Source: Bradyrhizobium genosp. L (GTDB lineage Bacteria; Pseudomonadota; Alphaproteobacteria; Rhizobiales; Xanthobacteraceae). From it: a stretch of 64,000 nt of DNA. The translations under genes were made by a program, and so were the position numbers. The DNA lies in NCBI RefSeq assembly GCF_015624485.1, contig NZ_CP061378.1, positions 5,084,001 to 5,148,000 on the forward strand. The letters are read 5' to 3'. The notes below the pieces were generated by a model. It did not search any database. It had not been told where the DNA came from and worked only from the letters and a program-made list of their open reading frames with translations. Shown piece by piece: positions 1 through 64,000 of this stretch (within the stretch, counting starts at the first letter, position 1; the number at the start of each line of letters is the position of its first letter).

Positions 1-345
1 ACCGGCCGCCGCCGTCCACCAGCGCGTGTCGAGCAGGGCGACGGCGAGGCCGACGGCGAGGATCGCGACCGCGAGCACCAGCGACACGAACGTGATGGGG
101 ATGTTGTATCCGGCCTCGATGCCGGGGTCATAGGCCAGCATGGCGACGAAATGGGTGGCCCAGATGCCGCAGCCGCCAACCGTCGCGTCAAGCCCGATCC
201 AGATCTCCCGGGAGCGGCCGTGCGCAGCGCGGGCACGGTGAAACAGGCTGATCGCAACTGCGCTGGCGAGCATGCAGATGACGCCGCCGAGGACGACCAA
301 CCGCCAGTCATGTTCCAATGTGAGACAAGTCAAAACGCGATACAT
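1..345 (-). CDS. MHYT-domain membrane signalling protein, N-terminal part (cut by window edge)
   Basis: The frame opens at the ATG at 345-343 and stays open to base 1, so 115 codons are visible and the rest lies outside the window. The translation begins MYRVLTCLTLEHDWRLVVL and continues with hydrophobic segments separated by short loops. It carries ATHFVAML, close to the M-H-Y-T core of the MHYT integral membrane sensor domain. In this family MHYT units have six to seven membrane helices, are proposed to bind metal or a diatomic gas, and usually sit in front of GGDEF/EAL or histidine-kinase modules. The output domain cannot be seen here. A short inverted repeat (TATAGG at 346-351, CCTATA at 365-370) lies just upstream. 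Confidence 0.75.
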   Translation of the reverse strand, partial: MYRVLTCLTLEHDWRLVVLGGVICMLASAVAISLFHRARAAHGRSREIWIGLDATVGGCGIWATHFVAMLAYDPGIEAGYNIPITFVSLVLAVAILAVGLAVALLDTRWWTAAAG

Positions 346-494
346 TATAGGCCCCTGTTATGGACCTATAAAAACGACCCCATTCTTGTACGAACGGTTA
401 CCGGCCACGGCCCGGTTCCACGCATGGTGAAAAAGCCTTGAATGGAAAGCGAGGCCGCCGAAAAAAGCGACGGCCTTCCAAGCCGCCACGCACT

Positions 495-2501
495 TTATCC
501 ACGCAACCCCGGCACCAATTCGCCGCCGGTCTCGATCTTCAGCGACGAGCCGGCGAAGTCATTTCCGATCGGCTGACAGCGGCCACCAAGGTGCTTGGCG
601 AGGAAGGCTTCGGTCACGCCGTAGCAGGCAAGCCGGTTCTCCGGACGCACGAAGCCGTGCCCTTCATCGGGGAACGTGATGTAGGTCACAGGCACGCCGC
701 GCTGCTTCAGCGCGTTGACCATCTGCTCGGACTCGGCGGCCACCACCCGGACGTCGCGCATGCCCTGCGCGATCAGGATCGGCTTGGTGGCGCGCGCGAT
801 ATGGGTCAGCGGCGAGCGATCGACCAGGAAGGCGCGGCCGGCCTCGGTGTCGGGATCGCCGAGCCGGTTCTTCCAGACGCTGATCCACGGTCCCCAATAG
901 GGCGGGATCGTCGCCACGAAGGTGACGAGGTTGGAGATGCCGAACAGGTCGACGATGCAGGCGAACACGTCCGGCGTCCTGGTTGCCGCCATCAGCGCCG
1001 AATAGCCGCCATAGCTGCCGCCGAAGAAGCCGACGCGTTTGGGATCGGCGATGCCCTGCGCGACCGCCCAATCGACCGCGTCGATCAGATCGTCGTGCAT
1101 CTTGCCACCCCATTCATGGTCGGCAGCGGTGATGAAGGCTTTGCCGAACCCAGTCGAGCCGCGATAATTGACGCTGAGCACCGCATAGCCGCGGCTGGCG
1201 AGCCATTGGTGGACCGGGTTGAAGCCCCAGCTGTCACGGTAGTAAGGGCCGCCATGGATCACGAGCACCAGCGGCACGCGGCCGCCTTCGGCTTGCGCCG
1301 GCCTGGTCAGATAGCAGTTGAGATGCAGGCCATCGCGCGCGGCGATGACGACCGGCTCGAGCTTGCGTAAGCTGAGACCGTCGAGCGACTTGCGCTGGGT
1401 GAACAGCTTTTTCACCTCGCGCGTCTTGCGGTCGAGCAACGCGTACTCGCCGCTTGCATTGTCGCGCTCGAAATACACGCTGCCAAGCCTGAGGTCGTCG
1501 CTGTTGCTGACGAAGGTGATGTCGCCTGAACCATGACGGGTCAGATCGGCGAGATCCTGCGTCACCAACGGATCGACGGCATGCCAGCGCATGCGCGTGG
1601 GATTGGCCATCGCCGCAAGCGGCCGGCGGTGTTCGTTGAAGATGGCGAGCGCAATGTCGGCATCGTCGTCGGCGGCAAGCAGCGTCGTCTGGCGCGTCGC
1701 CATGTCGAGGGCGAACAACGCCGCCATGTCGCGGCCGCGTGAGTCGATCAGATAGAGCGTCTTGCCGTCCTCACTGAAGTCGAGCAGGTTGGTGGTATCG
1801 ACCTCGGCGATCGGCACCGTCATGAACGGAGCCCAGCTGCCGTCCGGACGACGTTCGAAGACCTCGGCCGAGCCATCGGCGATCAGACGCGATGCCAGCC
1901 GCAGCTTGAACGTGCTGTCGGTGATCAGGCCGGTATAGTCGTGGTTCTCATAGACAAGATCGCTGCTGCCGGTCACGATGTTGACCCGGTACATGTCGAA
2001 ATAGCGCTTGTCGCGCTGGTTGTGCCGCAGCAGCATCTCCTCGGGAAACTTGCGATCGGATTCCTGCAGGAACGACTTGACGTCGGACTCCGGTGTCAGC
2101 GCAACGACCGCGCCGCTCGCAATATCGACGCTGGCCGCGCGGAAATTCTCATCGCCGGCGCGATCGCGAAAGAACACCACGTGACGGTTGGTGTGGCCCC
2201 AGCGATGCTCATTCGAGATATTGCGGTCGGTGACGCGGGTGATCGGCCGCGCCGCCTTGAGATCGGCAAGCGGCGCGACCCAGAGGTTGTTCACGCCGTC
2301 GACCGGCGCGATGTAGGACAATTGGGTGCCGTCCGGGCTCAGCCGGACATTGATGTAATCGGGGTTGTCGAAGAACACCCGCCTAGCGACCAGATCGGGC
2401 GTTTGCGCGCGCGCTGCGCCGATCAAGCCCGGAAATTGCAGCGAGACGCCGAGCGCGGCGGAACGGCCCAGGAAGCGGCGACGATCGATTCGCACGTGCA
2501 T
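495..2501 (-). CDS. Exported S9 family prolyl oligopeptidase / acylaminoacyl peptidase
   Basis: About 668 residues. A twin-arginine-type leader (RRRFLGRSAALG, then a hydrophobic stretch ending AARA) indicates export to the periplasm. The middle is the beta-propeller typical of S9 peptidases (DGTQLSYIAP, DLKAARPITRV). The C-terminal third is an alpha/beta hydrolase with nucleophile elbow GGSYGGYS (Ser about residue 496), acid in GMRDVRV (about 583) and His in DEGHGF (about 615), so the catalytic triad is complete. The family cleaves short peptides or acyl-amino acids. The frame extends upstream to a TTG at 2540 and an ATG at 2516. I prefer the ATG at 2501 because it puts the Tat motif at the usual distance from the start. 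It stands alone, followed by the exporter gene on the same strand. Confidence 0.88.
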   Translation of the reverse strand: MHVRIDRRRFLGRSAALGVSLQFPGLIGAARAQTPDLVARRVFFDNPDYINVRLSPDGTQLSYIAPVDGVNNLWVAPLADLKAARPITRVTDRNISNEHRWGHTNRHVVFFRDRAGDENFRAASVDIASGAVVALTPESDVKSFLQESDRKFPEEMLLRHNQRDKRYFDMYRVNIVTGSSDLVYENHDYTGLITDSTFKLRLASRLIADGSAEVFERRPDGSWAPFMTVPIAEVDTTNLLDFSEDGKTLYLIDSRGRDMAALFALDMATRQTTLLAADDDADIALAIFNEHRRPLAAMANPTRMRWHAVDPLVTQDLADLTRHGSGDITFVSNSDDLRLGSVYFERDNASGEYALLDRKTREVKKLFTQRKSLDGLSLRKLEPVVIAARDGLHLNCYLTRPAQAEGGRVPLVLVIHGGPYYRDSWGFNPVHQWLASRGYAVLSVNYRGSTGFGKAFITAADHEWGGKMHDDLIDAVDWAVAQGIADPKRVGFFGGSYGGYSALMAATRTPDVFACIVDLFGISNLVTFVATIPPYWGPWISVWKNRLGDPDTEAGRAFLVDRSPLTHIARATKPILIAQGMRDVRVVAAESEQMVNALKQRGVPVTYITFPDEGHGFVRPENRLACYGVTEAFLAKHLGGRCQPIGNDFAGSSLKIETGGELVPGLRG

Positions 2502-2582
2502 CTGATTGGCCCCCATCGGCGGAGCTGCCGACGGGGGCAAAGGTTAGATGCAGCTCGATCCGCCTGCAATCTCCGGCATCGA

Positions 2583-3995
2583 TCATTGCCGCGCTTGTGA
2601 TGGCATGCCGAGCCAGATCGCAGCACCGGCGGCAAGCAGCACGGCAGCCGAGATGACGAGCGAGACGTGCAGGCCGGCGATGAAGGCCGAGGAGCTGCCG
2701 ACCAGCGAGCCGAACAGTGCGACACCGAGCACACTGCCGGTCTGCCGCGTCGCGTTGAGCACGCCGGCGGCGATCCCGGCGCGCTGCGGCTCGACGCTGC
2801 CGAGCAGCGTCGACGTCAGCGGCGGCACCAAGAGGCCGAGGCCCGCGCTCATCGCGATCAGTTGCAGGCAGATCGCGAGATAGCTGGTGTCGCGATCGAC
2901 GAACAGCGCCGCCAGGCATCCGGCTGCCGTGATCGCGGTGCCGATCGCAATGGTGGCGGGCGGACCGATCCGTTCGGCGACGCGCGGCGCGATCAAATTG
3001 ACCGGCAGCACGGCGCCCATCATCGGGACGAAAGCAAGACCGGTCTGGAACGCCGACAGTCCGTTGACCTGCTGGAAGTAGAGGCTGAACACGAAGATCA
3101 GGCCGTAGAATGCGATATTGACGAGCAGGCCGACCAACGAGCTCAAGGCAAAGCTGCGCTGCCGGAACAGCGACAGCGGCAGCATCGGCTGCGGCGCGCG
3201 GGCCTCGCGCCAGACGAACAGCACCGCAAAGCTCGCCGCGAGCGCGAAGCCTGCGAGAACGAACGGACTGCGCCAGCCGAGCGCGCCGCCTTCGATCAGC
3301 GCGCCGGCGAGCGTGCCGAGCGCGGCGATCGCCGCCAACTGGCCCGGCAGGTCGATCTCGCGGCTCCGATGTCGCGAGGTCTCGCCGGCGAAGCGCCAGG
3401 CGAGCCACAGGCCAGCGAGACCGATCGGCAGATTGACCAGGAAGATGGCGCGCCAGCCGACCAGCGTGATCAGTCCGCCGCCGACGAACGGGCCGGCGGT
3501 CAGCGCGAGGCTGGCGCCCGCCGCCCAGACGCCGACGGCGCGTCCCCGCGCCTTCTCGTCGGCATAGGCATGACGCAGCAGCGCCAGCGAGTTCGGCACC
3601 AGGATGGCGGCTCCGAGCCCCTGCACGCAGCGCGCCACGATCAACGTCACCGGATCGGGCGCGATGGCGCAGGCCAGCGACGCGGCGGTGAAAAGCACGA
3701 ACCCGGTCATGAAGACGCGCTTGGCGCCGATGCGGTCCCCGAGCGCGCCGGCGGTCAGAATGAAGGCGGCAAACGTGATGGTGTAGGCGTTGACCACCCA
3801 TTGCAATCCGGCGACGCCGCCGCCGAGCGACGTGCCGATGGCATTGAGCGCGGTGTTGACGATGGTGACGTCGAGCTGCACGACGCCGTAGCCGAGGCTC
3901 ATCGCGGCAAGCGTCAGTGTGCCGGCAAGCCCGGCGGGCTCGGGGCGCAACGCCACCGGCCGGCCGGAGAGCGTGTTCTGAAATGTCTGATGCAT
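2583..3995 (-). CDS. MFS drug exporter, DHA2 (EmrB/QacA) family, 14 helices
   Basis: 470 residues, about 14 hydrophobic segments. Features of the 14-helix DHA2 drug:H+ antiporters are the helix-1 motif LDVTIVNTAL, the helix 2-3 loop motif A as GALGDRIGAKRVF, and PNSLALLRHAYADEKARGRAVG after helix 4. Members expel hydrophobic drugs, dyes or host compounds across the inner membrane; the substrate cannot be read from sequence. No membrane-fusion partner or TetR-type regulator adjoins it. The 170 bp upstream is non-coding and I could not pick out an operator. GGAG lies about 9 bases before the ATG. Confidence 0.87.
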   Translation of the reverse strand: MHQTFQNTLSGRPVALRPEPAGLAGTLTLAAMSLGYGVVQLDVTIVNTALNAIGTSLGGGVAGLQWVVNAYTITFAAFILTAGALGDRIGAKRVFMTGFVLFTAASLACAIAPDPVTLIVARCVQGLGAAILVPNSLALLRHAYADEKARGRAVGVWAAGASLALTAGPFVGGGLITLVGWRAIFLVNLPIGLAGLWLAWRFAGETSRHRSREIDLPGQLAAIAALGTLAGALIEGGALGWRSPFVLAGFALAASFAVLFVWREARAPQPMLPLSLFRQRSFALSSLVGLLVNIAFYGLIFVFSLYFQQVNGLSAFQTGLAFVPMMGAVLPVNLIAPRVAERIGPPATIAIGTAITAAGCLAALFVDRDTSYLAICLQLIAMSAGLGLLVPPLTSTLLGSVEPQRAGIAAGVLNATRQTGSVLGVALFGSLVGSSSAFIAGLHVSLVISAAVLLAAGAAIWLGMPSQARQ

Positions 3996-4166
3996 CGGTT
4001 CACTCCGTTGCTTCCTGGGAAACCAATGCGAGAGATAGGCCTCCGTTGCGATCTGACACTTCGCTATGGATCGAACTGTGATATCGGCCTATCGCGCTCC
4101 CGATCGACAGCAGGACGCCGCGCGCGAGGCGGTCGCGCGCGGCGTTTTGTCTCATAGACCTAGTGA

Positions 4167-4673
4167 CTAGCCCGCGGCGCGCAGATTGACCTGGCCTTCC
4201 GCCAGCGAGGTCAGCTTCTGGTCGGTCTTGCGCTCCTCGTCGAGCGTCTTTTGCAGCACCGAGGCGCAATCGTTGCGGCCGAGCTGGCGCGCCCATGCGA
4301 TCAGGCTGCCGTAGCGGGTGATCTCATAGTGCTCGGCGGCCTGGGCCGCGTTGATCAATGCGGCATCCAGCACATTCTTGTCGGCGACCTCTCCGGCCAC
4401 CTCGTCGGCTTCCTCGATGATGCCGTCGATCGCAGGGCAGTTGACCGCCTTGATCTCGGCATTGTGCATCTTGAAGACCTGCTCGAGGCGCTCGACATGA
4501 ATCTTGGTCTCGTCGAGATGCGTCAGAAAACCCTGTTTGAGCTGCTTGTCGGTGGCTTTGTCGGCCATCTTCGGCAACGCCTTCACGAGTTGTTTCTCGG
4601 CGTAATAGATGTCCTGCAGCTGGTGCACGAACAGGTCGTTCATGGTTTTGATGTCTTTGGTAAACAGTCCCAT
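4167..4673 (-). CDS. YciE/YciF ferritin-like protein (DUF892)
   Basis: 168 residues, all helical in appearance. It matches the DUF892 four-helix ferritin-like fold: MNDLFVHQLQDIYYAEKQLV at the start, HLDETKIHVERLEQVF in the second helix, EEADEV in the third and AAEHYEITRYGSL in the fourth. The Glu/His pairs in helices 1, 2 and 4 are candidate di-metal ligands. Family members are cytosolic general-stress proteins of unclear biochemical role, often under osmotic or general stress sigma control. AAGGA sits 8 bases before the ATG. An EcfG-like promoter lies about 100 bases upstream and is listed separately. No other stress gene adjoins it. Confidence 0.88.
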   Translation of the reverse strand: MGLFTKDIKTMNDLFVHQLQDIYYAEKQLVKALPKMADKATDKQLKQGFLTHLDETKIHVERLEQVFKMHNAEIKAVNCPAIDGIIEEADEVAGEVADKNVLDAALINAAQAAEHYEITRYGSLIAWARQLGRNDCASVLQKTLDEERKTDQKLTSLAEGQVNLRAAG

Positions 4674-5080
4674 CGCGGGTCCTTTCCGTCATGGGAACAA
4701 GGCCGGCACGCGCTTCCTCACCCCTACGCGCGGTTGAAAAATCCGGGCTCAAGTCCGATTGTCGATGCCGGGCTAACAGGCGCCTGCGGCCGGCGTTCCT
4801 GTGAAACCGGTGAAATCCGGGAAAAACAAATTAGGAACGCACCGAGCTGCGACGAATGGACGATTTGGGAATGGCTGGGCTGCGACTCGCGATGGGCAAG
4901 GCCTCACCATATGTAGGCTGTATGACAACGACGTTCGACGGGGGCTCAAGGTTGGCTTGTCAAGGGCTGCACAAGGCGCGCGTTTTGCCTTATGGGTCAT
5001 CGCGCACGGTGCGTTTGCCCGTCGCCCGTCATCGTCCGTGACCGGGTCTCATTGATATCGCCGTCCCTCCGGGAGGATGA
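4674..5080. other. 407-base intergenic region between divergent genes
   Basis: It separates the yciF-like gene (leftward) from the YbhN-like gene (rightward). Besides the EcfG-like site on the minus strand and a GGGAGG ribosome-binding site at 5071-5076, I see no gene, repeat or RNA structure that I can support. Confidence 0.6.
4775..4799 (-). promoter_or_regulatory. Possible EcfG (general stress sigma factor) promoter for the yciF-like gene
   Basis: On the minus strand GGAAC (4799-4795) and TGTT (4778-4775) are separated by 16 bases. The alphaproteobacterial EcfG consensus is GGAAC-N16/17-CGTT, so there is one mismatch. The site lies about 100 bases upstream of the start codon and points at the gene. 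A stress-type promoter suits the DUF892 family. Chance occurrence of so short a motif cannot be excluded. Confidence 0.4.
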
Positions 5081-6157
5081 ATGCATCGGCTGCTGACCGC
5101 GCTCGGGCGTGGCTTCAAGGGAAAGATCGGCTGGAAACGGCTCGGGATCGCTGCGAGTGTGCTGATCATCGTGTTCGCGGTCACGTCGCTGGTCCGGACG
5201 CTGAAGGGCGTCGATACCGGCATCATCCTGAGCGCGCTGACCGACATCGCCCCGCACCGGATCGCGATGGCCGCGCTCTGCGTGGTCGGGGCGTTCTGCA
5301 CGCTGACCTTCTACGATTTCTTCGCGCTGCGCACGATCGGCAAGAACCACGTGCCTTACCGCATTGCAGCGATGTCGAGCTTCACCAGCTACACGATCGG
5401 CCACAATATCGGCGCCACGGTCTTCACCGGTGGCGCCATCCGCTTCCGGATCTATTCCGACTACGGCCTGACGGCGATCGATGTCGCAAAAATCTGCTTT
5501 CTGTCCGGGCTGACATTCTGGCTCGGCAATTTGTTCGTGCTCGGCATCGGCATGGCCTGGCACCCGGCCGCGGCGTCGGCGATGGACCTGCTGCCGCCGG
5601 CGATGAACCGCCTGATCGCGATCGGCTGCCTGGCCGGCATCGGCGCCTATTTCGTCTGGCTCTCGACCGGCGAGAAGCGCCGTGAGCTTGGCCAGAACGG
5701 CTGGAAGGTGGTGCTGCCCTCGGCCCGGCTGACGCTGCTGCAGATCCTGATCGGCGTGGTCGACCTCGGCTTCTGCGCGCTCGCGATGTATCTGCTGATG
5801 CCGACCGAGCCGCATATCGATTTCATCTCGCTGGCTGTCGTGTTCATCCTGGCCACCCTGCTCGGCTTCGCCAGCCATGCGCCCGGCTCGATCGGCGTGT
5901 TCGACGCGGCGATGCTGGTGGCGCTGCCGGAGTTCAGCAAGGAGCAGCTGCTGGCGACCCTGGTGGTGTTCCGCATCCTGTATTTCCTGATCCCGTTCGG
6001 GATTTCGATCTCGATCATGGGCATGCGCGAGCTCTGGCTCAACGTGGTCCAGCCCTGGCAGGAACGAAAGCGACTTAGCTCCGCCTGCACGGCATCGGCG
6101 ACCGTGCGGCAACCGATCGAGAGCCGGCAGCAACGGATCAGGCAGCTGAAACGGTAA
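5081..6157 (+). CDS. YbhN/UPF0104 family integral membrane protein (flippase-like)
   Basis: 358 residues with about eight hydrophobic helices. It resembles the YbhN / lysylphosphatidylglycerol synthase membrane-region family: the stretch around SYTIGHNIGATVFTGGAIRFR after helix 2, and FASHAPGSIGVFDAAML with the conserved PGSIGVFE/D element near residue 270. The soluble aminoacyl-transferase domain of MprF is absent, so lipid lysinylation is unlikely. The membrane domain in this group is linked to lipid translocation. GGGAGG lies 4 bases before the chosen ATG; an ATG at 5077 is out of frame. The last 35 residues are polar and basic. A second protein of the same superfamily is encoded at 53774-54739. 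Confidence 0.75.
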   Translation: MHRLLTALGRGFKGKIGWKRLGIAASVLIIVFAVTSLVRTLKGVDTGIILSALTDIAPHRIAMAALCVVGAFCTLTFYDFFALRTIGKNHVPYRIAAMSSFTSYTIGHNIGATVFTGGAIRFRIYSDYGLTAIDVAKICFLSGLTFWLGNLFVLGIGMAWHPAAASAMDLLPPAMNRLIAIGCLAGIGAYFVWLSTGEKRRELGQNGWKVVLPSARLTLLQILIGVVDLGFCALAMYLLMPTEPHIDFISLAVVFILATLLGFASHAPGSIGVFDAAMLVALPEFSKEQLLATLVVFRILYFLIPFGISISIMGMRELWLNVVQPWQERKRLSSACTASATVRQPIESRQQRIRQLKR

Positions 6158-6232
6158 CAGCGACGTTATCAAGCCGCCTCCGCGAGAGCCGCCCTCTCTT
6201 ATTTTCGCCTTACCGCTGACGTCAAACGCGCC

Positions 6233-8203
6233 ATGCTTGGTTTTTTGGCCCGATCATCGTTTCGTTTGACAGTTTGCGGGGCGCTGCTCGCCGGCGCGTT
6301 GGTCGCCGTATGGAGGACGGCCGCGCAGGCGCAGGACGCCAATGCGCTGCAGATCTCCTGGGAGGTCCGCAACCGCTTCCGCCTGTTCCGCGAGGAACGC
6401 GACTTCAAGCTCCATGTCGAAAGCGGCCTCGGGCGCAGCGTGCTGGCGTCCGAGCAGGCGCTGGAATTGCAGAGCGACGGCCGCGGCTGGGCCCGCAACG
6501 TGGTCAACCGGCTCTGCATCGACATGCTGGGCCGGGTCAGCGAGCCCTGCACCCGCGACAACGTCAAGGAAAGCTACCTGACGCCGATCGACCACCCGAT
6601 CGTGGTCCGCCTCACCGGCGCGGTGCCGGTCGGCGCCACCTGCGCGTGGTCGTTCGACGACGGCGACGGGCCGCAAACCTCGACCTTCGATTGCGCCGAG
6701 CCGGTCAATCTGCGCGTCCGCTACGGACGCACGACGGTCGCGACCGTCGACGTTTCGAGCGCGGAAGCCAACCAGCGCGTCACCACCGAGATCGCGGTGC
6801 GCGATTTCCTCGTGGCAGGTCTCGGCGACAGCATCGCCTCCGGCGAGGGCAATCCGGATCGTGCGGTCGGGCTCTCGGACGAGGGATTCTGCTTCCGCTC
6901 CTATCTCGGCGGCGCGCAATATTACCGGCCGAGCCGTGCCGGCTACAAGGGCGGCCGCGCCTGCGAGGCGCCGGACACGTTGGCGAACTGGCAGCGCTAC
7001 GGCGCGCTGTGGTTCAATGCAGCCTGCCACCGTTCACTCTACAGCTACCAGACCCGAACGGCGCTGGCGCTCGCCGTGCAATATCCGCATATCGCGGTGA
7101 CCTATCTGCCGCTGGCCTGCACCGGTGCCACCATCGCCGACGGCCTGTTCGGCTCGCAGCAGGCGCGGGAGTGCCCGCCGGCGAAGTCGGGCGGCACCTG
7201 CTCCGGCACGGTCAACGGCCAGCTCGCCGAGCTGCGCACCGCGCTCGCGGCAGCCAAGCGCCGCCAGCCGGACCGCGCGCTCGACCTCGTGCTGCTGTCG
7301 ATCGGCGCCAACGACATCTACTTCTCGGGTCTTGTCGCCAACGTCATCGTCGATACGCCGACCGAGCGTACGCTGTTCAAAGGCAGTTCGATGGCCAGCG
7401 TCGACGACGCCCGCTCGGCGCTGGCGCGCGATCTGCCGTCCGGCTTCGCCAAATTGCGCGATGCGCTGAAGCCGCTGGTCGGCGGCGACCTCTCGCATGT
7501 GATCTACACGGCCTATGCCAATCCGGCCTTGAGCAATGGCGGCGCGCCCTGCCCCGGCGGCCGCGCCGGCTTCGATATCCATCCCTCGTTCAACGCCGAT
7601 CCGCAGCGGCTCGCCTCGGTCTCGAACTTCGTGCAGAACGAATTCCTGCCGCAGCTCAAGGCGCTCGCGCAGTGCCAGTCCGGCATCATCTGCCGCGATC
7701 CGCGCGCCGACCGCATGACCTTCGTCGATGCGCATCAGGATGCGTTTGCCAGCCACGGCTTCTGCGCGCGCGCCGCGACCGATCCGGAGTTCGACCGCGA
7801 CTGCTTCGCCGCCAATGGCGACAGCTTCGTCTCCGACATCGTCAGCGCGGCCAACCAGCCGCTCAAATGCGGCCGCAGCGCCGGCGAGTATCGCGCCTAT
7901 CTGCCGCGCGCCCGCTGGATCCGCGATGCCAATGACAGCTATTTCGCGGCGATGACTTATCCGCAGGGCCTGCCGGCCTCGATGCAGCCGACCGACATCC
8001 ATGATGCGACCTGGGGAATTCTCTCGGCGGTCTATGGCGGCGCGGTGCATCCGAGCGCCGAAGGCCACGCGGCGATGGCGGATGCCGCGGTGCCCGCAGC
8101 CGCCAGCGTGCTGCAGCTCGACACCGGCGTCGGAGAGGTGATTTCGCAGCCGGTCGCGCCGCTGCCGACCGCGCCACCGCAGGCCGTGCCGGAGCAGCGC
8201 TAG
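6233..8203 (+). CDS. Exported SGNH/GDSL-type hydrolase with N-terminal extra domain
   Basis: 656 residues. An N-terminal signal peptide (hydrophobic to about residue 30, then AQAQDA) exports it. Residues 35-190 form an uncharacterised mostly beta region with four cysteines. The hydrolase begins with FLVAGLGDSIASGEG (block I, nucleophile Ser about 200), has LSIGANDIYFSG (block III, GxND) and ends with HPSAEGHAAM (block V, catalytic His about 606). This is the full SGNH signature, so it is probably an active esterase, lipase or deacetylase in the periplasm. Many cysteines suggest disulfides. The substrate is unknown. It converges on the DUF2147 gene, with only 17 A/T-rich bases between the stops. 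Confidence 0.8.
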   Translation: MLGFLARSSFRLTVCGALLAGALVAVWRTAAQAQDANALQISWEVRNRFRLFREERDFKLHVESGLGRSVLASEQALELQSDGRGWARNVVNRLCIDMLGRVSEPCTRDNVKESYLTPIDHPIVVRLTGAVPVGATCAWSFDDGDGPQTSTFDCAEPVNLRVRYGRTTVATVDVSSAEANQRVTTEIAVRDFLVAGLGDSIASGEGNPDRAVGLSDEGFCFRSYLGGAQYYRPSRAGYKGGRACEAPDTLANWQRYGALWFNAACHRSLYSYQTRTALALAVQYPHIAVTYLPLACTGATIADGLFGSQQARECPPAKSGGTCSGTVNGQLAELRTALAAAKRRQPDRALDLVLLSIGANDIYFSGLVANVIVDTPTERTLFKGSSMASVDDARSALARDLPSGFAKLRDALKPLVGGDLSHVIYTAYANPALSNGGAPCPGGRAGFDIHPSFNADPQRLASVSNFVQNEFLPQLKALAQCQSGIICRDPRADRMTFVDAHQDAFASHGFCARAATDPEFDRDCFAANGDSFVSDIVSAANQPLKCGRSAGEYRAYLPRARWIRDANDSYFAAMTYPQGLPASMQPTDIHDATWGILSAVYGGAVHPSAEGHAAMADAAVPAAASVLQLDTGVGEVISQPVAPLPTAPPQAVPEQR

Positions 8204-8220
8204 CTCTTTTATTTATTTAT

Positions 8221-8790
8221 TTAGTGCTTCTTCACAGGCGCCATCGGCGCCGCCGGCTTCACAGCCGCGGCCTGCGCCGGCAGGTATTTGGCGATGATCC
8301 CGGGATCGAGCTGCGCGATCGTGCTGTCCGGCAGCCGGGTCCAGACCTCGTCCTTGCCGAACAGCGAGATGCCGAGATAGCCGCGCATCGTCAGCGTCTG
8401 CCCGTCCGCACTCAACGTCATCTTGGCCTTGTAGATCTTGCCGTCGCGCGGATCGAGCACGTTGCCGTTCTCGTATTTCAGGCCGTCGCGCTTCATGTCG
8501 CGAATGAAGGACAATCCGAGCCACGGCGCGTTCTTGCGATCATCGGTGCATTTCGAGCAGATCGGGTTCGGCGGATCGCCGGGATCGGAAAAGATCTTGG
8601 CGAGCACGCCTTCGAAGATGCCGTTGTGGTCGACCACCAGAAACCAGCCTTCCGGCTTGCCGTCCTCGGTCTTCTGCCACAGGCCGGCGGCCGACACATC
8701 GGCTGCCGAGGCTGCAAGCGGAGCCGCGAGCACGAAGGCCGCGGCGATCGCGAAGATCAGCCGAAATCTGGAGAGCGTGTTTCGCATCAT
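8221..8790 (-). CDS. Exported DUF2147 family protein
   Basis: About 189 residues from the ATG at 8790, with AGGTG just upstream; longer readings need a TTG start. A signal peptide ends near ASAADVS. The mature part has the DUF2147 layout: [15 protein letters not shown], then [21 protein letters not shown], a [15 protein letters not shown] segment and [20 protein letters not shown]. This lipocalin-like small secreted domain is common in proteobacteria and has no assigned function. Two cysteines (CSKC) are close together in an inserted loop. The C-terminal 30 residues are Ala/Pro/Lys rich. Monocistronic. Confidence 0.82.
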
Positions 8791-8913
8791 CGTCACCTGA
8801 TCAATCGACAAATGGAATGGCGCGACTCTACGGCCATTTCACGACGTATGAAAGTACCTGCGCCACGGCGGCAACACGCCATGGCGCATGGCTTTGTCGC
8901 AATTTGGACGAAA

Positions 8914-10568
<1,655 letters not shown>

Positions 10569-10574
10569 GAAAGC

Positions 10575-10895
10575 TTAAGCCTGCCGCTCCGGCGTCGACA
10601 CCACGAGGCCGTCGAGTTCGTCGGTCACCTTGATCTGGCAGGACAGCCGCGAATTCGGCCGCACGTCGAAGCCGAAGTCCAGCATGTCTTCTTCCATCGG
10701 CGAAGGCGCGCCGACCTTCTCCTTCCAGGCTTCATCGACATAGACATGGCAAGTTGCGCAGGCGCAGGCGCCGCCGCATTCGGCTTCAATGCCGGGAATC
10801 GCATTGCGGATCGCGCCTTCCATGACGGTCGCGCCGTTCTCGATCTCGATGATGCGTTCCTCGCCGGAATGGTCGATAAAGTGGATTTTGGCCAT
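10575..10895 (-). CDS. [2Fe-2S] ferredoxin, adrenodoxin/putidaredoxin type
   Basis: 106 residues, the usual family length. Cluster ligands are C40, C46, C49 ([11 protein letters not shown]) and C86 (SRLSCQI), matching the vertebrate-type C-x5-C-x2-C...C pattern. C44 is extra. Acidic residues around [11 protein letters not shown] form the usual docking surface. It is a cytosolic one-electron carrier that serves P450s, ring hydroxylases or Fe-S cluster assembly. The nearby FNR (8914-9942) could reduce it, though they are not one operon. Start ATG at 10895. Confidence 0.92.
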
Positions 10896-11039
10896 GATCG
10901 CTCGTATGCCGGAATAGCGCCGGACTATGGATGGATAAGGTCCCCGGCAGTCCTATAACGGGTCGGTCCGCACAGCGCTAGCGCCCGGGGGGCGAAATCC
11001 CGGGTCTGGCAGGCTCCCCTCCAGAGGCGCCCTGACGCG

Positions 11040-11420
11040 TCAGGCGCGGCGGAGAATCAGCTCGATGGCGGAGCGCGCTTCGGCAATCGCCGCGCCGAGC
11101 GCGGCGAGCGGCTGGGACGGGTCGGAACCGCCCGTCAACGCCGTTTCCAGTCGGGCGGCAGCATCCGCCACGCCAAAGGCCCCGATCGCACGGGACGATC
11201 CCTTCAGGGTGTGGGCGTGGGCAGCCGCGTCAGTCGGCAAGGCTGCCAACTCGCCGAGGATCCTGGCCGACTGGGTCGCGAACATCGCCAGCACCTCGCG
11301 CTCGAGGTCCGGGTCGCCCAGCGTCATGCGCTGGAGGTGGTCGAGATCGATCGGACCGTCGCCGGGCGCGAGCGGCGGCGATTGCGTCCATTCGACTCTT
11401 TCGAGATGCAGCGGCGGCAT
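11040..11420 (-). CDS. HPt (histidine phosphotransfer) domain protein
   Basis: About 126 residues from the ATG at 11420; a longer frame would need a TTG at 11477. After a short leader the rest is a single HPt domain: PIDLDHLQRMTLGDPDLERE, then AHAHTLKGSSRAIGAFGVADA with the phospho-accepting His in HTLKGSS (about residue 70), and two further helices. It should relay phosphate between a hybrid histidine kinase and a response regulator. It has no kinase or receiver domain and no such gene adjoins it. It is divergent from the giant coiled-coil gene and shares a 379-base control region with it. The reverse-strand stop lies in a CG-rich inverted repeat around 11030-11048. Confidence 0.85.
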   Translation of the reverse strand: MPPLHLERVEWTQSPPLAPGDGPIDLDHLQRMTLGDPDLEREVLAMFATQSARILGELAALPTDAAAHAHTLKGSSRAIGAFGVADAAARLETALTGGSDPSQPLAALGAAIAEARSAIELILRRA

Positions 11421-11799
11421 TGGCCTGTCCCCGTCGTCCCGCCGGGTGGGCCGCGGCGGATTTGTTCGCCCAGCCAATCACGAAACTGGTTAACGGATTG
11501 TTGCCGCGATCGTCTGCAAATTCGCCCGATTCCGGACAATTTCCCGTCACAATCGGCCTGATCTGGCAGGAATTTCGAGTACCCATAAGGCCTTATGGCG
11601 CGAAGCTGTTAACGATGATTAAGAAAGTATTAATCGGAAGCATTTCATTCGCTTCGCTCAGCCAATAGGATGTTTGAGGATGTAGCGGACAAGCCGCCGA
11701 GGGGGCGCTTGCGCTCCGCTGTGGGCACCGGCTTCGAACTTGCGGGGGGACAATCGCAAGCTCGCCGACGCGTAAATAGTGAGAGGGCTCAGACTGAAC
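11421..11799. other. 379-base divergent control region between the HPt and giant coiled-coil genes
   Basis: It contains a perfect 14-base palindrome CATAAGGCCTTATG at 11584-11597, three TTAA tetramers at 11609-11633 that include a CtrA-type site, and an isolated TTAAC half-site at 11490-11494 on the HPt side. About 100 bases before the giant gene are G-rich. No open frame here looks coding. Confidence 0.6.
11619..11633 (+). promoter_or_regulatory. Candidate CtrA-binding site (TTAA-N7-TTAA)
   Basis: TTAA at 11619-11622, seven bases, TTAA at 11630-11633. This is the exact spacing of the alphaproteobacterial cell-cycle regulator CtrA (TTAA-N7-TTAAC), although the final C is T. A third TTAA precedes it at 11609-11612. 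It is 167 bases upstream of the giant gene start. CtrA control would fit a protein of the growing pole. Confidence 0.45.
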
Positions 11800-14700
11800 A
11801 TGGCGAACACTCCCAAGAAGGTCAAAGATCCCACCGAAGTCGCGCTTTCTGCGATTCAGGAAGCCCTCAACATCAGCGAACAGGGCGCGGACAACCGCGG
11901 CGCCATCAACGAGAGCGCCACGCCGCCGAACCTGCCGCCGGCCACACCTGACTTCTCGGCCTCGTTCGAGACCCATCCCGCCGCGGACCGCCCGGTGTTC
12001 GAACCGATCGAGGAACCGCGCAGCCCGCGCCGCGCCGCCAACGACGATCGCGCCAATATCGGCCAGATGCTGCAGGACCTGCAGCGCGGCCGCCCTGCCC
12101 GCAACACGTTCACGCTGTTCGCCATCTGCTCCGGCGTCTGGCTGGTCGGCTGCTTCATCCTCACCGCCGCGTTCTGGTCCTCGGTGCACGCCGCAATGGC
12201 GGAAGGCTCCGGCGTGCTGGTGCTCGCCGGCCTCGCCGCGCTGTTCGTCGCGCCGATCCTGTTGTTCTACTTCGTCGCGACGCTCGCCACCTACGGCCAG
12301 GACATGCACAAGATCGCGCAATCGATGGCGCAGGTCGCGATGCGCTTCTCCGAGCCGGAACATGCCGCTGCCGAATCCATGGTGACGGTCGGCCAGGCGA
12401 TCCGCCGCGAGGTCGCGGCGATGGGCGACGGCGTCGAGCGCGCGATCGCGCGCGCCGGCGAACTCGAAACCCTCGTCGCCAACGAGGTCGCGGCACTCGA
12501 ACGCGCCTATTCCGACAACGAAGTGCGCATCCGCGCGCTGCTGCAGGACATCGCCCATCAGCGCGACAATTTGGTCGGCCAGGCCGAGCAGGTGCGCAGC
12601 GCGATCTCCGGCGTGCAGATCGACCTGCGCCACGACATCGCGCTGATCTCGGACGCCATCGCCTCGCGCGTCGACGAGGTCGCCAAGAGCATCACCGGTG
12701 CGCTGGAAGAGCGCGGCCAGCACATCACGACCGCGCTGAGCCATGCCGGCGACAACATGATCCTGGCGCTCGGCGAGCGCGGCGGCGACCTGCTCGACCG
12801 CCTCGAGGAAGCCAGCGCCGAGACCACGCGCGCCGTGATGGACGCCTCCGAGCGGCTGACCACCAGCCTTAATTTCAAGACCGGCCACGTCCACGACGAG
12901 TTCGTCGACCTCGCCGACCGCGTCCACGAGATGCTGAACGAGCGCATCGACCGCATCACCGGCGAGTTCGAGCAGCGTTCGTCGAGCATCGTCGAGGGGA
13001 TTTCCGACCGCACCGAGCAGGTCCACGACTCCCTGAAGAACTCCGGAGACTCGCTGCTGCTGGAGCTCGAGCTGCGCAGCAACGACCTGATCGGCAAGAT
13101 CGACGACGCCGGCAACCGCCTCGCCGGCCAGATCATGACCTCCGGCGACAAGGCGAGCGAAGCGCTCGACGTCACCGTCAACTCGCTGGTCGCCAAGGTG
13201 GTGAGCCAGACCGAGACCGCGCACGATTCGCTGTCGCTGCAGATGAGCGCGTTCGACGAGCTAGTGAAGAACCACGGCAGCGAGCTCGCCGAGAAATTCG
13301 CCCGCGACTCGGGCACGCTCGGCGCGTTGATCACCCGCCACATCTCCGAATTCGACCGCACGGTGAAGACCTTCGGCGGCGATATCGTCGAGCGCATGGG
13401 TCAGCGCACCCAGGACATCGCCGACAGCCTGAAGACCTACGTCGACACTTTCGATCACCGCGTCTCTTCGAACGGCGGCGAGATCACCGCCTCGCTCGAC
13501 CAGCGCCTGCTGCAGTTCGAGACCACGCTCGGCAGCCGCGTCACCAACCTCGACGCCTCGCTGGACGACAAGCTCTCGAGCTTCGACAGTTCGCTCGGCA
13601 GCAAGATCGGCTCGCTCGACAGCACGCTCAACGGCCATCTCTCGACGCTCGACAATTCGCTCGCGACCCAGATCGGGTCGCTCGACGGCCGGCTGCAGTC
13701 GCTCGACGAGGTGATCGACGGCCGCATGAAGACGCTCGAAGTCACTTTCGAGGGCCGCGCGAAGTCGGTCACCGACACCATCGACGGCCACCTCGGCACG
13801 CTGGCTGCTCAGCTCACCGAGGGCGCCGCCCAGGCGATCCAGTCGATCGATTCCCGCCTCGGCCTGCTCACCACGACCCTCACCGAGGGCACCGTGCAGG
13901 CAATCGCCGCGGTCGACCATCGCATCAACAACGTCACCGAGACGATCAACGGCCACAGCGCGCGGCTCGCCGACACCATCAACGGCCACAGCGCGCACCT
14001 GACCGACACCATCACTGGCCACAGCACGCACCTGACCGACACGGTCTCGGCGCGCTTCATCGACATCCGTCAGGGCATCGAGACCCATGTCGGCGCTATC
14101 GCCAGCGACATCGACACCCGCGTCGCGCAGTTCGAGGACCTGCTCGGTTCGCGCGTCGAGGCGGTCGCCGGCCGCATCGAGAGCTCGGGCCGCCAGGCCA
14201 GCGAGGACCTGATGTCCCGCGCCGAGCTGCTGTCGTCCAGCATCAGGTCGCATGTCGAGGACGCCGAGCGCTCGCTCACCAACCTCGTGGTCAACACCAG
14301 CGAGACCATCCAGACCGGTGCGCGCACCGCGCAACAGGCGATGCTCAGCGTCTCGAGCGACGTCGGCGCCCAGCTCAAGCTGACCTCGGCCGAGGTCGAA
14401 GGCGTGCTGACCGCGGTCGGCACCAGCGCCGCCAACTCGATCCTCACCAGCGCCCGCGACGCGCAGGCCTCGCTGGTCACGGCCTCAGGCGACGTCACCA
14501 CCCAGATCAAGTCGCTGTCGGAAGATGTCGAACGCACGCTGCAGGCGGCCGGCAGTGCCACCGCGGCCTCCGTGCTGTCCGGCGCCCGCGAAGCGCAGAC
14601 CACGCTGGTCTCGGCTTCGGCCGATGCCGCAAGCCAGGTCAAGTCGCTGGCCGCCGACGTCGAGCGTTCGCTGTCGATGGTTGGCTCCGCCACGGCCGAA

Positions 14701-17700
14701 GCCATCATGACCGGCGCCCGCGAGGCCCAGACCACGCTGGTCGCGGCCTCGACCGAGGCCGCAAGCCAGGTCAAGTCGCTGGCCGCCGACGTCGAGCAGT
14801 CGCTTTCTATGGCTGGCTCCGCCACCGCGGAAGCCATCATGACCGGCGCCCGCGAGGCCCAGACCACCCTGATCTCGGTTTCGACCGACGTCACCAGCCA
14901 GGTGAAGTCGCTCACCAGCGATGTCGAGCGCTCGCTCTCGGTCGCCGGCACCGCCACCGCCGAGGCCGTCGTGGCTTCCGCCCGCGAGGCCCAGAGCACG
15001 CTTGCCGGCACGTCCACCGATGCCGCCAACCTCGTGCGCACGCTTGCCGCCGACATGCAGCACTCGCTGTCCACCGCCGGCACCGCCACTGCGGAAGCCA
15101 TCGTCGCCGGTGCCCGCGAGGCCCAGACCACGCTGGTCGGCGCGTCCACCGAAGCCTCCAACCTTGTCCGGACGCTGTCGGCCGACATGGAGCGCTCGCT
15201 CTCGATGGCCGGCTCCGCGACCGCCGAGGCGATCACCTCAGGGGCGCGCGAGGCCCAGACCACGCTGGTCAACGCGTCCACCGAGGCCACGACCAAGGTG
15301 GCGGCGCTTGCTGCCGACATCCAGCGCGCGCTGTCGATGGCCGGCGCCGGCACCGCCGAAGTGCTGACGGCCGGCGCCCGCGAGGCGCAGACCACGCTGA
15401 TCAGCGCATCGACCGAAGCCGCCAACCACGTCAAGTCGCTGGCGGCCGATGTCGAGCGCACCCTGACCTCGGTCGGCACCAGCACGGCGCAGACCATCCT
15501 CGGCAGCGCGCGCGAGGCCCAGAACTCGTTCGCGGCGACCTCCAGCGAAGCGGCAAGCCAGATCCGCGAGATCTCCGCCGAGATCGAGCGCACGCTGACC
15601 GCCGCGGGTGCGGAAACCGCACAAAACATCATCGGCAGCGCCCGCGAGGCCCAGGGTTCGTTCGTGGCAACCTCGAGCGAGGCGGCCAACCAGATCCGCG
15701 CGATCTCCGCCGACATCGAGCGCACACTGACGACTTCCAGCGCGGAGACCGCGCAGACCATCCTGGGCAGCGCCCGCGAGGCCCAGAGCTCGTTCGCGGC
15801 GACCTCCGCCGATGCCGCCAGCCAGATCCGCGCACTCTCGACCGACATCGAGCGCGCGCTCGGCGCCGTCACGGCCAAGACCACCGACAATATCCAGACT
15901 TCGGCGCAGAACGCCCAGGCTGCGCTGATCACGATGTCCAACGAGGTCTCGACCAAGGTCAAGACCACCTCGGCCGACATCGAGCGTTCGGTGCTGTCGG
16001 CGTCAAGCGCCTTCGGCTCGGCGATGACCGGCAAGACCGACGAGATCGTCACCTACGTGCAGCAGCAGGCCGAACGCCTGTCGCAGATGGTCGACAGCCG
16101 CCGCGGCTCGCTGGTCGAGGCACTCACCGCCAAGACCACGCAGCTTGCGACCGACATGGATCGCGCCACCGCGGACGCGCTGAAGGCGATCGAAACCCGC
16201 GGCCAGGCGTTCTCGCAGTCGATGTCGGCGCATGGCAGCGATGTCGCGCGCAACATCACCTCGGCCGGCGATCAGGCGACCGGCGCGGTGGCGAAGTCGC
16301 TCAAGGACCTCGAGCAGGCCTCGCGGGCGGCGATCGATCAGTCCCGGCAGGTCTCGATCTCGGCCGTCACCGAGATGCAGGAGACCAGCAAGATCCTGCG
16401 CACCGACACGGTCGCCCTGTTCGAGCGGCTGCGCGAGGGCAACATCCTGCTGCAGGAGGTCTTGACCGGCGCCCACGACAACCTCAACTCGCTGGAGCGC
16501 GCGCTGGTGACCCGCGTCGCCGACTTCGTGTCCGCCATGAACGACGTCACCTCGCGCAACGGCGTGGCGACCCAGACGCTGGAAGACCAGCTCACGGTGT
16601 TCAACAGCAAGACCGGCAAGGCGCTGGAGGATCTCGGCGAGCTCTCGGGCCAGTTCGAGACCCATGGCAAGGCGCTGATCGAGGCGGCTGCCGTGGTCGA
16701 GCAGGCTAATCGCTCGACGACGACTTCCGTCAGCGAGCGCAAGACGGCGCTGGAATCGCTGGTCACGACCATCGACCTGCGCACCACCGATCTCGACCAG
16801 CGGCTGTCGCGCTTCACCGGCCTGCTCGATGAATCGCTGGCCGCCGCCGAGGAGCGCGCCCGCGACATCGCGCGCGTGGTCGCGGAGACCGCAGGTGCCG
16901 GCTCGGCGGCGATCAGCCGTCAGTTCGAGGCGGTGCGGCTTGCGGCCGAGAACGAGCGGCAGCAGACCGTTGACGCCATGAACGACCTGTACCAGCAGAG
17001 CAACGCCGAGACCGATGCGATGTTCAAGGAATCGACGGAGAAGTTCTCCGCGATGGTCACGGCGATGAAGCAGATGGCATCCGAGATGCACAACGAGCTC
17101 GAGGCCACCCGCAACGAGCTGCGCCGCGGCGTGCTGGAAATGCCGCAGGAGGCCGCCGAGAACACCGCTCAGATGCGCAAGGTGATCGTCGACCAGATCG
17201 AGGCGCTGGCCGAACTCAACCGCATCGTCGCCCATCATGGCCGCGGGCTCGACGTGGTCTCCACCACCGCCAACCGCAGCACCGTCCGCCAGGAGGAGCC
17301 GATGATGGCTGTCGCCTCCGGCGGCCGCACCGAGGCGCGCGTCCGCGATACCGGAATGCGCGACACCGTCATGCGAGACAACGGCAACAGCGCCTCCACG
17401 CTGCCGCCGCCCGATCTCGGCATGCCGGCGCCGCGCCGCACCGAGGCGCCCCCTGTGGCGCCGGCAAGCTCCGACAATGGCCGCGGCGACGGCTGGCTGT
17501 CCGACCTGCTCAACCGCAGCGACGCGCCGCCGCCCCCGCCGAACCGCGAGCCGCAGCGCCCGCGTCCGCAGCAGGCCGCCGCCAATCCGCTGGAATCGCT
17601 GTCGCTCGACATCGCCCGGCTGATGGACCGCAACCTCGCCGCCGAGATGTGGGACCGCTACCAGCGCGGCGAGAACAAGGCGTTCAGCAAGCGCCTCTAC

Positions 17701-17919
17701 ACGCCGGCCGGCCAGAAGGCGTTCGACGAGGTGGCCCGCAAGTACCGCTCCGACCGCGGCTTCAAGCAGACGGTCGACCGCTACATCGCGGAGTTCGAGC
17801 GCCTGCTCGACGAAGTCGCCCGCGACGGCCGCGGCCAGCAGGAGCTGCAAAGCCACCTGACCTCGGAGACGGGACTGGTCTACACCCTGCTCGCGCATGC
17901 GGCCGGGCGGCTGGGATAA
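11800..17919 (+). CDS. Giant membrane-anchored coiled-coil protein, GPR/RgsE (growth pole ring) type
   Basis: About 2039 residues from the ATG at 11800; GAGAGG is 13 bases upstream and a GTG at 11779 is possible. A polar N-terminus of about 100 residues precedes two membrane helices (about 102-126 and 137-163). A very long Ala/Ser/Thr/Asp-rich helical region follows. It includes 22 consecutive 11-residue units at residues 566-807 and 13 consecutive 44-residue units at 840-1411. After a Pro-rich linker (about 1865-1930) comes a compact C-terminal domain beginning LESLSLDIARLMDRNLAAEM. Size, N-terminal anchoring and apolipoprotein-like repeats match the Agrobacterium growth pole ring protein GPR and Sinorhizobium RgsE, which organise polar growth. 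Homology is inferred from architecture. Database names such as kinesin-like would be repeat artefacts. Confidence 0.75.
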   Translation: MANTPKKVKDPTEVALSAIQEALNISEQGADNRGAINESATPPNLPPATPDFSASFETHPAADRPVFEPIEEPRSPRRAANDDRANIGQMLQDLQRGRPARNTFTLFAICSGVWLVGCFILTAAFWSSVHAAMAEGSGVLVLAGLAALFVAPILLFYFVATLATYGQDMHKIAQSMAQVAMRFSEPEHAAAESMVTVGQAIRREVAAMGDGVERAIARAGELETLVANEVAALERAYSDNEVRIRALLQDIAHQRDNLVGQAEQVRSAISGVQIDLRHDIALISDAIASRVDEVAKSITGALEERGQHITTALSHAGDNMILALGERGGDLLDRLEEASAETTRAVMDASERLTTSLNFKTGHVHDEFVDLADRVHEMLNERIDRITGEFEQRSSSIVEGISDRTEQVHDSLKNSGDSLLLELELRSNDLIGKIDDAGNRLAGQIMTSGDKASEALDVTVNSLVAKVVSQTETAHDSLSLQMSAFDELVKNHGSELAEKFARDSGTLGALITRHISEFDRTVKTFGGDIVERMGQRTQDIADSLKTYVDTFDHRVSSNGGEITASLDQRLLQFETTLGSRVTNLDASLDDKLSSFDSSLGSKIGSLDSTLNGHLSTLDNSLATQIGSLDGRLQSLDEVIDGRMKTLEVTFEGRAKSVTDTIDGHLGTLAAQLTEGAAQAIQSIDSRLGLLTTTLTEGTVQAIAAVDHRINNVTETINGHSARLADTINGHSAHLTDTITGHSTHLTDTVSARFIDIRQGIETHVGAIASDIDTRVAQFEDLLGSRVEAVAGRIESSGRQASEDLMSRAELLSSSIRSHVEDAERSLTNLVVNTSETIQTGARTAQQAMLSVSSDVGAQLKLTSAEVEGVLTAVGTSAANSILTSARDAQASLVTASGDVTTQIKSLSEDVERTLQAAGSATAASVLSGAREAQTTLVSASADAASQVKSLAADVERSLSMVGSATAEAIMTGAREAQTTLVAASTEAASQVKSLAADVEQSLSMAGSATAEAIMTGAREAQTTLISVSTDVTSQVKSLTSDVERSLSVAGTATAEAVVASAREAQSTLAGTSTDAANLVRTLAADMQHSLSTAGTATAEAIVAGAREAQTTLVGASTEASNLVRTLSADMERSLSMAGSATAEAITSGAREAQTTLVNASTEATTKVAALAADIQRALSMAGAGTAEVLTAGAREAQTTLISASTEAANHVKSLAADVERTLTSVGTSTAQTILGSAREAQNSFAATSSEAASQIREISAEIERTLTAAGAETAQNIIGSAREAQGSFVATSSEAANQIRAISADIERTLTTSSAETAQTILGSAREAQSSFAATSADAASQIRALSTDIERALGAVTAKTTDNIQTSAQNAQAALITMSNEVSTKVKTTSADIERSVLSASSAFGSAMTGKTDEIVTYVQQQAERLSQMVDSRRGSLVEALTAKTTQLATDMDRATADALKAIETRGQAFSQSMSAHGSDVARNITSAGDQATGAVAKSLKDLEQASRAAIDQSRQVSISAVTEMQETSKILRTDTVALFERLREGNILLQEVLTGAHDNLNSLERALVTRVADFVSAMNDVTSRNGVATQTLEDQLTVFNSKTGKALEDLGELSGQFETHGKALIEAAAVVEQANRSTTTSVSERKTALESLVTTIDLRTTDLDQRLSRFTGLLDESLAAAEERARDIARVVAETAGAGSAAISRQFEAVRLAAENERQQTVDAMNDLYQQSNAETDAMFKESTEKFSAMVTAMKQMASEMHNELEATRNELRRGVLEMPQEAAENTAQMRKVIVDQIEALAELNRIVAHHGRGLDVVSTTANRSTVRQEEPMMAVASGGRTEARVRDTGMRDTVMRDNGNSASTLPPPDLGMPAPRRTEAPPVAPASSDNGRGDGWLSDLLNRSDAPPPPPNREPQRPRPQQAAANPLESLSLDIARLMDRNLAAEMWDRYQRGENKAFSKRLYTPAGQKAFDEVARKYRSDRGFKQTVDRYIAEFERLLDEVARDGRGQQELQSHLTSETGLVYTLLAHAAGRLG
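13495..14220 (+). repeat. 22 in-phase 11-residue (33-base) hendecad repeats inside the giant gene
   Basis: Every 33 bases encode a unit such as LGSKIGSLDST, LNGHLSTLDNS, SARLADTINGH, SAHLTDTITGH, with hydrophobic residues at fixed positions and GR/GH/SR at the unit end. No insertion or deletion breaks the phase over 242 residues. Strict 11-residue periodicity indicates a right-handed (hendecad) coiled coil or amphipathic helix array. Confidence 0.9.
14317..16032 (+). repeat. 13 in-phase 44-residue (132-base) tandem repeats inside the giant gene
   Basis: Units start at 14317 and every 132 bases after. Each opens with GAREAQTTL or a variant, continues as VKSLAADVERSLS and closes with an ATAEAI-like segment. 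The length is exactly four hendecads. The first and last units are most diverged (GARTAQQAML, SAQNAQAALI), the middle ones closest to each other, as expected of expansion by unequal crossing-over. All units keep the frame. Confidence 0.93.
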
Positions 17920-17991
17920 CGGCAAGGTCGATTGCAGACGAGAAACGGAGGCAGCGATGCCTCCGTTTTGCCTTTGGCCGATGCATGAATC
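17891..17991 (+). repeat. Direct repeat, copy 1: end of giant gene plus terminator
   Basis: It covers the last codons of the giant gene (LAHAAGRLG-stop), the terminator hairpin and the GATGCATGA that follows. A diverged copy lies at 18951-19048. Together the copies bracket the small membrane-protein gene. Confidence 0.6.
17943..17968 (+). terminator. Rho-independent terminator of the giant coiled-coil gene
   Basis: A perfect 11-base stem (AAACGGAGGCA, 17943-17953, with TGCCTCCGTTT, 17958-17968) closes on a four-base loop and is followed by T-rich sequence. It starts 24 bases after the stop codon. Confidence 0.85.
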
Positions 17992-18019
17992 ACTTCACCC
18001 GCAAGCGCCGTCGCAGGGG

Positions 18020-18142
18020 CGCGCTACCAAAACACCGAAAACAACCCCATGCAAAGGCGCCGGCGGCGGACGGCATTCGAGCAAGCCGGCAACTTGACAC
18101 GTCGGGCAAATCAACGATATCATTCTAATATTCCGAAATCGC
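18020..18142. repeat. Dispersed repeat, copy A
   Basis: The stretch containing CAAAACACCG, AACAACCCCATGCAAAGG and AACTTGACACGTCGGGCAAA matches 46657-46770, with small gaps and substitutions. It does not look coding. It lies downstream of the giant gene and 50 bases before the end of the membrane-protein gene. It is probably a genome-wide intergenic repeat. Confidence 0.7.
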
Positions 18143-18194
18143 GCAGTGCAGCCCCCGCAAGCGGGAGAAGGCCTTGGCGGCCGACGTCTTGCTT

Positions 18195-18776
18195 TCACGG
18201 CTCCGATGCCCACGGTGGCATCTGCTGCCAACGTGTCCAGGCGGTCCGCAGCTGGCTCGGAAACACGAAACGCAGCAGCCACAGCCCCGGCAGCACGACC
18301 ACAAACAGGGCGATGCCGGCGATCAGGCCAGCCTTCGCCAGAGCCGGATCGGCAGCCAGACGGGGCTGGAAGGCGTAGGCGACGAACAGAGCCTCGACCA
18401 CGTAGAGCGGCGTCGACGACAGGCCGGGGTTGGGACGGTAACCCAACAGGTGCGGCAACGCGTGAGACACCAGCGTGTCGGACAATCGCGCGCCGATCAA
18501 CATGCCGAGCGCAAACGTGCTGCACGCCGGCCCGAGCGCACCGAAGATGCCGACGACGCCGATCGCCGACATCGTCAATGTCAGCGCCACGGTGAAGATC
18601 AGAAAGCCCCACCGGTCAGGGATCTTGAGGCCAACGATGGCGCCGAAATTGCGCCAGAGCGGCGCGCCCTCGCCCTTCCACTCCTGTAAGGAATGGTAGC
18701 AGGTGATCGCAATGTCGAGCACCAGGATCAGGACAAGAAACGGCATCGAGATGCGCGCAACATCCATGTGATGCAT
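18195..18776 (-). CDS. Small integral membrane protein, unrecognised
   Basis: 193 residues with four or five hydrophobic segments (FLVLILVLDIAI near the start, WGFLIFTVALTLTMSAIGVV, a short one around LYVVEALFVAYAF, and GIALFVVVLPGLWLLRF near the end). A His-x3-Glu pattern (YHSLQEWKGEG) after the first helix faintly recalls HXXEE-type membrane proteins, but not enough to assign the family. Start ATG at 18776, preceded by a G run; an ATG at 18767 is also possible. It has no operon partner. It lies inside a 1.1-kb segment bounded by direct repeats of the giant gene's end, so it may be an insertion relative to relatives. Confidence 0.6.
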   Translation of the reverse strand: MHHMDVARISMPFLVLILVLDIAITCYHSLQEWKGEGAPLWRNFGAIVGLKIPDRWGFLIFTVALTLTMSAIGVVGIFGALGPACSTFALGMLIGARLSDTLVSHALPHLLGYRPNPGLSSTPLYVVEALFVAYAFQPRLAADPALAKAGLIAGIALFVVVLPGLWLLRFVFPSQLRTAWTRWQQMPPWASEP

Positions 18777-19368
18777 CCCCCAAAAGTTCGGCCGTCGGAC
18801 GTCGCATCAGGATTTTGGCGAGCGAGCGTTTGCGGGTGCAAAGCGCCCGAGACGGCAGCCCAGCCTATATCAGGATCGTGGCACGCGGAAGTTGCATTAT
18901 GCGCGAGCGCCGCCCGCGCCACAGTTGCTGCCGCCGAAGATCACTCCGGCTCGCCCATGCAGCGGCCCGGCTGGGTGAGTTTGATAGGTGAAACGGCCAA
19001 TAGAAAACGGACGCCGAGCTGCCTCCGTTTTCATTTGATGCATGAGATCGAAGGCTTCCACCCAACCGCTGGATGCAACTCAAAAACACCAAACGCTTTC
19101 GTTGCGCAGGGAACAAAAGAGCGAGGGTTGGAACCGGTTTAGCTTCCATTTACCACCGATATTTGCTGTGCTAGGCAAGATGACATGACACGCGGATGAC
19201 AGTGGGCAGCCGCGCGAAAATGTTGATTTGACGCCTGTGCCGTCCCCTTTTTCGGGATGCAGTTTTTCATTTGCGCGCGCCTTGGAGCGATCACGCTCGA
19301 TCTTGGTGCGCAGACCGATTTTCGAGATGGCGGTTCCATACCGCCAGCAGTGCATTTGAAAGTATCAG
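18777..19368. other. 592-base intergenic region with duplicated gene-end remnant
   Basis: It lies between the divergent membrane-protein and RTX genes. It holds the degenerate copy of the giant gene's tail and terminator (18951-19048). The remaining 320 bases before the RTX gene are of lower GC than the surroundings; I see no convincing promoter or strong ribosome-binding site there. No open frame here is convincing. Confidence 0.55.
18951..19048 (+). repeat. Direct repeat, copy 2: degenerate end of giant gene plus terminator-like hairpin
   Basis: Read in the frame of copy 1 it gives LAHAAARLG where the giant protein ends LAHAAGRLG. Then comes a hairpin (GAAAACGGA 19003-19011 with TCCGTTTTC 19024-19032), and both copies continue GATGCATGA. 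The upstream coding similarity stops within about five codons. It is a remnant, not a gene. Confidence 0.6.
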
Positions 19369-22300
19369 ATGACCGATTTGAATTATTGGCGCGGCGAATT
19401 TCTTGCAAACACCACCACAAACGGAGATCAGCGCTTCGCCACCGTTGCGGAGCTTTCCGATGGCGGGTTCGTCGTCTCCTGGACCGACTACGGGGCCAAC
19501 GCCGGTGATACCGATCACACCGCCATTCGGATGCAAATCTACGATCCGAACGGCAGCAAATATGGCTCGGAAATTCTCGTCAACACGGCAACGGCAGGCG
19601 ACCAGCTCGACTCGCGGATCGTTCAGCTGAACAACGGCAACTTCGTCGTCGTCTGGGGAGATGGAAGCGACACCGGAGGCGACACCAGCGGAGCCTCGGT
19701 ACGCGGACAGATCTTCACGGCAGCAGGCGCGAAGGTCGGCGGCGAATTTCTCGTCAATTACCCGACCTTCGGAGATCAATACGATCCCGATGTCGTCGCA
19801 CGGCCGGACGGCGGATTTGCCGTCGTCTATCGCGACGACAATCTGGACTACAATGGAAGCACCTACGGCACGAGCCTCGTTGCCGCGTTTTTCGATGCCA
19901 ACGGGGTATCGACGAACACAAGCGGCTACTATCCCCTCAATGCCTCCAGCGGAACGAACCTCGATGCACATCAGGATGCGGTCGTCACGTCGCTGACCAA
20001 CGGCAACACGGTGATCGCATATACCGAGTCGAACCCGTCGCTTAGTGACGGCAGCGGCTCCGCGATCAAAGCGGTCATTCTCGACGGCACCAAGAACTAT
20101 CTGCAGACCACAGACGTCTACTTCACCGTCAACACGACGACCGCAGGGATCCAGAAGACGCCGGCGATCACCAGTCTGACGGGCGGCGGTTTCGTCGTCA
20201 CCTGGGTCGACGGCAGCGACACCGGCGGAGATACCGATTCATGGGCGATCCGCGGGCAAGTTTATGCCGCAGACGGCACCAAAGTCGGCGGCGAATTTCT
20301 CGCCAACACGACGACTGCGGGCGCCCAGATCAACCCGACCGTGACATCCACGTTGGATGGCGGTTTTCTGGTCTCGTGGGAGGACCACAGCCAGGATGCC
20401 ACGAACAGCGGCGACATCTTTGCGCAGCTGTTCGACGCCCATGGCGTCAAGGAGGGCATTGAATATCACCTGAATACCTTCACGGCCGGCGCGCAAGCCC
20501 TGCCCGACTCGGCGATGCTGGTCGACGGTCGCCTCGTCGTGGTGTGGGAAGACAGCAGTGGCGCCGGCGATCCGGGCAGCTATGGCATCCATCTGACGAT
20601 GCTGGACCCGCGCGACGGCGTCCAGACCGGTCCCGCGAAGATCAGCGCATTCGACGCCGGCACGACAGGCATCGACTTCATGGGGTCGATCACGTCAGTG
20701 CTGCAAAGCGCGACGTCATTCCAGGGACTTCAATCCTCGGTTTTCGAAGTGACCAGCGGCAGCAACGCGCTGTTCTTCTTCGGATACGGCATCAACTACG
20801 ACAACAATGGTGCTCCGACCAGCGGCACGGTCACCAATTTCGGATACTATGCCGGAACGACCGAGCTTTTCGTCGGCATGAACATGACGCTCAATGCCGT
20901 CGACGTTTACAACGCCGTCGCCGCGGCCGACGGCGGCAATACCGCACCGGTCACGGCGTTGCTCGATGGCTTTTCTTACAATCTCACCGGCGGCGCCGGC
21001 AACGACACGCTGGTCGGACACGGCGGCGACGACACATTCATCGGCGGCGCCGGAAATGACACCATCGTTGGCGGCGCCGGTAACGACACGGCCCAGTTCA
21101 GCGGAGCATGGCTCGACTACACGATCACCAAGAACGCCGACGGCAGCTACAAGCTCGTCGACCACCGCGCCGGCTCGCCCGACGGCACGGATACGGTCTC
21201 CGGCGTCGAGCAGTTCAAGTTCTCGAACCAAACCGTTGCGGCCGCGAACCTGCTGAATGCCGCACCGACCGACATCACACTCAGCAGTTCGGTGGTGGTC
21301 GACCATGCTCCTGCGGGAACGATCGTCGCCAATTTGAGCGCGACCGACCCGAATGCGATGGATGCGTTCACCTATTCGATCGTATCGGACCCTGCCGGCT
21401 ATTTCGTGATCTCCGGCAACGAGCTTGCGGTCAGGAGCGGCGCAACCGTCAGCATTTCAGCCGGCACCGTGAACGTCGGCATTCGCGTCACCGATGCTGC
21501 CGGCGCGACCTACACCGAGACGGACACGATCCAGGTCGTTCCCGCGATTCCGACGTCAGGCAGCGAGTTTCGTATCAACACGACGACGTCGAATTTTCAG
21601 GGCTCCGCCTTGACCACGACGTTGAGCAACGGCCAGATCGTCGTGATCTGGGAAGACTATAGCCGAACCGGAGGCGACACCAGCGGCGGCGCCGTCCGCG
21701 GGCAGGTCTTGAACTCCGATGGAACGAAGTCGGGCGCAGAATTCCTGGTCAATACCGTCACCGCCAACGATCAATACCCGCTCGGCGTGGCGGCACTCCC
21801 CGGCGGCAAATTCGCGGCCATTTTCACCAACGCAATTTCCGCCAATGAACAGGATATTCGCGGGCAGATCTTCAATGCCGACGGCACGAAATCCGGCAGC
21901 GAATTCATCGTCGACAGCCTGCCCGGCGGATATGTCTATGGCGGCCAGGTCTATGCGCTGAGCAACGGCACGTTTTTGGTTTCGTCCGAGCACGCCGCGT
22001 CGCCATTCACGATGAACGGTCAGGTCTTCAACGCGGACGGGACGAAATCGGGATCGCCAATTCCGCTGACGCCGTCAAGCAGCTACACCACGTTTACGTC
22101 GGCGCCGACGGCGAACGGTCTGCTGCAGTTGTGGACGCATCAAGGCGCCGAATCGCAAACCCAGGCCCACGTCTACGACTACCTGATCCAGGGACGCTAT
22201 CTCGACAATTCAGGCGTGCCAACCGGGGCGACCTTCCAGTTTCATGTGAACACGGGCGGCATCGTCAATCCAAGCGTCACGCAGCTCACAAACGGACAGG

Positions 22301-25300
22301 TTGTCGTTACATGGGATGACTACAATTATTCGCCGGCCGCGGGCAGCTCGAACGACACGATCAAGGCGCAGATCATCAATGCCGACGGCACCCTTGCAGG
22401 TCCGGAATTGAACGTCAGCACGGCCAACGTCGTCTTTCAGTCGTCTCCCGTCGTCACCGCGCTGTCCAATCAGGAATTCGTCGTCTCCTGGCTGGTTCCG
22501 AATGAATACAAGATTCATTCCCAACTGTTCGGCAATGACGGCACCAAGATCGGCTATGAGTCCTACCTTGGAATGATCACGGATTCCGGCGTGTCGTCGG
22601 CTGCCACGGCGGACGGGCGCTATCTCGTCACGTTTACCGAGCGCAATGCCGGGCTGGGCGACACCGACCAGGGCGCCGTCCACGGGCAATTCTACGACAT
22701 CCGGACCGCACCGATTACCGTCCAGGGCACCGCCGCGGACGATCACATCGTCGGGACGCCGTTTGCCGACACGATCGGCGGCGGAGCCGGGAGTGACACA
22801 CTGACCGGCGGCGCAGGTGCCGATACATTCGTGTTCGCGAGCGGCTACGGCGCGGACACAATCCTCGACTTCAAGCACGCCGAGGGCGATAAGATCGATG
22901 TTTCCGGTGTCGCCGGCATCTATTCGCTCGCAGATATCACCGCGCATGCCACCCAAAGCGGCGCGAACACCATCATCGACTTCGGCAATGGCGACACACT
23001 GACGCTGAACGGCGTGACGAAGACGAATCTCGTTGCGTCGGACTTCGTCTTCGCGGGTCCGCCCAATCAGGCGCCGAGCGCCGTTTCGCTGAGCAACACG
23101 ACACCCACGATCGCCGAAAATACGTCGACCGCGACCCACATCAAGGTTGCCGACATCACCATCACCGATGACGGCGTCGGAACGAACGTGCTCGGCCTCA
23201 CAGGTCAGGACGCCGGTTATTTCGAGATCGTCGGAAACGCGCTTTATATCAAGGCCGGAACCGTTCTCGATTACGAGACCAAGGCGAGCTATTCGGTTGC
23301 CGTCACCGTCGACGATGCTTCGGTCGGCGCCACCCCCGATGCGACCAGCTCCATCTATACGTTGCAACTGACGGACGTGAACGAGAAGCCGACGGCGGTG
23401 ACGCTGTCGAACGCGACGCCTGCCCTGGCCGAGAACACCTCGACAGCGACGCACATCAAGGTTGCCGATATCGCTGTCACAGACGACGCGCTTGGAACCA
23501 ACGTGCTCGGACTCACCGGCGCCGACGCGAACTATTTCGAGATCGTCGGAAACGCGCTGTACCTCAAGGCCGGCACCGTTCTCGACTACGAGACCAAGGC
23601 GAGCTACGCCGTTGCGGTCACCGTCGACGATGTCTCGGTTGGCACCACGCCGGATGCTACCAGCTCGATCTATACGCTGAACGTCACCGACGTGAATGAG
23701 AAGCCCACCGCGGTCACGCTGTCGAATGTGACGCCCTCGATCGCCGAAAACACGTCAACGGCCACGCATATCAAGGTTGCCGATATCGCTGTCACAGACG
23801 ACGCGCTTGGAACCAACGTGCTCGGCCTCACCGGCAGCGACGCGAACTATTTCGAGATCGTCGGCAACGCACTTTATATCAAGGCCGGCACCGTTCTCGA
23901 CTACGAGACCAAGGCGAGCTACGCCGTCGCGGTCACCGTCGACGATGCCTCGGTCGGCACCACGCCGGACGCCACCAGCTCGATCTATACGCTGAGCGTC
24001 ACTGACGTGAACGAGAAGCCCACCGCGGTGACGCTGTCGAATGCGACGCCGTCGCTGGCCGAAAACGCGTCAACGGCCACGCATATCAAGGTCGCCGACA
24101 TCTCGGTCACCGATGACGCGTTGGGGACCAACGTGCTCGGCCTCACCGGCAGCGACGCGAGTTATTTCGAGATCGTCGGCAACGCGCTTTATATCAAGGC
24201 CGGCACCGTTCTCGACTACGAGACCAAGGCGAGCTACGCCGTCGCAGTCACCGTCGATGATCCTTCCGTGGGCACCACGCCCGACGCCACCAGCTCCACC
24301 TACACACTGCAAGTCACGGACGTTAACGAAAAGCCGACGGCGGTGACGCTGTCGAATACGACGCCGTCGCTGGCCGAAAACACGTCAACCGCTACGCATA
24401 TCAAGGTCGCCGACATCTCCGTTACCGACGACGCGTTGGGCACCAACGTGCTCGGACTCACCGGCAGCGACGCGAGTTATTTCGAGATCGTCGGTAATGC
24501 GCTCTATATCAAGGCCGGAACCGTTCTCGATTACGAGACCAAGGCGAGCTATTCGGTTGCCGTCACCGTCGACGATGCTTCGGTCGGCGCCACCCCCGAT
24601 GCGACCAGCTCCATCTATACGTTGCAACTGACGGACGTGAACGAAAAGCCGACAGCGGTGACGCTGTCGAACGCGACGCCTGCCCTGGCCGAGAACACCT
24701 CGACAGCGACGCACATCAAGGTTGCCGATATCGCCGTCACAGACGACGCGCTCGGAACCAACGTGCTCGGACTCACCGGCGCCGACGCGAACTATTTCGA
24801 GATCGTCGGCAACGCGCTGTACCTCAAGGCCGGAACCGTTCTCGACTACGAGACCAAGGCGAGCTACGCCGTTGCGGTCACTGTCGACGATGTCTCGGTC
24901 GGCACCACGCCGGACGCCACAAGCTCGATCTATACGCTGAGCGTCACTGACGTGAACGAGAAGCCCACCGCGGTCACGCTGTCGAATGCGACGCCGTCGA
25001 TCGCCGAAAACTCGTCAACCGCCACGCATATCAAGGTCGCCGACATCTCGGTCACCGATGACGCGTTGGGAACCAACGTGCTCGGCCTCACCGGCGGCGA
25101 CGCGAGCTATTTCGAGATCGTCGGCAACGCGCTCTATATCAAGGCCGGAACCGTTCTCGATTACGAGACCAAGGCGAGCTACGCCGTCGCAGTCACCGTC
25201 GATGATCCTTCCGTGGGCACCACGCCCGACGCCACCAGCTCCACCTACACGCTGCAAGTCACGGACGTTAACGAAAAGCCGACGGCGGTGACGCTGTCGA

Positions 25301-26790
25301 ATACGACGCCGTCGCTGGCCGAAAACACGTCAACCGCTACGCATATCAAGGTCGCCGACATCTCCGTTACCGACGACGCGTTGGGCACTGACGTCCTGGG
25401 ACTCACCGGCAGCGACGCGAGTTATTTCGAGATCGTCGGGAACGCGCTTTATATCAAGGCTGGAACGGTTCTCGACTTCGAGACCAAGGCCAGTTATGCG
25501 GTTGCCGTCACGGTCGACGATGTCTCGGTGGGCACCACGCCCGATGCCACCAGTTCGGTCTACACGTTGCATCTGACCGATGTGAACGAGAAGCCGACCG
25601 CGGTGACGCTGTCGAACACGACGCCTTCGCTCGTCGACAGCACCTCGACCGCCACTCACATCAAGGTAGCCGACATCGCCGTCACCGATGACGCGCTTGG
25701 GACCAACGTGCTCGGTCTCACCGGGGCCGACGCCAGTTATTTCGAGATCGTCGGAACGGCGCTCTATCTCAAAGCCGGCACGACCTTGAATGCGGCGACG
25801 AAGGACAGCTACGCGGTCGCGGTGACCGTGGACGATGCTTCGGTCGGCACCACGCCTGACGCGACCAGCTCGGTTTTCACGCTGCATGTCACGCATCCAC
25901 GCGTGTCGATCAACGATTTCAATGCGGACGGCCATAGCGATCTGGTCTGGCACAGCGACGACGGCGCCGCTTCCATCTGGAACAGCGGCCAGATCGCCAG
26001 CGCGCATCTGATCGCGGCAGCCGGTGTGGTGCCCGCGAGTTGGAATATCGTCGGCAAGGGCGACTTCGACGGCAACGGACACAGCGATCTGCTCTGGCAG
26101 AACAGCAACGGCGCCGTTTCGATCTGGGGCAATGGCGACATCAGCAACGCCCATGTCATTGCGCAGGCGGGCGCGGTGCCGTCGAGCTGGCACATCGCCG
26201 GCGTCGCGGATTTCGACGGGAATCTCAAGGACGACATCCTGTGGTGGAACGACAATGGCGCCGTGTCGATCTGGAACAATGGGGACATCAACCAGGCGCA
26301 TGTCGTTGCACCGGCGGGAGCCGTTCCCGCCGGCTGGCACGTCGCCGGCACGGGTGACTTCGATGCCGACGGCAAAGCCGATATCCTCTGGCGCAACGAC
26401 AACGGCGCACTATCGATCTGGGATGGCGGCCAGATCGGAAGCGCCCACATCGTCGCGGCGGCAGGCGTAGTGCCGACGGACTGGCACGTGGTCGGTACCG
26501 GCGATTTCGATGGGAATGGCCACACCGACATTCTCTGGCAGAACGACAACGGTGCCGTTTCGATCTGGGATAACGGTACGATCGCCGGCGCTCATGTCAT
26601 TGCCGCAGCCGGCACCGTCGCCACCAGTTGGCATGTCGCAGGCACCGGCGATTTCGACGGCAACGGCCACAGCGATATCGTTTGGCGCAACGATAACGGC
26701 ATGGCATCGATCTGGGACAACGGAAACCTGGCCAACGCGCACATCATCGCGGCGGCGGGGGCTGTTCCTGCGGGGTGGCACATCGTCTAG
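19369..26790 (+). CDS. Giant secreted repeat protein: RTX calcium-binding, cadherin-like and FG-GAP repeats
   Basis: 2473 residues, no N-terminal signal peptide, acidic and apparently poor in cysteine, as expected of type I secretion substrates. Order: about 500 residues of 58-residue beta repeats (LANTTTNGDQ..., LVNTATAGDQ..., LVNYPTFGDQ...); an RTX block near residues 540-575 (GGAGNDTLVGHGGDDTF); a cadherin-like domain; more beta repeats; a second RTX block near 1118-1155 (GGAGSDTLTGGAGADTFVF); nine 105-residue cadherin-like repeats; and six 49-residue FG-GAP/VCBS repeats (DFDGNGHSDLLW) with calcium-type DxDxNG loops. Likely a surface adhesin or biofilm protein. No type I ABC, membrane-fusion or TolC gene adjoins it. 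The start has only a weak ribosome-binding site. Confidence 0.85.
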   Translation: MTDLNYWRGEFLANTTTNGDQRFATVAELSDGGFVVSWTDYGANAGDTDHTAIRMQIYDPNGSKYGSEILVNTATAGDQLDSRIVQLNNGNFVVVWGDGSDTGGDTSGASVRGQIFTAAGAKVGGEFLVNYPTFGDQYDPDVVARPDGGFAVVYRDDNLDYNGSTYGTSLVAAFFDANGVSTNTSGYYPLNASSGTNLDAHQDAVVTSLTNGNTVIAYTESNPSLSDGSGSAIKAVILDGTKNYLQTTDVYFTVNTTTAGIQKTPAITSLTGGGFVVTWVDGSDTGGDTDSWAIRGQVYAADGTKVGGEFLANTTTAGAQINPTVTSTLDGGFLVSWEDHSQDATNSGDIFAQLFDAHGVKEGIEYHLNTFTAGAQALPDSAMLVDGRLVVVWEDSSGAGDPGSYGIHLTMLDPRDGVQTGPAKISAFDAGTTGIDFMGSITSVLQSATSFQGLQSSVFEVTSGSNALFFFGYGINYDNNGAPTSGTVTNFGYYAGTTELFVGMNMTLNAVDVYNAVAAADGGNTAPVTALLDGFSYNLTGGAGNDTLVGHGGDDTFIGGAGNDTIVGGAGNDTAQFSGAWLDYTITKNADGSYKLVDHRAGSPDGTDTVSGVEQFKFSNQTVAAANLLNAAPTDITLSSSVVVDHAPAGTIVANLSATDPNAMDAFTYSIVSDPAGYFVISGNELAVRSGATVSISAGTVNVGIRVTDAAGATYTETDTIQVVPAIPTSGSEFRINTTTSNFQGSALTTTLSNGQIVVIWEDYSRTGGDTSGGAVRGQVLNSDGTKSGAEFLVNTVTANDQYPLGVAALPGGKFAAIFTNAISANEQDIRGQIFNADGTKSGSEFIVDSLPGGYVYGGQVYALSNGTFLVSSEHAASPFTMNGQVFNADGTKSGSPIPLTPSSSYTTFTSAPTANGLLQLWTHQGAESQTQAHVYDYLIQGRYLDNSGVPTGATFQFHVNTGGIVNPSVTQLTNGQVVVTWDDYNYSPAAGSSNDTIKAQIINADGTLAGPELNVSTANVVFQSSPVVTALSNQEFVVSWLVPNEYKIHSQLFGNDGTKIGYESYLGMITDSGVSSAATADGRYLVTFTERNAGLGDTDQGAVHGQFYDIRTAPITVQGTAADDHIVGTPFADTIGGGAGSDTLTGGAGADTFVFASGYGADTILDFKHAEGDKIDVSGVAGIYSLADITAHATQSGANTIIDFGNGDTLTLNGVTKTNLVASDFVFAGPPNQAPSAVSLSNTTPTIAENTSTATHIKVADITITDDGVGTNVLGLTGQDAGYFEIVGNALYIKAGTVLDYETKASYSVAVTVDDASVGATPDATSSIYTLQLTDVNEKPTAVTLSNATPALAENTSTATHIKVADIAVTDDALGTNVLGLTGADANYFEIVGNALYLKAGTVLDYETKASYAVAVTVDDVSVGTTPDATSSIYTLNVTDVNEKPTAVTLSNVTPSIAENTSTATHIKVADIAVTDDALGTNVLGLTGSDANYFEIVGNALYIKAGTVLDYETKASYAVAVTVDDASVGTTPDATSSIYTLSVTDVNEKPTAVTLSNATPSLAENASTATHIKVADISVTDDALGTNVLGLTGSDASYFEIVGNALYIKAGTVLDYETKASYAVAVTVDDPSVGTTPDATSSTYTLQVTDVNEKPTAVTLSNTTPSLAENTSTATHIKVADISVTDDALGTNVLGLTGSDASYFEIVGNALYIKAGTVLDYETKASYSVAVTVDDASVGATPDATSSIYTLQLTDVNEKPTAVTLSNATPALAENTSTATHIKVADIAVTDDALGTNVLGLTGADANYFEIVGNALYLKAGTVLDYETKASYAVAVTVDDVSVGTTPDATSSIYTLSVTDVNEKPTAVTLSNATPSIAENSSTATHIKVADISVTDDALGTNVLGLTGGDASYFEIVGNALYIKAGTVLDYETKASYAVAVTVDDPSVGTTPDATSSTYTLQVTDVNEKPTAVTLSNTTPSLAENTSTATHIKVADISVTDDALGTDVLGLTGSDASYFEIVGNALYIKAGTVLDFETKASYAVAVTVDDVSVGTTPDATSSVYTLHLTDVNEKPTAVTLSNTTPSLVDSTSTATHIKVADIAVTDDALGTNVLGLTGADASYFEIVGTALYLKAGTTLNAATKDSYAVAVTVDDASVGTTPDATSSVFTLHVTHPRVSINDFNADGHSDLVWHSDDGAASIWNSGQIASAHLIAAAGVVPASWNIVGKGDFDGNGHSDLLWQNSNGAVSIWGNGDISNAHVIAQAGAVPSSWHIAGVADFDGNLKDDILWWNDNGAVSIWNNGDINQAHVVAPAGAVPAGWHVAGTGDFDADGKADILWRNDNGALSIWDGGQIGSAHIVAAAGVVPTDWHVVGTGDFDGNGHTDILWQNDNGAVSIWDNGTIAGAHVIAAAGTVATSWHVAGTGDFDGNGHSDIVWRNDNGMASIWDNGNLANAHIIAAAGAVPAGWHIV
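23083..25917 (+). repeat. Nine tandem 315-base (105-residue) cadherin-like repeats
   Basis: Units recur every 315 bases and carry TLSNATP, ENTSTATHIKVADI, VTDDALGTNVLGLTG, YFEIVGNALYIKAGT, LDYETKASYAVAVTVDD and TDVNEKPTAV. Units 1-2 are almost base-identical to units 5-6 (offset 1260), and the unit 4/5 junction to the 7/8 junction (offset 945). The ninth unit is degenerate (SLVDSTST, NAATKDSY). Confidence 0.93.
25915..26790 (+). repeat. Six tandem 147-base (49-residue) FG-GAP/VCBS repeats
   Basis: Each unit opens DFDGNGHSDLLW or a variant, followed by NDNGAVSIWDNG and AHVIAAAGAVP-x-WHVAGTG. The DxDxNGxxD loop is the calcium-binding element of FG-GAP/VCBS blades. The last unit stops short at WHIV, which is the C-terminus. 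The number of blades approximates one beta-propeller. Confidence 0.88.
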
Positions 26791-26860
26791 GCGAGCCGCT
26801 TATCCACCAATTGCAGGTTGGCGCGTCCCTAACGAACTCTCGGTCGACGCGCCCGGACCG

Positions 26861-27733
26861 TCACTGCCGCCGTCGCGGCCCCGGAGCGGCGGGGGCCTGG
26901 GCTGGCGCGGGCTCCGGTGTGCTGTTGTTGCTGCCGCCGAAGATCACCCGGCTCGGATTGCGGTCGAAATTGTTGACGGCGCGGCTGATGTCGCCGAGCG
27001 TCCTGCGACCGTCGGTGATCAGCAGGTTGGAGCGCTTGTCGAGATCCTCGGCCAGCTCGCGGATCGACTTCACCATCAGGTTGAGCTCGCTGCCATTGCT
27101 GCCGCCGGCGATCGCGTTCAGCCCGAGCATCAGATTGTCGGCCTTGCCCATCACGCCGTCGACCTTGAGCATGACCCCGTCGATCTTCTCGGAGTTGCGC
27201 GCCAAGGCCTGGGTGAAGGTCTCGAGGTTCTTCAGCGAGTTCTTCACCGACTGCTGGTTGTCGGCGACGATGCGGTTGACGTTCTGCAGGGTGGCGCGGA
27301 TCGCCTCGGTGACGTCCTGCAGCGCGTTCGGGTCGGCGGTCAGGACCGGGATGCCGTCCTCATCGAGCGGCACCGGCGGGGCGGCCTCCTCGCCGCCCTT
27401 GAGCGAGATCGCGGCGACGCCGGTGAGGCCCTGGAATTCGAGGCCGACCACGGTGTCCTTGCGCAGCGGCGCGTTGTTCTCGATCATCGCCAGCGCGACC
27501 ACGCGCCTGGGGTTGTCGAGCTTGACCGAGACGACTTCCCCTATCCGAATACCGTTGAAATTGACGTTGCCACCGTTGCGCAGGCCCGACGCCGGGCCCT
27601 CGAAGATCACCCGCAGCGGGCTGCGCTGCTTGGTGGTGTGCAGGCTCTGAAACCACAGCACGAAGCCGAACGCCGCGGCGATCACCGCCAGCGTGAAGGC
27701 TCCGATCAGGACGTAGTTCGCCCGCGTCTCCAT
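26861..27733 (-). CDS. MCE/MlaD family substrate-binding protein of a lipid ABC transporter
   Basis: 290 residues. One N-terminal membrane helix (YVLIGAFTLAVIAAAFGFVLW) anchors it. The MCE domain follows: LRVIFEGPASGLRNGGNVNF, NGIRIGEVVSVKLD and LEFQGLTGVAAISLKGG. A long helical region then a Pro/Ala tail finish the protein. MCE proteins form hexamers in the periplasm that carry phospholipids or hydrophobic compounds. It is the last gene of a three-gene unit after the permease and ATPase. GGGAG lies 6 bases before the ATG. No MlaC- or ABC_trans_aux-type gene follows. Confidence 0.92.
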   Translation of the reverse strand: METRANYVLIGAFTLAVIAAAFGFVLWFQSLHTTKQRSPLRVIFEGPASGLRNGGNVNFNGIRIGEVVSVKLDNPRRVVALAMIENNAPLRKDTVVGLEFQGLTGVAAISLKGGEEAAPPVPLDEDGIPVLTADPNALQDVTEAIRATLQNVNRIVADNQQSVKNSLKNLETFTQALARNSEKIDGVMLKVDGVMGKADNLMLGLNAIAGGSNGSELNLMVKSIRELAEDLDKRSNLLITDGRRTLGDISRAVNNFDRNPSRVIFGGSNNSTPEPAPAQAPAAPGPRRRQ

Positions 27734-27841
27734 CGATTACTCCCAGGCCCTCGCGCAGCTCGGCTGCATCAGGGCCCGTCGAACTCCCGGTTGGCGCATG
27801 ATTTCGTCCGGAAACCGGTCTCCAAGGTTCAGGATCATGCG

Positions 27842-28615
27842 CTAGGCCACAACGGCGCGGGCGCGCTTGCCGTTGAAATATTGCTGCAGCCAAGGATGCT
27901 GCGATGCCTTCATGTCGGCGATCGATCCTGCAGCAATGATCTTACCGTTCCCTAAAACGGCGATACGGTCGCACGCGGTATAAAGGCTGTCGAGGTCGTG
28001 GGTTACCATGAAAACGGTCAGCCCCAAAGTGCGCTGCAGGGTGCGCACCAGCTCGTCGAAGTCGCCGGCGCCGATCGGATCGAGGCCCGAGGTCGGCTCG
28101 TCGAGGAACACGAGCTCGGGATCGAGCGCGAGCGCGCGCGCCAGCGCGACGCGCTTGATCATGCCGCCCGACAGCTCCGACGGATAGCGATCGGCGACCT
28201 CCGGCTTCAGGCCGACCATCACGAGCTTCGCCACCATGATCTCGTCCATCAACCGCTGCGAGACCCTTAAGTATTCGCGCACCGGAAACTGGATGTTCTG
28301 CCGCACCGTGAGCGAGGAGAACAGCGCGCCTTGCTGGAACAGGATGCCCCAGCGCCGTTCGACGCCGCGGCGCTGCGAGGAGCTCGCGGCATCGAGATCG
28401 ACGCCGAACACCTCGATGCGGCCGGCGACCTTCGGCACCAGCCCGATGATGGTGCGCGTCAGGACCGACTTGCCGGCGCCGGACGGGCCGACGAAGCCGA
28501 GGATCTCGCCGCGCTTGACGTCGAGGTTGAGACCGTCGAGCACCCGCGTCTTGCCGAACTGCACGGTGACATCGCGGACCCGGATGATGGCGTCGACCTC
28601 TTGCTGTTCCGCCAT
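27842..28615 (-). CDS. MlaF-like ABC transporter ATPase
   Basis: About 257 residues. Complete nucleotide-binding domain: Walker A GPSGAGKS, Q-loop FQQGALFSSLTV, signature LSGGMIKRVALAR, Walker B LVFLDEPTSGLDP and switch His in VTHDLDS. The signature and the ALFSSLTVRQN segment are typical of the MlaF/Ttg2A group. It powers lipid movement by the neighbouring permease and MCE protein. Two starts are close: GTG at 28621, overlapping the permease stop by four bases, or ATG at 28615. Either means translational coupling with the permease. Confidence 0.94.
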   Translation of the reverse strand: MAEQQEVDAIIRVRDVTVQFGKTRVLDGLNLDVKRGEILGFVGPSGAGKSVLTRTIIGLVPKVAGRIEVFGVDLDAASSSQRRGVERRWGILFQQGALFSSLTVRQNIQFPVREYLRVSQRLMDEIMVAKLVMVGLKPEVADRYPSELSGGMIKRVALARALALDPELVFLDEPTSGLDPIGAGDFDELVRTLQRTLGLTVFMVTHDLDSLYTACDRIAVLGNGKIIAAGSIADMKASQHPWLQQYFNGKRARAVVA

Positions 28616-28617
28616 GG

Positions 28618-29751
28618 TCACATCCCGATCGCGGCGAAGAAGATCGCGAACACGCCGTCCATCACGATCACGAAGAAGATTCCCTTCACCACCGATGCGG
28701 TGGTGTGCTGACCGAGCGATTCCGCCGAGCCCTGCACGGCAAGGCCCTCGACACAGGCGACGATGCCGATCACCGCGGCCATCACCGGCGCCTTGACCAG
28801 GCCGACGATGAAATGGTTGATCGATATGGCATCACGAAGGCGCAGCAAAAACGCTTCCGGATCGACGCCACCATAGAGCCAGGCCACCAGGCCGCCGCCA
28901 TAGAGCGCGGCCATCGCACCGAGGAAGGCGAGGATCGGGAGCGCCAGCACCAGTGCCAGCATGCGCGGCAGGATCAAGACCTCGATCGGATCGAAGCCCA
29001 TGGTGCGCAGCGCGTCGATCTCCTCGCGCATCTTCATCGAGCCGAGCTCGGCGGTGTAGGCCGAGCCCGAGCGGCCCGCGACCATGATCGCGACCAAGAG
29101 CACGCCGATCTCGCGCAGCACCAGCACGCCCAGCATGTCGACCACGAAGATGTCGGCGCCAAATTGCCGGAAATGGAAGATGCCCTGCTGCGAGATGATG
29201 CAGCCGATCAGGAAGGTGATCAGCACCACGATCGGCACCGCGCGCCAGCACACCTGCTCGAGGTGGTGCACCGTCGAGGCGAGACGGAAGCTGCGCGGAC
29301 GGATCAGCACCGCGCCGGTCGCGGCCAGCACCGCGCCGAGCATGTCGAGCAGGCTGACGATGGTGCCGCCGATCCCGACCACGGTGCGGCCGATCTGCTC
29401 CAGCATCCCTAGGATCGACAGCGGATCGCTGACGACCCTGGGTGCCACGCCGACGCGGCTCACCTCGTCGACCAGGCTGGAATAATTGGCGGAGAGGCCC
29501 GCGATCTTGGCCTCCGCCGTGGCGTCGCTGAGGCTGCGGCGCAGCCGCTCGATCAGCCAGGCACCGAAGGTGTCGAGGCTTGCGACCTGCGACACGTCGA
29601 TGAAGATGTGCGGGCGGCTGCCGCGCAGCTTCTCGGCATCGGAGACGATCCGCTCCAGCGCGGGTGCAAAGCGGGCGGTCCAGTTGCCCGCCGCGCACAA
29701 TGCCAGTCCTTCGCCCTGGGCTATCCGCTCCAGTGTCGGGTCGCCGCTCAC
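28618..29751 (-). CDS. MlaE-like ABC permease with N-terminal STAS domain
   Basis: 377 residues from a GTG at 29751. Residues 1-110 form a STAS domain (ERIVSDAEKLRGSRPHIFID, SQVASLDTFGAWLIERL), which in E. coli is the separate protein MlaB. The rest is the MlaE permease with five to six helices and the conserved segments QVCWRAVPIVVLITFLIG, GRSGSAYTAELGSMKMREEI and DALRTMGFDPIEVLILPR. The fusion of MlaB- and MlaE-like parts is common in alphaproteobacteria. First gene of the unit; overlaps or abuts the ATPase gene. Confidence 0.93.
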   Translation of the reverse strand: MSGDPTLERIAQGEGLALCAAGNWTARFAPALERIVSDAEKLRGSRPHIFIDVSQVASLDTFGAWLIERLRRSLSDATAEAKIAGLSANYSSLVDEVSRVGVAPRVVSDPLSILGMLEQIGRTVVGIGGTIVSLLDMLGAVLAATGAVLIRPRSFRLASTVHHLEQVCWRAVPIVVLITFLIGCIISQQGIFHFRQFGADIFVVDMLGVLVLREIGVLLVAIMVAGRSGSAYTAELGSMKMREEIDALRTMGFDPIEVLILPRMLALVLALPILAFLGAMAALYGGGLVAWLYGGVDPEAFLLRLRDAISINHFIVGLVKAPVMAAVIGIVACVEGLAVQGSAESLGQHTTASVVKGIFFVIVMDGVFAIFFAAIGM

Positions 29752-29893
29752 GTCTGCCTACCCCTCCAAGCCCGGTTGGCGGTTCGAACGCAGGTCTCCG
29801 GCGCGGCCGGATCGGCTTGTCGAATCTGTCACCAACCAGTCATAGTTGGTTTCGCCGTGCAAGCATACGGTTCAGGAAATAGTAGACTTTAAA

Positions 29894-30904
29894 ATGACTT
29901 CCACCCCTTTCCGAACAGTTTCTGCCCGAACGCTTTCCGCCGGTATCGAGCGCTGGCCGATCGCAGGCTCCTTCACGATCAGCCGTGGTGCCAAGACTGA
30001 GGCGGTTGTCGTGGTGGCCGAGATCCGCCAGGGCAACCTGATCGGGCGCGGCGAATGCGTGCCTTACCCGCGCTATGGCGAGACCCCGGAGGCGACGCTG
30101 GCGGCGATCCAGGCGATGCTGGGGCCGCTTGCCGACGGCATGGACCGGACCACCCTGCAGGCAAAAATGCCCGCCGGTGCCGCGCGCAACGCGCTGGATT
30201 GCGCGCTGGCCGATCTGGAAGCCAAGACGGCCAGCGACCGCATCTGGAACCTGCTCGGACGGCCCGCGCCGGAGCCGCGCACCACCGCCTACACGATCTC
30301 GCTCGGCACGCCCGAGGCGATGGCCGAGGCGAGCGCGAAGGCCTCGCACCGTGCGCTGCTCAAGATCAAGCTCGGCGGCGATGGCGATGGCGAGCGCATC
30401 AAGGCGGTGCGCAAGGCGGCGCCGGCGTCCGAATTGATCGTCGACGCCAATGAGGCCTGGACCGAGGACGACCTCGCGGCCAATCTTGCCGCCTGCGCCG
30501 ACGCCGGCGTCACCCTGGTCGAGCAGCCGCTGCCCGCGGGCAAGGACGCGGCGCTGGCGCGGATCAAGCGGCCGATTGCGGTCTGCGCCGACGAGAGCGT
30601 GCATGCGCGCGCCTCGCTCGAGGGCCTGCGCGGCCGCTATGACGCCGTCAACATCAAGCTCGACAAGACCGGCGGGCTGATGGAGGCGCTGGCGATGGCG
30701 GAGGAAGCCCGCGCGCTCGGCTTCGAGATCATGGTCGGCTGCATGGTGGCGACCTCGCTGTCGATGGCACCGGCGATGCTGGTCGCGCAAGACGCACGCT
30801 TCGTCGATCTCGACGGTCCGCTGCTCCTGGCGCGCGACCGCGATCGCGGCCTGCGCTACGAGGGCAGCCTGGTCTATCCGCCGGACGCCGCGCTCTGGGG
30901 ATGA
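29894..30904 (+). CDS. Dipeptide epimerase (L-Ala-D/L-Glu epimerase, enolase superfamily)
   Basis: 336 residues from the ATG at 29894; upstream codons have no family similarity. Enolase-superfamily residues are all present: KIK (K157, K159), metal ligands D184 in VDANEAW, E210 in LVEQP and D233 in CADES, and K255 in NIKLDKTGG. The K-x-K and opposing K are the two bases of 1,1-proton-transfer epimerases. It probably interconverts L-Ala-D-Glu and L-Ala-L-Glu during murein peptide recycling; other dipeptides are possible. Its 3' end overlaps the convergent MFS gene by 31 bases. Confidence 0.85.
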   Translation: MTSTPFRTVSARTLSAGIERWPIAGSFTISRGAKTEAVVVVAEIRQGNLIGRGECVPYPRYGETPEATLAAIQAMLGPLADGMDRTTLQAKMPAGAARNALDCALADLEAKTASDRIWNLLGRPAPEPRTTAYTISLGTPEAMAEASAKASHRALLKIKLGGDGDGERIKAVRKAAPASELIVDANEAWTEDDLAANLAACADAGVTLVEQPLPAGKDAALARIKRPIAVCADESVHARASLEGLRGRYDAVNIKLDKTGGLMEALAMAEEARALGFEIMVGCMVATSLSMAPAMLVAQDARFVDLDGPLLLARDRDRGLRYEGSLVYPPDAALWG

Positions 30905-32073
30905 TGGATGAAGCGCTTGCGCGACAGCCACATCACGAGCCCGCCGGCCGCGCCCATCGCCGCCATCATGTAGTAGGCGCCGAGCCCGTAACGCGCATAG
31001 ACCATGCCGCACAGGATCGAAGTGGTGCTCGCAAAGATTCCGCTGCAGGCCGAAAGATAGCCCTGCGCGCGCGCCATCACATGGCCGGGCACGTGATGCA
31101 CGATCAGCCCCATGATGCCGACCTGCGTCAAACCGAACGTCAACCCGTGGCCGAGTTGCACCACGGCGAGGATCGCAAGCGGCGGGTCCTGGGCGGTGAC
31201 GGTCCAGCGCGCTACCGCGCTCGCCGCCGCGATCACCACCAGCACGGCCGACGGCAGCGTGAAACGCGGCGACAGCGCGAACAGCACGATCTCGGCGAGG
31301 ACGCCGAGCGTCCAGAGGCCTGCGATCGTCAACCCGCTCAAGCCCGCCTGCTGCCAGGCGATCGAGGCGAAGGTGTAGTAGGCCGAATGGCTGCTCTGGA
31401 TCAGCGCCGACGACACCATGATGGCGAGGAAGGCCGGATCGCGCAGCAGTTTCCGCGCTCCGCTCGTCGGCGCGGACGCGGCCACCGGATGATGCAGCGG
31501 CCGCAGCGCCAGGCTGACGATCGCGCCGAGCAGGGTCACGGCCGTGATGATCCAGATCAGATGGATTTCGGCGACGTAGCCGAGCAAGAACCCGCTTGCG
31601 AGCGCGCAGGCCATGAAGGCGGCCGAACCCCATAGCCGCAACGGCCCGTAGTTGAGGCCGTATTGCCTGACGCCGCGCAGCGCATAGGCGTCGGTCAGCG
31701 GCACCATCGGCGTCCAGACGCAGCAGGTCAGCGCATAGGCCACCAGCAGCGCAAGCGGCAAATGCTGGGTGCCGACCACGGCAAATCCGCACGCGGTGGC
31801 AAAGCTCGTCGCGATGATCGCGCCGCGCAGCATCTGGCGCCGTTCCGCCGCTGCGGTGACCAGCGGCAACACCGTGAAGCGTGTCACCGGCGGCACCGCA
31901 GTGATGAAGCCGATCCAGGTGGCATCGATGCCGACGGCCTTCAGCCATACCGTGAAGAACGGCAGCTGCACCCCGGTCACGCCGAACAACGTGGCATAGA
32001 ATGCCGCAACGGGACCCGCGAATCGCCGCGATGCAACCTTTGCTGCAATGGGGATTTGTGATTCGGAAGACAT
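30874..32073 (-). CDS. MFS transporter, HcaT/LacY-like (MFS_1_like)
   Basis: 399 residues with 12 hydrophobic helices. The start FYATLFGVTGVQLPFFTVWL is typical of the HcaT/phenylpropionate group, as are YGPLRLWGSAAF in the helix 4-5 region and LHHPV in the central loop. It is an inner-membrane importer or exporter of unknown substrate; no aromatic catabolism gene adjoins it. The ATG at 32073 is used, since the upstream codon in frame is only TTG. It overlaps the epimerase gene tail-to-tail. Whether the two cooperate is unknown. Confidence 0.82.
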   Translation of the reverse strand: MSSESQIPIAAKVASRRFAGPVAAFYATLFGVTGVQLPFFTVWLKAVGIDATWIGFITAVPPVTRFTVLPLVTAAAERRQMLRGAIIATSFATACGFAVVGTQHLPLALLVAYALTCCVWTPMVPLTDAYALRGVRQYGLNYGPLRLWGSAAFMACALASGFLLGYVAEIHLIWIITAVTLLGAIVSLALRPLHHPVAASAPTSGARKLLRDPAFLAIMVSSALIQSSHSAYYTFASIAWQQAGLSGLTIAGLWTLGVLAEIVLFALSPRFTLPSAVLVVIAAASAVARWTVTAQDPPLAILAVVQLGHGLTFGLTQVGIMGLIVHHVPGHVMARAQGYLSACSGIFASTTSILCGMVYARYGLGAYYMMAAMGAAGGLVMWLSRKRFIHHPQSAASGG

Positions 32074-32148
32074 CAATTCAATTGCGATTCGCCTGAGATC
32101 GTGGTGATCGTTAGCGTAACGCGCAGTGATTTGCGCGAAGAGATTGTG

Positions 32149-33393
32149 ATGGCCGAAGAAGCATTCGCCCTGTCGCCGATTTCCGCCCGCGCGGCCCAGC
32201 CGAGCGAGGAGGACTATGCTGCGATCAGCGAGGCCTTCATGGAGACCTCGCGCGGCCGCTGGTTCCTCGGCGAATACGCCAAGCGCAACCGCAATGCCGA
32301 CACGCGCATGGTGCTCGATGCCGTGGCGCGGATCGAGCAGAGCCTCGCCGAGCAGCGGCAGGCGACCGTCGAGGCGATCCGGGACGAGCAGCTGGAGGCG
32401 GCGCTGACGGTGCTCCGCGGCGCGGTCGAGGCCGCCCAGGCCTCCGCGCTCGCGGCGCTCGACGGCGTCAGCTTCGAGCCGCAGCTCGCGCCGGTGCGCA
32501 AGGGCGTGCGCGTGATCCGGGAGATCTCCTGGCGGTTGCGCGAGATCGGCAACGACGGCCGGATTTGCGACCTCATCGATTCGCAGGCCAGCGCCATCGA
32601 GGCCGGCGCGGCCCAGCTTTCGATGGACGACGCCAGGGCCGTGCTGGATGCCGCCTTTGCCGGGCTGGCCCGACGTCTTGGCGAACTTGATGCGAATGAA
32701 GCGGTGACGCCTGCAGCGGCACCGACCGCGGCTGAAACACCCGCGGACGCGCCGGCAGCGGCCGCCTCGCCGCCACCGATAGCCGAAACCGCCGCCGCCG
32801 AGGTCGTGGCCACCGAGCCGTTGCCTGCTTCAGAGACGGCCGCGACTCCTGCCCCCGAACCGGCCGTGGCCGAGACGCCGCAGCCGGATCAAACAGCGCT
32901 GGCGAAGGCGGAGGCGGCATTGGCCGAGGCGGAGGCCGCCGAGCTCGCCCGTGCCGCCGACGAGGCAGCTGCCGACGCCCACGACGAAGCCATGCTCGAC
33001 CTGATCGCGGCGGAGATGGGTGCGCCCGATCCGATCGACGATGAGGAAGCCGCCATCGCCGAGGAGATCCGCGTCGCCGAAGCGATGGCCGAGCCCGAAA
33101 TGGCTCCGCCTGCGCCCGAGCCTGCATTTGCCCCGGCACCCGAACCGGTCGCGCCGCCAGCACCGCTGACCGCGCCCGCACCGGTGGCCGAGTTGCGGAT
33201 CGCCGAGACACAGGCGACCCCGCCAGCGCGGCCGCTTTACGTCGAAGCGGCGCCCGCTCCTGTTGCCGAGGTGTCGCTCGGCTCGACCATCATCGCAAGC
33301 GGCCTGGTGAAGCGGCCGAGTGCCGCGGCGAACGATCCGCTGGCACCGATCCGGCGAATGAGCCAGGTCGAGAGGATTGCGTTCTTCTCGTAA
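32149..33393 (+). CDS. Hypothetical protein with conserved N-terminal region and Ala/Pro/Glu-rich tail
   Basis: About 414 residues from the ATG at 32149; a GTG 48 bases upstream is possible. Residues 20-190 look like a folded helical domain (SEEDYAAISEAFMETSRGRW, FLGEYAKRNRNADTRMVLDA, RVIREISWRLREIGNDGRI). I know this pattern only as a conserved rhizobial protein of unknown function. From about residue 195 on it is low-complexity Ala/Pro/Glu, with an acidic helical insert and a short conserved-looking end (NDPLAPIRRMSQVERIAFFS). No signal peptide or membrane helix. Divergent from the MFS gene. Confidence 0.7.
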   Translation: MAEEAFALSPISARAAQPSEEDYAAISEAFMETSRGRWFLGEYAKRNRNADTRMVLDAVARIEQSLAEQRQATVEAIRDEQLEAALTVLRGAVEAAQASALAALDGVSFEPQLAPVRKGVRVIREISWRLREIGNDGRICDLIDSQASAIEAGAAQLSMDDARAVLDAAFAGLARRLGELDANEAVTPAAAPTAAETPADAPAAAASPPPIAETAAAEVVATEPLPASETAATPAPEPAVAETPQPDQTALAKAEAALAEAEAAELARAADEAAADAHDEAMLDLIAAEMGAPDPIDDEEAAIAEEIRVAEAMAEPEMAPPAPEPAFAPAPEPVAPPAPLTAPAPVAELRIAETQATPPARPLYVEAAPAPVAEVSLGSTIIASGLVKRPSAAANDPLAPIRRMSQVERIAFFS

Positions 33394-33400
33394 CTTGCAC

Positions 33401-33482
33401 CGTCATTGCCGGGCTTGCCCCGGCAATCCATCAATCCAATGATTCTTTTGCGATGGATGCGCGGGTCAAGCCCGCGCATGAC
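33401..33482. repeat. Dispersed palindromic element, copy 1
   Basis: An imperfect inverted repeat of 31-32 bases per arm (33401-33432 and 33452-33482). The arms begin CGTCATTGCCGGGCTTG and end CCCGCGCATGAC, with AATCCATC facing GATGGAT inside. It lies between convergent genes and could also act as a bidirectional terminator. Confidence 0.8.
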
Positions 33483-33506
33483 AGGTTGAGTTTTGCGATC
33501 AATCGC

Positions 33507-34496
33507 TCAGGCGACCAGCTTCGCAAACAGGTCGGCGTCGACATTGCCGCCCGAGAGCACGATCACGACGTTCTTGCCCTTGACGTCGATCCGACCGGCC
33601 AGCAAGGCGGCGAGGCCGATTGCGCCGCCGGGCTCGACCACGAGCTTCAGCTCGCGATAGGCAAAGGCAACGGCGGCGCCGACTTCCTCATCGGTGGCGG
33701 CGACGCCGGCCGCGAGCAGCTTGCTGTTGATGGCGAAGGTGAGCTCGCCCGGCATCATCGCCATCAGCGCATCGCAGATGGTGCGCGCCGCGACCGGATG
33801 CGCCTCGCGGTGCCCGGCCTTCAGCGACAGCGCGTGATCATCATAGCCGGCGGGCTCGGCCACGATCACCTGGGCTAACGGAAATTTCGACTTCACCGCG
33901 GTGGCAACGCCTGCGATCAGGCCGCCGCCGGAGGCCGGCGCCACGACGATGTCGGGGGTGAGCCCGAGCGCGGCCATGTCGTCGGCGATCTCGCGGCCGG
34001 CGGTGCCCTGCCCTGCGATCACGAAGGGATCGTCATAGGGACGCACCAGGGTGGCGCCGCGCTTGCTCGCGATGCCGTTCGAGATCGCCTCGCGGTCGTC
34101 GCGGTCGCGATCGTAGAGCACGACCTCGGCGCCGTAGGACTTGGTGCGCTCGCGCTTGGTCAGCGGCGAGTCCGCGGGCATCACGATGGTCGCCTGCATG
34201 TTGAGGATCTTTGCCGCCGCCGCGACGCCCTGGGCATGGTTGCCGGAGGAGAATGCGACCACGCCGCCGCCGCGTCTGTCTTGCGGGATCGAGGCGAGCT
34301 TGTTGAAGGCGCCGCGGAACTTGAACGATCCGGTCCGCTGCAGCATCTCGGGCTTCAGGAAGACCTGCGTGCCCGCGCGCTCGTTGAGCACGGGGAAGCT
34401 CAGGAGCGGCGTGCGCACCGCGAACGGCGCGACCACCCTGGCGGCCGCGTCGATATCAGCGGCGGCGACGAGTGGGGTTTGGGCGATGTCCGTCAT
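33507..34496 (-). CDS. PLP-dependent threonine/serine dehydratase-like enzyme
   Basis: 329 residues from the ATG at 34496. Fold-type II PLP enzyme: LQRTGSFKFRGAFNKL with Schiff-base Lys about 59, FSSGNHAQGVA for the substrate carboxylate, ASGGGLIAG for the PLP phosphate and VLSGGN near the end. It lacks the C-terminal ACT regulatory domains of biosynthetic IlvA, so it is of the short catabolic type. Relatives deaminate threonine, serine or 3-hydroxyaspartate, or racemise serine, and sequence alone does not separate these. It stands 42 bases upstream of the glycosyltransferase stop on the same strand but is not clearly in that operon. Confidence 0.88.
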   Translation of the reverse strand: MTDIAQTPLVAAADIDAAARVVAPFAVRTPLLSFPVLNERAGTQVFLKPEMLQRTGSFKFRGAFNKLASIPQDRRGGGVVAFSSGNHAQGVAAAAKILNMQATIVMPADSPLTKRERTKSYGAEVVLYDRDRDDREAISNGIASKRGATLVRPYDDPFVIAGQGTAGREIADDMAALGLTPDIVVAPASGGGLIAGVATAVKSKFPLAQVIVAEPAGYDDHALSLKAGHREAHPVAARTICDALMAMMPGELTFAINSKLLAAGVAATDEEVGAAVAFAYRELKLVVEPGGAIGLAALLAGRIDVKGKNVVIVLSGGNVDADLFAKLVA

Positions 34497-34538
34497 CCCC
34501 AGTTTGTATCGCGGCGGCCGGCGACCCGGCAAGGCGCT

Positions 34539-35630
34539 TTAGCGTGATGTGGACTGGGTCGCCGGCAGCGCGGCGAAATGGTGTTCGCCGGCGCCGAGCT
34601 CGATCGCCTCGCCCTCGCCATCCGGCAGCACCGGGCGGACATTCAGGCAGCGATCGATGAAGACCCGCGCCGAGGCCTGCCAGGTGTGGAGCGCGGCGAA
34701 ATCGACACAGACCTGCCGGGGAATGCTGAGCGCCTCCAGGCAGGCCTGCTGCAGATCCTCGTCGAGCACCCCGACGGGCGCCGCGCCGATCACGTCCTGA
34801 GGGCCGGTGACCGGGAAAGCGGCAACCGGCAGGCCGCTCGCCAGCGCTTCGAGCAGCACCAGGCCGAACGTATCGGTCCGGCTCGGGAACACGAAGACAT
34901 CAGCGGCGGCGTAGATCTCGGCAAGTTCCTCGCCATGGCGCGCGCCGAGGAACACGGCCTCGGGAAACTTGCGCTCCAGCGTCGCGCGCGCCGGACCGTC
35001 GCCGACCACGACCTTGGTGCCGGGCAGATCGAGCGCGAGGAACGCCTCGAGATTCTTCTCCACCGCGACGCGGCCGACACTGAGATAGACCGGCTGCGGC
35101 AGGCAGAGATCGACGTCACGTGGATGGAACAGCGCCGTATCGACGCCGCGCGACCACAGCACCACGTTGCGGAAGCCACGCTGGCGCAGCTCGCTTGCCA
35201 GCGCCGGTGTCGCCGCCATCACGGCCTGGCTCGATTTGTGGAACCAGCGCAGCGCGCGCCAGACCCAGCTTTCCGGGATCGGCGTCCGCGCCGAGACGTA
35301 TTCGGGAAAGCGGGTGTGGAAGCTGGTCGTGAACGGCAGGCCGCGCCTGTGGCAGTAGCGGCGCACCGACAGCCCGATCGGGCCTTCGGTGGCAATATGG
35401 ATGCTGTCAGGCCTCGCCGCCTCGATCAGCGCCGTGACCTTGGACTGAACCGGCAGCGCCAACCTGAGATCGCGATAGCTCGGCATCGCAAAGGTGCGGA
35501 AGGAATCCGGCGTCAGGAAGCTCACCTCGACGCCGAGCGATTTGGCGGCCTGCGCCATCATGGTCAGCGTGCGGACAACCCCGTTGACCTGGGGATGCCA
35601 CGCATCGGTCGCGACCAGGATATGCGTCAT
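34539..35630 (-). CDS. GT4 glycosyltransferase, probable glycolipid synthase paired with a PlcP-like enzyme
   Basis: 363 residues. GT-B glycosyltransferase: N-terminal ATDAWHPQVNGVVRTLTMMA, linker YLSVGRVAVEKNLEAFL and donor-site PSRTDTFGLVLLEALASGLP with the E-x7-E motif of family GT4. It resembles bacterial alpha-mannosyl- and glucosyltransferases that use nucleotide sugars with lipid acceptors. Its start overlaps the stop of the PlcP-like gene by four bases (ATGA), so they are co-translated. Such pairs in other alphaproteobacteria convert phospholipid-derived diacylglycerol into glycolipid under phosphate limitation. That role is inferred from context; the sugar is unknown. Confidence 0.83.
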   Translation of the reverse strand: MTHILVATDAWHPQVNGVVRTLTMMAQAAKSLGVEVSFLTPDSFRTFAMPSYRDLRLALPVQSKVTALIEAARPDSIHIATEGPIGLSVRRYCHRRGLPFTTSFHTRFPEYVSARTPIPESWVWRALRWFHKSSQAVMAATPALASELRQRGFRNVVLWSRGVDTALFHPRDVDLCLPQPVYLSVGRVAVEKNLEAFLALDLPGTKVVVGDGPARATLERKFPEAVFLGARHGEELAEIYAAADVFVFPSRTDTFGLVLLEALASGLPVAAFPVTGPQDVIGAAPVGVLDEDLQQACLEALSIPRQVCVDFAALHTWQASARVFIDRCLNVRPVLPDGEGEAIELGAGEHHFAALPATQSTSR

Positions 35631-36439
35631 GCAGCGCGTGCCGTGACCCGCGGAACCGGCGCGATGCGGCGTACCGGATCGGTCCAGGTGATGATCTCGA
35701 AGCGGCCGTCCTCGTGCTCGGCGAGCGCAGTGCAGCTCTCCACCCAGTCGCCGCAGTTCATGTAGCGGATGCCGTGCTCGTCATGGATCGTGGCGTAGTG
35801 GATGTGGCCGCAGATCACACCGTCGCAGCCGTGGCGCCGCGCCTCGCCGGCCAGCGTGGACTCGAAGGCGCCGATATAGTTCACCGCCTTCTTGACCTTC
35901 AGCTTGGCCCATTGCGACAGCGACCAGTACGGCACGCCGAACATCTTGCGGAAGAAGTTGACGAAGCGATTCATCTGGATCGCGAAGTCGTAGGCCTTGT
36001 CGCCGAGATGGGCGAGCCAGCGCGCGTTCTGCACCACGAGATCGAAGATGTCGCCGTGGATCACCAGATAGCGCTTGCCGTCGGCGCCGGTGTGCACGGT
36101 GTTCTCCACCACGTCGATGCCGCCGAAATGCGTGCCGTAGAAATTGCGCAGGAACTCGTCGTGGTTGCCCGGGACGTAGATCACCTTGGCGCCCTTGCGC
36201 GCCTTGCGCAGCATCTTCTGCACGAAGTCGTTGTGGGTCTGCGGCCAGTGCCAGTTCGACTTCAGCGCCCAGCCGTCGACGATATCGCCAACCAGATAGA
36301 TCGTGTCGGCATCGTGAGAGCGGAGGAAGTCCAGCAGGCGGTCGGCTTGCGAACCGCGGGCTCCGAGATGGACGTCGGAGATGAACAAAGTGCGAAAGCG
36401 CCGCTCGGGGCTTTCTTCACTCAAGGAGTCGCTTCCCAT
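35627..36439 (-). CDS. plcP: Calcineurin-like metallophosphoesterase, PlcP/LpxH-like
   Basis: 270 residues. All dinuclear-metal motifs are present: FISDVHLGARGS, LVGDIVDGW, VPGNHDEFLRNFYG, VIHGDIFDL and CGHIHYATI. Such proteins were often called UDP-2,3-diacylglucosamine hydrolase, but the longer rhizobial type includes Sinorhizobium PlcP, a phospholipase C that releases diacylglycerol from membrane phospholipid when phosphate is scarce. Coupling to a glycosyltransferase and an upstream Pho-box-like sequence favour PlcP. The ATG at 36439 has AGGTG upstream; a GTG at 36448 is the alternative. An LpxH function is not excluded, because no other LpxH/LpxI is in the window. Confidence 0.75.
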   Translation of the reverse strand: MGSDSLSEESPERRFRTLFISDVHLGARGSQADRLLDFLRSHDADTIYLVGDIVDGWALKSNWHWPQTHNDFVQKMLRKARKGAKVIYVPGNHDEFLRNFYGTHFGGIDVVENTVHTGADGKRYLVIHGDIFDLVVQNARWLAHLGDKAYDFAIQMNRFVNFFRKMFGVPYWSLSQWAKLKVKKAVNYIGAFESTLAGEARRHGCDGVICGHIHYATIHDEHGIRYMNCGDWVESCTALAEHEDGRFEIITWTDPVRRIAPVPRVTARAA

Positions 36440-36461
36440 GCCGTGCACCTAACAGATTCCT

Positions 36462-36479
36462 GTGACAAGGCGATGACGA
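36462..36479 (-). promoter_or_regulatory. Pho-box-like (PhoB-binding) site upstream of the PlcP-like/glycosyltransferase operon
   Basis: The minus strand reads TCGTCATCGCCTTGTCAC, against a Pho box of CTGTCAT-N4-CTGTCAY: 11 of 14 core bases match, and the 11-base period is right. Further GTCAC occurs one turn upstream and CTGTTAG one turn downstream, so the direct-repeat phasing continues. The site ends 22 bases before the ATG, so the transcript would have almost no leader. Confidence 0.5.
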
Positions 36480-36642
36480 TTCCCGTGACGCAAGGCCCCA
36501 CAATCAGTTAACGAGAATCAGTCGCATGCCCCTTCATCCGCGATAACAGCGCGATGCGACAATCTGGCGACATCGGCCGCCGCAGGTGTGGGCAACAGCG
36601 ATGTGTTGCCGCTGTGTCGCGACGGAACAGGTGGCAATCTCT

Positions 36643-36725
36643 CGTCATTGCGAGCGAAGCGAAGCAATCCATCCACGCATGCGGGCAAATGGATTGCTTC
36701 GTCGCTATCGCTCCTCGCAATGACG
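36643..36725. repeat. Dispersed palindromic element, copy 2
   Basis: It opens CGTCATTGCGAGCGAAGC and closes CTCGCAATGACG. The inner arms are GAAGCAATCCAT and ATGGATTGCTTC around a short loop. It shares its ends and AAGCAATCCAT core with the element at 51885-52002. Confidence 0.85.
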
Positions 36726-36757
36726 GGGATCGCGCGAAGCCTAGGCGCTGCGGCGTT

Positions 36758-37555
36758 TCAATAATACTTGTGGAAATGATGCACGGGTCCGTGGCCGTGG
36801 CCGACGGCGAAGCGATCGGCTGCGGCGATGGCTTGCGTGATCCACGCCTTGGCGTCGCGCACGGCGGTCTCGGTGTCACAGCCTTTGGCAAGCCCTGCTG
36901 CGATCGCCGAGGACAGCGAGCAGCCGGTGCCGTGGGTGTTTGCTGTCGCGATGCGCGGCGCGCGAAGGGCGATGCTGCGTTCGCCGTCGATCAGATAGTC
37001 GATGCTCTCGCTGCCGTGGCCATGGCCGCCCTTGACCAGCACCGCGCGGCATCCCGTCGCCAGCAACTGCCTGCCCTGACGTTCGACGTCGGCCTCGCTT
37101 GCCGCAACCTCCTCGTTCAGCAGCGCCGCTGCCTCCGGCAGGTTCGGCGTGATCAGCGCTGCCTGCGGAAACAACTTCGTCTTCAGCGCCTCGACCGCCT
37201 CGGCCGCCAGCAGCCGATCGCCTGAGGTCGCGACCATCACGGGATCGAGCACGACATGACGCGGCGACCAGCGCGCGAGAGCGGCGGCGATCGCCGCAAT
37301 CGTCTCGACCTGGGCCACCATGCCGATCTTCACCGCGCCGACCGCGAGGTCGGAGAACACCGCGTCGATCTGCGCGGTGACGAATTCGGCGGGCACCGGA
37401 TGAATGCCGCTGACGCCCGTGGTGTTCTGCGCCGTCAGCGCCGTGATCACGGAGGCGCCGTAGACGCCGAACGTGGCAAAGCTCTTGAGATCGGCCTGGA
37501 TGCCCGCGCCGCCGGACGAATCCGAACCGGCGATGGTGAGCGCGATCGGCGTCAT
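36758..37555 (-). CDS. thiD: Hydroxymethylpyrimidine/phosphomethylpyrimidine kinase
   Basis: 265 residues from the ATG at 37555; codons further upstream are not conserved. Ribokinase-fold features: [20 protein letters not shown] at the start, the conserved [16 protein letters not shown] segment, [25 protein letters not shown], and the C-terminal [20 protein letters not shown] with the anion hole and catalytic Cys of ThiD. It phosphorylates HMP and HMP-phosphate in thiamine synthesis. No TPP riboswitch signature is visible upstream and no other thi gene adjoins it. It is divergent from the small AsnC-type gene. Confidence 0.94.
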
Positions 37556-37742
37556 GCTGCCGCGCCAGCGATTAGGACGTATCGGACCATAGCCTGTCCT
37601 AGCGCGGCAGCCCGTTGGCAGCAAGTTCGCCTTGATTTGCCGTGACTTGCCGGGCGATTGATCGTCGTCCGGCGTTGCCCCGACCTTGCCTTCGCCGCCG
37701 GTTTTTGGCCTATAGTCGGAAAAATCCCCGGAGACGACTTCG

Positions 37743-37988
37743 ATGGTTCCCTTCTTCGTCCAGATCAAATGCAAGCTCGGCCAGTCCTACGCCGTCGCCA
37801 ACGCGCTGGCGGAGGCCGAGATCGCGTCGGAGATCTATTCCACCGCGGGCAATTACGATCTCCTGGTCAAATTCTACGTCGATAACGAGACCGACATCGG
37901 CCACTTCATCAACGAGAAGGTGCAGGTGATCCCGGGCATCCAGGACACGCTGACCATCATCACCTTCAAGGCATTCGGGGCGAGGTAG
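37743..37988 (+). CDS. Stand-alone Lrp/AsnC ligand-binding (RAM) domain protein
   Basis: 81 residues: the C-terminal effector domain of Lrp/AsnC regulators without the DNA-binding half. The pattern FFVQIKCKLGQSYAVANAL, AEIYSTAGNYDLLVKF and VQVIPGIQDTLTIITFKAF is typical. Such RAM-only proteins form oligomers that bind amino acids, and may adjust Lrp regulators or enzymes. The stop is 4 bases from the convergent metacaspase stop. Confidence 0.88.
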   Translation: MVPFFVQIKCKLGQSYAVANALAEAEIASEIYSTAGNYDLLVKFYVDNETDIGHFINEKVQVIPGIQDTLTIITFKAFGAR

Positions 37989-37992
37989 CGCC

Positions 37993-39474
37993 TCAGAGAC
38001 CGAGACTTTCGCGCAGCCGCTGCAGCTGCGGCCGGATATGCTCGCAATCGATCTCCTGCTCGAACCTCCTGAACGCCTCGACGCTCGGCTCGCGGCGTAG
38101 CTCGGCGAGCCGCGCGGCATCGCGCGCACAGACGTCGGCGGCCGACGCCTGCGGAGCAGGCGCCTGACGTTGAGCCTGCTTGGACGCCGCGGCAGGCGCA
38201 GTCGGGGCCGGAACGGCTTGCGCCGGAGCAGCCTGGGTGGGTACGGCTTGGGTGGGCGCGGCGGCGACCGGCGCGGCCTGAGCAGGCGCGGCCTGCGGCT
38301 GCGGATCGATCGACACGCTTTCCAACAAGCGCTGCACCTGCGCCCTGAGCCGCTCGCACACCAGCTCGCGCCGGAATTTGGCGATCTCGCCCGGTGACGG
38401 ATCGGAGCGCAACCGCGCCAGGCGCTGTTCGTCGCGGCTGCAGGCCACCGCGGGATCGACCGTATCGCGTACCGCGGGCTGAGCTGGCGGCGGATTGGGC
38501 GCAAGCGCCACGCGTGCCGACGGTGAAGTTGCGGCGGGCTTCGGCGAAGCCGGTGCCGCCGGCGGCGGACTGCCGGGAGCCGCGGCGACGGGCGCCTGTG
38601 CTGGCCGCGACGCGGCCGGAGCGGCAGGCTTCGACGCCGGGGACGGATTGGCGGCCGGGGCCAACGCGATCGGCTCCGCCGCCTTCGGTGGGCCGTTCGA
38701 CACCAGCGAGATCGTGGCACCGCCGAGCGAGCCATAGATGAAGGGCTCCTGCCGGCCGCCGGTCATGCTGATGACATCATCGCGCACCCGGCCAAGCGCG
38801 ATGCGGATGTCGACGCCGGGCTCGGTCAGATGACGCAGCAGCGCGGTCGCATAGGGGCTGTTGACGCCGTCGCCGTCATAGGACACCGAGCCCGCTTTCG
38901 CGGCGTAGGCCACCAGCGTGTCGGCGCTGACGTCCTCCAGCTTGCCGAGACCACCCTTCATGTTCGAGCGCAAGCCGGCCGAGCGGACCCGCGTCGGGAA
39001 CGGATTGTCGCGGCAGGCATCGAGCAGGATCAGACGCAACCGCCGTACCGGCTGCAATGCCCAGATCAACCGGTCGAGCGCGACCGCCTCATCGTCGATG
39101 TCGTAGTCGCGGCTCAATTTCGCATCGACCGGGATCAGATAGTTCGTGCCGCCGATTTCGACGCCATGGCCCGCGTAGTAGACCACAGCGACATCGGCAT
39201 TTTCAGCGGTGAGCAGGAACTCACGCACGGCACGCTTGAAGTCGACGACGCCAAGATCGTTGCGCGAGATCACGACTTCGAAGCCGGACGACTTCAGCAG
39301 GCCCGCGATCGCGGTTGCGTCGCTGATCGTGTTGCTGAGCGTCGGCGCGCTCTTGTAAGCCGAATTGCCGATCACCAGCGCCACGCGTCGATCCGCGGCT
39401 GCGACGCTCCCTACGGTCGCGACAAGCATCGCGACTGTGAGGCAGAAGGCGTGGATGGTTCGGCTCAACTGCAT
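37993..39474 (-). CDS. Exported metacaspase (caspase-like, peptidase C14) with C-terminal repeats
   Basis: 493 residues from the ATG at 39474, which directly follows the upstream stop (39476); a longer frame would overlap that gene. A signal peptide (AFCLTVAMLVATVGSVAAA) exports it. The p20-like domain has RRVALVIGNSAYKSAPTLSN, catalytic His in VVYYAGHGVEIGG (about H103) and catalytic Cys in LILLDACRDNPF (about C154). A Pro/Ala linker follows, then two similar 45-residue modules around CSRDEQRLARLRSDPS and CARDAARLAELRREPS. Metacaspases cleave after Arg/Lys. Second gene after the DUF4399 protein. Its substrate is unknown. Confidence 0.88.
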   Translation of the reverse strand: MQLSRTIHAFCLTVAMLVATVGSVAAADRRVALVIGNSAYKSAPTLSNTISDATAIAGLLKSSGFEVVISRNDLGVVDFKRAVREFLLTAENADVAVVYYAGHGVEIGGTNYLIPVDAKLSRDYDIDDEAVALDRLIWALQPVRRLRLILLDACRDNPFPTRVRSAGLRSNMKGGLGKLEDVSADTLVAYAAKAGSVSYDGDGVNSPYATALLRHLTEPGVDIRIALGRVRDDVISMTGGRQEPFIYGSLGGATISLVSNGPPKAAEPIALAPAANPSPASKPAAPAASRPAQAPVAAAPGSPPPAAPASPKPAATSPSARVALAPNPPPAQPAVRDTVDPAVACSRDEQRLARLRSDPSPGEIAKFRRELVCERLRAQVQRLLESVSIDPQPQAAPAQAAPVAAAPTQAVPTQAAPAQAVPAPTAPAAASKQAQRQAPAPQASAADVCARDAARLAELRREPSVEAFRRFEQEIDCEHIRPQLQRLRESLGL

Positions 39475-39475
39475 C

Positions 39476-40420
39476 TCAGTAGCGGTAGTAGTGTCGCCAG
39501 TGATGTCTCTTCCGGCGATACGGAGGACGGCCATCGGCGGTCACGTTAACGGTGATGACTTCGGAGAACACCGCCGGATCATGCGGCGTGTGGCTGAAGT
39601 CGGCGAACAGCAGCCGCAGCTTGTGCTGGCCAAGCGGCAGCGTGATCTTGGCCTCGGTCTGGCCGGCGCCGAAATGCAGATGGTTGAAGTCGCTCGGAAT
39701 CGGCTGGTCGAGCGGCGGCAGATCGGTGTCGACGAGCAGATGGTGATGCCCGGTGTTCGGCTTGTCGAAGCCGGCCGGTGCGACGCCCATGTTGAGCAGG
39801 CCGAAACGGATCACCGGATTCGGCGGGATGTAGCCGCCGTCCTTCGGATAGATGAAATAGACCTTGGCGTCCTTCGGCGAAGGCCGGCGGCCGGCCGGCG
39901 GCGCTGCAGCGGCCGGCGGAGCAGCTACTGTTGGTGCCGGCGCGGCCTGAGGCGCAGCGGCCTGCGGCGTCGCGGCCGCATCGACGACCTTGACCTTGAT
40001 GCGCTCGGAGATCACCGGCGGCGAGTGCGGAACGTGGTTCTTGTCGCCGAACACGAGCTGCAGCGTGTGCTCGCCGGGCGGCAGCGCGAGCTCGGTCTCG
40101 GTCTGGCCGGCGCCGAAATGCAGATGCTGGAAATCGTTCGGGATCTCCACATTGAGCGGAGGCGTCGGCGAATCGATGATGAGGTGATGGTGACCCGAAT
40201 TGGCGCGGTCCGAGCCGGCCGGCGCCACGCCCATGCCGCGCAGGCCGAAATGGATGGTCGACTTCGGCGGGATGGTGTCGCCGTCCTTGAGGCCGATGAA
40301 GTAGACGGCCGCATTTGGCGGCGACGCCGTCGGCCCTCCGGTCTGCGCCTGCGCAGGCGCGGTGAATGCGAAGAGAGCAAGGAGCGGCACCATGGCCAGC
40401 GGGAAACATCTACGCATCAT
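39476..40420 (-). CDS. Exported protein with two DUF4399 domains
   Basis: 314 residues. A signal peptide (PLALVPLLALF-like stretch ending APAQAQ) is followed by two copies of DUF4399 (about residues 36-150 and 184-295) joined by a Pro/Ala linker. Each repeats AAVYFIGLKDGDTIPPKSTI, FGLRGMGVAPAG, NSGHHHLIID and FQHLHFGAGQTE, with four to five His per copy, and so could bind metal. The C-terminus is rich in Arg, His and Tyr. Function unknown. The start codon of the metacaspase gene lies one base after this stop, so they form an operon. Confidence 0.85.
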   Translation of the reverse strand: MMRRCFPLAMVPLLALFAFTAPAQAQTGGPTASPPNAAVYFIGLKDGDTIPPKSTIHFGLRGMGVAPAGSDRANSGHHHLIIDSPTPPLNVEIPNDFQHLHFGAGQTETELALPPGEHTLQLVFGDKNHVPHSPPVISERIKVKVVDAAATPQAAAPQAAPAPTVAAPPAAAAPPAGRRPSPKDAKVYFIYPKDGGYIPPNPVIRFGLLNMGVAPAGFDKPNTGHHHLLVDTDLPPLDQPIPSDFNHLHFGAGQTEAKITLPLGQHKLRLLFADFSHTPHDPAVFSEVITVNVTADGRPPYRRKRHHWRHYYRY

Positions 40421-40633
40421 TGCAATTCCCCAATCTCGGCCGCCTTTCGCGCGGCCAATGCATCATCAAAAATTGCGTTCAGTCTCGTCTGCGCGGAAAC
40501 TCAGCTTGCGCGGACACTGCTACTTGCCCGCTTCCGACCTCGGCTTGCCGATCATCGCTGAATGGAGCATTCTCGCGTCGCTCTATTGTATCTTTGCACT
40601 GACGATAATTGGCACTTTGGCCGGAAACGATAG

Positions 40634-41521
40634 ATGAAATTACATTCCCTGTTTGTGATATCCATCACAGCAATGGCCGCAACACTCGGCGCCAGCGCCG
40701 AAGCCATCAACCTGAAACAGGATAACGAAACCGGCCCAGACCGTCCAGCGCCTCCGGGATACCAGGCCGTGGCGCAAGCCCAGGCGCAGCCATCGACGCT
40801 GGAGCCGGGTGACGTGTTCAAGGATTGCACAGAGTGCGGGGAACTCGTCGTGGTGCCTGGCGGGGAGTTCGTGATGGGCTCCAACGACTCGCCCTACGAG
40901 AAGCCGGAGCGCACCCTGACCATCCCGCGGCCGTTCGCGATCGGCCGTCGCGAAGTCACATTCGCCGAGTGGGATCAGTGCGCCGACGCCGGCGCCTGCA
41001 AGTACCGGCCCGACGATCACGGCTGGGGCCGTGGCAATCAGCCCGTCATCAATGTGAGCTGGGAGGACACCAAGCCCTTCCTCGCCTGGCTGTCGCAGAA
41101 GACCGGGCAGAAGTATCGCCTGCCGACGGAAGCCGAGTGGGAGTACGCCGCGCGTGCGGGAACCAAGACCGCGTTCTGGTGGGGACGCGACGCCGGCACC
41201 GGGCGCGCCGAGTGTTCCACCTGCGTCACTCCGCCGCCCCAGAAGATGGCGGCGGCCGGCTCCTTCCGTCCCAACGGCTTCGGCCTGTACGACACCGCGG
41301 GCAACGCCGCGGAGTGGGTCGAGGATTGCTGGAATGACAACTACCGCGGCGCGCCGAAGGATGTGTCGGCCTGGACCGCCGGCGATTGCCGGCTGCGTGG
41401 CTTGCGCGGCGGCAACTTCACCAGTCCCGCGGCCGCGGTGCGCTCGGCGGCCCGGTTCCGCTACGACATCGACGTGCGCTATTACGGCAACGGATTCCGC
41501 GTGGTGCGGGAGCTGCAATGA
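40634..41521 (+). CDS. Exported FGE-sulfatase-like (SUMF1/EgtB/PvdO) domain protein, catalytic cysteines absent
   Basis: 295 residues with a short signal peptide (FVISITAMAATLGASAEA). The domain fits the formylglycine-generating-enzyme fold: GELVVVPGGEFVMGS, IGRREVTFAEWDQC, QPVINVSWEDTKPFLAWLS, YRLPTEAEWEYAARAG, GLYDTAGNAAEWVEDCW and LRGGNFTSP...NGFRVVREL. Where true FGEs carry the active Cys pair after the RGGSW-like strand, this protein has RGGNFTSPAAAVRSAARF with no Cys, so sulfatase maturation is unlikely. Several other cysteines may form disulfides. It is divergent from the DUF4399-metacaspase operon; its stop overlaps the next start. Confidence 0.85.
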   Translation: MKLHSLFVISITAMAATLGASAEAINLKQDNETGPDRPAPPGYQAVAQAQAQPSTLEPGDVFKDCTECGELVVVPGGEFVMGSNDSPYEKPERTLTIPRPFAIGRREVTFAEWDQCADAGACKYRPDDHGWGRGNQPVINVSWEDTKPFLAWLSQKTGQKYRLPTEAEWEYAARAGTKTAFWWGRDAGTGRAECSTCVTPPPQKMAAAGSFRPNGFGLYDTAGNAAEWVEDCWNDNYRGAPKDVSAWTAGDCRLRGLRGGNFTSPAAAVRSAARFRYDIDVRYYGNGFRVVRELQ

Positions 41522-41970
41522 TGCGACGGCACTCGCACCGGCTGATCGCGCCGGCGCTGCTCGCCGCCTGTGTGATCTGCGCCGGGTGCGGCCTCGCGCT
41601 GGCGCAATCGCAGTCCGCCAATGGCCAGATCGGCTACCTCGGGGAATGGGAGATGAAGGCGGATCTGACGACGTCAGCGAACGGCGCCGGCCCCCTGTAT
41701 GCCGGCCCGATCACCTTGCGGCATGTCGGCCTCTGCAGCGTCAACGGCGTCGAGGAAAAATCCGGAACGCTCGAGCTGAGGATCTCGACCAGGGCACCGG
41801 GCGTCGAAGGCACGCTGACATTGGCCGACGACAAATGCCACGTCACCGTATCCGGCACGCGGGCCTATTCGGGGCTGCTGCGATGCCACGACGGCAACGA
41901 CGTCCCGATCAACTTCTCGATCGATCCGATGCGCAGCGCCGAACACGTCGCATTGCCCGTCGGGAAATAG
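41518..41970 (+). CDS. Small exported hypothetical protein
   Basis: About 150 residues. The ATG at 41518 overlaps the TGA of the FGE-like gene (ATGATG), so translation is coupled. A signal sequence ends near LALAQS, and a CxxC-like ICAGC in its hydrophobic part could be a lipoprotein-type cysteine. The mature part is beta-rich (GYLGEWEMKADLTTSANGAG, GTLTLADDKCHVTVSGTRAY). I do not recognise the family. It probably works with the FGE-like protein. Confidence 0.7.
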   Translation: MMRRHSHRLIAPALLAACVICAGCGLALAQSQSANGQIGYLGEWEMKADLTTSANGAGPLYAGPITLRHVGLCSVNGVEEKSGTLELRISTRAPGVEGTLTLADDKCHVTVSGTRAYSGLLRCHDGNDVPINFSIDPMRSAEHVALPVGK

Positions 41971-41977
41971 CGCTGCG

Positions 41978-42901
41978 TCAGCTATCTTTCTTCTTCGGCT
42001 TCGGCGGTCCCTCGACCGGCGGCAGCGACTTGATGTAGTCGGCGATCGCATCGCGATCAGCGGCGGAGAGCTGCGAGGTGTTGCGGATCACGCGCCCCAT
42101 CGAGCCGCCGGCACTGTCGCCGTCCGGCGTCTGCCCGCTCTCCAGGAAATACGCGATATCCTTCGCGCTCCAGTCCGACAGGCCCTTCTGCGTGATGTTC
42201 GGTACCCAGCCCTCGCCTTCCGGGTTGGGTCCGCCGGCGAAGCGTTGCGCGGCGATGATGCCGCCGAGCAGATTGCGCGGGCTGTGGCACTCGGCGCAGT
42301 GGCCAAAGCCGTTGACGAGATAGGCGCCGCGATTCCACTGCGCCGATCGACCGGCATCGGCGACGAGCGGTTTGCCGTCCATGAACAGGAATTTCCAGAC
42401 CCCGATGTCGCGGCGGATGTTGAACGGGAACGGCACGTCGTGGTCGCGGACCTTGGCGGCAACCGGCGGCAACGTCTTCAGATAGGCAAAGAGGTCGCGC
42501 ACATCATTGAGCCTGGCGTGCTGGTAGGATGTGTAGGGGAACGCCGGGAAATAATGCGTCCCCGCCGGCGAAGTGCCCTTCATGACGGCGGTGACGAAAT
42601 CGGCCTCGCTCCAGCGGCCGATGCCGTCGTTCGGATCGGGCGAGATGTTCGGCGCGTAGAAGGTGCCGAACGGCGACGGAATCGCGAGCCCGCCGCCGAG
42701 CTTCAGGCGGTCGTCCTGCTTCGGCACGGCATGGCAGGAGGAACATCCACCTGCATTGAACGTTGTGAGCCCGTTCGCCAGGTCAGGCTGATAGGCGGGC
42801 AGCGCACTTGCAGCAATCGTTGCGGGGATCGTCAGCCACCAGAACACACCGCAGCCGGCGATGCAGGCCACCAGGGCCAGAAGGAGAATTCGTCGCAGCA
42901 T
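41978..42901 (-). CDS. Dihaem cytochrome c, alcohol-dehydrogenase cytochrome-subunit type
   Basis: 307 residues. An N-terminal hydrophobic segment acts as anchor or signal. Two class I haem sites are present: CSSCH at 53-57 and CAECH at 202-206, with likely Met ligands. NISPDPNDGIGRWSEADFVT, after the first haem, is shared with cytochrome subunits of membrane alcohol and aldehyde dehydrogenases. It carries electrons in the periplasm. No dehydrogenase gene adjoins it, so the donor is unknown. It converges with the small exported protein (7 bases apart). Confidence 0.9.
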   Translation of the reverse strand: MLRRILLLALVACIAGCGVFWWLTIPATIAASALPAYQPDLANGLTTFNAGGCSSCHAVPKQDDRLKLGGGLAIPSPFGTFYAPNISPDPNDGIGRWSEADFVTAVMKGTSPAGTHYFPAFPYTSYQHARLNDVRDLFAYLKTLPPVAAKVRDHDVPFPFNIRRDIGVWKFLFMDGKPLVADAGRSAQWNRGAYLVNGFGHCAECHSPRNLLGGIIAAQRFAGGPNPEGEGWVPNITQKGLSDWSAKDIAYFLESGQTPDGDSAGGSMGRVIRNTSQLSAADRDAIADYIKSLPPVEGPPKPKKKDS

Positions 42902-42999
42902 TCACCGATCCGTCATTGGGCGTCTCAACGCATCGACCAGTATGATGGCAAGCGGTGGCATGCGCTCGCATGAAATTTGTGGCCCTCACGATCATTTTG

Positions 43000-43024
43000 G
43001 GAATAAATCCGCGAAGCCGCTGTT
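43000..43024 (+). promoter_or_regulatory. Weak EcfG-like promoter before the CHRD gene
   Basis: GGAAT (43000-43004) and TGTT (43021-43024) with 16 bases between. This is two mismatches from GGAAC-N16-CGTT, in the right orientation and 42 bases before the ATG. Weak support on its own. Confidence 0.2.
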
Positions 43025-43066
43025 TGAAGACTGAAACCGTCCTGTGACGTCAAAGGGGAGAAAACC

Positions 43067-43489
43067 ATGTCGAACAAGACCCTGCTTGCCACGCTGACGC
43101 TCGGCGCCGCGATCGCCTTCGCCGGCCCCGCCTTCGCCGAGAAGCTGAAGGCGACCTTGAGCGGCAAGACCGAAGTACCGCCGAACACCAGCGCCGGCAC
43201 CGGCACCGCTGATATCGACTACGATGCCGCCTCCAAGAAGCTCACCTGGAAGCTGACCTATTCCGGCCTCTCCGGCCCCGCCACCGCGGCACATTTCCAC
43301 GGTCCCGCCGAGACCGGCAAGAATGCCGGCGTCGCGGTCGCGATCCCGAACGCCACCTCGAGCCCGGTCGACGGCAGCGCGACGCTGACCGACGCGCAGG
43401 CCGCCGATCTGTTGGCCGGCAAGTACTATGTCAACGTCCACACTGCAGCCAACCCGGGCGGCGAGATCCGCGGCCAGGTGACGAAGTAA
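43067..43489 (+). CDS. Exported CHRD-domain protein
   Basis: 140 residues. A signal peptide (LATLTLGAAIAFAGPAFA) precedes one CHRD domain: LKATLSGKTEVPPNTSAGTG, TWKLTYSGLSGPATAAHFHG, and YYVNVHTAANPGGEIRGQV at the end. The AHFHG and VNVHT histidines are hallmarks of the bacterial family. CHRD proteins are small periplasmic or outer-surface proteins of unclear function. The downstream terminator is shared with the convergent cytochrome gene. Confidence 0.93.
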   Translation: MSNKTLLATLTLGAAIAFAGPAFAEKLKATLSGKTEVPPNTSAGTGTADIDYDAASKKLTWKLTYSGLSGPATAAHFHGPAETGKNAGVAVAIPNATSSPVDGSATLTDAQAADLLAGKYYVNVHTAANPGGEIRGQVTK

Positions 43490-43514
43490 TTTCAACAAGA
43501 AAAGGCCGACACAA

Positions 43515-43546
43515 AAAGGGCGGACGCTTCGCGGCGTCCGCCCTTT
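43515..43546. terminator. Bidirectional terminator between CHRD and cytochrome genes
   Basis: A perfect 13-base stem (AAAGGGCGGACGC at 43515-43527 with GCGTCCGCCCTTT at 43534-43546) closes on a six-base loop, with A run before and T run in the arm. It lies between convergent stops. Confidence 0.88.
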
Positions 43547-43577
43547 GCATTGATGCTCGCAGCGTCGGAAACCGCGA

Positions 43578-44024
43578 TCAGCCCTTCTTGACGCGATAGG
43601 TCTCGTGGCAGCCGCCGCACTGCTTGCCGATGATGCCGAGCTCGGCCTTCAGCGTGTCGACATCCTTGATCTTGCCCTTGGCGTCGCCGACGGCCTTGGT
43701 GAAGCTCGCGATGTGCTGCTCGAAGCCGGCCTTGTCTTCCCAGATCTTCGGCGAGGCCGAGTAGTCGCCATCGGGCTTGAGGCCCTTGGTGCTCTCGGGG
43801 AACAGGGTCGGCAGCTTCTTGGCGGTGTCCTCGAACTTCGCCAGCGCGGCATCGACGGTCGCCTGGTCATAGGGCTTCTCGCCCTTGATGATCGCGCCGA
43901 GCGCGCCGGCGTTCTTGCCGGTCTCCTTCATCTGGGACTGGGTCTGATTGACCCGGTCCTGCTGGGCGACGACGGCACCGGCACTCAACGCAAGCATCGC
44001 TGCAACCACGACGATCCGCTTCAT
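43578..44024 (-). CDS. Cytochrome c-556 / cytochrome c-prime family protein
   Basis: 148 residues from the ATG at 44024, with GAGGGG upstream. A signal peptide ends at VVAQQ. The mature protein is four-helical, with the single haem site CGGCH near the C-terminus (GIIGKQCGGCHETYRVKKG), the class II arrangement. Family members are periplasmic electron carriers or NO-binding proteins. The conserved Arg/Lys after the haem site is present. Monocistronic; converges with the CHRD gene. Confidence 0.92.
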   Translation of the reverse strand: MKRIVVVAAMLALSAGAVVAQQDRVNQTQSQMKETGKNAGALGAIIKGEKPYDQATVDAALAKFEDTAKKLPTLFPESTKGLKPDGDYSASPKIWEDKAGFEQHIASFTKAVGDAKGKIKDVDTLKAELGIIGKQCGGCHETYRVKKG

Positions 44025-44127
44025 CGGCAAAATCCCCTCAATCCCGGTTGTGCCGTTCCACGGTCTGTGGCCGGCCTGTGTTTTGCGAACACCGCGCGCG
44101 GAGCTTCATTCCGCCCGCGGCAGTTTG

Positions 44128-46437
44128 TCAGAGCTTGTGCAGGCGCTGGGCCTCGCGGATCGCGATCCAGACCCGTTCGGGCGTTGCCGGCATGTCGATG
44201 TGGCCGATCCTATACTCGCGATGTAACCCCTCGATGATCGCGTTGACCACCGCCGGGCACGAGCCGATCGCGCCGGCCTCGCCCGCGCCCTTCACCCCGA
44301 GCGGATTGGTCGTGCAGGGCACGTTGTGGGTCTCGAACACGAAGGACGGTCCGTCCGCGGCGCGCGGCATCGCATAGTCCATGAACGTGCCGGTGACGAG
44401 CTGGCCGTCGGCGGGATTGTAGACGCCCTGCTCCATCAGCGCCTGGCCGATACCCTGCATCGCGCCGCCATGCACCTGGCCCGCCAGCATCAGCGGATTG
44501 AGCGTGACGCCGAAATCGTCGACGATGACGTAAGAGACGATCCTGATGATGCCGGTGGCCGGATCGATCTCGACCTCGGCGAGATGGGTGCCGTTCGGAT
44601 AGGTGCCGTCGGCGCTCGCAAATGTCGCGCTGGCGTTCATCTTCGATGTGTCGCCACCGGGACGCTTGGCGAGATCGGCAAAGCTGACCGAGCGGTCGGT
44701 GCCGGCGATACGGATGCGGCCATCTGCAATTTCGAGGTCGCCGGCGCCGGCCTCCAGCGCCTGCGCCGCCAACTCCTTCAGCTTGGTGCCGAGCTCGTGC
44801 GTGGCGCGCTGCACGCTGACGCCGCCGGACGGAATCGACGCCGACCCGCCGGTGCCGAGCCCGGTCGCGATCCTGTCGGTGTCGCCCTGCAGCACATGGA
44901 CGCGCTCCGGCGGCACGCCGAACTGCTCGGCGACGATCTGGGCATAGGCGGTCTGGTGGCCCTGCCCGCTCGACTGCGTGCCGATCAGGATCGAGATATC
45001 GCCATTGGCATCGAGCGCCACATTGGCGGTCTCCTCGCCCATCGTGCCGCAGACCTCGACATAGCTCGCCATCCCGATGCCGCGCACCAGACCGTCCTTC
45101 TTGGCAGCCTTGGCGCGCTTCGGAAACTCCTTCCAGTTCGCGATCTCCATCGCGCGCTTCATATGCGCGGCGAAGTCGCCGGAGTCGTAGACCTTGCCGG
45201 TAGCGGTCGTATAGGGCAGCGACTTCGGCGGAATGAAATTCTTCCGCCTGATGGCGTCAGGCGTCGTGTCGAGTTTTCGTGCGCAAGCGTCGACCAGGCG
45301 CTCGATCACGTAGGCGGCCTCCGGGCGGCCGGCGCCGCGATAGGCATCGACCGGCACCGTGTTGGTGAAGACGGTGCGGACACGGCAGTGGAAGGCCTTG
45401 ATGTCATAGAGGCCCGGCAGCATGCCGGCGCCGCCATGCGGGATGTAGGGCGCAAACGTCGAGAGATAGGCGCCCATGTCGCCCATCAAATCGACGTCCA
45501 TGCCGAGGAATTTGCCGTCCTCGGCCAGCGCCATCTTCGCGGTGGTGAGATTGTCGCGGCCCTGCGCGTCGCCCATGAAGTGATCGGAGCGCTCGGCGGT
45601 CCACTTGACGGACTTCTTGAGCTGGCGCGCCGCAACCGAGATCAGCGCGTATTCGCGGTACGGGAACAGTTTGGTGCCGAAGCCGCCGCCGACGTCGGGG
45701 CAGATCACCCGCATCTTCTCTTTCGGCATCTTCAGGATCATGTCGCAGAGGATCTCACGCAGGCGATGGCTGCCCTGGCTGCCGATCGTCAGGGTCAGAT
45801 GATCCTTCTTGGCGTCATATTCAGCGACCGCCGCGCGGGTCTCCATGAAATTGGTGATGACGCGCGGATTGACGATGGTGATCTCGGCCACGGCATGCGC
45901 CTTGGCGAAGGCGTCTTCCGCGGCCTTCTTGTCGCCGATCGAGACGTCGAACAGCACGTTGCCAGGTTTGTCCGGCCAGACCTGCGGCGCGCCCTTCTTG
46001 ACGGCATTGACGAGGCCGGCCACCGCCGGCAGCGGCGTCCATTTGACGTCAACAGCCTCGATCGCGTCGCGGGCGTGGTCGAGCGTGTCGGCCACCACGA
46101 AGGCGATGGCATCGCCGACATGGCGCACCTCGTCCCTGGCGAGGATCGGATAGGGCGGCGCGGTGAACGGATCGGTCTCGAGGTTGAACAGGCACGGCAG
46201 GCCGCCGAGTTCGGCGACATCGGCCGCGGTCAGGATCAGCGCCACGCCGGGCATGCCGCGGGCCTTGCCGGCATCGATGGTATAGCTCGCATGCGCATGC
46301 GGCGAGCGCAGCATCAGCGCGTGCAACGCGGGAGACGGGGCGACGTCGTCGGTGTAGCGGCCCTTGCCGCGAATCAGGGCGTCATCCTCCTTGCGCCGCA
46401 CGCTTTGTCCGACGCCGAACTTGATGGGAGCTGCCAT
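44128..46437 (-). CDS. CoxL-like molybdenum hydroxylase large subunit (form II, xanthine dehydrogenase family)
   Basis: 769 residues from the ATG at 46437. Aldehyde oxidase/xanthine dehydrogenase fold: GRYTDDV and SPHAHA at the start, the cofactor segments PDVGGGFGTKLFPYREY and GTQSSGQGHQTAYAQ, and base Glu in GVKGAGEAGAIG. The active-site loop is AYRGAGRPEA, not the AYRCSFR of true aerobic CO dehydrogenase, so this is the form II group, whose substrates are mostly unknown. The FAD (CoxM) and [2Fe-2S] (CoxS) subunits are absent within 17 kb on either side, which is unusual. Monocistronic. Confidence 0.88.
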   Translation of the reverse strand: MAAPIKFGVGQSVRRKEDDALIRGKGRYTDDVAPSPALHALMLRSPHAHASYTIDAGKARGMPGVALILTAADVAELGGLPCLFNLETDPFTAPPYPILARDEVRHVGDAIAFVVADTLDHARDAIEAVDVKWTPLPAVAGLVNAVKKGAPQVWPDKPGNVLFDVSIGDKKAAEDAFAKAHAVAEITIVNPRVITNFMETRAAVAEYDAKKDHLTLTIGSQGSHRLREILCDMILKMPKEKMRVICPDVGGGFGTKLFPYREYALISVAARQLKKSVKWTAERSDHFMGDAQGRDNLTTAKMALAEDGKFLGMDVDLMGDMGAYLSTFAPYIPHGGAGMLPGLYDIKAFHCRVRTVFTNTVPVDAYRGAGRPEAAYVIERLVDACARKLDTTPDAIRRKNFIPPKSLPYTTATGKVYDSGDFAAHMKRAMEIANWKEFPKRAKAAKKDGLVRGIGMASYVEVCGTMGEETANVALDANGDISILIGTQSSGQGHQTAYAQIVAEQFGVPPERVHVLQGDTDRIATGLGTGGSASIPSGGVSVQRATHELGTKLKELAAQALEAGAGDLEIADGRIRIAGTDRSVSFADLAKRPGGDTSKMNASATFASADGTYPNGTHLAEVEIDPATGIIRIVSYVIVDDFGVTLNPLMLAGQVHGGAMQGIGQALMEQGVYNPADGQLVTGTFMDYAMPRAADGPSFVFETHNVPCTTNPLGVKGAGEAGAIGSCPAVVNAIIEGLHREYRIGHIDMPATPERVWIAIREAQRLHKL

Positions 46438-47156
46438 CGTCTCTCCAATTGGCTTGGTTGTTTGGCCGCATATTGGCGTGGTTGGCGGGGAAGCGCAAAC
46501 GCCTTTCTCGGGTGATTTCGGCACTTGCGAAACCGGCCGCGATCACTATCGCGGGACCGGGCGCAGCGGCCTTGGATCGATCGTTTGCCGGTAGAATTCG
46601 ATCGCCCTTCCGGCCTCATCGAACCGCAGCCAAACGGGCTGACACCCTTCGAAGGTGCGCGGCGCCAAAACATGCAAAACAACCCCATGCAAAGGAGCCG
46701 GCGGGGGCCTCGACAGGCAACTTGACATGTCGGGCAAATCAGGAGCACACTTCCATTATTCCGAACTCACGAAAGCAGGCCCCGTAGCCGCAAGCCAAAC
46801 AGCGCGCCTTGATGGTCGCAGCTCATCTAGGGCGTGCGCCTAAAAGCCCGGCAGTCGCCATGCGACTTGTGACGGCGTCCACTTTGCTTCCCATAGCGAC
46901 CATGTTTGTGGCTGCGCACTCCGTCGCGATGGGCCAGAAGCAGACACTGACAGGGAATGGCATTCTGGTGCTGGAGTCCGTTAGGGACACTCATCGCATG
47001 TTAGGAGCAATGCCAATTGAGTGCACTGCGGCCTAATTCGGAAATGTAGCGATTGTGTCACGGTCGTCAGATAGAAAATTTGCCTCAAGCGTTGGCGGCG
47101 AGCCATATTAACGAACTTCATGACGCAGCAACGCGAGATCATGGAAGCATGCGATC
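46438..47156. other. 719-base region without a clear gene, with dispersed repeat copy B
   Basis: It contains the dispersed repeat at 46657-46770 and, on the minus strand, an open stretch 46737-46546. That stretch includes FEGCQPVWLRFDEAG and reads through the repeat; it may be a gene remnant. A 58-codon frame from 46860 to 47036 begins with a signal-like sequence but has no ribosome-binding site or recognisable family. I do not call either as a gene. Local GC is lower than around it. Confidence 0.5.
46657..46770. repeat. Dispersed repeat, copy B
   Basis: Shares GCCAAAACATGCAAAACAAC, CCCCATGCAAAGGAGCCGG and AACTTGACATGTCGGGCAAA with 18020-18142; 28 kb apart and in the same orientation. Confidence 0.7.
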
Positions 47157-47648
47157 GTGGCAGAGTCGCTAAACGGCCAACCCCGAACTGCTAATCTCGC
47201 GACGGCCGCAGTACGAATCCTGTCAGTTGCAATCCTGTCAGTTGCGTCAGTGTCGGTGCATGCCGCTCAATCCGACGAAAGGCTAATGACCATCCACACC
47301 GGCGAACTCCTCGGCCGCTGGGGCCTCGCCTCGTTCGAAATCCCGGCCGATCGTGTCCGTACCGAAAGCGCCGCGCGCGGCCAGTGCCGGACGCCTTATG
47401 TGATCCGCGCCGGAAAGTCCGGCGGCGTCATGATGCATCAGGCCGATCGGACTATCCCGCAGGAATTGTGGCTAAAGGGGGGGCCGGGTGGCAGGAAGTA
47501 TATCGGCCCGCGCGGTCCGACGCCCGGCGAGCAAGATCGCGAGATCGTCTGGTACGATGGCCAAGTCATGATCACCCGTTTCGTCGAAAAGAGCGCCGCC
47601 ACCCGCTACGGCAACATGGTCTACGTCCGCTGTGAGACGGGGACGTAA
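47157..47648 (+). CDS. Small exported hypothetical protein
   Basis: 163 residues from a GTG at 47157. A signal peptide (AAVRILSVAILSVASVSVHA) is followed by a polar domain with VRTESAARGQCRTPYVIRAG, GGVMMHQADRTIPQELWLKG, GPRGPTPGEQDREIVWYDGQ and a final VRCETGT. The two cysteines could pair. I do not recognise the family. The hydrophobic core of the signal contains an exact 15-base tandem duplication. It stands alone, converging with murJ. Confidence 0.6.
   Translation: MAESLNGQPRTANLATAAVRILSVAILSVASVSVHAAQSDERLMTIHTGELLGRWGLASFEIPADRVRTESAARGQCRTPYVIRAGKSGGVMMHQADRTIPQELWLKGGPGGRKYIGPRGPTPGEQDREIVWYDGQVMITRFVEKSAATRYGNMVYVRCETGT
47216..47245 (+). repeat. Two exact 15-base tandem copies in a signal-peptide coding region
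   Basis: AATCCTGTCAGTTGC occurs at 47216-47230 and again at 47231-47245, coding ILSVA twice. Confidence 0.95.
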
Positions 47649-47737
47649 GGGTTTCTATCTAACCTCAGCCGAATGGATTGCCGTGAAGCTCATGAGGCCG
47701 AGCAAGCCGCGCTGCTCGCGCGCTACGAGTCCGCTCC

Positions 47738-49267
47738 CTACCCGCGCCGGAGCGCGAACAGCCAGCCGCGGCCGAACAGCGTCAGGACCAGGAAGGCGTA
47801 GACGAAGCCGCCGACTGCCATCAGCAGCAGCAAGATCAATTCGTCGCGGAAATGCTGCATCGGCGCGAACCAGATCGCCGCGAAATGCGAGGTCAGCCAC
47901 AGCGTCACTCCAAGCACGATGCCGCAGACCGCAAACGTGCCGAACGAGCGCAGCAGCGCGCGGTCGAGCGCGAGATAGCCGCGGCGTATCGCGAAGAACA
48001 GCACCAGCAGCAGGTTGATCCAGGCGCCGATCGCAGTCGCAAGCGCGAGCCCGACCTGCGCCAGCGTGCCCATCAGGACAATCTTGAGGAGAACGTTGAC
48101 GGTCAGTCCCGTCAGCGACGCCTTGACCGGCGTGGCGGTATCCTTGCGGGCATAGAAGGTGGCGACTGCGCTCCTGATCATCACGAACGGAATCAGGCCG
48201 ACGGCGTAGGCGGCGAGCGTCGCGGCAGCCGCCGACGCGTCGGCCGTGGTGTAGGCGCCGCGCACGAACACCGCGCGCACGATCGGATCCGGCACCGCGA
48301 TGAAGGCCGCGACGAACGGGATGGTGGCAAGCAGCGTCAAGTCGAAAGCACGGCGCTGCGCGTGCGCGGCGCCGGCGATGTCATCCGCCGACAGCCGCCG
48401 CGCCATCTCCGGCAGCAGCACGGTCCCGACCGCAATGCCGATCACACCGATCGGCAGCTGATAGAGCCGCTCGGCATAATAAAGCGCGGCCAGCGCGCCT
48501 GACGGCAGGAAGGTCGCAATGATGGTGTCGGCGAACACCGCAACCTGCGTCCCCATCGAGCCCAAGGTCGCGGGGCCGATCGCGCGGAAGAAGGCCTTCA
48601 CGTCCTCGTCGAGCCGTGGCATGGCGAAGCGCGGCAAGCCGCCATGCCGCGCCAGATCGCCGGCGAGCAGAAAATATTGCAGGAAGCCCGAGATCAGCAC
48701 GCCCCAGGCGGCGGCATGTCCGGCGGTGGGAAAGAACGCCGCGAGCGCCAGCGTCGCCATCATCGACAGATTGAGGAAGATCGATGCGGCGGCGGCGGTC
48801 GCGAAGCGCTGCATCACGTTGAGGATGCCGCCATAGAGCGTCACCATCGTGATCAGGAGCAGATAGGGGAATGTGATCCGCGTGAACTCGATGGCGAGCC
48901 CGCGCTGCACCGGTTCATCGGTGAAACCGGGCGCGAGCAGGCGCAGCGCCTGCGGCATGAACACCCAGGCCAGCACCAACAGCCCGAGCTGGGTCAGGAA
49001 CAGCAGCGTGAAGATACGGTCGGCGAACAGCCGCGCCGACGAGCCGCCGCCCCTGCCATGGACATGGGCATAGGCCGGGATGAAGGCGGTGTTGAACGCG
49101 CCCTCGGCGAAGATCGCGCGAAAATTATTGGGCAGCCGCCAGGCGACCAGGAAGGCGTCGGCGATCGGTCCGGCGCCGAGGATCGCCGCGAGCATGATGT
49201 CGCGCGCGAGCCCGGTGAGCCGCGAGAGAAGCGTATAGCCGCCGACCGTGAAGATGCGCCCAAGCAT
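47738..49267 (-). CDS. murJ: Lipid II flippase MurJ (MviN)
   Basis: 509 residues with about 14 membrane helices. MOP-superfamily/MurJ features: TLLSRLTGLARDIMLAAILG at the start, FLVAWRLPNNFRAIFAEGAF, the ITFPYLLLITMVTLYGGILN helix, LPIGVIGIAVGTVLLPEM in the centre, and conserved Arg/Asp in cavity positions. It moves lipid-linked peptidoglycan precursor across the inner membrane. It could also have a role in another polysaccharide, but the length and motifs are those of MurJ. It is followed upstream by a hairpin-rich intergenic element. Confidence 0.92.
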   Translation of the reverse strand: MLGRIFTVGGYTLLSRLTGLARDIMLAAILGAGPIADAFLVAWRLPNNFRAIFAEGAFNTAFIPAYAHVHGRGGGSSARLFADRIFTLLFLTQLGLLVLAWVFMPQALRLLAPGFTDEPVQRGLAIEFTRITFPYLLLITMVTLYGGILNVMQRFATAAAASIFLNLSMMATLALAAFFPTAGHAAAWGVLISGFLQYFLLAGDLARHGGLPRFAMPRLDEDVKAFFRAIGPATLGSMGTQVAVFADTIIATFLPSGALAALYYAERLYQLPIGVIGIAVGTVLLPEMARRLSADDIAGAAHAQRRAFDLTLLATIPFVAAFIAVPDPIVRAVFVRGAYTTADASAAAATLAAYAVGLIPFVMIRSAVATFYARKDTATPVKASLTGLTVNVLLKIVLMGTLAQVGLALATAIGAWINLLLVLFFAIRRGYLALDRALLRSFGTFAVCGIVLGVTLWLTSHFAAIWFAPMQHFRDELILLLLMAVGGFVYAFLVLTLFGRGWLFALRRG

Positions 49268-49275
49268 GCGGTGCT

Positions 49276-49383
49276 TCTAGAGCCTTTTCCGTTCCGATGG
49301 AATCGGAACGAGGCTCTAGATTCTTTTTTGACGCGTTTTCTTTATGCGAACCGGTATCCACTTCGCTTGAAAACGCTCCGCCG
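49276..49383. repeat. Hairpin-bearing intergenic element
   Basis: Outer arms TCTAGAGCCT (49276-49285) and AGGCTCTAGA (49311-49320) are perfect, as are inner arms GTTCCGAT (49291-49298) and ATCGGAAC (49302-49309). A T-rich tract and GCGAACCGGTATCCACTTCG follow. It has the look of a recurring intergenic element of this genus; only one copy is in the window. Confidence 0.6.
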
Positions 49384-49411
49384 CATGCTCGCCATACGTC
49401 AAACTGGCGTA

Positions 49412-50563
49412 TCAGGCCGACAGCGCGCCGCGCACAGCCGCGATGACGCGGTCCTGGGCCGCCTCGTCGAGATAGGCGTGCATTGGCAGGCTGATGACGT
49501 CCTCCGACAGGCTTTCGCTGACCGGCAGGCCGCCGTCGGCGACCGGGAAGTCGCGATAGGCCGTCTGCTGGTGCATCGACTTCGTATAGTAGATCGCGGT
49601 CGGCACGCCCTGCGCCTTCAACGCCGCGGCGAAGGCGTCGCGATCGGTGCCCTTGGGCAGGCGGATGGTGTATTGCGCCCACACCGAGCTGCAGCCGGAG
49701 GCGAGCCGCGGCACGGTGACGAGGTTGCCGAGCCCGCGGGCATAGCGATCGGCCACCACGTTGCGCGCGGCGATCTCGTCGTCAAAGATCTTCAGCTTCT
49801 CGATCAGGATCGCGGCCTGCATGGTGTCGAGCCGGCCGGTGAGGCCGAGGCGAACGTTGTCGTATTTGTCGGAACCCTGGCCGTGGACGCGGATGCTGCG
49901 CAGCGTGTTGGCGAGCTCGTCATCATCGGTGAAGATGGCGCCGCCGTCGCCGAAGCAGCCGAGCGGCTTTGCCGGAAAGAAGCTGGTCGCGGTCGCAAGC
50001 CCGAAGGTGCCGAGCTTGCGGCCCTTGTAGCTGGCGCCAAAGCCCTGCGCGGCGTCGTCGAGCACGAACAAACCTTCGGCCCTGGCAACGGCGGCCACCG
50101 CGTCGTGATCGGCGCTCTGGCCGAACAGGTCGACCGGGATGATGCCGACCGGCTTCAGGCCACGCGCCCTCGCGGTCGCGACGCCGCGCTTGATCGACGC
50201 CGTGTCGATGTTGAAGGTCGCCTCGTCGACGTCGACGAAGACAGGCGTGGCACCGGTCAGCGCCACGGCCTCGCCGGTCGCGCAGAAGGTGAAGGACGGG
50301 CACAGCACCGCGTCACCCGGACCGACGTTCTTTGCCATCAGCACCATCAGCAGCGCGTCGGTGCCGCTGGCACAGGTCACCACGTGCTTGGCACCGCTGT
50401 AGGCGGCGAGGGCCTGCTCCAGCGCGGTGACTTCCGGGCCGTTGATGAACTGACAGTGATTGAGCACGCGGGCGACGGCTTCATCGATCGATTTGCCGAG
50501 GCGCTGGCGCTGCGCGGAGATGTCGATGAAGGGAATCGATTCAGGACGCATGTGCTGGTTCAT
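49412..50563 (-). CDS. DegT/DnrJ/EryC1/StrS sugar aminotransferase
   Basis: 383 residues. PLP fold-type I sugar aminotransferase: FIDISAQRQRLGKSIDEAV, CASGTDALLMVLMAKNVGPG, VLDDAAQGFGASYKGRKLG with the ring-contact Asp about 170, and the Schiff-base Lys about 199 in SFFPAKPLGCFGDGGA. It converts a keto nucleotide sugar to the amino sugar using glutamate. It lies just after a Gfo/Idh/MocA dehydrogenase (45 bases), like WbpB/WbpE, which make a 3-amino sugar. An acetyltransferase (WbpD type) is not nearby. The exact product is unknown. Confidence 0.9.
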   Translation of the reverse strand: MNQHMRPESIPFIDISAQRQRLGKSIDEAVARVLNHCQFINGPEVTALEQALAAYSGAKHVVTCASGTDALLMVLMAKNVGPGDAVLCPSFTFCATGEAVALTGATPVFVDVDEATFNIDTASIKRGVATARARGLKPVGIIPVDLFGQSADHDAVAAVARAEGLFVLDDAAQGFGASYKGRKLGTFGLATATSFFPAKPLGCFGDGGAIFTDDDELANTLRSIRVHGQGSDKYDNVRLGLTGRLDTMQAAILIEKLKIFDDEIAARNVVADRYARGLGNLVTVPRLASGCSSVWAQYTIRLPKGTDRDAFAAALKAQGVPTAIYYTKSMHQQTAYRDFPVADGGLPVSESLSEDVISLPMHAYLDEAAQDRVIAAVRGALSA

Positions 50564-50608
50564 GGAGTCTTTCGCGCGTGATTTGCAACGTGACTTGAAG
50601 GGTGTCGA

Positions 50609-51625
50609 TCAGCCGACGACGCGGCGCGGACCCTTGCGTGCCGTCGAGGCGGCGGGCCTGGCGGGCGATTCCAGGCAGCGAATCGCAATCTCGAGGCTCG
50701 CAACGCCCTGGTCGCCGGACACGGCCGGCAGCTTGCCGCTGCCGACCGCATCGAGGAAGGCGATCAGCTCGGCGCGCAGCGGCTCGTCGTGGCCGACGGG
50801 CAGATGGCGCATCGAGTAGCTGCCGTCCGGCTTGAAGCCGAAGCATTCGGTGACCTGGCGCGTCAGCAAATCACCCATCACATATTTGCCGCGGGTCGCG
50901 ACCGTGACGTTACGCGCCTTGAACGGCGTCAGCCAGTTGGTGTTGATGTGGGCGAGCACGCCGGAGGCGGTGCGGAACTGGAGCAGCGCAATGTCCTCGC
51001 GCTCGGCGACCGCGCTCGAAAGCTGCGGCTGCACCTCGACGATATCGGACTCGGTGAACCAGCGGATCAGATCGATGTCGTGCACGGCGAGGTCGATGAC
51101 GACGCCGACATTGGACATCCGCGGCGGGAACGGGCCGACCCGGGTGATGCCGATCGACAGGATATCCTCGCCCGAGATCGCCTGCTTGATCGCGGCGACC
51201 GCCGGATTGAAGCGCTCGACATGGCCGACCATCAGCGTCACGCCGGCGCGCTCTGCGGCGGCGACGATCTCGCGGCCCTCTTCGACCGTAGAGGCGATCG
51301 GCTTCTCGACCAGGATGTGGATGTTGCGCGCAAGACATGTCAGCGCGATCTCGTGATGCAGATGGGTGGGGGCGGCGATGGTCACCGCATCGACGCCCTC
51401 GGCGAGCAGTTCGTCGAGGGTCTCGAACGCGCGGCAGCCGACCAGCTCGATGGCGCGCGTGCGGTGTTCCGGCAGCGGATCGACAATCCCGATCAGCACC
51501 ACACCGGGCAGTCCGGCCAGCACGCGGGCATGGTTGCTGCCCATCACGCCGGCGCCGATCACGCCGACGCGCAAGGCGCGCTTGATGTCGGCCTTGGCGC
51601 CCGATGCGGACACTTTTGCATTCAT
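50609..51625 (-). CDS. Gfo/Idh/MocA family NAD(P)-dependent sugar dehydrogenase
   Basis: 338 residues from the ATG at 51625. The Rossmann domain has RVGVIGAGVMGSNHARVL, and the NAD/substrate motif is HILVEKPIAS with the conserved EKP. GHVERFNPAV and VIDLAVHDIDLIRWF follow, with His/Asp in the usual catalytic place. It oxidises a nucleotide sugar, probably at C3, before the downstream aminotransferase (WbpB-like). First gene of the pair. Confidence 0.88.
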   Translation of the reverse strand: MNAKVSASGAKADIKRALRVGVIGAGVMGSNHARVLAGLPGVVLIGIVDPLPEHRTRAIELVGCRAFETLDELLAEGVDAVTIAAPTHLHHEIALTCLARNIHILVEKPIASTVEEGREIVAAAERAGVTLMVGHVERFNPAVAAIKQAISGEDILSIGITRVGPFPPRMSNVGVVIDLAVHDIDLIRWFTESDIVEVQPQLSSAVAEREDIALLQFRTASGVLAHINTNWLTPFKARNVTVATRGKYVMGDLLTRQVTECFGFKPDGSYSMRHLPVGHDEPLRAELIAFLDAVGSGKLPAVSGDQGVASLEIAIRCLESPARPAASTARKGPRRVVG

Positions 51626-52013
51626 TTCATTGACCCCAATTGACGTTCTGGCGGTTGTCCCGGCTGCTTGCAGCGCCACCCCCGGCTCCGCGGGAATCAG
51701 CGTGAGAGGCTATCCCCGTTCGGCGCTCTTGGCGCGCACCACGACCCGCTTCGTTGGCAGCCGCTATAGCACGGCGTCACAAATGTGGCGAATGCCAACA
51801 ACGAATTCCGGACACGTTTTGATTCAAAGAGTTACATCGACCGGCGGCTCGTTTTGGGCACGGGAACCGGCGTCAGCTCTATCCCGTCATTGCGAAGATC
51901 GACAGTGACGACTTGTCCGCCAAAGCTTTGGCGAAGGCGGAAGCAATCCATGTTTCCACGTATGCGGAACGATGGATTGCTTCGCTGGCGCTTGCAATGA
52001 CGAACTGGGGCGC
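51626..52013. other. 388-base intergenic region with palindromic repeat copy 3
   Basis: It separates the ManC gene and the sugar dehydrogenase gene on the same strand. The palindrome at 51885-52002 fills the ManC side. The rest is promoter space for the dehydrogenase; no coding frame is credible. Confidence 0.6.
51885..52002. repeat. Dispersed palindromic element, copy 3
   Basis: It opens CGTCATTGCGAAGATCGAC and closes GCTTGCAATGACG. The core arms are GAAGCAATCCAT and ATGGATTGCTTC. It is longer than copy 2 through an insert around CCGCCAAAGCTTTGGCGAAGG, itself a small hairpin. It adjoins the 3' end of the ManC gene. Confidence 0.85.
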
Positions 52014-53426
52014 TCACGTCCGCTGGTAATCATCCTCGATGCGGATGATGTCGTCCTCGCCGAAATAGCTGCCGGTCTGCACCTCGATCAGCTCGAGCTG
52101 GATCTTGCCGGGGTTTTCCAGCCGGTGCACCGCGCCGATCGGGATGTAGATCGATTCGTTCTCGTGCACGGTCTTGATCAGCTCGTTGACGGTGACCTGC
52201 GCGGTGCCGCGCACCACGATCCAGTGCTCGGAGCGGTGGTGATGCTTTTGCAGCGACAACCGCCCGCCGGGCTTGACGATGATGCGCTTGACCTGGTGAC
52301 GGTCGCCATTGTCGACCGACTGGTAGGAGCCCCAGGGACGGTGGACCTTGATGTGGCTCTCGGTGACTTCGGGCGCAGTCACCTTGAGCTTGGCGACCAA
52401 CCGCTTCAGCCCGTTGGCGTCCTTCTGGCGTGACACCAGCACGGCGTCCTGGGTCGCGACCACGACGAGATCGTCGACGCCTTCGAGCGCAACCAGCGCA
52501 CGGTCGGTGGTGACGTTGCAGTTGCGGGAGTCCTCGAACACCGCAGCGCCGCGCGCCGCATTGCCCTGGCTGTCCTTGTCGGAGAGCTCCCAGACCTGGC
52601 GCCACGAGCCGATGTCGGACCAGCCGCAGGCCACCGGGACGACAGCTGCATGCGAGGTCTTTTCCATCACCGCATAGTCGATCGAGATCGCCTTGGCCGC
52701 GCCGAACGCCTGCGCATCGAGCTTGACGAAGCCGAGATCGCGCGCCGCGTTCGACACGGAGCCTTCGATCGAAGCAATGCTCGCGTCATCGACGTTGCGA
52801 TATTCATCGAGCAGCATGCTGGCGCGGAACATGAAGTTGCCGCTGTTCCAGAGATAGCCGGCATCGATATAGCCGGCCGCGGTCTGCGCATCCGGCTTCT
52901 CGACGAATTTTGCAACCGCCCTCACCTCTCCCGCGACGGCCTCGCCCGGGTTGATGTAGCCGTATTCGGTCGCAGGTCGCTCCGGCTTGACACCGAAGGT
53001 GACGATGCGGCCCTGCTCCGCCGCCGCGAGCCCTTCGCGGCATGCGGCGACGAAGGACGGCGTGTCCCGCACCAGATGGTCGGCCGCGAGCGCCAGCACG
53101 ATCGCGCCGCTCTCGCGGCCTTGCGCGAACGCCGCACCGGCCGCGATCGCCGGGCCCGAATCGCGCCGCATCGGCTCCAGCAGCACGTCCGCCTCGCGGC
53201 CGATCTCGGCCAGCTGCTCCAGCACCATGAAGCGATAGGCCTCGTTGGTGATCACGATCGGACGCTCGAACAGGCTCGCGTCCGCGACCCGCAGCAGCGT
53301 CTCCTGGAAGGTCGAGCGGGCCCCGAACAGCGACAGGAACTGCTTTGGATGCACCTCGCGCGAGGCCGGCCACAGCCGCGTCCCCGCGCCGCCGCACATG
53401 ATCAGGGGAATAATTCGTCGGTCCAT
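52014..53426 (-). CDS. manC: Mannose-1-phosphate guanylyltransferase / mannose-6-phosphate isomerase
   Basis: 470 residues from the ATG at 53426, the usual length of the bifunctional AlgA/ManC/XanB enzyme. The nucleotidyltransferase domain begins PLIMCGGAGTRLWPASREVH with the GTP-binding signature and has FVEKPD, the sugar-phosphate motif. The C-terminal cupin (VKPGGRLSLQKHHHRSEHWI) holds the isomerase zinc site. It makes GDP-mannose, the source of mannose, rhamnose and fucose units in surface polysaccharides. Monocistronic, inside the envelope cluster. Confidence 0.95.
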   Translation of the reverse strand: MDRRIIPLIMCGGAGTRLWPASREVHPKQFLSLFGARSTFQETLLRVADASLFERPIVITNEAYRFMVLEQLAEIGREADVLLEPMRRDSGPAIAAGAAFAQGRESGAIVLALAADHLVRDTPSFVAACREGLAAAEQGRIVTFGVKPERPATEYGYINPGEAVAGEVRAVAKFVEKPDAQTAAGYIDAGYLWNSGNFMFRASMLLDEYRNVDDASIASIEGSVSNAARDLGFVKLDAQAFGAAKAISIDYAVMEKTSHAAVVPVACGWSDIGSWRQVWELSDKDSQGNAARGAAVFEDSRNCNVTTDRALVALEGVDDLVVVATQDAVLVSRQKDANGLKRLVAKLKVTAPEVTESHIKVHRPWGSYQSVDNGDRHQVKRIIVKPGGRLSLQKHHHRSEHWIVVRGTAQVTVNELIKTVHENESIYIPIGAVHRLENPGKIQLELIEVQTGSYFGEDDIIRIEDDYQRT

Positions 53427-53773
53427 CGATGCCTCTAGGATGCCTTCAGTCTTTGCCGTATCCGCTGGCTCATACATCAAAATTGCGTCAAGGCCGCCGC
53501 CCGCGACGGCCCTGTTGCCGGGAAGCCCTACCACGGAGCAGTATCACGCGACCCCGCATGTCGGTCCGGATTTTACCGGTATTGTAAACTCCCGGTGCTG
53601 GCAGGTCCCCGTTCGGGCCTCTTTAGCCGGCCCCTCAACCCTGCCGCAATAGGCCGGCGCAACGCCCTATTGCCAGATCGTCGCGGAAACCATACCAAGG
53701 CGGCAAATTTGGGCGCGCGAACGCGTTTTGCGCTGTTTTCGACACATTCTGAAACCTGGCAAGCGCGGTCAAA
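53427..53773. other. 347-base intergenic region between divergent envelope genes
   Basis: It lies between manC (leftward) and the YbhN-like gene (rightward). I see no repeat, RNA structure or defined regulatory motif; the two promoters must lie here. The 60 bases around 53571-53600 are A/T-richer than the rest. Confidence 0.5.
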
Positions 53774-54739
53774 ATGCGCCGAATCCTGCTCTCTACCCTG
53801 AAGATCCTGGTCTCGGTCGCGCTGCTCTATCTGTCGTTGCGCAAGGTCGACCTGCATGAGTTGCTCTCGCGGATCCGGGTCGAGAGCCTGGGCTGGCTGG
53901 CGCTGGCGATCGCGGTGATGATGCTGCAGATCTTCCTCGGGGTGCTGCGTTGGCAGGATGTCAGCGAGGAATGCGGCGCGCCGCTCGGGCTTGGGCAGGC
54001 GATGCGCTTCAACGTCATCGGCACCTTCTTCAACCAGACGCTGCCGTCCTCGATCGGCGGCGATGCGGTGCGGCTGTGGCTGGTTGCGCGCAGCGGCGCC
54101 GGCTGGCGCGCGGCAACCTACTCGATCTTCGTCGACCGTGCGATCGGGCTCGTCGCGCTCGCCGTCGTGATCGCCGCGACCCTGCCGTGGAGCTACCGGC
54201 TGATCACCGATCCCCATGGCTGGACGGCCCTGCTGCTGCTGGATCTCGCCGCGCTCGCCGCCGGTTTCGGCTTCCTCTTGATCGGGATCCTGCCATGGCC
54301 CTGGCTGAAGAGATGGTGGGCGACCCATCATGTGCATGCCTGCGCCGTCATCGCCAACAAGGTGCTGTTCAGCCGCAAGTACGGACTGCGCGTAGCGACG
54401 CTGTCGCTGGTGATCCACGTGGTGACCGCCGTGATCGGCTGGTGCGTGGCGCAGTCGATCGCGGCCCCGGTCACGTTTGGCGAGGTCCTTCAGCTGGTCC
54501 CGCCGGTGATGCTGATCACGATGGTGCCGATCTCGATCGCGGGCTGGGGGGTGCGCGAGGCCACGATGGGATTGGCCTTCGGCTATGCCGGACTGGCCGC
54601 CAATGAGGGCGTCAACATCTCGCTGCTGTTCGGCGCGGTGTCGTTCCTGGTCGGCATTTTCGGCGGTCTGCTGTGGATCCTGAGCCCGGAAAAGGCCGCC
54701 CAGGGCGCGGAGCCGATCGAAGTCCCGGGATCGCAATAG
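53774..54739 (+). CDS. YbhN/UPF0104 flippase-like membrane protein
   Basis: 321 residues with about eight helices. Family motifs: LRKVDLHELLSRI after helix 1, FFNQTLPSSIGGDAVRLWL, and ISIAGWGVREATMGLAFGYA with the conserved GWGxRE/G element. It is distantly related to 5081-6157. Members coupled to polysaccharide genes are proposed to move lipid-linked sugars. The next gene starts 8 bases after its stop, so it is in an operon with the WecA-like initiating transferase. Confidence 0.8.
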   Translation: MRRILLSTLKILVSVALLYLSLRKVDLHELLSRIRVESLGWLALAIAVMMLQIFLGVLRWQDVSEECGAPLGLGQAMRFNVIGTFFNQTLPSSIGGDAVRLWLVARSGAGWRAATYSIFVDRAIGLVALAVVIAATLPWSYRLITDPHGWTALLLLDLAALAAGFGFLLIGILPWPWLKRWWATHHVHACAVIANKVLFSRKYGLRVATLSLVIHVVTAVIGWCVAQSIAAPVTFGEVLQLVPPVMLITMVPISIAGWGVREATMGLAFGYAGLAANEGVNISLLFGAVSFLVGIFGGLLWILSPEKAAQGAEPIEVPGSQ

Positions 54740-54747
54740 CCGAACCG

Positions 54748-55764
54748 ATGAGCAGTTTCGAGATTCTCCTGTCATTCATCGCGGCCGGCCTTGCCGCTGC
54801 GATCTCGGCGGTCCTGATCGGCGCGACGCGGCCGATGCTGCTGCGCGTGGCGCTGGCGAAGCCGAATGCGCGCTCCTCGCACCGGGTTCCGACGCCGCAA
54901 GGCGCCGGCATCGCGGTCACCGCGGCGACGCTGCTTGCCGGTGGCATCGTGATCGTGATGGCGGGGTCGCCGGCGCTCACCGTCCCGTTCACGGTGTTCG
55001 CGGCGAGCCTGTTCATCGCCGCAGTCGGCTTTGCCGACGATGTCCGCCCGCTGCCCGTGGTGCCGCGGCTGCTGCTGCAGGCCGCCGCGGTGGCGGCCGT
55101 GCTGTTTGCCGCGCCGGGCGATCTGCGCATCGTGCCGGCCTGCCCGTTATGGCTGGAGCGTGCGTTTCTCCTGGTCGCCGGCCTCTGGTTCGTCAACCTC
55201 GTCAACTTCATGGACGGGCTCGACCTGATGACGGCGGCGGAAGCCGTGCCTGTTGCCGTGGCGGTCGCCCTGCTCGGCAGCACCGGCCACGTCCTTCCCG
55301 TGACGACCATCGTCGCCGCCGCGCTGTGCGGGGCGCTGCTCGGCTTCGTGCCGTTCAACCGGCCGGTGGCGAAGATCTTCCTCGGCGATGTCGGCAGCCT
55401 GCCGATCGGGCTGTTGCTCGGCTGGTGCCTGCTGGAGCTCGCGCTGCATCAGCACGTCGCCGCCGCATTGCTGCTGCCGCTGTACTATCTGGCGGATGCG
55501 ACCGTGACGCTGCTGCGCCGGATGGCGCGGCGCGAGCCGTTCTGGGCCGCGCACCGCTCGCACTTCTATCAGCGCGCCACCGACAACGGCTTCTCGGTGT
55601 GGCGCGTCATAGGCGAGGTGTTTGTGCTCAACGTCGTGCTGGCGCTGCTCGCATTCGCATCCGTCGCGCTCAATTCGCCGGCTGCCGACATCGTGCTGCT
55701 GCTGGCCGGCGCGCTCGCCGTCGCGGTCGTGCTGCGCCGGTTCTCACGGCCGCGCAGGTCTTGA
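54748..55764 (+). CDS. WecA/WbpL-type undecaprenyl-phosphate sugar-1-phosphate transferase (MraY family)
   Basis: 338 residues with about ten helices. MraY/WecA motifs: SSHRVPTPQGAGIAV in the first loop, FADDVRPLP, FVNLVNFMDGLDLM with catalytic Asp residues, AKIFLGDVGSLPIG, and the sugar-specificity loop FWAAHRSHFYQRA (the AxRxHxxQR type). It attaches a sugar-1-phosphate to undecaprenyl phosphate, the first step of O-antigen assembly. The HxSHFYQRA form is typical of WbpL-like enzymes for QuiNAc or FucNAc. Stop lies in a 15-base tandem repeat. Confidence 0.88.
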   Translation: MSSFEILLSFIAAGLAAAISAVLIGATRPMLLRVALAKPNARSSHRVPTPQGAGIAVTAATLLAGGIVIVMAGSPALTVPFTVFAASLFIAAVGFADDVRPLPVVPRLLLQAAAVAAVLFAAPGDLRIVPACPLWLERAFLLVAGLWFVNLVNFMDGLDLMTAAEAVPVAVAVALLGSTGHVLPVTTIVAAALCGALLGFVPFNRPVAKIFLGDVGSLPIGLLLGWCLLELALHQHVAAALLLPLYYLADATVTLLRRMARREPFWAAHRSHFYQRATDNGFSVWRVIGEVFVLNVVLALLAFASVALNSPAADIVLLLAGALAVAVVLRRFSRPRRS

Positions 55765-55820
55765 TGAAGAAGGTCTTGATGAAGAAGGTCCTGATCAAGA
55801 AGGTCTTGATCAAGAAGGTC
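55761..55820. repeat. Four tandem 15-base repeats at the 3' end of the WecA-like gene
   Basis: TTGATGAAGAAGGTC occurs at 55761-55775 and 55776-55790, then CTGATCAAGAAGGTC at 55791-55805 and TTGATCAAGAAGGTC at 55806-55820, with a degenerate fifth unit after. The gene's TGA is inside the first unit, and every unit repeats an in-frame stop. Confidence 0.93.
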
Positions 55821-55824
55821 CCGA

Positions 55825-56769
55825 TCAGGCCAGGGGCGGGCCAAGCGCGAGCTTCAAACCATCGTCGAGGCTGATCGGCGGCTGCCATCCGCTCGCGGCA
55901 ACCTTCGACAGATCGAGCTCGAGCGAGCCGAGCAGGCTGTCATTGGCTTCATTGCGGCCGCTGATCCTGAGCAATGTGCTCAGCACCGGGGTCGGCAACC
56001 GGAACAGCCGTGGCGAGGTGTGCGCAGCATGGGCGAGCCGCTCGATGAATTCCGGCGTCGACACCTGCTCGCTGTCGGCGACCAGGAACACGTCGAAATC
56101 CTTCCCCGGATGCGACAGCCGATGCAGCACGAAGGCGGCCAGGTTCTGCACCGACAGGAACGCACGGCGGTTGCTGACATTGGCGAGCGGCAGCGGAACG
56201 CGGAGCTTCACCGCCTTTTCCAGCAGCGCGAAATTGCCCTTGGCGCCGGCGCCATAGATCAGCGGTGGCCGGACCACGGTCACCCGCATGCCGGTGCCCG
56301 GAACCAGCTCCTGCAACCCCGCCTCGGCGGCGGCCTTCGACATGCCGTAGAGGCCACGCGGCGTCAGCACATCGTCCTCGCGGAACGGCGGACGCCCGCT
56401 GTTGCTGCGGCCGTGCACCAGGATCGTGCTGACGAAGATGAAATCCCGCACCCCCGCCGCGATCGCGCCGCGCGCCAGGTGCAGCGTGCCGCCAACATTG
56501 ACGTTGTGGTAGAGCTCGATCGCGTGCTCTTCGTCCTGGTGATGGACGCGGGCGGCGAGATGGACCACGGCATCGACGCCGGCGAGCGCGGCGCTCCAAT
56601 CGGTGGTCGCCCCGAGCGACTCGATCCTGACGTCGTTGGCGTCGCGCGGCGGGGTTCGCACCGCGCGCCGCACCACCCAGCCGTTCTGGGCGAGCAAAGG
56701 CACGACGTGGCGGCCGACGAAACCGCTCGCACCGGTCACCAGAACCGTCGGTCGACGCGCCTCACTCAT
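55825..56769 (-). CDS. NAD-dependent nucleotide-sugar epimerase/reductase, WbpV-like
   Basis: 314 residues from the ATG at 56769, overlapping the upstream gene by four bases. Extended SDR: VLVTGASGFVGRHVVPLLAQ, VVHLAARVHHQ, FVSTILVHG with the catalytic Ser/Thr, and YGMSKAAAEAGL with YxxxK. Its motif set is that of the WbpV/WcaG branch, which reduces UDP-4-keto-6-deoxy-GlcNAc to UDP-QuiNAc or UDP-FucNAc. The dehydratase gene that would supply this substrate is two genes upstream. Cytosolic. Last gene of the leftward unit. Confidence 0.85.
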   Translation of the reverse strand: MSEARRPTVLVTGASGFVGRHVVPLLAQNGWVVRRAVRTPPRDANDVRIESLGATTDWSAALAGVDAVVHLAARVHHQDEEHAIELYHNVNVGGTLHLARGAIAAGVRDFIFVSTILVHGRSNSGRPPFREDDVLTPRGLYGMSKAAAEAGLQELVPGTGMRVTVVRPPLIYGAGAKGNFALLEKAVKLRVPLPLANVSNRRAFLSVQNLAAFVLHRLSHPGKDFDVFLVADSEQVSTPEFIERLAHAAHTSPRLFRLPTPVLSTLLRISGRNEANDSLLGSLELDLSKVAASGWQPPISLDDGLKLALGPPLA

Positions 56770-57983
56770 GCCATCCGCTCCCCATCGCGGTTGCATAGTA
56801 GCTCATTCACCAGCGCGGCATAACTGCCGAGCGCCCGTTCCGGGCTGAAGGTTCGTGCGGTCGCGATCGCCCGTTCGGCCATCGCGGCGTCCTGCGAGTG
56901 CGCGGCCTGGCGGATGGCGTCGGCGAGCTGGTCGGGCCGGCCCGGGGTCACGACCCAGCCGAGCCGGTTCTCCTTCACGGTGAGCGCTGCCTCGGCCTCC
57001 GGCTCGGAGACCAGGATCACGGGGCGGCCGGCGGCGAGCAGATTGTAGAACCGGCTCGGCACCGACACGCCGGCGACGTTCTTGCGATAGGGAATCAGCC
57101 AGACGTCGGCGCTGGACAGCAGCGCGTCCAGATCGCGGTCGGCGACGCGCTCGACCAGCGTGACATTAGCGAGCTCTGCCTCGGCCTGCAGCTCCTTCAG
57201 CCGCGCAAAGCCCATGCCCCAGCCCGACAGCAGGAAATGGATGTCGGCGTCGCCGCGCATCAGCCGCGCCGCCTCGAACACGATGTCCGGATCATGGGTG
57301 AAGCCGAGATTGCCCGACAGCCCGACCAGGAAACGGGCCGCGATCTGCCTGCGGAACGGATTGTCCGGGCTGACCGGACGGTTGCCGGGCACCAGCGTGG
57401 TCCAGTTCGGGATGAACCTGATCTTGTCCTGTGTCATCCCGCCATAGCGCAGCAGCAGCCGCTCGGCGTCGCGCCCGATCACGATGACGGCGTTGAGTGC
57501 GCGGAACATCAGCGCGTTGATCGCGCGCAGCGCGCGCGCCGCAAGCGAGGTCGGCTTCAGCAGCCCGGCCATCACCAGCACGTCGGGAAACAGATCGTGC
57601 AGGATCAGCACCGACTTCGCACCCTTCAGCCTTGCTGCGGCGGCAACCGCATAGGGCAGCACGAACGGCGCGGTCACCGTCAGCGCCACGTCGCCGCGCT
57701 TGAGCCGCACCAGCAGCGCAAAGAAGATCCGCGCCGTGAACAGCACCTCGGCGAGCGCACGCTTGATCAGCGCCGCCTTGCCCGGCAGCCAGTTCCTGAT
57801 CTCGACGACGACGGGGCGCCCCGGCGCGCCATCCTGCGCCGAGCCCGGCATGCCGGAGACCACCACCACCTCGGCATCGCCGGCGATCCGCTCGGCGATC
57901 GCGGCCATGATCGCGGCGGTCGTCGAGTGATCCGGCGGATAATGCTGGCTGACGACGACGACTTTGTGGGACTTGCCGGTCAT
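56766..57983 (-). CDS. GT4 glycosyltransferase (WbuB-like)
   Basis: 405 residues. GT-B fold: VVVVSQHYPPDHSTTAAIMA at the start, LILHDLFPDVLVMAGLL, FIPNWTTLVP in the hinge, VGLSGNLGFTHDPDIVFEAA, and donor-site SADVWLIPYRKNVAGVSVPS with E-x7-E further on (SEPEAEAALTV). It resembles WbuB-type GT4 enzymes that add an amino-sugar residue to lipid-linked O-antigen. It overlaps the epimerase gene by four bases and follows the WbpM-like gene by 57 bases. Cytosolic side of the inner membrane. Confidence 0.85.
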   Translation of the reverse strand: MTGKSHKVVVVSQHYPPDHSTTAAIMAAIAERIAGDAEVVVVSGMPGSAQDGAPGRPVVVEIRNWLPGKAALIKRALAEVLFTARIFFALLVRLKRGDVALTVTAPFVLPYAVAAAARLKGAKSVLILHDLFPDVLVMAGLLKPTSLAARALRAINALMFRALNAVIVIGRDAERLLLRYGGMTQDKIRFIPNWTTLVPGNRPVSPDNPFRRQIAARFLVGLSGNLGFTHDPDIVFEAARLMRGDADIHFLLSGWGMGFARLKELQAEAELANVTLVERVADRDLDALLSSADVWLIPYRKNVAGVSVPSRFYNLLAAGRPVILVSEPEAEAALTVKENRLGWVVTPGRPDQLADAIRQAAHSQDAAMAERAIATARTFSPERALGSYAALVNELLCNRDGERMA

Positions 57984-58040
57984 GGCTTTCGAGACTGGCT
58001 TCGGAAATGCTTCTGCCGCGCGCGCCGCGGAACGGCGCGA

Positions 58041-59954
58041 TCAGGCGGCATTCGAGCCGAATTCGGGCACTGCGTCCTGCAGCACGGCGCGGATGGTCAC
58101 GCGGTCGTCGCGCGCGATCGCGTCCTCGAGCGAGGCCAGCCATTTGCGCAGCGTCGACATCGGCGGCTGGTTCGGCTTGGCCGCCATGATGCCGGCGACG
58201 CCGATCTCGATGGTCGGCTCCTGGCTCGCGAACAGGATTTCGTTCAACCGCTCGCCGGGACGGATACCGCTGAACACCACCTCGACGTCGACGCCCGGCT
58301 GCAGCCCGGACAAGCGGATCATCCGCTCGGCGAGATCGACGATCTTGACCGGCTGCCCCATGTTCAGGACGTAGACCGAGACGTCGGGCCGCGCCGGCGT
58401 CACCGCATGGGTCGCGGCCGTCAGCACCAGGTCGCAGGCCTCGCGGATGGTCATGAAATAGCGGACCATGTCCGGATGGGTGACCGTGATCGGGCCGCCG
58501 GCCTCGATCTGGGCCTTGAACTTCGGCACCACCGAGCCGTTCGACGCCAGCACATTGCCGAACCTGACCGAGATCAGGCGCATATGCGCCTTGCTGGCCG
58601 CCTGCGCCATCAGGTCATGGTCGAGCGCCTGGCAATACATTTCCGCGAAGCGCTTGGTCAGGCCCAGCATCGACACCGGCTCGATCGCCTTGTCGGTCGA
58701 GATCATCACCATGGCGCTGGCGCCGGCGGCGAGCGCGGCATCCGCGACGTTCACCGAGCCGAAGATGTTGGTCTTGACGCCCTCGCTCCAGTCGCGCTCG
58801 AGGATCGGCACATGCTTGAGCGCGGCGGCATGGAAGACGATGTCCGGCTGGAACTCGCTCATCAGGCGGATGATGCGCTCGCGATCCCTGATATCTGCGA
58901 TGCGGCCTTCGATCGCAGCGCCGGTGTCGCGGGCGGACAGCGCCTCGGTGACCGCGTAGAGCGCCGGCTCCGAATTCTCGATCACCAGCAGGCGCGCCGC
59001 GCCGAAGGTCGCGACGCGGTCGCAGATCTCCGCGCCGATCGAGCCGCCGCCTCCGGTCACGATCACCGACTTGCCCTTCACCAACGTCTCGAGCCTGGCA
59101 TAGTCGATCTTCTGGGTCGGGCGCAGCAACAGGTCCTCGACCGCGACATTGGTGAGCCGGGGCGCGTCGCCGCCCTCCAGCGACGGCAGGCGGCTGACGA
59201 TCAGGCCGAGCCGCTTGGCGCGCATCAGCACGCTTTCCGGATGCGCCTCCGGCTCGAACGCCGAGGGCGTCATCACCACCCGCTTGATCGGACGCTTGCG
59301 GCTCTCGAAATCGCCGATCACCGCCTCGATGTCGTCGACCCCGCCAACCACGGGGATGCTGCGGATCATCTGGCCCTGGTCCGCGGCCGACGGCGACAGC
59401 ACGCCGACCGGCCAGAGCCGCTTGATGGCCCCGTTCTCGATGCCGCGCAGCACGACCTCCGCGTCGGCGGCGCGTCCGATCAGCAGCGCGGGCGCGGCGC
59501 TGTCGGAGCGGGCATGCAGGCGCGTGCGCGAATAGCGGAAATAGCGGTAGCCGAGCCGCAGCGTGCTCAGGCTCGCCACTTCGAGGAAGAAGAACAGCAC
59601 GATGGTGACGCGGCCGAGGAAAACGAAGCCATGCGAGCTCACCCCGACGAAGATGTAGGCATAGTCCAGCACCACCAGCGCCAGCGTCAGGATCGACGCG
59701 ACGCGCAGGATGTTCAGCGCGTCCGGCAGCGACGTGAAGCGCCATTTCGCCGTGGTCAGGTTGCAGAAATAGCTGACCACGACGCTGAACAGCACGAACC
59801 AGGGCAGGATCCGCAGCAGTTGCGGCAGCCGATCGGCGAGCAGATTGCCCTCGAAACGCAGATAGAAGCTCGCCACCAGCGCGAACGCCGTCGCGAGCGC
59901 GTCATGGACCAGAATCAGGAAGTTGCGCAGCGAAAATTGTGAAAGGCGCGTCAT
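58041..59954 (-). CDS. WbpM/CapD-type membrane nucleotide-sugar 4,6-dehydratase
   Basis: 637 residues, close to WbpM (665). Four N-terminal membrane helices (residues 1-130), a CoA-binding-like domain (about 150-290), then the SDR catalytic domain with VIVTGGGGSIGAEICDRVA (about 297-315), VFHAAALKHVPILE, ISTDKAIEPVSMLGLTKRFA and RFGNVLASNGSVVP. This is the signature of UDP-GlcNAc 4,6-dehydratases, giving UDP-4-keto-6-deoxy-GlcNAc for QuiNAc or FucNAc. It is upstream of the GT4 and WbpV-like genes on the same strand, as in O-antigen clusters of Pseudomonas and Rhizobium. Confidence 0.9.
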   Translation of the reverse strand: MTRLSQFSLRNFLILVHDALATAFALVASFYLRFEGNLLADRLPQLLRILPWFVLFSVVVSYFCNLTTAKWRFTSLPDALNILRVASILTLALVVLDYAYIFVGVSSHGFVFLGRVTIVLFFFLEVASLSTLRLGYRYFRYSRTRLHARSDSAAPALLIGRAADAEVVLRGIENGAIKRLWPVGVLSPSAADQGQMIRSIPVVGGVDDIEAVIGDFESRKRPIKRVVMTPSAFEPEAHPESVLMRAKRLGLIVSRLPSLEGGDAPRLTNVAVEDLLLRPTQKIDYARLETLVKGKSVIVTGGGGSIGAEICDRVATFGAARLLVIENSEPALYAVTEALSARDTGAAIEGRIADIRDRERIIRLMSEFQPDIVFHAAALKHVPILERDWSEGVKTNIFGSVNVADAALAAGASAMVMISTDKAIEPVSMLGLTKRFAEMYCQALDHDLMAQAASKAHMRLISVRFGNVLASNGSVVPKFKAQIEAGGPITVTHPDMVRYFMTIREACDLVLTAATHAVTPARPDVSVYVLNMGQPVKIVDLAERMIRLSGLQPGVDVEVVFSGIRPGERLNEILFASQEPTIEIGVAGIMAAKPNQPPMSTLRKWLASLEDAIARDDRVTIRAVLQDAVPEFGSNAA

Positions 59955-59998
59955 GTAGCGTGCGGATCAGCGACAACCGGGAATTTTGAGGCGAGACG

Positions 59999-60034
59999 TG
60001 TTTTGCGAGCGAGGCATGTTTTGCGAGCGAGGCA
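59999..60034. repeat. Two exact 18-base tandem copies
   Basis: TGTTTTGCGAGCGAGGCA occurs at 59999-60016 and 60017-60034, in the short gap before the WbpM-like gene. Confidence 0.95.
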
Positions 60035-60073
60035 TGCAGGCTGATAGCGTATCTGTCGCGCGCATGCCAGCGA

Positions 60074-61354
60074 TCATGGATGAATTGGGCGTTCAGGTTC
60101 CACGGCGGCGATCGAACGCCCCTTCAGCACCATGCCGCCGGCAACACCGACACCCAGGACGTACATCCAGCCTTCGTGAAAATCAAAGATGTGCGAATTG
60201 AACAATGACGTAAAAACATTCTGCACCACGACGAGGAGCCCGATCCAGTTGGCCAGCCCGCTGCCGCGGAACAGCAGCAGGTGCAGGATCCACATCGCAT
60301 ACAGGATCGCGACGCCCATAATGCCCCACTGCACGGCGACGTTCAACGTTTGATTGTGCGGATTGCCGATCACCTCGCCGGTGGCCTGGTTGACGCCGCC
60401 GATCGCGACGCGTTCGAACAGGCCGCGCGTCGCTCCGGTGCCGTGGCCGACCAGCGGCGCCTCGGCAAAGAAGCCGAGCGATTTGCGCCAGAACTCGAGC
60501 CGGAGCCCGATCGAGGTCGGCATATTGCGCAGCTTGTAGAGCTCGTAATCGCGGTTGAACGACTCGGCGGTGGTGCGCAATTGCGGCGAGGCATACCACG
60601 CCACCGTGGAGAACGCGGCGACCGCGCACAGGATCAGGGCGATGGCGCGCCAGCGCAGATGCAGCAGCGCAAACACCGCAAACATGATCGGGACCGTGAC
60701 CAGCGCGGTGCGTGACACCACGACGAACGCCATGTTGGCGAAGAAGCTCACCGCGATCACGACCAGCAGCGCGGCCAGCACGAATCGCCTCGACCGCAGC
60801 AGCATCACGACCGGATAGGCCAGCGCGACCGCGCACAGGGTGAATTCCTGGCTCTGGTTGATGTGGTCCTTGACGAAGATGCCGCGCTCGGCGGTTGCCG
60901 GCGGCTTCATCGTCAGGCCGGGATAGCGCACGACCAGCCAGGACATCACCATCAGCAGCGTGCAGGAAATCAGGAACGCCGCAAACACCCAGGTGCCGCG
61001 TGCGGAGCGCTGGAAGTGATAAAACAGCAGCGGCAGCACCAGCAGCTTCGCGGTCGGCTCGACGGCATAGAACCGCGTGCCCCAGGGGGCGTCCGACCAC
61101 AGCGTGCCGATCAGCGCGAGGCCGAACAGCGCGACCGGCACCGCACAGATCGGCCGCATCAGCAGGGTCCGGAATGCCCGCAGCTCGATCGTTGGCGCGA
61201 TCGCGATCAGGAGCAGCACGCCGAAGATGCCGACCAGCGAGGTCGACCACGGCAGCGACAGCGCGATCAGCACCGCGACCACGTCGCTCGTGGTCGCCCA
61301 GCGCGCCGGATCGCGCCAGGCGGGCAGCGTCGCGGCCGATGGTGCGGAGGCCAT
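60074..61354 (-). CDS. O-antigen ligase/polymerase family membrane protein (WaaL or Wzy)
   Basis: 426 residues from the ATG at 61354; the frame continues upstream only as a shadow of hldE. About 11 helices and one large periplasmic loop near the C-terminal third, with the O-antigen ligase-type motif LEFWRKSLGFFAEAPLVGHG and GNPHNQTLNVAVQWG (the conserved Arg and His of the family). Such proteins either polymerise O-units or transfer them to lipid A-core; sequence alone does not decide. It follows hldE by 8 bases, so it belongs to the hldD-hldE unit. Confidence 0.85.
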   Translation of the reverse strand: MASAPSAATLPAWRDPARWATTSDVVAVLIALSLPWSTSLVGIFGVLLLIAIAPTIELRAFRTLLMRPICAVPVALFGLALIGTLWSDAPWGTRFYAVEPTAKLLVLPLLFYHFQRSARGTWVFAAFLISCTLLMVMSWLVVRYPGLTMKPPATAERGIFVKDHINQSQEFTLCAVALAYPVVMLLRSRRFVLAALLVVIAVSFFANMAFVVVSRTALVTVPIMFAVFALLHLRWRAIALILCAVAAFSTVAWYASPQLRTTAESFNRDYELYKLRNMPTSIGLRLEFWRKSLGFFAEAPLVGHGTGATRGLFERVAIGGVNQATGEVIGNPHNQTLNVAVQWGIMGVAILYAMWILHLLLFRGSGLANWIGLLVVVQNVFTSLFNSHIFDFHEGWMYVLGVGVAGGMVLKGRSIAAVEPERPIHP

Positions 61355-61362
61355 GCTCGCGC

Positions 61363-62835
61363 TCACGCCTTGCCCCCGCGGGCCCGGTCGACCAGCGACG
61401 TCGTGCTGTGCCCGGGCAGGATGTCGACCAGCACCACCTCGCCGCCGGCGGCCTCGACGATCTCGTGACCGACGACCTGCTCGCGGGTGTAGTCGCCGCC
61501 CTTGACCAGCACGCTCGGCCTCGCCCTGGTGATCAGGTCGATCGGCGTGTCCTCCGCGAAGATCGCGACGAGATCGACCGCCTCGAGCGCCGCCAGCACC
61601 TCGGCGCGCGCCCGCTCGCTCTGCACCGGACGCCCCTCGCCCTTCAGCCGCCGCACCGAGGCGTCGCTGTTGAGCCCGACGATCAGGCGGTCGCAGGCGC
61701 CGCGCGCCGCGGTCAGCACCTTGACGTGGCCGGGATGCAGGATGTCGAAGCAGCCATTGGTGAAGCCGATGCGCAGATCCTGCCGGCGCCATTCCGCAAG
61801 ATGCGCGTCGATGTCGCCGCCGACCGGGACGATCTTGTCCTCCGCCGCCAGCGAGGCATGCGGCAGGATCCGCCGCCGCAGCTCGGCCGACGTCACCGTC
61901 GCGGTGCCGGTCTTGCCGACCGCGACGGCGGCCGCGGCGCTAGCGATCCGCAGCGCGCCTTCCCAGTCGGCGCCGGCCGCGAGCGACAGCGCCAGCGCGG
62001 CCGCGACCGTATCGCCGGCGCCGGAGACGTCGCGCACCTTGACCGGCAGCGCCGGCACATGGATCGACTGGCCCTCCCGCGTCACCAGCGTCATGCCCTT
62101 TTCGCCCTGCGTCACCAGCATCGCCTCGCAATCCGCAAGGACCATCGCGTCGGGCGCGGCCTGCGCGATCGCGTCCTCGGTATCGGCGCGGCTGCGGGTC
62201 GCCTCGGCGAATTCCTTGCGGTTCGGCGTCAGCACGCTGGCGCCGCGGTAGATCGCAAGATTGGCGCTCTTGGGGTCGACGATCACGCGCTTCTTGGCCT
62301 GGCGCGCGGCGTCGATCACGTTGCGGATCACGCGCGCGGTCAGCACGCCCTTGGCATAATCCGACAGCAGCACGATGTCGGCGCGGGCAAGCTGCGGCAG
62401 GATCGCATCGATCAGTTGCTGCTCGATGTCGGGCGCGGCCGGTGCCGCGAGCTCCCAGTCGGAGCGCAGCATGTGGGTCGAGAAATGCTCGGAGACGAAG
62501 CGGACCTTGCGCGTGGTCGGACGGCCGGCATCGCGCACCAGCACGCAGTCGATCCCGTCTTGCTTCGACAGCTCCGCGGTCAGCGCCGCGCCGGCGGCAT
62601 CCTCGCCGATCAGGCCGACGAAGATGCAGCGGCCGCCGAGCGAGGCGATGTTGCGCGCGACGTTGCCGGCGCCGCCGACATTGCTCTCGCTGCGCCGGAC
62701 CGCGATGACAGGCGCCGGCGCCTCCGGCGAGATCCGCGACACCTCGCCATAGACGAACTCGTCGAGCATCAGGTCGCCGACACAGAGCACGGTCTGGCCG
62801 GACATCGCACGCGAGATCGCTTCAAAATCGAACAT
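61363..62835 (-). CDS. hldE: Bifunctional heptose-7-phosphate kinase / heptose-1-phosphate adenylyltransferase
   Basis: 490 residues (E. coli HldE 477). The N-terminal ribokinase domain includes [38 protein letters not shown] and [15 protein letters not shown] with the catalytic Asp. The C-terminal cytidylyltransferase-like domain begins about residue 350 with [18 protein letters not shown] (HxGH). It makes ADP-D-glycero-beta-D-manno-heptose with the GmhB phosphatase, which is not here. It lies 18 bases after hldD and 8 bases before the ligase gene. Confidence 0.95.
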
Positions 62836-62853
62836 CTGTGACCGTGACCTGCT

Positions 62854-63834
62854 TCAGCGATAGCGATCGGCGCGGTTGAGGTAACCCCCAACATAGTCCG
62901 CGACAGCGTCTTCGAGCGTGGTGAAACCGCCATTATATCCGGCGTGCCCGAGACGATCGACCACGCTCTGGGTGAAATACTGGTAGCTGCCGCGAATCTG
63001 CTCGGGCATCTCGACATAATGGATGTTCGGCTGCATCTTCAATGCGCTGTAGGCCGAGACGATCAGGTCCTTGAAGCTGCGCGCGGTGCCGGTACCGACA
63101 TTGAACAGCCCGCTGACACCGGGCGTTGCCACGAGCCACATCATCACCCGCACGACGTCGTCGACATAGATGAAATCGCGGCGCTGATCGCCGTCGGCGA
63201 TACCCTCGCGATGCGACTTGAACAGCTGCACCGGCCGGCCCGCTTTGACGTCGTCGAAGCGGCGCGCCAGCACGCTCATCATCGTGCCCTTGTGGTATTC
63301 GTTCGGTCCGAACACGTTGAAGAACTTCAGCCCTGCCCATTGCGGCGGCAGCCTGTCCCCCTTGGCCGCGCGCTCGGCGACCACGAGGTCGAACAGCTGC
63401 TTGCTCCAGCCGTAGAGGTTCATCGGACGCAGCCGCTTCAGCGCCGCGACCGATTGATCGTCGTCGAAACCTGCTTCGCCATCGCCATAGGTGGCGGCCG
63501 ACGAGGCATAGATGAACGGCGTGGCGTTTTCGGTGCACCAGTCGAGCAGCCGCAGCGAGAAGCGGAAATTGGTTTCGACCACGAGATCGCCGTCGGTGGC
63601 GGTGGTTTCCGAGACGGCGCCGAGATGGAGGACGGCCTCGAGCCGCCGCCCCTTCAGCCAGGCGCCGAGCTCGGCCGGCGGCACGAGATCGGCGAGCTGG
63701 CGCTTGGCCAGGTTCCGCCATTTGCCGTCATGGCCAAGGCTATCGGAGACCACGACGTCGCTACGCCCGGCGTCGTTCAACGCGGCCACGACGTTTGAGC
63801 CGATAAAACCGGCACCCCCGGTCACCAGAAACAT
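62854..63834 (-). CDS. hldD: ADP-L-glycero-D-manno-heptose 6-epimerase
   Basis: 326 residues from the ATG at 63834; upstream codons are not conserved. Extended SDR: FLVTGGAGFIGSNVVAALND, LGAVSETTATDGD, YASSAATYGDGEAGF with catalytic Ser, MNLYGWSKQLFD with YxxxK, FFNVFGPNEYHKGTMMSV and REGIADGDQRRDFIYVDDV, the last two specific to HldD. It converts ADP-D,D-heptose to the L,D form for LPS core. First gene of the hldD-hldE-ligase unit. The remaining 166 bases of the window upstream hold no gene I can see. Confidence 0.95.
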   Translation of the reverse strand: MFLVTGGAGFIGSNVVAALNDAGRSDVVVSDSLGHDGKWRNLAKRQLADLVPPAELGAWLKGRRLEAVLHLGAVSETTATDGDLVVETNFRFSLRLLDWCTENATPFIYASSAATYGDGEAGFDDDQSVAALKRLRPMNLYGWSKQLFDLVVAERAAKGDRLPPQWAGLKFFNVFGPNEYHKGTMMSVLARRFDDVKAGRPVQLFKSHREGIADGDQRRDFIYVDDVVRVMMWLVATPGVSGLFNVGTGTARSFKDLIVSAYSALKMQPNIHYVEMPEQIRGSYQYFTQSVVDRLGHAGYNGGFTTLEDAVADYVGGYLNRADRYR

Positions 63835-64000
63835 CAAGAAATCCCAACCAGATCCACTGCGGCTGCAGCTTTGCCCCACTCCCGCGTCACAGGCAACGAC
63901 GGCTTTACCTCTTGCCGCGAACCGGTTACCGACGCGACACAAATCGGTCCGGCCTTGCCGCTTTAGCTATGAATATGGATTCAGTATTAGGGATTGAGAC

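Follow-up and report, generated by a model that had tools for sequence, protein, structure and literature searches.

In Agrobacterium tumefaciens, GPR (Atu1348) is a protein of 2115 aa with two transmembrane helices and apolipoprotein domains, and its C-terminus is required (PMC8262873). It is 42% identical to RgsE (PMC7327166). Localisation to the growing pole, a ring, and loss of cell shape upon depletion have been described in A. tumefaciens and Sinorhizobium meliloti (PMC8262873, PMC7327166), and GPR is stated to be similar to TipN, a polar scaffold of Caulobacteraceae (PMC8546619). Because the foci are 50 nm wide, the authors of the GPR study considered that the chain must fold (PMC8262873).

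We analysed a protein of this size in a 64,000-nucleotide stretch of DNA from Bradyrhizobium genosp. L (the window; Table 1). Its sequence marks it as an ortholog of S. meliloti RgsE, itself a known homolog of Agrobacterium GPR. A sequence-only reading had proposed a 2039-residue frame with two membrane helices and a C-terminal domain of the GPR/RgsE kind. The frame was recovered (ATG at 11800, stop at 17917-17919), with a third-position GC of 0.916 vs 0.652 and 0.494 at the other codon positions, and both terminal regions match S. meliloti RgsE (locus L138), residues 1-260 at 36% over 287 columns (E 6e-43) and the C-terminal region at 47% (E 2e-43), as the GPR/RgsE assignment of that reading required. 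A GTG 21 bases upstream offers an alternative start, giving 2046 aa. Hydropathy windows above 1.6 begin at residues 102-115 and 131-148, and a similar pair is present in most relatives.

Among 80 named loci, including Agrobacterium vitis and Agrobacterium sp. a22-2, the N-terminal 260 residues are matched in 78 and the last 110 in all 80; 78 hold a full-length frame, while L190 and L203 begin within the gene. Across the order, 284 of 297 genomes contain the C-terminal domain, which has 17 invariant columns in 30 sequences, and a few show a second match; the window's own genome has one match, hence a single copy. PF01442 matches the protein over 9 stretches (E 1.9e-57, 194.5 bits against a curated cut-off of 90), and the S. 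meliloti ortholog over 10 (E 3.2e-77). ZorA of the anti-phage system Zorya was rejected, the NCBIfam ZorA model scoring 22.7 bits against a cut-off of 190. In the three named loci inspected for position, the ferredoxin gene lies upstream and is divergent.

Table 1. Features of the locus, in window coordinates
Feature	Coordinates	Strand	Basis
[2Fe-2S] ferredoxin, divergent neighbour	10575..10895	-	matched in 78/80 named loci
Hpt-domain protein, divergent neighbour	11040..11477	-	matched in 33/80 named loci
GPR/RgsE ortholog gene, 2039 aa	11800..17919	+	frame, homology searches
N-terminal segment, proline-rich, variable in length, residues 1-101	11800..12102	+	free length differences between species
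Two predicted membrane helices, residues ~103-127 and 137-164	12106..12291	+	hydropathy
Proline-free stretch, 1595 residues, Pro186 to Pro1782; putative continuous helix	12358..17142	+	sequence composition
Hendecad rod, one register, 113 units, residues 265-1507; 93 perfect from residue 485	12592..16320	+	
33/66-base repeats, residues 584-748, within variable-length rod interval 1 (568-757)	13549..14042	+	TRF
Thirteen 132-base (44-residue) units, residues 842-1413; variable-length rod interval 2 is 856-1375	14323..16038	+	
Post-rod helical segment	16321..17142	+	constant length, anchors 1375 to 1804, 25 genus proteins
Linker, proline-rich, length varies freely	17245..17580	+	
C-terminal domain, all-helical, residues 1928-2039	17581..17916	+	

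The architecture seen at the sequence level thus comprises two predicted N-terminal membrane helices, a 1595-residue proline-free stretch and, beyond a linker rich in proline, a conserved C-terminal domain. No proline occurs from residue 187 to 1781 of the window protein, and an 11-residue (hendecad) register covers about 1243 of these 1595 residues. From residue 485 to 1497, 93 consecutive positions at a fixed register (1 mod 11) are I, L, V, M, F, W or Y, compared with a longest chance run of 8 in 200 shuffles; the best one-register segment extends to 113 units (core positions 265-1497) with three misses. Over residues 180-1815 the spectral peak lies at 3.665 residues per turn with a power of 107.7, the maximum of 300 shuffles being 10.1. 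Among 4138 open frames of at least 150 aa, taken from 1.66 Mb (the window plus the 80 named loci, frames of the latter above 1600 aa being excluded as GPR-type), the longest other hendecad run is 26. Best segments range from 83 to 113 units within the window's genus, and four of 196 proteins of the order have fewer than 20 perfect units.

The single register over 113 units bears out the earlier claim that no phase break occurs inside each repeat block and, being common to both blocks, implies that none separates the 33-base from the 132-base block either. The extent of about 800 residues first given was too low. Description of the repeat units as exact holds for their length and fails for their sequence: TRF matches are 64-86% in the 33/66-base rows and 75-79% in the 132-base ones. 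Measured against a reference unit, the thirteen 44-residue units show 34-89% identity. Glycines occur within the repeat units of the rod. The core column is 97% hydrophobic, columns +4 and +7 just 40% each, and the rod is acidic (net charge -65, or -5.2 per 100 residues). A right-handed coiled coil would fit such a narrow hydrophobic stripe on an acidic rod.

How does a rod of this kind change in length? The comparison covered 106 proteins from nine genus-like groups (the labels Sinorhizobium, Rhizobium, Mesorhizobium-like and Rhizobiaceae-like were assigned in this analysis by name or sequence likeness). Of the 72 distinct length differences within their hendecad segments, 62 are divisible by 11, and alternative settings gave 63/73, 70/79 and 50/59. 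The Mesorhizobium-like group, with about 23 hendecads only, contributed no state to this count. For the N-terminal, linker and C-terminal parts of the nine groups, multiples of 11 account for 3 of 111 differences (6/127 when one interval that also spanned rod was counted). Helical parts outside the hendecad segment, where 29-residue and other units are present, gave 10 multiples of 11 among 33 states. Ten of the 72 states break the rule; seven of these equal 4 or 7 mod 11, steps that preserve the stripe, and three of the seven represent a single event in the window's clade.

Within the genus, 25 of 28 proteins (window included) could be compared, omitting L022 (broken frame), L039 (without in-frame membrane helices) and L041 (contig end). 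Their rod distances span 835-1183 aa and equal 10 mod 11 in all 22 proteins outside the window's clade, and 6 mod 11 in the three within it. About 930 residues between the second membrane helix and the linker, outside the variable intervals, are constant in length, whereas the 117-residue linker interval has 12 lengths and the linker distance ranges from 166 to 182. The 44-mer array, previously suggested as a site of length variation, does vary in this comparison between species, from ~6.6 to 13.2 copies by a threshold measure. In these comparisons, the rod appears to evolve in length mostly via whole 11-residue steps. This length rule is new as far as our searches reach: among the matches listed, the openly readable papers naming GPR or RgsE, a set to which the 2019 GPR paper does not belong, do not contain the word 'hendecad', and 'amphipathic', 'residue' and 'periodic' are absent from the main text of PMC8262873.

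We propose, with a probability of about 0.72, that the GPR/RgsE ortholog is a membrane-anchored, coiled-coil-like rod of ~185 nm which organises the growing pole and changes length by in-register repeat recombination. At the growing pole, the N-terminal hairpin would anchor the protein in the inner membrane. The cytoplasmic part would be an extended rod in which at least two parallel helices pack against each other through the narrow hydrophobic stripe, with 11/3 residues per turn. Given a helical rise of 0.15 nm per residue, the hendecad part would measure ~185 nm. Carried by a flexible linker, the C-terminal domain would dock partners from the growth machinery. In-register recombination between 33n-base DNA repeats would add or remove whole hendecads, and any change of length rotating the stripe would disrupt packing and be lost. 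A single-register hendecad rod with whole-unit length changes offers a concrete model of the structure, one with bearing on the published idea that the chain has to fold.

Three other scenarios are considered. The multiples of 11 could be purely mutational: slippage in 33n-base repeats yields only multiples of 33 bases, without selection on helix phase. Both variable-length rod intervals (568-757 and 856-1375) indeed hold the two DNA repeat arrays. However, slippage explains neither the constancy of ~930 residues in 25 proteins beside 12 linker lengths, nor the seven of ten exceptions at stripe-keeping 4 or 7 mod 11. We find it somewhat unlikely as the whole cause; slippage and selection on helix phase probably act jointly. 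Another scenario, which we consider improbable, is an apolipoprotein-like lipid binder, with the 11-residue repeats lying on the membrane or around lipid and folded back. Membrane-binding 11-mer helices typically have a broad apolar face and basic flanks; here, however, one of 11 columns is nearly all hydrophobic, +4 and +7 only in part, and the rod is acidic and proline-free. The PF01442 score speaks for lipid binding, as do the PDB sequence matches at E<=1, which are solely to apolipoprotein A-IV (E 5.1e-6 and 5.5e-5), and this is the published interpretation for GPR (PMC8262873). Yet PF01442 would respond to the period of the repeats, so any hendecad rod may score with it.

Finally, the rod may bend back repeatedly into an antiparallel helical bundle, in which case the 185 nm contour would never be reached in the cell. 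GFP-GPR foci of 50 nm (PMC8262873) agree with such folding, as do the glycines of the repeat units and helix breaks in a low-confidence AlphaFold2 model. This model (single sequence, residues 560-1160, pLDDT 57.4) contains helices of 133 and 159 residues and splits the 44-mer part into short helices; given this low pLDDT and the broken helices, it lends no support to helix continuity across the 44-mer part. However, the GFP fusions considered here are N-terminal and report the membrane anchor only, and an unbroken 113-unit register devoid of proline is unlike what regular hairpins need. We consider the folded bundle improbable.

Outside the order, 25- or 29-residue periods were found in most of 20 relatives, taken by rank and length from 101 matching genomes, and a generality test covered 17 further places outside this set. 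A wider, rather doubtful reading is that GPR, RgsE and TipN belong to a class-wide polar scaffold family with a lineage-specific rod unit: 11 residues in Hyphomicrobiales (11/3 residues per turn) and 25 or 29 elsewhere (25/7 or 29/8), a switch that would also alter the handedness with which the rod supercoils. Whole-unit length change would then make a genetically adjustable nanometre ruler, in steps of ~1.65 nm per hendecad, setting the distance from membrane ring to growth machinery; the spread of best segments across the genus (83 to 113 units) gives this hypothesis a length axis.

Among known systems, RgsE (SMc00190) shares with the window protein the two membrane helices, PF01442 repeats, conserved termini and the ferredoxin neighbour, and the ortholog of S. 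meliloti 4H41 (2094 aa) has a 61-unit hendecad segment of the same pattern. The differences lie in an identity of 25% over 980 aligned columns and in a hendecad segment of about half the length, with 29-residue repeats after it. GPR, compared via RgsE, A. vitis and Agrobacterium sp. a22-2, resembles the window protein in size, its two TM helices and apolipoprotein-type repeats. A Brevundimonas protein named tipN gave a weak match, its C-terminal end aligning with the C-terminal half of the domain (i-E 4.1e-5 over 18 sequences); it differs in its 809 aa and a peak at 3.595 rather than 3.667 residues per turn. Exchangeable apolipoproteins such as apoA-IV have an 11/22-residue amphipathic periodicity, with proline punctuating the helical repeats. 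The likeness lies in PF01442 and the weak PDB sequence matches, but these are small animal proteins, whereas the window protein is a putatively membrane-anchored bacterial giant, proline-free over 1595 residues (187-1781).

The sequence-only reading had described the giant protein as built on an unbroken 11-residue period, and our analysis confirms this: the 33-base and 132-base DNA repeat blocks belong to a single register, since the 11/3 phase stays within -50 to +27 degrees in all windows starting at residue 246 to 1500, with drift afterwards. The best-scoring hendecad segment comprises 113 units, from residue 265 to 1497, with three misses; in it, each of 93 successive core positions (1 mod 11; residues 485-1497) holds a strongly hydrophobic residue. 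The longest run in 200 shuffled sequences was 8. Spectral power reaches 107.7 at 3.665 residues per turn, versus 10.1 for the top of 300 shuffles, and only 1.2 at 3.5 residues per turn. Thirteen 44-residue units occupy residues 842 to 1413, and no proline is found from 187 to 1781. The hendecad segment carries a net charge of -65, and its hydrophobic share is 40% in each of columns +4 and +7 and 25% in column +1. The hydrophobic stripe is therefore narrow and resembles that of hendecad coiled coils, whereas lipid-bound 11-mers present a wide face.

Among 25 proteins of the genus, anchor distances are constant in the four helical segments around the rod (57, 135, 160 and 60 residues), and range from 166 to 182 across the proline-rich linker and from 835 to 1183 across the rod. 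The rod distance equals 10 mod 11 in all 22 proteins outside the window's clade, and 6 mod 11 in the window and its two close relatives (3/3), which amounts to a single shift of +7 or -4 residues common to these three. Compared with the remaining 22, this register shift lies in residues 568-757, where the core column switches between hydrophobic columns. The two length-variable intervals of the rod contain the two DNA repeat arrays, one of them the 44-mer array proposed earlier as a site of length variation, and in-register recombination is therefore the likely source of rod length change. The remaining ~930 residues between TM2 and the linker are invariant in length, which points to selection acting in addition to recombination.

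With an automatic anchor method applied to nine groups (106 proteins), multiples of 11 account for 62 of the 72 different length states recorded within the hendecad segment, versus 3 of 111 in the N-terminal, linker and C-terminal intervals, with 11/3 phase coherences of 0.93 and 0.10, respectively. The tallies of length states are given as counts without probability, because the states are not independent events. Three other settings gave 63/73, 70/79 and 50/59, and a second reference protein per group gave 64/69, 62/68, 64/71 and 53/59. Of the ten exceptions, seven leave a remainder of 4 or 7 on division by 11. Multiples of 11 make up just 10 of the 33 states in helical regions that lie outside the hendecad segment.

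At least 20 perfect hendecads are present in 192 of 196 proteins of the order (median 70, maximum 157), a few of which may represent one species twice (for example, loci L086 and L192). Two short open frames (L115 and L116; 987 and 862 aa) lack a long hendecad run. Behind the rod, 29-residue (11+18) repeats occur in both Sinorhizobium and Mesorhizobium-like proteins, and a 94-residue repeat additionally in the latter. Of 289 genomes of the class, 105 match the C-terminal domain model; setting aside four that belong to the order leaves 101 outside it. In the 20 read for rod period (among loci L263-L299), all of which match the window's last 110 residues, other helical periods mostly prevail: spectral peaks lie at 3.565 to 3.625, a sequence lag of 25 ranks in the top three in 14 and one of 29 ranks first in 2, and the longest perfect runs are 26 units of 25 residues and 23 of 29. 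However, two of these relatives, with 25 (L272) and 18 (L275) perfect hendecads, run counter to a clean split.

The third-position GC of the gene is 0.916, and its product has a single match in its own genome (7.4 Mb, one contig); several of the best protein matches carry Bradyrhizobium names, which points to this genus for the window. For one such relative (P0030), a source gives the name 'negative regulator of septation ring formation', for which we saw no support in this analysis. In one genus genome, a second C-terminal-domain piece (35 residues, 80% identical; G018:C39:56835-56939) lies ~1.2 kb past the gene. The second giant protein of the window has cadherin-like, RTX calcium-binding and C-terminal FG-GAP repeats, and from its sequence is perhaps a secreted adhesin.

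Coordinates of the genes and repeat arrays
Feature	Position	Strand	Remark
GPR/RgsE-type giant gene	11800-17919	+	frame of 2039 residues
Ferredoxin and Hpt-domain protein	10575-11477	-	divergent to GPR/RgsE-type gene
Second giant protein	19369-26790	+	2473 aa
29-residue (11+18) and 94-residue arrays	L138 residues ~990-1300; L087 residues 590-1720		after or in place of hendecad rod, in Sinorhizobium and Mesorhizobium-like proteins

The GPR/RgsE-type assignment is upheld by both terminal regions: the first 260 residues and the C-terminal part match the S. meliloti 4H41 ortholog (L138) with E values of 6e-43 and 2e-43, and the two predicted membrane helices were recovered by hydropathy near residues 103-164. 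This ortholog has 2094 aa, and published RgsE 2089 aa (PMC7327166). Among 80 named loci, the 260-residue N-terminal query matches in 78, the last 110 residues in 80, the ferredoxin gene in 78 and the Hpt-domain protein in 33. The position of the ferredoxin gene was inspected in three loci; in each it lies upstream in divergent orientation, which is also its arrangement in the window. The C-terminal domain is present in 21/21 genomes of the genus, 149/151 of the Rhizobiaceae-like family and 284/297 of the order; the 13 order genomes without a match include all three of family f36. Membership of the family is not new, as PMC7327166 reports RgsE homologs from all Rhizobiales families, and mentions distant ones in Emcibacterales and Rhodospirillales. 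Similarity of GPR to TipN was likewise already stated (PMC8546619), and a Brevundimonas protein named tipN matched weakly at the position expected.

At the alpha-helical rise of 0.15 nm per residue, a 1700-residue helix would measure ~255 nm. RgsE, a largely cytoplasmic protein with an anchor in the inner membrane, is located at the growing pole and interacts with RgsA, RgsS and TolQ (PMC7327166). GPR foci are arranged in a ring that measures 200 nm across and sits ~100 nm from the tip; complementation is strongly blocked when 221 or 332 residues are deleted from the C-terminus (PMC8262873). We propose that the rods would be anchored at the ring, and that their other ends, ~185 nm of hendecad away, would carry the linker and C-terminal domain. 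PMC8262873 puts the extended helical domain of GPR at 600 nm, a value that fits an extended chain, against ~255 nm for the 1700-residue helix, and places GFP at the N-terminus of the deletion proteins and the working fusion described there; foci of 50 nm therefore do not force folding.
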